IMG/VR virus record: IMGVR_UViG_3300021197_001642
Span: 1-26,084 of that record
DNA length: 26,084 nt
Source: a virus
Direction: 5' to 3' (one strand)
Made by a program: the position numbers and the translations under genes. Within the stretch, counting starts at the first letter, position 1. The number at the start of each line of letters is the position of its first letter. Below, in pieces: positions 1-26,084 of this stretch. The notes under the pieces were generated by a model. The model saw only the letters and a list, made by a program, of their open reading frames with translations. It had not been told where the DNA came from and did no database searches.

Positions 1-740
1 ATCGCTTTATAATATGGTTTTTTGGGATGAAGACTATAATCATTGATCACACCATTTTGTTCACAATACAAAAAATCGTCCATTGGCATTAATAACTTAG
101 TTTTAGTTATTTTTTTATGTTCTCTTGCAATAACTGAAACTAATGACCTATTTCTAAGTTCAATATCAAAAAAGTTTTTGGGACGGATCCTGTAATCAAA
201 TGATGCTAATGTGTCATACCAATAGTTTTTGATTCCTAGAAGTTGAAAGAATTGGTTCCAATGCATAATATTAGTTTCAAGTTCCTGCAATCTTGCAGTT
301 TCATTATATGAATACTTTTTAATTGCATATGCAAAAATATCTTGTTCAGTTCCAAATCTAATCAAATCCTCTTCAACATTACTGAGAAGTACTTTTGTAT
401 ATGCTTGTTCTTTATTTAACCAAACATCATATCTATTTAATGATGTAGTTCCCCAAAGGACAATTAATTGTTGATTATTTTGAATGATTCTTTGAAATGT
501 TTTAGATAAAAAAAATCTTTTTGCTAATCTAAATTGTCTATCATTACCACTACCATACTCTCCCAAATTGGTATGAGTAAATCCAAAATGTTCTACTAGA
601 TTTTTTCTCCAACCGTTCTCCCAACAAATATCTGGATCATGTTGTATCAATTCATATTCTTCTTGAGTCATACCTTCAGTATATCCAGAACCTTCTCCAA
701 AGGTCCAACTGCACCCTAAGGTAATTATATGAGGTTTCAT
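1..740 (-). CDS. SGNH/GDSL-hydrolase-like protein, 3' end cut by window edge
   Basis: The reading frame starts at ATG 740 and stays open to the left edge, giving 246 codons without a stop. The N-terminus has the pattern of a SGNH/GDSL hydrolase: a hydrophobic strand followed by GCSWTFGEG (nucleophile candidate S11), then GSGNDR (N66, the block III Asn) and, near the visible end, DYSLHP (D234 and H238), matching the DxxH catalytic pair. Family members are esterases or acyl hydrolases, often acting on acylated glycans; the substrate here is unknown. The gene lies after the gp23 terminator, so it is a separate transcription unit, with a degenerate late-promoter octamer 21 nt upstream of the start. 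The fold call rests on three motifs in the right order; activity is inference. Confidence 0.72.
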   Translation of the reverse strand, partial: MKPHIITLGCSWTFGEGSGYTEGMTQEEYELIQHDPDICWENGWRKNLVEHFGFTHTNLGEYGSGNDRQFRLAKRFFLSKTFQRIIQNNQQLIVLWGTTSLNRYDVWLNKEQAYTKVLLSNVEEDLIRFGTEQDIFAYAIKKYSYNETARLQELETNIMHWNQFFQLLGIKNYWYDTLASFDYRIRPKNFFDIELRNRSLVSVIAREHKKITKTKLLMPMDDFLYCEQNGVINDYSLHPKKPYYKA

Positions 741-760
741 AATATACATTCTGTTATCTG

Positions 761-768
761 TATTTAGA
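761..768 (-). promoter_or_regulatory. Possible late promoter, SGNH-like gene
   Basis: The minus strand reads TCTAAATA here, one mismatch from the T4-type late consensus NATAAATA, 21 nt before the ATG at 740 and just past the gp23 terminator. The position is right but the match is imperfect. Confidence 0.4.
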
Positions 769-769
769 C

Positions 770-796
770 AAAAAAAGAGACCCTTGCGGGTCTCTT
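770..796 (-). terminator. Rho-independent terminator of the capsid operon
   Basis: On the minus strand a 9-bp perfect stem (AAGAGACCC paired with GGGTCTCTT, loop GCAA) is followed directly by a run of U. It starts 24 nt after the gp23 stop and ends before the SGNH-like gene. It is the only convincing intrinsic terminator in the window, so it should end the transcript of the most abundant virion protein. Confidence 0.9.
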
Positions 797-819
797 GAAC
801 AGATTGTGAATCCGATGGA

Positions 820-2223
820 TCACATAAGGTTCTTGATTTGAACTCTTCTGTAGTAACGGTTCTGGTTGACCTTGAGGCGTCCCAGTCCTTGCTCGGTTCC
901 TTCTGCGAAGGGGTTTGCAACAAGACCATAACGGGTCTTGAATCCGATTTTGGGTTGGAAGGTGTTCTCGCCAACTGCACGAACCATCTGAAGAGGAACG
1001 TATGGGCAGTAGAAGAGACCTGCGTCGTAAGGTGAGCTACCCTTGTAACCAACAACGTAGTACTGCTGAGCAGCAACGTTAGCGGCATAAGGATCAATGT
1101 AGACTCTATACTTACCAAGCAGAACACCAGCGAAGGTGTTACCAGTGTCATCAACGTTAAGATTAGCGTTGAGTGCTGGGGTGTAGTCAAGTACGCCAGC
1201 CATAGACAGTGCCGAAGCAACGTCAGCGGAGCACATAACTACGTTGCCCTTTCCTCTACGAGTTCTTTGTGCGATTGCGTTAGCATCACGCTCGATTTGG
1301 AACAGGAGACCTTTGAACTTCTCAACAGACCAACGTCCGTTAGAGTCGATGTCAAGGTCAAATACACCAGCGGTAGCGGTGTTTGCAGCAGCGCCTTGCT
1401 CAGCAACCTTATAGATGGTTCTGATAACTTCACGGTTGATCTCAGCAAGAATCTCTGTGGAGAGAATATTTGCGAGTTCCGCTTCAGCGTTCAGACCATG
1501 GATTGCCTTAAGGTCTTGTGCAAGCTCAAGGCTGTATTCTGCCTTCAGTGCTCTTGACTTGGCTTCAACAAGAACCTTCTCGATAGAGAACGCCATCTCG
1601 TTGAACTGATTACCAGTGCCATTGCCCAGGTTCTCAGCATCACCAGTCTTCATACCTTGACCTACGTTGTAGGAGGTAGAAACTGCAGTACCAACGGGGT
1701 TCAGGAGACCAGGATTAGAACCACCTTGGGCGGTTGTACCCATACCTGCAACGCCATCAGAGAATCCAGCAGTCTCGTCAAGACCATCGCCTTGTCCAGA
1801 GAATGCAGTGTCTGCTTCGTTGAATAGTGCTTCGCTTCCGCTCTGATTGGTGTAGCGGGAACGCATTGCGAAGATGAGTCCAGTAGGACCACTCATTGGT
1901 TGTACGCCTGCGAGGTCATAAGCGACCAGGTTAGGCATTGCGCGTCTGATCAAAGAGATCAGAACGGGGTCGAAACCAGCAACAGGACCACCTGCTGCAG
2001 CGTCTGCGCCGAACGCACCACCAGCACCAGCAGCATTACCTGCGTTGGTTGGTGTTTCGTTCAGGATTCCGCCTTGGAATGCTTGTTGTTCACGGAGGAA
2101 CTTTTCTTGGTTTTCTAACAGGACTGCGGTTACTGCTCTTCTGTGGTTATCCTTGATAGGATCAATACCATCATAATCGAGAAGTGGACTCCACTTTTCC
2201 TGCAGATGCTCTGATTGGAACAT
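820..2223 (-). CDS. 23: Major capsid protein gp23
   Basis: At 467 residues this is slightly shorter than T4 gp23 (521) and forms the hexamers of the prohead shell. The N-terminus, the acidic and Ala/Gly-rich stretch at about residues 57-85 and the C-terminal strand-rich region fit T4-like cyanophage gp23. A candidate gp21 cleavage site, ILNE followed by TPTN, places the cut after E56; T4 gp23 is cut after a Glu in a comparable I/L-x-E context. The gene is last in the 20-21-22-23 run and is followed by a strong terminator. A Shine-Dalgarno-like TAAGG lies about 10 nt upstream of the ATG. No exact late octamer lies in the 45-nt gap after gene 22, so it is probably read from the gene 22 promoter or a variant one. 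Its codons look richer in G/C than the inserted cassette, as expected for a highly expressed gene. Confidence 0.97.
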   Translation of the reverse strand: MFQSEHLQEKWSPLLDYDGIDPIKDNHRRAVTAVLLENQEKFLREQQAFQGGILNETPTNAGNAAGAGGAFGADAAAGGPVAGFDPVLISLIRRAMPNLVAYDLAGVQPMSGPTGLIFAMRSRYTNQSGSEALFNEADTAFSGQGDGLDETAGFSDGVAGMGTTAQGGSNPGLLNPVGTAVSTSYNVGQGMKTGDAENLGNGTGNQFNEMAFSIEKVLVEAKSRALKAEYSLELAQDLKAIHGLNAEAELANILSTEILAEINREVIRTIYKVAEQGAAANTATAGVFDLDIDSNGRWSVEKFKGLLFQIERDANAIAQRTRRGKGNVVMCSADVASALSMAGVLDYTPALNANLNVDDTGNTFAGVLLGKYRVYIDPYAANVAAQQYYVVGYKGSSPYDAGLFYCPYVPLQMVRAVGENTFQPKIGFKTRYGLVANPFAEGTEQGLGRLKVNQNRYYRRVQIKNLM

Positions 2224-2268
2224 TTGCTTTACCTTAGTTTTGTTTGTGTTTGATTAATAATAAAGATT

Positions 2269-3453
2269 TCACTTTTTGCTAACAGCACCCAGTGTCCTGA
2301 GATAGTTGTTCATGTAGTCAGGTGCATTACCTGCTGCATCAATATCAACTTCTTCAGACAGATTTTCGGTCTGAGCTTTAGGAGCTTTCTTTGCTGAGAA
2401 GTATGACTCCTTCAGCATCTCCAGTTTTTCACGATATGTTTTTGCACTTTCAAACTCAACACTTTCGGCAAGTGAAGCGAGCTTCTCTTTTTGGCTGAGG
2501 GCAAGACCTTCAGTTACTTCATCAAAGATACCATCTGCAACCGACTCGGAAAGACGGGAGTTAAGAACGATATTCTTTTCGATCTGCTCGTTGAGTTTTG
2601 TCTCCATTTCATCAAGTTTTTCTACCATGCTCTCTAGCACATCATATTTTTCTTCAGGGATTGATACATAATGTTCTTCAAAAAGACTCTTCATACCAGA
2701 GAGGAAGGATTCTGTCATTTCAGACTTAAGACCACTTTCAATGGCAAGTCTGTTTTCAGTAACCCACTCTTCGGATACGTACTCAAGATATGAATCTACT
2801 CTTTCTTCAAGAGCAGTTTTAATCTCGGTAACTTCTTCTACGAGTTTTTCCTCGTATGCTTTGTCATATGCAGCAGAGAGACCCTCTCTGATCACTTCGA
2901 CCTTGGATCTCAGTGCTGCTTCAAAAATGGTGCGTGCTTTCTCTTGGAATTCCTCCGAAAGCTCTTCACCATCGAGGAGAGCGTTGACATCTTCAGAGAC
3001 ATCAAACTCCTCAACCTCTTCTGCCTCAGCGACAACTTCTTCTTCAGATGTTTCTTCTTCAGATACAACTTCCTCTTCCGTTGCTTCCTCTTCGGATACA
3101 ACTTCTTCTGCCTCGGCGGTGATTTCCTCGTCCTCTTCGATTACCTCTTCAGAGTCGAGTTCTTCTTCCTCCTTCATACCCTTCATGGCATCAGCAGCTT
3201 TAGCTCCTTTGTTTACAACATCCTTAACTTGCTTAAGGGTTGCGCCAGGGGTTTTGAGTTTGGCAGACTCGTCATCAGACTTATAATTGTCTGGAGTGGG
3301 ACCTCCAAGATCTTCGTATGATCCCGATTCGCCTGCTACTGCACCAGGAGCAAGCTTTTGCATGGGATCAGCTGCCTTTGCACCAGCATTGACAGCGGTC
3401 TTGGATTGAGTTGTGCCTGCTTCCATTTCCTGTAAGTTAGTGTCACTAGACAT
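2269..3453 (-). CDS. 22: Prohead core scaffolding protein gp22
   Basis: Position between the prohead protease and capsid genes, very high Glu content and long helical, coiled-coil-like stretches (about residues 170-350) identify the internal scaffold gp22, around which the gp23 shell assembles and which gp21 then degrades. It has 394 residues against 269 in T4. The extra length is an N-terminal half with a low-complexity acidic repeat at about residues 95-150 (units such as EEEVVSEEE) and two similar NxGAKAADxM segments near residues 22 and 82. Several I/L-x-E triplets, including LQE near the N-terminus, could be gp21 cleavage sites. A late promoter lies 39 nt upstream. Confidence 0.92.
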   Translation of the reverse strand: MSSDTNLQEMEAGTTQSKTAVNAGAKAADPMQKLAPGAVAGESGSYEDLGGPTPDNYKSDDESAKLKTPGATLKQVKDVVNKGAKAADAMKGMKEEEELDSEEVIEEDEEITAEAEEVVSEEEATEEEVVSEEETSEEEVVAEAEEVEEFDVSEDVNALLDGEELSEEFQEKARTIFEAALRSKVEVIREGLSAAYDKAYEEKLVEEVTEIKTALEERVDSYLEYVSEEWVTENRLAIESGLKSEMTESFLSGMKSLFEEHYVSIPEEKYDVLESMVEKLDEMETKLNEQIEKNIVLNSRLSESVADGIFDEVTEGLALSQKEKLASLAESVEFESAKTYREKLEMLKESYFSAKKAPKAQTENLSEEVDIDAAGNAPDYMNNYLRTLGAVSKK

Positions 3454-3491
3454 TTGAGACTCTCCGATTAACCTTTAGTAATTTTAATCTA

Positions 3492-3499
3492 TATTTATT
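3492..3499 (-). promoter_or_regulatory. Late promoter of gene 22
   Basis: The minus strand reads AATAAATA, a full match to NATAAATA, in the 76-nt gap between genes 21 and 22 and 39 nt before the gene 22 ATG. Confidence 0.75.
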
Positions 3500-3529
3500 T
3501 AGTATATTTTGTAGTTGTGACTATATATA

Positions 3530-4183
3530 CTATAGTGAATTAAGGAAGTTATCAAAAAGATTTAATTTTGCTTCTTCCAAATTTCTTTGTACAACTGCTT
3601 CTTCGATTCTTTGCTTTGCTTGAAGTGCGAGTCTTTCGCGGAGAATACCTCCATCCCAAACCCATTCTTTGCCTTCCATAATTCCCTGAACAAATGCATC
3701 AGGTGCAGATGGATCTGCTACAATATCTGCAGCAGTTGCAAGCATAAAATCTTCTCCAACTTCTTTATAACCCGTCTTAGTATTATCTCTTAGAGACCCA
3801 ATTCCACGAGAAGAAACGCCAAGTGTTACACCATCTTTGAGAAGTGCTTCTGCAATCTTACCCATTGGGGTATGCAGAATCTGTGCTTTACCAACAAAGT
3901 TATTACCTTGCTGCTTCAACTCAGTTATTTTATGAGATACTCTATCTAGGTTTACTGTTGGACCATCAGGATGACCCAGTTCTCCAAGTGCTCTGCCCTT
4001 GTCAACATAATCCTTAGAGTATCTTTTTACTTCTCTTTCCATAATTGAGAAGGGGTACATTCTACCGTTACGGTTTACCATCTCACTTTGAAGAAACACG
4101 CCTTTGATAAACATGTTCTTCTTACCATTTACGGTTTCGGTAAGAACCTCTACACTTTCAATCTCTTCTCTGATGAGTTTCAT
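3530..4183 (-). CDS. 21: Prohead core protease gp21
   Basis: This 217-residue serine protease matures the prohead by cleaving scaffold and capsid proteins after I/L-x-E motifs. The fold signature of herpesvirus/T4-type assembly proteases is visible: the ELGHP segment holds the catalytic His (H71) and GVSSRG holds the nucleophilic Ser (S124 or S125). The N-terminal strand with VNRNGRMYP is typical of T4-like gp21. The gene lies directly upstream of its substrates gp22 and gp23 and has its own late promoter. The length matches T4 gp21 (about 212). Confidence 0.95.
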   Translation of the reverse strand: MKLIREEIESVEVLTETVNGKKNMFIKGVFLQSEMVNRNGRMYPFSIMEREVKRYSKDYVDKGRALGELGHPDGPTVNLDRVSHKITELKQQGNNFVGKAQILHTPMGKIAEALLKDGVTLGVSSRGIGSLRDNTKTGYKEVGEDFMLATAADIVADPSAPDAFVQGIMEGKEWVWDGGILRERLALQAKQRIEEAVVQRNLEEAKLNLFDNFLNSL

Positions 4184-4207
4184 TTGCTCAGTAGTCGGTT
4201 ATTTAGT

Positions 4208-4215
4208 TATTTATT
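4208..4215 (-). promoter_or_regulatory. Late promoter of gene 21
   Basis: The minus strand reads AATAAATA, 24 nt before the gene 21 ATG and just after the stop of the 54-residue gene. Confidence 0.75.
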
Positions 4216-4220
4216 AACAT

Positions 4221-4385
4221 TTACTCTTCTGATTCTTCATACTCAGAGTCAAACATATTATTTGTAACCTCAGGTCGGATGTTTTGAATCTTATCGGAGG
4301 ATTTGGTGTAGAGCAAATCTTTAATCTTGTCAGAAACGTTCACTGAAGATTCATCACTGACAATCATATCTAGAAGTTCGTCCAT
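4221..4385 (-). CDS. Small acidic prohead-core-like protein (gp67/gp68 position)
   Basis: A 54-codon frame runs from ATG 4385 to TAA 4221. Its product has a hydrophobic N-terminus (MDELLDMIV), a central helix-like SDKIKDLLYTKSSDKI, then NIRPEVTNNMF and an acidic tail (EYEESEE). T4 carries the small prohead core genes 67 and 68 exactly between 20 and 21, and T4 gp67 likewise combines a short amphipathic helix with an acidic tail. Position and layout suggest an internal core protein cut by gp21. A late promoter lies 24 nt upstream. I did not find enough residue identity to choose between gp67 and gp68. Confidence 0.78.
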   Translation of the reverse strand: MDELLDMIVSDESSVNVSDKIKDLLYTKSSDKIQNIRPEVTNNMFDSEYEESEE

Positions 4386-4409
4386 TTTATAAACTGAAGA
4401 TTGTTCAGT

Positions 4410-4417
4410 TATTTATG
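4410..4417 (-). promoter_or_regulatory. Late promoter of the 54-residue core gene
   Basis: The minus strand reads CATAAATA, 24 nt before ATG 4385. It shares its end base with the plus-strand octamer at 4417-4424, so the two form one palindrome. Confidence 0.75.
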
Positions 4418-4424
4418 ATAAATA
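4417..4424 (+). promoter_or_regulatory. Late promoter of the plus-strand cassette
   Basis: GATAAATA matches the late octamer on the plus strand, 17 nt before ATG 4442. With the spacing used in T4, transcription would begin near 4430, downstream of the ATG at 4415. That favours 4442 as the glycosyltransferase start. Confidence 0.65.
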
Positions 4425-4441
4425 TCAATAAAGACTTTTTG

Positions 4442-5356
4442 ATGGATCTTCCACACATTTACTATACTAATGTAACTAATAAAACTGAACGTAGAAAATA
4501 TATGGAGAGTCAGTTCCAGACTTTGGGACTGAAGTACACAAGACTACCAATGGAACAGTTCCCAAAAGATGGAACTTTATTTAAGTGGTATTGGGATGAT
4601 TTAGTAGGAACATACCCAGAAGATACATCTCATTATATAAACGCATATTCTGCAGGTCTATTCTTATTCTTTCAAGAATGGATTGACAGTACTAATGATG
4701 AGTTCATGATCTTGATGGAAGATGATTATGATCTATCACTACTAACTAAATGGCACTTTGAATGGAGTGAACTAATTGAGCGACTTCCGATTGGATGGGA
4801 TTGTTTGCAATTGGGATTTGAGACACCATATATAATACCTTTTTATTTGCACCCAACAAAACCAGAGTATTCTTTAGGTGCATCTCTATTAAATAGAGAC
4901 TATATAAAAAAACTTCTTAGTTTACATTATCCTAACGGCAAGTTTAAATTTGATCATAGTATTGCTAATGCAATGTATATTGATAGAGATTCTGGTATAC
5001 ATGATGGACTAAGATATGCTGGTACTTCTGGTGGTCCAGATTACTTTATCAATCAATCTGGTTGTGGATACTCTTTACCACTAATACCAATCAATCCATA
5101 CTTTGCAGGTATTAGTCATATTGGACCATTTGAGAAACATTCTTGGGAACCAAAACTTAGTTTTGTTAAATGTCATGAGGCATATCATGAATGGTGGAAC
5201 AATGATCGAGATAAGTTTACTCTTGATGAATTTTTTACTTATGGCAAAACCAATCATGTTCTTATGGAGAGAGATATCTCCAAGTGGAACGATAAATACT
5301 TTTATGACTTGGCAATAAGAAATAATGAAGGTGTACTTGTTCCAACCTCAACATGA
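4442..5356 (+). CDS. Family-25-type glycosyltransferase
   Basis: The product is about 304 residues from ATG 4442. It opens with IYYTNVTNKTERRKYM, the strand and basic turn typical of GT25 (LPS-type) transferases, followed by NAYSAGLFLFFQEW and then FMILMEDDYD, whose EDD is the family's metal/nucleotide-sugar acidic motif. A later LGASLLNRDYIKKLL matches the GT25 segment where an aliphatic strand precedes a helix. GT25 enzymes transfer hexoses onto lipooligosaccharide or protein acceptors; donor and acceptor here are unknown. It is the first gene of the plus-strand cassette and overlaps the next gene by 32 nt. A longer frame from ATG 4415 exists, but that codon lies inside the late promoter and no ribosome site precedes it. 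Confidence 0.82.
   Translation: MDLPHIYYTNVTNKTERRKYMESQFQTLGLKYTRLPMEQFPKDGTLFKWYWDDLVGTYPEDTSHYINAYSAGLFLFFQEWIDSTNDEFMILMEDDYDLSLLTKWHFEWSELIERLPIGWDCLQLGFETPYIIPFYLHPTKPEYSLGASLLNRDYIKKLLSLHYPNGKFKFDHSIANAMYIDRDSGIHDGLRYAGTSGGPDYFINQSGCGYSLPLIPINPYFAGISHIGPFEKHSWEPKLSFVKCHEAYHEWWNNDRDKFTLDEFFTYGKTNHVLMERDISKWNDKYFYDLAIRNNEGVLVPTST
5291..5298 (+). promoter_or_regulatory. Internal late promoter before the first radical SAM gene
   Basis: GATAAATA lies inside the 3' end of the glycosyltransferase gene, 26 nt before ATG 5325. This is the same spacing as at the minus-strand late genes. It would let the radical SAM pair be transcribed without the glycosyltransferase. Confidence 0.6.
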
Positions 5357-7052
5357 GATTATAATTAAGGGAACAAAAAATTACTGGTTACCATACGCTT
5401 CTGGTTGTCTTTGGAGTTATGCAAAACAACAGATACCAGAATGTGAATTGGGGGAGATTATATTCAAAAGAGAAAGTATTGATAAAGTTCTTGATAGGAT
5501 AAAAGACCCAGATGTTTGTGCATTTAGTACTTATATTTGGAATGAACAATATAATTTAATCCTTGCAGAACAAATTAAAAAAAGATATCCAAAATGTATT
5601 ATTGAGTTTGGTGGTCCACAAGCAACAAGAAGTTTGGTTGAAAGAAACTATGTGGATACTGTTTTACTTGGGGAGGGTGAAGAAGCATTTGTAAACGTAC
5701 TTTATAGAATAAAAGATGGATATCCAATACCACCAATTTATGAACGCATTCAACTGGAACAACTAAAGTATACAAGTCCATATGAGTCTGGAGTTTTTGA
5801 CGATATTGTTAATCAATATCCAGAGTATAATTGGGCAACTTTAGTTGAAACTACTAGAGGGTGTCCACATCACTGTACATTTTGTGATTGGGGAACTTGG
5901 ATGAACAAAATTAAAAAATTTGATATTGATCAGGTAGAGAGAGATATTAACTGGATGTCTACTCACAGAGTAGGATTTTTGATGCTAGCTGATGCAAACT
6001 TTGGTATCTTTGCAGAGAGAGACCTTAAAATAGCAAAGATGCTAAGAAAAGCAGCAGATCATCCAGATGCAATTATTGATGATCTGACAGTTCAGTATAC
6101 AAAAAATGCAACTGATGTTGTCTTTGATATTAGCGAGGCACTTGGTCCGTATGATCGTCGTGGTGTTAGTATGAGTGTTCAATCTATGAATGCACCAACT
6201 CTTCGTGCAATCAAAAGACAAAATAATAAAAAGAATGCTGAGTTTGTAAAAAAAGCAAGAGAAAGAAATTTAAATGTATATACAGAATTGATTCTTGGAT
6301 TGCCTGAAGAAACTTTAGAATCTTGGAAGACGGGTATATGTGAACTTCTTAACTGTGGTCAAGACAGTATTGATGTTTGGTTCTGTCAAGTATTTGGAAA
6401 TACTGAATTGAATAATAATAGAGAGAAGTATGATATTTCAGTTGTTAATGCTGAGGATTATGTGTCATTTACAAAAAAAGAAGATAATGTGAAGGAAGTC
6501 GTTGAGATTGTTAATGGGACTAATACTATGAGTACTGATGAGATGGTAGAAGCATATCTATATTCTTGGATGATTCTTCAACTACACATTAATGGATATT
6601 CTGAAATCATTGCAGACTATTTAAATAAAGACTTTGGAGTCAGTTATCGCAAATTTTATGATAATATATTTGATACACTTGGTACTGATGATAGTTCTCT
6701 TGGAGTACACTTTAGAGACTTAAAAGTACGAGTGTCCAACTATTTGAAGACTGGTCGTATTGTATCGGACAAGGATACTGGACACACTCTTGAACTAAGT
6801 ATGGGAACCGATTTTGAATATTTTTGGAACAATAAAGAAGAGGTTATAAACTATATTAGGAATTATTGTGGGATGTTTATTCCCGAGGATATCATGACTC
6901 TACAAAAAAGTTACATATATAATCCTGAGATTGATTATCCTCGTTACGTAAATAATTATTTGGTTTATAATGCTAGACTAGAAGAGGAACGCAATGATAT
7001 TTGGACATTAAAACGAAAAAATCTTCTAAAGAATAAAATCAAAGCATTATGA
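5325..7052 (+). CDS. B12-binding-type radical SAM protein 1
   Basis: This 575-residue protein has the layout of cobalamin-dependent radical SAM enzymes. Residues 1-130 form a Rossmann-like cobalamin-binding region (CAFSTYIWNEQYN, IIEFGGPQA, LLGEGEEAF), although the DxHxxG Co-ligating motif of classical B12 domains is not evident. C180, C184 and C187 in CPHHCTFCDWG form the CxxxCxxC [4Fe-4S] site. Barrel segments such as VSMSVQSMNAPTLRAIKRQN and TELILGLPEETLESW follow, with a C-terminal helical extension of roughly 190 residues. Family members methylate unactivated carbons or rearrange sugars and lipids; the reaction here is unknown. The frame overlaps the glycosyltransferase end by 32 nt and ends in an ATGA overlap with its paralogue. 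Confidence 0.9.
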   Translation: MKVYLFQPQHEIIIKGTKNYWLPYASGCLWSYAKQQIPECELGEIIFKRESIDKVLDRIKDPDVCAFSTYIWNEQYNLILAEQIKKRYPKCIIEFGGPQATRSLVERNYVDTVLLGEGEEAFVNVLYRIKDGYPIPPIYERIQLEQLKYTSPYESGVFDDIVNQYPEYNWATLVETTRGCPHHCTFCDWGTWMNKIKKFDIDQVERDINWMSTHRVGFLMLADANFGIFAERDLKIAKMLRKAADHPDAIIDDLTVQYTKNATDVVFDISEALGPYDRRGVSMSVQSMNAPTLRAIKRQNNKKNAEFVKKARERNLNVYTELILGLPEETLESWKTGICELLNCGQDSIDVWFCQVFGNTELNNNREKYDISVVNAEDYVSFTKKEDNVKEVVEIVNGTNTMSTDEMVEAYLYSWMILQLHINGYSEIIADYLNKDFGVSYRKFYDNIFDTLGTDDSSLGVHFRDLKVRVSNYLKTGRIVSDKDTGHTLELSMGTDFEYFWNNKEEVINYIRNYCGMFIPEDIMTLQKSYIYNPEIDYPRYVNNYLVYNARLEEERNDIWTLKRKNLLKNKIKAL

Positions 7053-8815
7053 GAAACCTTTACATGTTCCAACCGCAGTATGCGGTAGAAGTAAGAAGCG
7101 AAGACACGTATTGGTTACCGTATAGTGTTGGATGTCTTTGGGCATATTGTATGCAATATGACGATGTAGCTAGTGGATTTGATTTGAAAGATTTAATATT
7201 TAAACGAGAGGATCCTGAAAAATTAGTAGCAAGACTAGAAAACCCAGTAGTCTGTGCTTTTAGTACATATATTTGGAACGAACAATATAATCTACATGTT
7301 GCAAAGTTAATAAAGGAAAAGTATCCAGAATGCATCATTGAATTTGGTGGACCACAAGCAACAGAAAAACTTACAAAGTACGATTTTATTGACTGTATTA
7401 TTGTATCTGAAGGGGAAGAAGCATTTTTAGATCTACTCCGAAAAGTTATATCTATGGAACCATTTGAAAGAATATATCGGAAAAATCGAATTGAAGATAT
7501 GGATTTTCAAAGTCCTTATCAACTTGGTGTCTTTCGCAAGATAGTATCTGATAATCCAGATGTTTTATGGTCTATGACAGTAGAGACCAACAGAGGGTGC
7601 CCACATAGATGCACTTATTGTGACTGGGGTGGAATGACATATCAAAAGGTCAAGCACTTTGGACTAGAGAGGATTGAGGATGATATAAACTGGGCAGCAA
7701 GAAACAATGTTGGGTTTATATTTAATGCAGATGCAAATTTTGGAATGTTTAAAGAGAGAGACCTTGAAATTGCAAAACTCTTTCGTAGTGCAGCAGATCG
7801 TGGTAAACTAGAAGCAATTAATGTCCAATATTCAAAAAATTCTACTGAAGTCATTTTTGAAATTGCACAAATTCTTGGTGATATTAGTAGAGGTGTAACC
7901 CTGAGTGTTCAGAGTATGAATGAACCCACATTAAAATCAATCAAGAGAAAAAATATGAGCATCAATAAGATATCTGAGCAAATTGAGAAGAGTAAAAAAT
8001 ATGGAGTTAAAACATATACTGAACTAATTCTTGGGTTACCAGAAGAAACTTTAGACTCTTGGAAAAATGGATTTGCCAAAATTCTTGAGTGTGGACAGCA
8101 TGATTCTATTGACGTTTGGTTCTGTCAAATGTTTGGTGATACTGATCTGAATAGTTCTTTGTCGAGGGAAGTCCATGGAATTAAGACTATCAAAGCAGAA
8201 GACTACATGTCCTTCAGTAAAGAAGACCATGATATTAAAGAAGTCATAGAATTGATTTCAGAGACTAATACTATGACTAATGATGAACTTATTGAAGCAT
8301 ACCTTTATGGATGGTTAATAATTCAATTTCATATTGCTGGATATACTCAACTAGTCGCAAAGCATTTTTATAAAAATTTAAATGTTGACTATAGAATATT
8401 CTATGATGCTTTGTTTGAGTTTATTAAAAAGGATACTGGGGTTATAGGTCAACACTACAAGGAGATTGAAAAATCTGTATCTCACTATATGAAAACTGGC
8501 AAAATCTTAGATCAAGGAAAGCATGGACATACTTTACATGCAGGAAGTTTTGCTTTTATGTTTAATAATAAAAAAGATATATTTGATATTTTAGATAAAG
8601 TTGCTACACTATTGATTCCAATCGATGATGATATTTTAAAACTTCAAAGAGCATTTATTTTTGATGAGGATGTTCAGTACCCATACCATATTGAATGTGA
8701 AGATGGCAAGTATGAAGTAGATACTGAGTTCAAAGAGTTTGATAAAAATGACCCACACACAGTGTTTATTTTGCGGCGCAAAGGTTTATTGAAGAATCAA
8801 CTATGTAAGGTTTGA
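7049..8815 (+). CDS. B12-binding-type radical SAM protein 2
   Basis: This 588-residue paralogue of the preceding protein is similar along its full length, so it is a tandem duplication or an inherited pair. The same landmarks recur: N-terminal MFQPQ, WLPYSVGCLWAY, CAFSTYIWNEQYN and IIEFGGPQAT; then C184, C188 and C191 in CPHRCTYCDWGG; LSVQSMNEPTLKSIKRKN; and TELILGLPEETLDSW. Again no DxHxxG is seen. Translation is coupled through the 4-nt ATGA overlap. The C-termini diverge more than the barrels, which may reflect different substrates or a heterodimer. The last 50 nt overlap the end of the oppositely oriented oxygenase gene. I see no terminator after the stop. Confidence 0.9.
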   Translation: MRNLYMFQPQYAVEVRSEDTYWLPYSVGCLWAYCMQYDDVASGFDLKDLIFKREDPEKLVARLENPVVCAFSTYIWNEQYNLHVAKLIKEKYPECIIEFGGPQATEKLTKYDFIDCIIVSEGEEAFLDLLRKVISMEPFERIYRKNRIEDMDFQSPYQLGVFRKIVSDNPDVLWSMTVETNRGCPHRCTYCDWGGMTYQKVKHFGLERIEDDINWAARNNVGFIFNADANFGMFKERDLEIAKLFRSAADRGKLEAINVQYSKNSTEVIFEIAQILGDISRGVTLSVQSMNEPTLKSIKRKNMSINKISEQIEKSKKYGVKTYTELILGLPEETLDSWKNGFAKILECGQHDSIDVWFCQMFGDTDLNSSLSREVHGIKTIKAEDYMSFSKEDHDIKEVIELISETNTMTNDELIEAYLYGWLIIQFHIAGYTQLVAKHFYKNLNVDYRIFYDALFEFIKKDTGVIGQHYKEIEKSVSHYMKTGKILDQGKHGHTLHAGSFAFMFNNKKDIFDILDKVATLLIPIDDDILKLQRAFIFDEDVQYPYHIECEDGKYEVDTEFKEFDKNDPHTVFILRRKGLLKNQLCKV

Positions 8816-9428
8816 ACGCTTCTACTGCTTCTTCCCATAAGATTCTCCTTTCGTATGAAGTATTCATGTCCATTAAAGCAATAGTTAAGGTAAATCTAGA
8901 ATCTGGTGATGGATTATAGGAACTGTGTAGAGGACCAACATTTACTAAACTGCAAGGTCCAACCTCAACTTCGTGCTTCAACGTTGAATATTGTTCTCTA
9001 GTTACTAGAACTTGTCCATGATAATGGTCATCTGTTCTGTCCCCTATTTGATATTCACTTCTTTCTGGAATATCCATAGAACAAACTTGCTCTGCACTGG
9101 TACTTACTCGCATTACCATATCTGAAGTCCACCACCTCATAGTGCTGCCTTTACCACCAAATTGGAAAATTAGTTTTGCCCAATCGGCATAATAAACATT
9201 ATCAGAATGTATAACACCATCGTCAAATGGTGGGGTATAAAAAAACTCTATCCAAGTAGAAGTAAAACCCATACTGTTTAACCAGGGTTCTATTTTATCA
9301 TTGCCGAGTTCAGATAATTTAAATGTCTTATGGAATTCTGGCCAACGTAAACCATCAGTTTGATACAGAGACGTGTCAATATTTGGGATATACTCCCCAA
9401 TATCTAAAAATCTATGATATTGATTCAT
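8766..9428 (-). CDS. 2OG-Fe(II) oxygenase-like protein
   Basis: In this 220-residue protein the spacing of likely ligands fits a double-stranded beta-helix 2-oxoglutarate/Fe(II) oxygenase. The IHSDN segment gives H74-x-D76, and VGPLHSSYNPSPDSRFTLTIAL gives the distal H168 and the 2OG-binding R178. A WAKLIFQFGGKGSTMRWW segment follows the HxD strand. Such enzymes hydroxylate proteins, lipids or small molecules; the target is unknown. It starts 2 nt after the portal gene stop, so it is read with gene 20, and its 3' end overlaps the second radical SAM gene tail-to-tail by 50 nt. It may belong functionally to the modification cassette although it is transcribed with the capsid genes. Confidence 0.75.
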   Translation of the reverse strand: MNQYHRFLDIGEYIPNIDTSLYQTDGLRWPEFHKTFKLSELGNDKIEPWLNSMGFTSTWIEFFYTPPFDDGVIHSDNVYYADWAKLIFQFGGKGSTMRWWTSDMVMRVSTSAEQVCSMDIPERSEYQIGDRTDDHYHGQVLVTREQYSTLKHEVEVGPCSLVNVGPLHSSYNPSPDSRFTLTIALMDMNTSYERRILWEEAVEAFKPYIVDSSINLCAAK

Positions 9429-9430
9429 AA

Positions 9431-11092
9431 TTAAGTAATTTCTGGTGCCTCAGTACTCCCTCCATCTTTAGCACCATCAAGATTTGGTTCTTGAATTGGT
9501 GTTCCCAAATCATCTCCTCCAGATGCCATCGGTTCTCCAGTTACTGGATCAATAGGTGCATTTGGATCTGGAATGATACCTGCACTAATTTCCTTTTTAA
9601 TTAGTGAATCCTGTTCAATAATTTCTTCATCTGTTTGACGAAGAATTTTGCGTCGAACCCAATCTTGAGAGTAATACTTGCCAATATAGGGTTCTGCAGT
9701 TGCCGCAATATTCAGTCTTTCGGTGAGAAGTTCTGCATCCTTTAGTTCTGAGAAATGATTATCATATAAGAAATCATATTGAATATGCTCAGACATTATC
9801 TCCCAATCTTCTGGAGATACAATATTCTTCAGAAGTAGTTGAGTTCTTAAGATGTCATTAAACATGTTTGAGAATCTCTTTCTCAAACGACCAACAAACT
9901 TAGTAAATTTTAATTCATCTCTAAGAATTTCTGACGAGCGACCAAGATTGAATCCTTCTTGTCCACCTATTCTAGAAGATGGAACATTCAATGATCGGTA
10001 AAGTTTTTCTTGGAAATATTTAATATCTGATAGTTCGCCAAGATTTTGACCACCAGGTAGAGTTGTGATCTCAGTACCACGACCACCTTCACGACGAGGC
10101 AACCAGAAATCTTCAAGCATACTCATATGCTTTTTATCATCACGAATCTCGCCAGTGCTAGAATCGTATACGAGTTTGTTACGATATCTCATCATAACAT
10201 CACGCAGATATTGTTCTGCTTTCATTTTTGGCAAATTGCCAACATCGATGTAAAAAATTCTACGCTCTGGAGCGCGAGATAATCTATAGATGACAAGAGA
10301 GTCTTCAATCATGCGAAGTTGATTGAGTGACTTAATTGCCTTATGCAAATATGAGAGAGTGAGGTTTTTATTTCTATCAACAAGACCTGAAGTACAGTAT
10401 GCAACAGAGTCCTTAGACATCTTAATTCCATTCTGTGCAGAGTTTTGTCCGCTATTAATAATTCCAGTCTGACTAGTTGATTGGTTATATACAAAATATT
10501 CTTGAATCTCTGGAAATCCAGTATCTTTTGGATCCTTCTCACCACTAGGCAAGTATCTAATATCTTCTTTTCTTTTTTTATTTGCTTGTCTAACGAAACG
10601 CATTTTTAATGCGTCAATATATCTCAGTTCTTGAATCCCTTCTGTAGGATTCTCCATATCAATTACTTTGTGATAATAAAGTCTACCATCAACATACCAA
10701 TTCCTGTATATCTCATGGCACTTTTTATCAAAGTCAAGCATGTCTAAAATGTGCTTGAATTCTTCCCTAATTTTTTTCTTGAGACCATCGCTTACTTTTA
10801 AATTTGACAGTTCAATTTGAACTGGACTGTCATTAGAATCACTTACAATAGCCTCATTAACAATATCTTCAATCGCACCATCAACCTCTGGATGCAGTGC
10901 CATCTCTCTATATCTCTTTACAAGATCATATTCTGATCTATATACACCCTCAATATCTACATACGATCCAAAAAAACCACTAGTTAAATAATGATCAACC
11001 CCGTCCTCATTATTCTGAGGAACGGGGGAAACCACACCTTTCGGTTTATTTTCACCATCTTCAATAGAAAATCCAAATAACTTGGCAGCCAT
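9431..11092 (-). CDS. 20: Portal vertex protein gp20
   Basis: This 553-residue protein is close to T4 gp20 (524). It forms the dodecameric ring at the unique head vertex through which DNA is packaged and the neck is attached. Portal landmarks include the N-terminal YDLVKRYREMALHPEVDGAIEDIVNEAIV, the central LVDRNKNLTLSYLHKAIKSLNQL and the conserved NVPSSRIGGQEGFNLGR in the second half. The C-terminus is an acidic, Pro-rich tail. A late promoter lies 28 nt upstream in the short gap after gene 19. The oxygenase gene follows 2 nt after its stop. Confidence 0.96.
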   Translation of the reverse strand: MAAKLFGFSIEDGENKPKGVVSPVPQNNEDGVDHYLTSGFFGSYVDIEGVYRSEYDLVKRYREMALHPEVDGAIEDIVNEAIVSDSNDSPVQIELSNLKVSDGLKKKIREEFKHILDMLDFDKKCHEIYRNWYVDGRLYYHKVIDMENPTEGIQELRYIDALKMRFVRQANKKRKEDIRYLPSGEKDPKDTGFPEIQEYFVYNQSTSQTGIINSGQNSAQNGIKMSKDSVAYCTSGLVDRNKNLTLSYLHKAIKSLNQLRMIEDSLVIYRLSRAPERRIFYIDVGNLPKMKAEQYLRDVMMRYRNKLVYDSSTGEIRDDKKHMSMLEDFWLPRREGGRGTEITTLPGGQNLGELSDIKYFQEKLYRSLNVPSSRIGGQEGFNLGRSSEILRDELKFTKFVGRLRKRFSNMFNDILRTQLLLKNIVSPEDWEIMSEHIQYDFLYDNHFSELKDAELLTERLNIAATAEPYIGKYYSQDWVRRKILRQTDEEIIEQDSLIKKEISAGIIPDPNAPIDPVTGEPMASGGDDLGTPIQEPNLDGAKDGGSTEAPEIT

Positions 11093-11120
11093 TATAATTA
11101 AAGTGTAAAAATGTTATTAC

Positions 11121-11128
11121 TATTTATC
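11121..11128 (-). promoter_or_regulatory. Late promoter of gene 20
   Basis: The minus strand reads GATAAATA, 28 nt before the gene 20 ATG and within the 40-nt gap after gene 19. Confidence 0.75.
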
Positions 11129-11132
11129 AAGG

Positions 11133-11732
11133 TTATACAATGGGTGTTCCAGTCTGATCATTACCAGCTGCTGCCCAGTATTGTACCTGGAAGTCAACTG
11201 TAAATTCTTCGATGGTATCTCCACTCTCATACGAAAGATCGATTTGAGAGATATTAGTTGGGAATATATCGTAGAATCTATATGTTCTCAGTGGAAGGTT
11301 TGTTGTAGAATCAGTGTTCTCTGTGGAGAACTTAGTTTGTCCTCTACCTAACTGATGAACATATGCATCAACCATGTAGGATGATGGATTTGTAGCACCA
11401 GTTGCATTATCAAGTTTACTGATTTGATTCATCCACTGCTCAAAAGCAGTTCTAAGTTTGAAGTCTTCATCGTTGACTACAGTGACAGTCCATACATCAA
11501 ATGTCCTGTCTCCTGCAACCTTCAGTACCCTTCCTCTGAAGGGCACTTCAATTTGTGCAACATTGGATGCTGGCAAAGCAGCACTCTTACACATAAAGTT
11601 AAAGGTATCGTCATCCCATCCATCAACACTTCCAGGAAATGCTGGGATAGTAACTTCAAATAAATTTGGTCTTGCACCACCGCCTTGGAGCTTTGCTTTG
11701 AAGTCGGTGATAGTTCTAATAGCGCGTGCCAT
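11133..11732 (-). CDS. 19: Tail tube protein gp19
   Basis: This 199-residue protein follows the sheath gene, as gene 19 does in T4 (163 residues). It has the tube signature: a basic N-terminus (ARAIRTITDFKAKLQGGGARPNLFEVTIP), a strand with FMCKSAALPASNVAQIEVPFRGR, and WTVTVVNDEDFKLRTAFEQWM, all characteristic of T4-like tube subunits. Stacked hexamers form the inner channel for DNA ejection. A strong GGAGG ribosome-binding site lies about 9 nt before the start, in keeping with the high copy number needed. Confidence 0.95.
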   Translation of the reverse strand: MARAIRTITDFKAKLQGGGARPNLFEVTIPAFPGSVDGWDDDTFNFMCKSAALPASNVAQIEVPFRGRVLKVAGDRTFDVWTVTVVNDEDFKLRTAFEQWMNQISKLDNATGATNPSSYMVDAYVHQLGRGQTKFSTENTDSTTNLPLRTYRFYDIFPTNISQIDLSYESGDTIEEFTVDFQVQYWAAAGNDQTGTPIV

Positions 11733-11752
11733 TGGGGTAATTCCTCCGTGTT

Positions 11753-11760
11753 TATTTAAT
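11753..11760 (-). promoter_or_regulatory. Possible variant late promoter, gene 19
   Basis: The minus strand reads ATTAAATA, one mismatch from NATAAATA, 20 nt before the gene 19 ATG and inside the 39-nt gap after gene 18. Confidence 0.4.
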
Positions 11761-11771
11761 CAGTTAGTAGA

Positions 11772-14582
11772 TCAAACTCTACCAGCGACTTCTTCAAACG
11801 AGACACCAGTTCTCGTCGCAACAAACGTCAAGGTGACGTAGTTAATTGACTTAGCAGGCTTCAGGAAGATGTCTGCTCTGAACTCGTTGTTATCAATAAC
11901 ATCAGGTGTGTTATTGGTCTCGTCGCAAATTACAAGGTAGTCATAAATTCCGCGCTTAGATTGAATGTCGCGCAGATATGGTTCAACGATATTTACAAAG
12001 TTAGTTCTTGTAATCTGATCGTTGAACTCAAATAATTGAGCTTCTGCTGCTTTTTGCAGTGACTGTTCTACTGTCAAGAATAGACGGCGAACATTGATCC
12101 TATCAAATGCTGATGCATATGCGAGGGCAGTTTTATCACCAAATAGAATGATTCCAGCACCACTTTGATTAATTACAGAATTAATTCTATTTGAATAAAG
12201 ACTATCTCTTTGAGTCTTATCTGGATTAAATGCAAGTTTAATTGCATTTTTAATAACACCTCTTTGCTGTCCTGCAGGCGAGAACCATGGGAAAGCGATT
12301 AAATTGGTGCGTGTCATCAATCCAGCAATATCTGGATTTGTTGGAATATAACGGAATAGATTATTGAATCTATCATATGTATACTTATATCCACTATCAA
12401 ATACAGCGTAAGAGCTGGATGCTAAAGGTCCGAAAAACTCAATCAAATTATTTGTCTGAGTTACTGGATTTGTTAAGTCAACAATGGACTGCCTATGGGG
12501 TCCAATTACTGCAACACAATCCTTTCTTCCATCAGCAATAGATATGAGTTTATTTGCTTTTGCTTGACTATCTCCTTGTGAGTCACAACCAGGACCCATA
12601 ATTAAGTAGTCAACCGCAATATCTTCTTTGTTATTAAAGAGTTGATATGCTGTAACAATATCACCGAGTTGTGATTTGAGATTACCTTGATCAGTGTAAT
12701 TTAAACCTTTACCCAAATCAAAGGTATGTCTTCCGATAGAATTAAATATTGATCCATTAGCAGTTCTATCCCAAATCATGTCCGATTGGACTGCAGGACT
12801 AGAGAAGTTGGTTGGATCATCTCCATCATTATAAAGGTTGGGATTCTGAGCATCTGGACTGAAGATAGTTGAAGATGGGAAGATATTGTGGAAGGTATCA
12901 TTCGCATTACTTGGATTTGCACCCGCGTAGATATACTTGGAGAAGTTTGCCAGATAATTCTTATACCACATTTTCTGTGGAGAATTTACCTGTGATACTG
13001 TATCTGTCGCTTTAGACAAGAACAGATGCTTCTCTAGAATATTTCCTCTTACTCCTGTAAGTTGACCAGAGTCGTCTACAACGACAACGTGTAACTCATC
13101 GTTCTCACCACTTCTTTCCTCAACAAATCCAGATGTTCCTGGTTTGGGAGCGATAGTTCTCCAGTAAATTACTGAATTATCTAACTTAAGAGTTTGTGAG
13201 TTATACCAATCATCAACACCGTCTACCAGAAGTCTGGAGTTGCTAGCTGTGACTGAAAGGACAACTTTATCGTCTCTGAGTTCAGATACCGTTAAACGGG
13301 CATCATCTGTTGGTGTAGTACCACCAATAGAAGCACCTTCAATTGTAATTACTTCATTCAACTGATATGCAAGACCAGTATTGACTGCAGTTACTGTTCC
13401 AATACCACCACCAGAATCTCTGTAGACATTGAACGAGATTCCAGATCCTACTGTACTTACGCCAGCGACAGAAAGATAAATTCCATTCGATGCCGAAGGA
13501 ATTGTTGTGAATGTTGTAATTCCACTGGTTGCTTTAATAGCGCCTTGAGTTAAATCAAAACCACCAACAGCAGAACCACCAATAGATACTGTATCACCAA
13601 CAGTGTATCCAATACCAGCACTTACAATAGAAATCTTAGATGCATCAACGTTACCGTCAGTGCTATTTCTTGTGATATTGAAAGTTGCTTGAGATCCTGT
13701 TCCTCCAGTAGTTCCACCGACTCCACTATATGTTTGATCCTGCTGACCATTTATTGGGGTCGATGTTGTTACACCAACATTAGAGATTGAGTCAATTGGA
13801 GATGATACCAATCCGTTTTGGTCAACGAACATTACTCTTTGCTTCGATAAGAATGAAGAGTATGTACTATTTGATGAATATGTTTGCCTGTTATGCTTAC
13901 CAGGTTGAGTTCCTCCAGTAGAAACTCTAGAGTGGATCTTAACAGTAACGGCACTAGTATTAATGGTTTCACCATCAATGACACTAGTTACGATTCCTTT
14001 TAAGTATCCTTGGAATGCTTCTGTTGTACCAAGACCAGGAATTACTTGTCCCGAGATATCAACAGTAATACCATATCCCACGTTTACGCCAAGAGCAGAG
14101 ATTGCTGTTGTCGCAAAACCAACAACTTGATCTGCAAAGTCGTCAATAACACAAACCTTTAGTCCATTAGACCAGGTTCCAGGATTCTTTGCTGCATAAT
14201 ACCAATCGGATGCTGAACTACTATAGTTACTATTGTAGTCATCAAAGTTTTTAATTTTAACATCCAGTCTAGCAGATGTTCCAACACCAACGTTGGCATT
14301 TGCGAGCAGATCTCCATCTGTACGGACAACCTTCAACACACCACCGTAGGAAAGGTATGAAGAAGCACTCATCCAGTATTCGTACTGGTTATCTTCTGTT
14401 TTCGGTAATCCGAAATTGTTGATTAGTTCTTGTTCTGTGGATACCGTAATTGGTTCGTTGACGGGTCCAATTTCAAATGGACCTGCAATAGCTCCAATAT
14501 TATCAAGAACGTTCTCAGCTCTCCCTACCGTTAAATCAACCTCTCTAGTTAATACACCAGGAGATAATTGAGGAGTCGCCAT
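11772..14582 (-). CDS. 18: Contractile tail sheath protein gp18
   Basis: At 936 residues this is much larger than T4 gp18 (659). The N-terminus (LSPGVLTREVDLT) and the C-terminal sheath core (VEQSLQKAAEAQLFEFND, FVNIVEPYLRDIQSKRGIYDYLVICDETNNTPDVIDNNEF, then the final strand) are clear sheath signatures. The extra mass is a beta-rich, Gly/Ser/Thr-rich insertion at about residues 285-435. It contains GxGY-type repeats (AGIGYTVGDTVSI and the degenerate TGLAYQLNEVITI) like those in the neck and right-edge proteins. In T4 the corresponding variable domain is on the outer surface of the sheath, so the insertion is probably exposed. An AAGGAG ribosome site and a late promoter precede the start. Confidence 0.96.
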   Translation of the reverse strand: MATPQLSPGVLTREVDLTVGRAENVLDNIGAIAGPFEIGPVNEPITVSTEQELINNFGLPKTEDNQYEYWMSASSYLSYGGVLKVVRTDGDLLANANVGVGTSARLDVKIKNFDDYNSNYSSSASDWYYAAKNPGTWSNGLKVCVIDDFADQVVGFATTAISALGVNVGYGITVDISGQVIPGLGTTEAFQGYLKGIVTSVIDGETINTSAVTVKIHSRVSTGGTQPGKHNRQTYSSNSTYSSFLSKQRVMFVDQNGLVSSPIDSISNVGVTTSTPINGQQDQTYSGVGGTTGGTGSQATFNITRNSTDGNVDASKISIVSAGIGYTVGDTVSIGGSAVGGFDLTQGAIKATSGITTFTTIPSASNGIYLSVAGVSTVGSGISFNVYRDSGGGIGTVTAVNTGLAYQLNEVITIEGASIGGTTPTDDARLTVSELRDDKVVLSVTASNSRLLVDGVDDWYNSQTLKLDNSVIYWRTIAPKPGTSGFVEERSGENDELHVVVVDDSGQLTGVRGNILEKHLFLSKATDTVSQVNSPQKMWYKNYLANFSKYIYAGANPSNANDTFHNIFPSSTIFSPDAQNPNLYNDGDDPTNFSSPAVQSDMIWDRTANGSIFNSIGRHTFDLGKGLNYTDQGNLKSQLGDIVTAYQLFNNKEDIAVDYLIMGPGCDSQGDSQAKANKLISIADGRKDCVAVIGPHRQSIVDLTNPVTQTNNLIEFFGPLASSSYAVFDSGYKYTYDRFNNLFRYIPTNPDIAGLMTRTNLIAFPWFSPAGQQRGVIKNAIKLAFNPDKTQRDSLYSNRINSVINQSGAGIILFGDKTALAYASAFDRINVRRLFLTVEQSLQKAAEAQLFEFNDQITRTNFVNIVEPYLRDIQSKRGIYDYLVICDETNNTPDVIDNNEFRADIFLKPAKSINYVTLTFVATRTGVSFEEVAGRV

Positions 14583-14620
14583 GGATTCTGTCTCCTTGTA
14601 AGTCTCAGTTTATCTGAAAA

Positions 14621-14628
14621 TATTTATT
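14621..14628 (-). promoter_or_regulatory. Late promoter of gene 18
   Basis: The minus strand reads AATAAATA, 38 nt before the gene 18 ATG, in the 82-nt gap that follows the zinc-ribbon gene. Confidence 0.75.
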
Positions 14629-14664
14629 AAAAAGGGCATTTACGCGGGGAATACTGACGTGATA

Positions 14665-14877
14665 CTACCAATCTGGATAGTTCCAAGTGTTTGATCCCCT
14701 ATTTACTCTCTTTTTAGTACATACTTTACACTCATAAGAAAATGATGATGGTGTAATGCCCCTGTCCTTTCTAGTTCTATAGTAACCCTCTATTAAATTT
14801 TTTCTCTCGCCACAAATTCGACACTTCCTATCATGAAGTAATAAATGACCAAACTTTAACTGACCGTCTAAGTCCAT
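14665..14877 (-). CDS. Small four-Cys zinc-ribbon protein
   Basis: This 70-residue protein lies between genes 17 and 18. Two CxxC knuckles (C19/C22 in CRICG and C50/C53 in CKVC), about 27 residues apart, predict a treble-clef or zinc-ribbon fold. The basic residues after the second pair (TKKRVNRG) are compatible with nucleic-acid binding. The arrangement resembles the zinc-binding half of HNH or endonuclease-VII-like proteins, but no HNH catalytic His/Asn pattern is present, so no nuclease call is made. It starts 12 nt after the gp17 stop and is probably read with it. Function unknown. Confidence 0.7.
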   Translation of the reverse strand: MDLDGQLKFGHLLLHDRKCRICGERKNLIEGYYRTRKDRGITPSSFSYECKVCTKKRVNRGSNTWNYPDW

Positions 14878-14889
14878 TTAAATTCTAAA

Positions 14890-16539
14890 TTAATTATAAT
14901 CCCACATATAAGACATATCACCATAAGCATCAGTATGCCATCGATCTCCTGCAGAGTCTACAAAAGACGATTCTTCATTAACTCCATCAACAATAAAACC
15001 AAATGGTGACATATCCTGTTCTAATTGATTTTTTTGTTCTTCATAAAGTCTTTTACGAACATCTTGATCCGTCAACTCTTTAAAGTAATCTTGTTGAACT
15101 AACCAGGCATAGATAACGAGACACATTGCTAAGTCATCATTACACCCATCTTCTGCCTCAAATGAGTTATGTTTTTGAATAAATGTAGTAAGTTCTGCAA
15201 TTACATCATAATCTTTAAATATTAACTTATCTTCCTCAATCAAAGTTTTAAGGTTTAAGCATCCAATCTTCTTGACAGTTTTGGACATCTTAACACCAAG
15301 TTGTGTTTTTTTGCCTGAGAATCCTTGTCCAACAACTTGTCCTGCTCTACCCCTCATAGAACACATCAAAACATTTTCATATTCCAAATCAAAATTCAAG
15401 ATTGCAGCAACTTGATCACCCACATCATTTACCTCACATAATACAAATGATTTATTATAATTATCTGCTACTTCTTTAATTATGCTGGGAAATAGCATAG
15501 GTTTTATCTCATTATTTCTGTATTTACATACCATTTGGTGTGGAAATGATGTAATATCAATAACAGTAAATGCTGAGTAATCTCCACCAACTCCTCGCGC
15601 AACGTCAACAGTAATTACATAATTATGATCTTTTTGTACATCTACAAATACATCTAGACCTTGATGTGTAATAGATGGTTGTTCATAAACCATCGTCCTT
15701 AGTTTACTTGGAGCTATTAGAGTATCAACAGAACCTAAAAATTCACACTCAAACTCAACTTTAAATTGTTGTTCTGATGTGTTTGCAATTGTTTGTTTTT
15801 TCCACTGAGAATCTCTTCCTGGTACATCACTCCAGTGAACTTCTGTTGGAATATATTCATTCTTCTTTCTTTCAGCATCATGCCAAATTTTATAAAAGTG
15901 ATTCATACCATGAGGTGTACTCACGATAATAACTTTAGTATTTTTACCTGAAGAAATTGTAGGATATACTGAACTAAAGAATTGGTCTGCTATATGGTTT
16001 GCAACGAACGCAAACTCATCAAGGAAGATGATATTATATGATCCACCACGAACTGCAGATGCAGATGTAGATGCTGCAATAATCTTTGACCCATTCTCCA
16101 ATTCGAGAGATGCTTTGTTCCAGGTCAATACACCCTGTTGTAACCAACGAGGTAAATTTTCATATGCGGTCTGCAATCTATCTAACAGGTCTTTTGCTGT
16201 AGCCGCTTTGTTTGCAAGAATTGCAATATTTACGTTGTCGTTAAAGATTGCATAGTGAAGAAGATAAGATACAACAATAGTTGACTTACCCGATTGTCTG
16301 GGAAGTTTACATACATTAAATCGATTATGATGGAATCGATCCAACATAACCTTTTGAAACTCATATGGTTCAAAATTCTTTAGACCATAATCTAGAGTAA
16401 CAATTTGTATATAATTTTCTGCAAAATATACTGGATCATCAATACACTTTGCAAACTCAAGAACTTGATCTTGTGTAAACTCTTGAGTGGTATTTGCTTT
16501 TTTTAGTAGTGGATTGCCAAGATAATGATCAACAGACAT
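14890..16539 (-). CDS. 17: Large terminase subunit gp17 (packaging ATPase and nuclease)
   Basis: This 549-residue motor protein cuts and pumps DNA through the portal; T4 gp17 has 610. ATPase motifs: Walker A-like LPRQSGKST (residues 79-87), Walker B IIFLDE (E175 catalytic) and coupling motif STP (207-209). C-terminal RNase-H-like nuclease: D312 in VDVARG, E369 in CEVN and D468/D469 in NDDLAM match the T4 acidic triad. All key residues are intact. The start gives an N-terminus typical of cyanophage gp17 although no Shine-Dalgarno is visible and a TTAAATA element lies only 9 nt upstream. Confidence 0.97.
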   Translation of the reverse strand: MSVDHYLGNPLLKKANTTQEFTQDQVLEFAKCIDDPVYFAENYIQIVTLDYGLKNFEPYEFQKVMLDRFHHNRFNVCKLPRQSGKSTIVVSYLLHYAIFNDNVNIAILANKAATAKDLLDRLQTAYENLPRWLQQGVLTWNKASLELENGSKIIAASTSASAVRGGSYNIIFLDEFAFVANHIADQFFSSVYPTISSGKNTKVIIVSTPHGMNHFYKIWHDAERKKNEYIPTEVHWSDVPGRDSQWKKQTIANTSEQQFKVEFECEFLGSVDTLIAPSKLRTMVYEQPSITHQGLDVFVDVQKDHNYVITVDVARGVGGDYSAFTVIDITSFPHQMVCKYRNNEIKPMLFPSIIKEVADNYNKSFVLCEVNDVGDQVAAILNFDLEYENVLMCSMRGRAGQVVGQGFSGKKTQLGVKMSKTVKKIGCLNLKTLIEEDKLIFKDYDVIAELTTFIQKHNSFEAEDGCNDDLAMCLVIYAWLVQQDYFKELTDQDVRKRLYEEQKNQLEQDMSPFGFIVDGVNEESSFVDSAGDRWHTDAYGDMSYMWDYN

Positions 16540-16547
16540 AATTTAGT

Positions 16548-16555
16548 TATTTAAA
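16548..16555 (-). promoter_or_regulatory. Degenerate late-type element before gene 17
   Basis: The minus strand reads TTTAAATA, only 9 nt from the gene 17 ATG. If used, the leader would be almost absent. It may be chance AT-richness. Confidence 0.2.
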
Positions 16556-16558
16556 TTT

Positions 16559-16816
16559 TCAATATCCAGTTTCTGATGCGCCAACTTGTGTGCCAGTAAT
16601 AGTTGCTGCACCTCTCAAACCTTGACCAGCAATTAAATGGATTAAAACTCCACTTGATGCGGGAACACTTATTGATCCAAGATCGGCATCATCAGCAGCA
16701 TTGCGAAGAGTGACATTAGACGCACTGGTAGCAGTGTTTGATACCCATACTGCAGTTGCTGATGTAAATTTGGTTGCGCCTGTTGCCAAAGCAGTGGCAT
16801 CTCCTAAAATCTTCAT
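16559..16816 (-). CDS. Small Ala/Thr-rich protein of unknown function
   Basis: The 85-residue product is rich in Ala, Thr, Ser and Gly, with alternating strand-like segments (ATKFTSATAVWVSNTATSAS, GSISVPASSGVLIHLIAGQG). It has no Cys, no signal peptide and no membrane segment. The look is of a small beta-sandwich or head/tail decoration-type structural protein, but I cannot assign a family. It has its own late promoter 19 nt upstream and lies 19 nt before the terminase gene, so it is made with the virion proteins. A minor virion protein is the simplest guess. Confidence 0.7.
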   Translation of the reverse strand: MKILGDATALATGATKFTSATAVWVSNTATSASNVTLRNAADDADLGSISVPASSGVLIHLIAGQGLRGAATITGTQVGASETGY

Positions 16817-16835
16817 TTTTTTATACTTTTATTTG

Positions 16836-16843
16836 TATTTATG
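16836..16843 (-). promoter_or_regulatory. Late promoter of the 85-residue gene
   Basis: The minus strand reads CATAAATA, 19 nt before ATG 16816 in the 34-nt gap after the 104-residue gene. It would also serve gene 17. Confidence 0.72.
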
Positions 16844-16850
16844 GTTGATG

Positions 16851-17165
16851 TTATTTTTTCCTTTTCTTCTCTGTAGCAACATTAATTGCTTTACCTTTAC
16901 GGTTTGGATTACTATCCTGTCGATTCTTTCTTCTGAATGCACTATCCTCTTCTTTATCAGAGAGGTTGCGCTTCATTTTTGAAGAACCACATTTTGGTTT
17001 GGTTGTTTGACCTGGTTGTTTTGCACAGGGTTTTCCTGCAAATTTGCCACCCAATTGAACCCAGCCAGGCTTGCCATCACTAGAACGACTCTTGCCAAAC
17101 CAGTCACGCAGAGAACTATCACCACTTTTGTTGGACTCATTAATAAATTCCTCAAATGTTTTCAT
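16851..17165 (-). CDS. Small basic Cys-containing protein of unknown function
   Basis: This 104-residue, strongly basic protein has a helical start (MKTFEEFINES), a central SLRDWFGKSRSSDGKPGWVQLGG segment, two Cys in GKPCAKQPGQTTKPKCGS and a Lys/Arg-rich C-terminal half. I recall this architecture in other T4-like cyanophages but know no function. It begins 1 nt after the stop of the minus-1 frame extension of the upstream gene. That extension shares its composition and a similar Cys-then-KMK pattern (FCSRMKGMKK against KCGSSKMKRN), which hints at related basic modules. Nucleic-acid or internal head association is conceivable but unproven. Confidence 0.75.
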   Translation of the reverse strand: MKTFEEFINESNKSGDSSLRDWFGKSRSSDGKPGWVQLGGKFAGKPCAKQPGQTTKPKCGSSKMKRNLSDKEEDSAFRRKNRQDSNPNRKGKAINVATEKKRKK

Positions 17166-17166
17166 A

Positions 17167-17442
17167 CTAGCAATTCCAACGACGAAGTGCTTTATTGATT
17201 TTAGAGTCTGGATCTCTTGCAGTTTTTGCAGAGGTCAGTCTCTTCTTCATACCCTTCATCCTGGAGCAGAATGAAGATCTACGCTTAGCATCTTTAGATC
17301 CCTTCTTAATTTTAGAAGGTTTAGTAGTAACTGCAGTCTGAAGTTTAGAATTTGGATTCTCTCTCTTATAAGCATTTACTGTGCTTTGACTTAGACCATC
17401 GGTCTTATCTTTGCGATTGGCTTTTTGCCAATCTTCATCTAC
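17167..17442 (-). CDS. Minus-1 frame C-terminal extension of the Lys/Cys-rich gene (frameshift product)
   Basis: A 91-codon frame begins with GTA at 17442 and ends with TAG at 17167. The product starts VDEDWQKANRKDKTDGLSQ, passes through FCSRMKGMKKRLTSAKTAR and ends in RRWNC. It is basic with two Cys, and I recall close relatives as a C-terminal domain of marine phage proteins. It has no usable start codon: the frame is closed by TGA at 17464-17466 and the first ATG lies late, within SRMKGM. It would be translated by a -1 shift from the 692-residue frame, giving a fusion of about 783 residues. The next gene begins 1 nt after its stop, so the operon spacing treats it as the true gene end. A one-base sequencing error is the main alternative. 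Confidence 0.75.
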   Translation of the reverse strand, partial: VDEDWQKANRKDKTDGLSQSTVNAYKRENPNSKLQTAVTTKPSKIKKGSKDAKRRSSFCSRMKGMKKRLTSAKTARDPDSKINKALRRWNC

Positions 17443-17465
17443 TTTCCCAGGCGGTCTTCCTCTTC
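17415..17465 (-). promoter_or_regulatory. Candidate programmed -1 ribosomal frameshift signal
   Basis: On the minus strand, in order: a Shine-Dalgarno-like purine run (GAAGAGGAAG, 17465-17456); the zero-frame slippery heptamer G GGA AAG (17448-17442); the zero-frame stop TAG at once (17441-17439); and, after an 8-nt spacer (17441-17434), a perfect 7-bp hairpin GATTGGC/GCCAATC with an A5 loop (17433-17415). Heptamer, spacing, purine run and hairpin match the bacterial dnaX-type layout, and G GGA AAG is the heptamer of the lambda G/GT tail frameshift. Confidence 0.72.
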
Positions 17466-19517
17466 AGATGCCATCTTATATCCAACTTTTGCTGCCTTTC
17501 CTGCAGTCTTTATACCTTCACCAGCACCCTTAGCAACAGCACCTGCAACTTTGCCTGCTTTTTTGATAACTTTACCAGTCTCTTTTGCATTCTTCATTGC
17601 AGCATTATGACGCTCCATACCCTTCATAACTTGTCTGGCAATAGCGTCCAGTACAGGTCTCCTTTTAGGTTGTTGCTTTTTAGCAGTATCTACTGCTGCT
17701 TTTGTTTTTTCCGCAGATGGTTTTTTCTTTGATACTTCTTTAGCATCAATTTCTGCTTTTACTTGTGCATAAGATTTGGCACCTTTTTTAGCACGTCTTG
17801 CCGACCTCTCTTCAGTTAGGTATGCATCAGCAGAAAGACCTTCTACAAAACTTACAAATTGGTCAAGACCCAATTCTTCAATAAGGATATCTACACCATC
17901 ATCATTAATACCTTCCTTGAAGAAATATTCTGCGGCGATGTCTGCCAACACTTCTTCCTTTTTAGTTTTGCTACCCCAGTTCTTAGCACCTTTTTTACGG
18001 CACTTAACTAAAGCACCTGATGCATATGCAGAAGGCCATACAGAATAACGAGACTTGACCTTATGATAGCAAGCATCCTTTTCTCCTGCTCCCTCTTCTA
18101 CTTCTTCAAGTCCAGGACAACACTTTTTACCATGAACTCCACAGTCTGTTCCTTTTGCAGTTTGAGCACACTCGGTCTCTTCAAATCTTGCTTTGGCTTT
18201 TACTTTTTTACCATCAGGTCCAGGTACATACTCACCAGTGTCAGAACTCTTCATATCACTGCTGTTTACAGTGCCATCAACATTAGAATCAACTCTCTTG
18301 ACTGCTTTATTAGTAAGTTTCTTTAGGTTACCACCACCAATAGTTGTCTCATCTTTTGATTCTTTCTGTACTTTTAGAATCGGTGAATTGTGAGGAGAAT
18401 ACTCACTAGGTAAAGAGGTTCTTTGGAATTGAGTTACTCTACCGCCAGGGTATACTTTTTCAATCTCTGTCTGAATTTCGGACTTCTTAGGCATTGTTGC
18501 CTGAGGGAAGAACATTTTAATCATCAGAGATCTACCTCTCCATATAACAACAACTGCCAACAAGTTACCATACTCTGCTGGAAGTCTCATTGCTTCGTCA
18601 ACCTGCACTTCTTCCCTTGTTGTTGCTCTAGCAGATTTGAAGTTACGAGTCATCTGCATCGATGCTTTTTTCTGTGCCTTTGCTCTCTTAGAACCTGGTT
18701 CGGTCCTTTCAAGATCATCAGACTTTTGCAATGCACGACGACCAGGAGACATGCGTGCTTTTTCATCACCACTCAATACTCTTTTATTAGTAGGAGCGGG
18801 GGACTGATACATTCCCTTGTAATCTTCAGTAGTCTTTTCTGCTTTTTTCTTAGCAGATTTTTTCACATACTTTTCTTTAGTAAAAGATTCAGGTTTACCA
18901 CCATAAGAGGCTCTAACTGGTGCAGAACCCTTCACATAAGTTTCTGATTCTGAGACTTCATCTTCCTTTACGCAGTTAGGAACCATCTTACCGCCTTTAT
19001 TTTTCATACCTTTCTTCTTATATCCTACCCAACATTTCTCTGCAATATCTTCAGGTTTAATTAAGTCAACAACTTCCATGAACTTGTTGCCGAAGGCATC
19101 TTCAATAGAAAGAGATTCTCCCATTCCACCACCGCCGTCACCGCCGCCGTCACCACCTTCGCCACCTTCTACTGGTTTATCAATACCAACTTCTTCTGGT
19201 TCACGACCACCTCCAGAGAAACGTGCAGTTGTCTTTAAACCATCAGGTATTTTTTTACACTTTTTATCTGTGTAGCAATAATACATGCCTTTACCACATT
19301 TCTCTTCGCCAAGAATAATATCAACTAATTTTAATCCAGGTATAATTTCTTCTTGCTGACCTTGCCTCAATCTAGGAACATCCACTTTAGCAGCAGGAGT
19401 CATTTTGTTTTTAGCAACTTTTGCCTCATTCTCATTAGGAGATTTAGTCATGGCGCTAATCTTTCTCTGCTTGGTTGCAGCTTTATGAGTCTTAGGATTT
19501 ATATCGAAACTAGCCAT
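17439..19517 (-). CDS. Long Lys/Cys-rich modular protein of unknown function (zero-frame product)
   Basis: This 692-residue, basic, low-complexity protein lies between genes 16 and 17. Visible modules: C-rich CGKGMYYCYTDKKCKK (74-89); an acidic Gly-rich linker (about 118-133); CWVGYKKKGMKNKGGKMVPNC (162-182); a folded-looking segment with WRGRSLMIKMFFPQA (326-340) and VYPGGRVTQFQR; a calcium-loop-like DSNVDGTVNSSD (410-421); Cys-rich CAQTAKGTDCGVHGKKCC (450-467); YHKVKSRYSVWPSAYASGALVKCR (484-507); an acidic helical segment (527-570); and an Ala/Lys-rich tail. I recall the modules as recurring in cyanophage proteins without known function. The zero frame stops at a slippery site and is probably extended by the minus-1 frame. 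Virion-internal or DNA-associated roles are possible only by composition. Confidence 0.85.
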   Translation of the reverse strand: MASFDINPKTHKAATKQRKISAMTKSPNENEAKVAKNKMTPAAKVDVPRLRQGQQEEIIPGLKLVDIILGEEKCGKGMYYCYTDKKCKKIPDGLKTTARFSGGGREPEEVGIDKPVEGGEGGDGGGDGGGGMGESLSIEDAFGNKFMEVVDLIKPEDIAEKCWVGYKKKGMKNKGGKMVPNCVKEDEVSESETYVKGSAPVRASYGGKPESFTKEKYVKKSAKKKAEKTTEDYKGMYQSPAPTNKRVLSGDEKARMSPGRRALQKSDDLERTEPGSKRAKAQKKASMQMTRNFKSARATTREEVQVDEAMRLPAEYGNLLAVVVIWRGRSLMIKMFFPQATMPKKSEIQTEIEKVYPGGRVTQFQRTSLPSEYSPHNSPILKVQKESKDETTIGGGNLKKLTNKAVKRVDSNVDGTVNSSDMKSSDTGEYVPGPDGKKVKAKARFEETECAQTAKGTDCGVHGKKCCPGLEEVEEGAGEKDACYHKVKSRYSVWPSAYASGALVKCRKKGAKNWGSKTKKEEVLADIAAEYFFKEGINDDGVDILIEELGLDQFVSFVEGLSADAYLTEERSARRAKKGAKSYAQVKAEIDAKEVSKKKPSAEKTKAAVDTAKKQQPKRRPVLDAIARQVMKGMERHNAAMKNAKETGKVIKKAGKVAGAVAKGAGEGIKTAGKAAKVGYKMASEEEDRLGK

Positions 19518-19538
19518 TTCCTAGAAAATACTTTTTTT

Positions 19539-19961
19539 CTATTTATCTTCTCGAATATTTTTAGTTTGTGCCTTTAGCATTTTAGATAACTCCGCCGTAG
19601 ATCCAAAAAACATTGCATTATTTGTTACATTTGTTGGACTCTTTTCGTCAGCATCCAAATCCTTCAATTTCTTTTGCAAATCGATTAATTTATCTGTTGC
19701 ATCTGCAACGTTTTTGATTAATTGTCCAACAACTTCATACTGTCTTGGTTGACCTCCATCTTGGGCAAGTTCCAACGCACAATCCAACGCCTCTTGTCCC
19801 TTCTCAATGATTGAATAGAGGTTACCTCTTGTATATTCATAATCTTTAGTTACGTCTTCAGATTCTGAAGGTTTTTTTAGTTCTTTCTTTTCTGGTTCTG
19901 GTTTTACAATTTCTGCTTCAACATCAAAAGTATTATTAAGATCATTAAATTTATCTTTCAT
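19539..19961 (-). CDS. 16: Small terminase subunit gp16
   Basis: This 140-residue protein compares with 164 in T4. A central helical hairpin (about residues 45-115: NLYSIIEKGQEALDCALELA, then VGQLIKNVADATDKLIDLQKKLKDLD) would form the oligomeric coiled-coil ring. The C-terminal NNAMFFGSTAELSKMLKAQ resembles the conserved tail of T4-like gp16. It recognises DNA for packaging and regulates gp17. An acidic and Lys-rich N-terminal segment is disordered-looking. The gene follows gp15 as in T4, but gp17 is displaced downstream by about 3 kb of unknown genes. Confidence 0.9.
   Translation of the reverse strand: MKDKFNDLNNTFDVEAEIVKPEPEKKELKKPSESEDVTKDYEYTRGNLYSIIEKGQEALDCALELAQDGGQPRQYEVVGQLIKNVADATDKLIDLQKKLKDLDADEKSPTNVTNNAMFFGSTAELSKMLKAQTKNIREDK
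19540..19547 (-). promoter_or_regulatory. Late promoter of the long Lys/Cys-rich gene
   Basis: The minus strand reads GATAAATA, 22 nt before ATG 19517; it overlaps the last codons and stop of gene 16. Confidence 0.72.
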
Positions 19962-19963
19962 TT

Positions 19964-20938
19964 TTAACCACCAAATCCAAAATTATCACCTGACTCAAGA
20001 TTATCATTATCTGCTTCAGTGATTGCAAAAATAGGAGCACCACCAACATGATCTACTGCTTTGGTTCTATATTGTCCTCTAGCAACTATGAGTTCATTAT
20101 TATTTTTCTCTTTGATATAAATTGTTTCGTTATCAATAGTAATGTATGATCTTTCTGGCAAATTTGAAGCATCATTAACTATTAATAAACCTTCACCTGC
20201 AATAATATTATTACTGAGATTCGTAACAACGTCATTATTATATGCTTTAGTTGCAATTGGTTTGGTGTATACCAGATCTCTTTTTGCGTCTGGACTGGGA
20301 TCTCCACCAGCAACACCAATAGATACTCTGGTAATAATATCTCCTTTGTTGTCTGGTACTGGACCGAACAAATAAGTTTTTGCAGTAAATTTTAATGTAT
20401 ATAAAAGAACTCTTCTTGAAGAGTAATCACTTTCGTAATTATCGACAAAAGATACTGAATCTAAAGTAATTGGAATATCTCTTTTTTCGCCAATAGATTC
20501 TACTAAATCAATAGTGAGATTGAAGTTTGGTTGAAAGTATGGGAGTATTTGTTCTACAACTTGCAAAGCATCATCATTTAATAATGTCATGATTGACAAA
20601 TCAAATGACATATTATATGGAACTGGGTGAAACATCTTACGTATTTCACGCTTGTCCGATTTTAATGCTGTTGTGAATGCTTGAGTTCCTGCTAATTTTC
20701 TACCAGAATCATACGATACCCCAGAAAATTCAAAGGACATTCTAGGTAGACTTATTTGTATTGGTTTATTTAAATCTGGTTGTTGCTCTAATCTTGCTAA
20801 AAACTTTTGAGTTGGACCATAAGCTAGAGGAACTTCAATGATCTCTCCACCATCTCTTTTAATTGTCATTCCATTAAAAAGAGTGCCAAATGCGATGACA
20901 GTTTTTCTAAAAATTTGATGGTAAAAATGATCAAACAT
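19964..20938 (-). CDS. 15: Tail terminator / proximal sheath stabiliser gp15
   Basis: This 324-residue protein starts MFDHFYHQIFRKTVIAFGTLFN, the hallmark of T4-like gp15 (272 residues in T4), followed by the VPLAYGPTQKFLARL and ISLPRMSFEFSGVSYDSGRKL segments. Its hexamer caps the finished tail and connects it to the neck. The C-terminal third (about residues 225-324) extends beyond T4 and contains NDASNLPERSYITIDNETIYIKEKNN, a beta-hairpin-rich segment of the kind found in cyanophage tail proteins. An AGGAG ribosome site lies about 8 nt upstream of the start. It begins 10 nt after the gp14 stop. Confidence 0.94.
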   Translation of the reverse strand: MFDHFYHQIFRKTVIAFGTLFNGMTIKRDGGEIIEVPLAYGPTQKFLARLEQQPDLNKPIQISLPRMSFEFSGVSYDSGRKLAGTQAFTTALKSDKREIRKMFHPVPYNMSFDLSIMTLLNDDALQVVEQILPYFQPNFNLTIDLVESIGEKRDIPITLDSVSFVDNYESDYSSRRVLLYTLKFTAKTYLFGPVPDNKGDIITRVSIGVAGGDPSPDAKRDLVYTKPIATKAYNNDVVTNLSNNIIAGEGLLIVNDASNLPERSYITIDNETIYIKEKNNNELIVARGQYRTKAVDHVGGAPIFAITEADNDNLESGDNFGFGG

Positions 20939-20948
20939 GGTTTATCTC

Positions 20949-22352
20949 CTACGGATTACCAAATGGATTGGATTCACTAAAATCAAGAATCGCGTCTGCT
21001 TCTATTTCAATAGTATTGTTTTGTGCGAACCCATCTTCAGGAAGGTTAAATTTATTTAGGTCAATATTTGCATATGCAGCTCCACTTGACTGACCTGTGA
21101 TTGCTTCACCAGTTACAAAAGAACCTGTTATATCCCCTAATTTGAGTATTTGTGTTATAGTATTCCATGATTTAACTCTTGCTGTAGCACCACTTTGAGA
21201 TCCTACAACATCTTCGTTTGTTAGATATGTTCCATACCCAACAGATTGTGTTGGTCCAGCAATTACAAGTTCTGGAACTCCTTCAAAGTACCCACCAGCA
21301 TCTTCAACTACAATTTCAGTAACTTGACCAAGAGTATTAATTCTTGCACTAAGTTTTGCATTTATCGTAGTGCTTGCAATACCAGGAGCAACAGCAGTTA
21401 CTGTTGGCACATCAATATATCCACTACCACCACTTGTGATTGTTATAATTCCAACTGCAGCGTCTGATATATTTGCAACTGCATATGCTCCAGATCCTGT
21501 TTGAGAGTGGAAAGTAACTTTTGGTTTTACAGTATAACCTGCTCCAACATTTGCCATCTCAATTTTTTGAACTCTTCCCCTGTCTGGATTTGGGTCGCAG
21601 AGGTCAATAATTCCGTAGAACATTGATGCTATACCAACAGCAGTAACTCCACCGCTTGGTGCTGAAGTAATTGCAACCCTAGGAATCTCCTCATATCCGT
21701 GTCCTCTTCTAGATACGATAATATTTCTAACGGCACCACTTGGAACGAGCGTTGTTACTGCTTTTGCTGTGGATCCGATACCAACCATATTAAATGTTTG
21801 GATATAACCAGCATCTACAGTATTGTCATCAATTTCAGAGATACCAGTATCAATCTCTTCATCATTGTATGCAAACAGTTCTAATCTAAGTTCATAAACA
21901 TAGTTCTTTTGAAGTTGCCAAAAAGGTTTCTCATGCTCTACATACTTAATCTCAAACAATCTATCTCCAAGTGGGAAATAAATTAAATCACCTTCTTTCG
22001 GTCTAGATGTTAATTTGGTTTTATCTATTACTGCTATCTGCTGCTCAATAACACTCTCATATCTTTCTTTGGATATTATTATAGTAAGATCGTCGATCTC
22101 TTGAACTCCAAACTTAGATAAAAGTGTTCCTGCTCCACTAAAACCTTCATAAGTATCTACATATGCTTCCAATGGAACTGCTGCTGTAAATTCTGATCTA
22201 GACACCTCTTCCATCACTGTCTTTTCATTTACATATACTCTGGGAATATAGTAAATTTCGACACCGAACATTTTTAGTTGTTCGTTGACTAAATCTTGAA
22301 TTAAATTTTGCTCCCCAGAAGAACCATGGAGAAAGAATGGATTCAACGCCAT
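20949..22352 (-). CDS. 14: Neck protein gp14 with inserted GxGY repeats
   Basis: Residues 1-165 (FFLHGSSGEQNLIQDLVNEQLKMFGVEIYYIPR and YVYELRLELFAY) and the last 35 residues (ending ILDFSESNPFGNP) are the two halves of T4-like gp14, which completes the head and joins it to the tail. T4 gp14 has 256 residues, this one 467. The excess is a beta-rich insertion at about 200-370 with four units of the type G-x-G-Y-x3-P-x-V near residues 218, 271, 309 and 353, followed by a second Gly/Ser/Thr-rich segment. Start and stop are coupled with gp13, 4 nt upstream. Confidence 0.93.
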   Translation of the reverse strand: MALNPFFLHGSSGEQNLIQDLVNEQLKMFGVEIYYIPRVYVNEKTVMEEVSRSEFTAAVPLEAYVDTYEGFSGAGTLLSKFGVQEIDDLTIIISKERYESVIEQQIAVIDKTKLTSRPKEGDLIYFPLGDRLFEIKYVEHEKPFWQLQKNYVYELRLELFAYNDEEIDTGISEIDDNTVDAGYIQTFNMVGIGSTAKAVTTLVPSGAVRNIIVSRRGHGYEEIPRVAITSAPSGGVTAVGIASMFYGIIDLCDPNPDRGRVQKIEMANVGAGYTVKPKVTFHSQTGSGAYAVANISDAAVGIITITSGGSGYIDVPTVTAVAPGIASTTINAKLSARINTLGQVTEIVVEDAGGYFEGVPELVIAGPTQSVGYGTYLTNEDVVGSQSGATARVKSWNTITQILKLGDITGSFVTGEAITGQSSGAAYANIDLNKFNLPEDGFAQNNTIEIEADAILDFSESNPFGNP

Positions 22353-22356
22353 AGTA

Positions 22357-23187
22357 TTAACCGATCATATCTAAAGGTGGAAGTTCGTATGTAGAAGACA
22401 TCTTATCCATTAGAGAATTTAGTTCAGTAACACCATCATCATATATTTGCCTTCCATTTAATTCAGTTCCTCCAGGAAGTTTGACTCCTTGGAATTTAAT
22501 TAGATTTTGACCCCATTGCTTCTTGAGTGAAGCAGTAACATACTTCTTAAGAAAAGAATCACTCCATACTCTAGGAGAGTCATTTGGATCTAGAAGTCTG
22601 TAACAGTCAATAATTAAGAACTGTCCAGGAACTAAAGATCCCCAGTCCATATCCATATAAAGTCTATCTTGTCTCTGATTAAATCTTATCTGTTTTTCTG
22701 TGGTCAATAAGAAGTCAATATCGGATAGATATCTTTTAACCATAGAATACGTTAGGAGTTCAGTAGAACCCCAAAAGTAGACATCATTCAAAAATAATTG
22801 ATATTTAATATTAAACATACCACCCGAAATACCACTAGATCCTTCAAAGGCAAATACTTTATTAATACCTAAAACCTGTGGTGGAACTTGAATAAAATTA
22901 TTATTCTCGGTAAAGTCAAATGTTGTCTGAGTTCCTGCAATGTTAGCAGTAGCAGAAGTTGATGCTATACCAACTCCACCTCGTGCCCTATCAATATCAG
23001 CTTGTGTTATTTCATACTTTAAATATGTTTGTATTACTCCATCAAAATGGCGTTCATAAAAATATTGAAGTGAGTCATCAATAATATCATCAAGCTGCTC
23101 ATCGGCAACATTAATCTCTAAGACAGGAGCACCCAACTGCCTTTTAGCGTAATCTATTAGTCCTTGTCGAGATGCTGGTGTTGCCAT
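22357..23187 (-). CDS. 13: Neck protein gp13
   Basis: This 276-residue protein is close to T4 gp13 (309). It starts with the head-completion signature SRQGLIDYAKRQLGAPVLEINVADEQLDDIIDDSLQYFYERHFDG, followed by TYSMVKRYLSDIDFLLTTEKQIRFN and DPNDSPRVWSDSFLKKYVTASLKKQWGQNL. With gp14 it closes the packaged head and docks the tail. An AAGGAT ribosome site lies about 9 nt upstream of the start, and the upstream 72-residue gene stops 1 nt before it. Confidence 0.95.
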   Translation of the reverse strand: MATPASRQGLIDYAKRQLGAPVLEINVADEQLDDIIDDSLQYFYERHFDGVIQTYLKYEITQADIDRARGGVGIASTSATANIAGTQTTFDFTENNNFIQVPPQVLGINKVFAFEGSSGISGGMFNIKYQLFLNDVYFWGSTELLTYSMVKRYLSDIDFLLTTEKQIRFNQRQDRLYMDMDWGSLVPGQFLIIDCYRLLDPNDSPRVWSDSFLKKYVTASLKKQWGQNLIKFQGVKLPGGTELNGRQIYDDGVTELNSLMDKMSSTYELPPLDMIG

Positions 23188-23188
23188 T

Positions 23189-23407
23189 TTACAGATCCTT
23201 ATCTACTAGTTGTCTCAGAAGATCTTTAACTTCACTTATATCATTTTCAAGTTTGTCAAGTCTATCTTTTTCATCATTCTTTATCTTACGCAAAGTTTTA
23301 TATTGATCAAATTCTGTTTGATTCTTATTAATAATTGCATTGGACATAGTATCCCTTACGAGATAACTATGCCCCTCAACTTTTAAATAACGAGGTTCAT
23401 TTTCCAT
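23189..23407 (-). CDS. Small coiled-coil protein of unknown function
   Basis: The 72-residue protein begins with a strand-like ENEPRYLKVEGHSYLVRD and ends in a charged heptad-like helix (KIKNDEKDRLDKLENDISEVKDLLRQLV, about residues 42-69) expected to form a short coiled coil. It is packed between the right-edge structural gene and gp13 with 1-nt gaps on both sides, so all three are translated from one message. Its place points to a small neck, whisker or fibre-associated component, but I recognise no T4 homologue. Confidence 0.75.
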   Translation of the reverse strand: MENEPRYLKVEGHSYLVRDTMSNAIINKNQTEFDQYKTLRKIKNDEKDRLDKLENDISEVKDLLRQLVDKDL

Positions 23408-23408
23408 A

Positions 23409-26084
23409 CTATGCTAATGCAATTACTCTAAGATCTTTCATTCTTGGTGGATATGCTTGATTTGTTGATGTACCAACTAATTTAATAGTAAAGTATTTAA
23501 ACTCTGGCAAGTTATCCATCGTAAATTCATAATCTCGGTAAATCAAATCAGCACTCTCAGAAGCAAGAACATCTGTTTTTGGAACTGCCTTGTCGGAAGA
23601 ACCATCACACTTAGCAAAATCAATGATCTTGCCATTTACATCTAAGTTCTTAGCGCCTGGGAATGGATAGTAGAGTGGGTCTGGATCAGCAGAATTGCTG
23701 ATAGAATAGAATGCTCTAACATCTCCAAATGTATTTACATATCCCGAGAAGAGAACTTTTATTGAAGTTGCAGCATTTTCAAGTTCAACTGGTGTGTTGG
23801 CATAGATGAATGCTGTTGGATCTTCAGATAGTGATGCTGTTCTAGAATCATTTATATAATCTGTGATTGGTGCGTTAACTCTATTTGAGATAAGTACCAT
23901 ACCAACTCTATCAAGGTCAATAACTGGAGAGATGTTAGCGTTAGCAGAATTCAATGTAAACGTAAGTTCCATTGACTTATTGCCAGGTTGCGTAGAATTT
24001 TTAGCAACTTCATTGACTCTAGAAGCAATTATTCTAGGTTCAGGTAGATAAGTATCTTCTCCCAGATTAATTGGGGTATCTTCTGTCTCTACAAATGAGA
24101 CTTCATTACCATCAACACTAGTAGCAGTAATACCACGAATAGATGCTTTAATATCTGTTCCTGGTAGAGACATTGTTTGAACAATTGGTCTCACTGCTTC
24201 ATATTGAATGTTCTGAGTCGCGAAGATTTCTTCACCACCAGCAGACTTAGAAGTATTTGCATATAAGTTGCCAAATCCAACTCCAGTGCTTCTATTGGTT
24301 CCATTTGTAGAAGTATTAACTTTAATATGGTAACTATCTAATGTAATAGGTCTAGAACCCATTGCATCTGATAGAGAGTGATCAGTATTAATACGTCTCA
24401 AAGATAAACCATCAATCTCATACTTGGAGATTTGGGAATTGACTGGGTATGTAAAGGAATTTGTATTATCAATACCTCTAGTAACACCAGTTAACTGACC
24501 CGCAGATACTCCTGTATATGAAATAATTTCATCATCAATAATAGCGTAACCTGGGTTTGTAGCACCAATAGACACATTTTCAAAAGATTCAAATCCACTA
24601 GTACTTCCAACACTAATTGCTCCAGAATTAGAATTTGTATATTCTGCAGTGATCGTTGTTGGTTTGCTGTCTGGTTTTACCCCACCAATATTTACAATAT
24701 TAGTAGTAGCGTGCATACCATGGTTTTTATGATTAACCTTAATATGCAATCCATCTTCTCGTGGCGAAGATAGTACAAAATCAGAGATCGCAATATCCGC
24801 TCCACCAGTAGATACCATTGTGGTAATTCCTGTGGAAGGACTTACATATTGAAGTGGTTTTGATACATTAACTTCAAATTCACCTTGAACATTATCGAGA
24901 ATTAGTTCATTTGCTCCTGTTATTTGTCCTAGAGACAGTTGTAGATTTCTTCCAAGTTGGTCATTACCAATAGAAGTAACACTAAACACATCACCAACTT
25001 GATAACCAGATCCACCAGAACTAATTGTTGCTGCAATAGCAACTCCATTTGTTCCTCCAACAGCGCCGATTGTAATATCAGCGGTAGCGTTTTTACCTTT
25101 TCCACTAAAGGTTGTCAGTACAACATTTGAGAATGTAAACTGATTACCGTCAGATGGTGTATAACCAATACCAGCATTAACAATTGACAAATCTCCAGTT
25201 GCAGATCCACCAACACCTACATAATCTCCACTAGCACTAGTTTCTTTTTGAACAATAGTATTGCCAAAAACAATTGCGCTTGTATTGATGATATCATTAG
25301 TGTCAATGATCAACTTCTTAGATTCAAACTCTAGAGAATCTTTAACGAGATTTGCGATTTGATTATTGCCTCTTCCCAATTCTGGGTTGAAGAAAGAAAT
25401 CGTAGCAGTCTCTTCAAATTCTGCAGTATATAAGTTGAACTTAAGATCTTCATATTGACTTGGGTTCCAAGTAGATCCATTTTGAGATTTAAACAGAGAA
25501 CCTAAATGTGGTTGTGCGGATACAACAACTTGTCTTGATTCTGGTTGTAGTAATGTACTTACATCAACCTCACCCATCCTAGAAATCCAAGCAGTATACT
25601 GATTAGAATTTGATAGAAGAACGATTGCGTGCTCAGTTTCTCCAGAGAGATAAACTGGAGCAGGGAAGACAATGGTAGTTGGTTCAGATGCATCAAAGGA
25701 TTCAACGACATCTGCAGGATCGAGAATTACTTCACCGAACGGATAGATCTGTTCAGATGGTACACCTGCAATCATCGGTCTTAATTGGATGATAACTGGA
25801 AGTACGGGATCTTTCGTTCTAAAGAAGACTTCGATCTCTGTTACAAATTGTCCTGGATTGTCCGCTACACTGAAAGACTGTGCAAGGGGATCCTTACCTC
25901 TACGTCTGGGTGGACGCCTTGGGGGCGGTCTGCGTGGGCGTGGAGGTGGTCTTCTGGGTGGCCTTCTGGGTGGACGCCTTGGTGGTGGAGATGGACGCCT
26001 TGGTCTACGCGGAGGCGGGGATGGTCTCCTTGGTGTTGGCGGATTTGGTCTCCTTGGTGGAGGCTGAGGCGAAGGTCTTGTTGG
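23409..26084 (-). CDS. Large tail/baseplate or fibre-type structural protein, 5' end beyond window
   Basis: The frame is open from the right edge to TAG 23409, at least 891 residues. An internal ATG at 25775 is not the start: upstream of it the frame reads ...VTEIEVFFRTKDPVLPVIIQLRP and DPLAQSFSV, which I recall as the opening of a domain in cyanophage virion proteins. Before that lies a Pro/Arg-repeat linker of about 60 residues reaching the edge. The body is beta-rich, with two GxGY-type repeats (AGIGYTPSDGNQF and GGSGYQVGDVFSV). The C-terminus (YRDYEFTMDNLPEFKYFTIKLVGTSTNQAYPPRMKDLRVIALA) resembles an end domain of fibre or baseplate proteins. In T4 this position before gene 13 holds genes 10-12 and wac. 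No specific T4 homologue is assigned. Confidence 0.82.
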   Translation of the reverse strand, partial: PTRPSPQPPPRRPNPPTPRRPSPPPRRPRRPSPPPRRPPRRPPRRPPPRPRRPPPRRPPRRRGKDPLAQSFSVADNPGQFVTEIEVFFRTKDPVLPVIIQLRPMIAGVPSEQIYPFGEVILDPADVVESFDASEPTTIVFPAPVYLSGETEHAIVLLSNSNQYTAWISRMGEVDVSTLLQPESRQVVVSAQPHLGSLFKSQNGSTWNPSQYEDLKFNLYTAEFEETATISFFNPELGRGNNQIANLVKDSLEFESKKLIIDTNDIINTSAIVFGNTIVQKETSASGDYVGVGGSATGDLSIVNAGIGYTPSDGNQFTFSNVVLTTFSGKGKNATADITIGAVGGTNGVAIAATISSGGSGYQVGDVFSVTSIGNDQLGRNLQLSLGQITGANELILDNVQGEFEVNVSKPLQYVSPSTGITTMVSTGGADIAISDFVLSSPREDGLHIKVNHKNHGMHATTNIVNIGGVKPDSKPTTITAEYTNSNSGAISVGSTSGFESFENVSIGATNPGYAIIDDEIISYTGVSAGQLTGVTRGIDNTNSFTYPVNSQISKYEIDGLSLRRINTDHSLSDAMGSRPITLDSYHIKVNTSTNGTNRSTGVGFGNLYANTSKSAGGEEIFATQNIQYEAVRPIVQTMSLPGTDIKASIRGITATSVDGNEVSFVETEDTPINLGEDTYLPEPRIIASRVNEVAKNSTQPGNKSMELTFTLNSANANISPVIDLDRVGMVLISNRVNAPITDYINDSRTASLSEDPTAFIYANTPVELENAATSIKVLFSGYVNTFGDVRAFYSISNSADPDPLYYPFPGAKNLDVNGKIIDFAKCDGSSDKAVPKTDVLASESADLIYRDYEFTMDNLPEFKYFTIKLVGTSTNQAYPPRMKDLRVIALA
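25899..26084 (-). repeat. Pro/Arg-repeat coding region
   Basis: The minus-strand frame encodes about 60 residues made almost wholly of PPRR, PPPRR and similar units with a few Ser, Thr, Asn and Gln. The DNA shows a matching imperfect repeat, with recurring plus-strand words TGGACGCCTTGG and GGTCTTCTGGG and a much higher GC content than the rest of the window. It runs off the right edge. Confidence 0.85.

Follow-up and report, generated by a model that had tools for sequence, protein, structure and literature searches.

The window analyzed here, a stretch of 26,084 nucleotides from IMG/VR (IMGVR_UViG_3300021197_001642), is a virus contig of the marine T4-like cyanophage type by its PHROG gene content, with matches to portal, gp13-, gp14- and gp15-like proteins, the small and large terminase subunits and sheath. 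PHROG annotation places a zero-frame ORF of 692 codons (17439-19517, minus strand) between the small and large terminase genes, adjoining the former; it encodes a modular Lys/Cys-rich protein of the PHROG 727/3477 type. Downstream on the same strand lies a gene for a 104-residue protein (16851-17165), a related PHROG 727 module. The two genes match different stretches of this same PHROG, whose modules form one gene in some phages and two in the window; the family is strongly mosaic.

The 692-codon gene ends with the codons GAC CGC CTG GGA AAG TAG, so that a heptamer G GGA AAG in zero-frame phase (17442-17448, minus strand) directly abuts the stop codon (TAG, 17439-17441). Upstream is a Shine-Dalgarno (SD)-like run, GAAGAGGAAGA (17455-17465), with GAGG/AGGA 10-11 nt from the motif, and 8 nt past the heptamer begins a perfect 7-bp hairpin with an A5 loop (GATTGGC-AAAAA-GCCAATC, 17415-17433, -9.0 kcal/mol). 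These three minus-strand elements had been named in a preliminary description of the window, and all are present as claimed. The heptamer permits -1 re-pairing of both tRNA-Gly and tRNA-Lys, and SD-like runs stimulate such slippage (PMC4066793, PMC5009743). In E. coli, with stimulators present, no other heptamers slip as efficiently as GGGAAAG, AAAAAAG and CCCAAAG, the published rules asking for an SD 6-17 nt upstream and/or a hairpin 4-10 nt downstream (PMC4066793). Across the ten CDSs of the window the general pattern X XXY YYZ occurs at 21 of 4,904 codon-phased positions, and any of the three efficient heptamers at a single one, the gene-end site.

Beyond the heptamer the -1 frame stays open for 91 codons (17167-17442, minus strand) and closes with a TAG (17169-17167) that leaves a 1-nt gap to the ATG of the downstream gene at 17165, confirming the continuation described earlier. 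This extension contains a complete DUF6321 domain (PF19846; 17176-17412, minus strand; E 6e-13), which scores 49.6 bits against a Pfam gathering cut-off of 28.5. Relatives of the extension were found in 492 phage records, nearly all from cyanophages and some from pelagiphages. The domain is predicted to be all-helical (mean pLDDT 84.7); we found no match in the PDB by sequence or by fold, and its viral fold matches were other DUF6321 proteins only. No paper naming DUF6321 turned up in the open-access literature searched.

Recurrence and conservation of the frame break

Protein-guided and pattern searches recovered the identical break in 18 other IMG/VR contigs from 18 datasets. Part of this set was retrieved with patterns containing GGGAAAG-TAG; the protein-guided searches are free of that bias, and alone they returned two copies (L009 and L012) in one search and nine in another. 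We refer to the shared arrangement as the cassette. Its upstream end is of four types (..GYKMA[ST]EEEDRLGK, ..KKEEDRLGK, ..FEGEDRLGK and ..DLEDDRLGK), and its downstream frame of two: type X, to which the window belongs, reads V[DE]EDWQKANR.., and type Y reads V[DE]EKLNIKKADMG.. and, on contigs of sufficient length, reaches the same DUF6321 end. The nine copies of the second protein-guided search are of type Y and include L122, in which CGG replaces CTG (Leu to Arg) and the heptamer is intact. All 19 copies have an SD core 10-14 nt ahead of the motif (GAGG, GGAG or AGGA, with AGGGG in one upstream type), and it is retained although the residues encoded there vary. Several of the contigs are near-identical to one another and a single origin is probable for all GGGAAAG copies; the 18 contigs therefore do not represent 18 independent events. 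The recurrence of the site in 18 contigs, joined to different modules, argues that the element is shared and functional, and against a sequencing error. A DNA similarity search found no cassette in cultured phages. Three GTDB matches in Clostridia were taken as unrelated, and seven loose-pattern matches (L099, L102, L104, L105, L108, L111 and L112) sit in unrelated sequence.

In the window and in all X-type copies, the first ATG, GTG or TTG of the -1 frame comes no earlier than residue 62 and the first near-cognate start no earlier than residue 45, which is already inside the domain. More widely, a short in-frame lead precedes the domain at 46 of 130 DUF6321 loci; all of these except the cassette loci have their own start codon, and every startless short-lead ORF among the 130 carries GGGAAAG-TAG. 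Pairwise, X-type extensions are separated by 3-14 synonymous and 0-5 nonsynonymous changes (dN/dS 0.00-0.11). For close Y-type pairs dN/dS is 0.00-0.08, with 18 synonymous and no nonsynonymous changes between L100 and L113; Y pairs whose alignments span different modules give 0.17-0.53. No copy has a stop codon inside the extension. Judged by these substitutions, the -1 frame extension is under strong purifying selection.

The nucleotides around the break are conserved as well. Copies of the commonest upstream type diverge by up to 37% over flanks of 243-255 nt and show 0-1 changes in the last 15 nt. Among five diverged lineages, degenerate codons are identical at 5 of 22 amino-acid-conserved flank sites versus 4 of 4 in R-L-G-K. 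The CGC CTG outside the heptamer is likewise conserved, and we do not express the conservation near the joint as a probability because recombination there could contribute. The site can thus be read from the aligned sequences as a conserved, phased heptamer with a stimulator and with selection on the -1 product, the sequence features by which bacterial-type -1 sites are recognized.

The hairpin behaves differently from the other elements. It occurs in all ten X-type copies (eight at -9.0 kcal/mol and two, which contain a G-U pair, at -6.7 kcal/mol), and a hairpin conforming to the published rules (PMC4066793) is found in none of the nine Y-type copies. Of the features that the preliminary description proposed to compare across homologous loci, the heptamer and the adjacent TAG do accompany the break, as does the SD, and the hairpin does so in type X only. 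Its absence from the Y-type copies rules it out as an obligatory element. When DWQKANR is recoded with random synonymous codons, 0.55% of the sequences reach -9.0 kcal/mol, and many in-frame relatives have a weaker form (-6.7 kcal/mol at best), indicating that the hairpin is partly a by-product of the coding sequence. It is strongest in the cassette lineage, and on these comparisons we regard it as an optional stimulator.

In-frame relatives and further sites

DUF6321 is fused in frame to the upstream part in P-TIM68, P-HM2, P-SSM2, P-SSM4, DSL-LC02, S-SCSM2R, S-B68 and S-RIM2. Virion association of the cassette protein family is known from two homologues only, both of this in-frame kind and from purified virions: S-CREM2 ORF137 (108049-109521), represented by 4 unique peptides (PMC10665884), and S-SCSM1 ORF29, labelled 'virion protein' in a study that used mass spectrometry (PMC9602691).

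In-frame siblings were found among the viral contigs. Four of them (L339, L340, L342 and L343, the contigs of the protein-found L124, L010/L125, L126 and L123, respectively) keep the SD, CGC CTG and GGGAAAG and continue the zero frame with TCTGA; in a fifth (L341) the same elements are followed by ATTGATGAA. A -1 shift in any of the five would reach TGA after one codon. Chance may account for this, because T-ending codons before Asp or Glu produce TGA; alternatively, it may be a mirror-image use of the heptamer. Searched as protein in cultured phages, the sibling stretch gave no match. We tentatively suggest, as a possibility we consider rather less than even, that GAYCGCCTGGGAAAG serves a shuffled cyanophage virion-protein family as a portable frameshift joint working in two directions. 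Where TAG lies in the zero frame slippage would lengthen the product, and where the stop lies in the -1 frame (TCTGA, ATTGA) it would shorten it; one gene would give long and short forms in either case, with their ratio inverted between the alleles.

A different heptamer was found in a homologous gene. In L186 (2844-2854; the same locus as L338, IMGVR_UViG_3300024581_000359), AGGGAG is followed after 8 nt by A AAA AAG TAG and by a startless 173-codon -1 extension that ends in DUF6321, at a locus adjoining the large terminase gene. The same device, with a dnaX-like signal, may have arisen here independently; as a single contig, the locus adds weakly to the case for frameshifting. In L178 (3013-3028), A10-G-TAG ends a 347-codon ORF and the -1 frame goes on with VDEKLSKKSSMGKYIDDFQDSDAPQFKGKS; we set this site aside as weak, as it is one contig with a homopolymer, where sequencing error or transcriptional slippage is possible. 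The pattern searches also fetched unrelated phages with -1 extensions behind GGGAAAC (L335:5750, L336 and L337) or AAAAAAC (L286, L287 and L303) abutting a stop, in the manner of tail-assembly-chaperone frameshifts.

Interpretation of the frame break

We propose that the 692-codon gene uses programmed -1 frameshifting to give products of 692 and 783 residues, a reading to which we assign a probability of roughly 0.87. Most ribosomes would stop at the TAG and release a 692-residue protein ending in EEEDRLGK. A minority would be held by the internal SD-like run, and in type X by the hairpin too, and would slip backwards by one base at G GGA AAG, tRNA-Gly moving from GGA to GGG and tRNA-Lys from AAG to AAA. 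These ribosomes would bypass the TAG and make the 783-residue protein with its C-terminal DUF6321 domain. We infer that such slippage takes place in the cyanobacterial host, at a frequency that leaves the long form in the minority, and that both forms enter the virion. The likely role of the slippage would be to set the fraction of the virion-associated protein that bears the domain, given that the protein is present in the virions of relatives in which the domain is fused in frame. Translational coupling to the gene at 16851-17165 could be influenced by the shift as well, because only shifted ribosomes would terminate 1 nt before its ATG.

The simplest alternative is that a base is missing near the heptamer through sequencing or assembly error and that the true gene is a single frame of about 783 codons. 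Distant relatives are indeed single-frame, and a gain of one base would restore the frame. However, 18 more contigs, each from its own dataset and differing in sequence and in upstream and downstream modules, show the same break, and the site is not a long homopolymer; we consider an error exceedingly improbable. A genuine one-base deletion may instead have broken the gene, leaving a functional short product and a decaying domain, or an allele that spreads by recombination without being decoded. In-frame siblings exist, loss of one base could create the break, and the GGGAAAG copies resemble a single origin spread by recombination. Against this, the extension has accumulated mainly synonymous changes (18 to 0 between L100 and L113, and the low X-type dN/dS), no copy has acquired a stop codon, and the break always falls on a top-class heptamer with an SD, all of which make decay very unlikely. 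The preliminary description had held that close relatives with an uninterrupted frame and no heptamer would point to an error or a recent mutation; the close relatives in fact keep the break, heptamer, TAG and SD, and only more distant ones are single-frame. Together with the selection and the lack of a start codon, this makes both a sequencing error and a decayed gene very unlikely and -1 frameshifting the best explanation.

There are two further explanations. The frame might be made as a separate protein by reinitiation or from its own start, as many phages encode DUF6321 by itself in a gene that has its own ATG; in Y-type copies AAGAAGG precedes an ATG at ADM|G, where reinitiation could yield part of the domain. 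In the X-type copies, however, the first possible starts (residue 62, or residue 45 for near-cognates) come too late; the conserved residue W5 would drop out and the heptamer would be left unexplained. We therefore regard separate synthesis as very unlikely, and since the X-type -1 frame has no start codon, frameshifting remains as the route to the domain in that type. Alternatively, GAYCGCCTGGGAAAG may be kept as a recombination joint between modules and not as a recoding signal: it links four upstream and two downstream module types, it is also present in the in-frame siblings, and the conserved CGC CTG falls outside the heptamer. A joint alone leaves unexplained the selection on a startless -1 frame and the SD core kept across different amino acids, and we judge it highly improbable as the whole account. 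As the two roles are compatible, the joint is more an addition to frameshifting than a rival. The two products anticipated by the preliminary description, of 692 and about 783 residues, are thus best explained by frameshifting, in view of the conserved site, the selection and the startless frame.

If frameshifting is correct, gene callers would overlook the C-terminal domain that a probable virion protein carries in phages with the cassette, and proteome searches built on such gene calls would be blind to the fusion peptide. With one module boundary now known from in-frame, stop-in-frame-0 and stop-in-frame-(-1) alleles, the creation of frameshift sites by domain shuffling becomes directly testable. 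In the open-access literature searched, we came across no description of a programmed frameshift in this interval of T4-like phages, and nothing relevant on frameshifting in cyanophages.

Comparison with known frameshift systems

The proteins closest to the extension are the cyanophage DUF6321/T4-GC 119 proteins, of which it is a member, with agreement in module order and genome region; unlike the cassette, these are decoded in frame in the eight cultured phages examined. Lambda-type tail assembly chaperones share the signal, G GGA AAG being the slip heptamer of lambda G/GT. The same heptamer serves the chaperone frameshift of HCTV-5 (PMC5009743). However, the cassette gene is not a chaperone: it does not lie between a major tail protein and a tape measure gene but has terminase neighbours, so that we reject membership of the G/GT group. 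Its upstream SD is a further difference.

The dnaX arrangement invoked by the preliminary description holds in part. As in E. coli dnaX, the window has an SD, a -1 heptamer and a downstream hairpin, and L186 has AGGGAG with A AAA AAG; but the hairpin is not conserved in type Y, and the dnaX shift shortens the product whereas the cassette shift would lengthen it. In outcome, it is the in-frame siblings that would resemble dnaX. In B. subtilis cdd (A CGA AAG) and IS1222 (G CGA AAG), a -1 slip on AAG gives an extended product (PMC5009743), but only tRNA-Lys re-pairs well there, whereas both tRNAs can in the cassette.

In its proposed mode of action the cassette would be most like the Ig-like domains added by frameshifting to phage virion proteins. 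In the T3 coat protein and Lactobacillus phage A2, a frameshift adds a C-terminal Ig-like domain to a virion protein, and a review points out that domains on the move may come to lie in frame or out of it, frameshifting then being selected (PMC5009743). In these and in T7 gene 10A/10B, as apparently in the cassette, part of a virion gene's product gains a C-terminal domain through a shift at the gene's end, and the domain is mobile and occurs in and out of frame among relatives. The cassette differs in carrying DUF6321, predicted to be all-helical and with no PDB fold match, in lying in the terminase region and in having a slip site that travels with the module joint. It therefore stands outside the Ig-like frameshift group, since its domain is not Ig-like, while appearing to work in much the same way.
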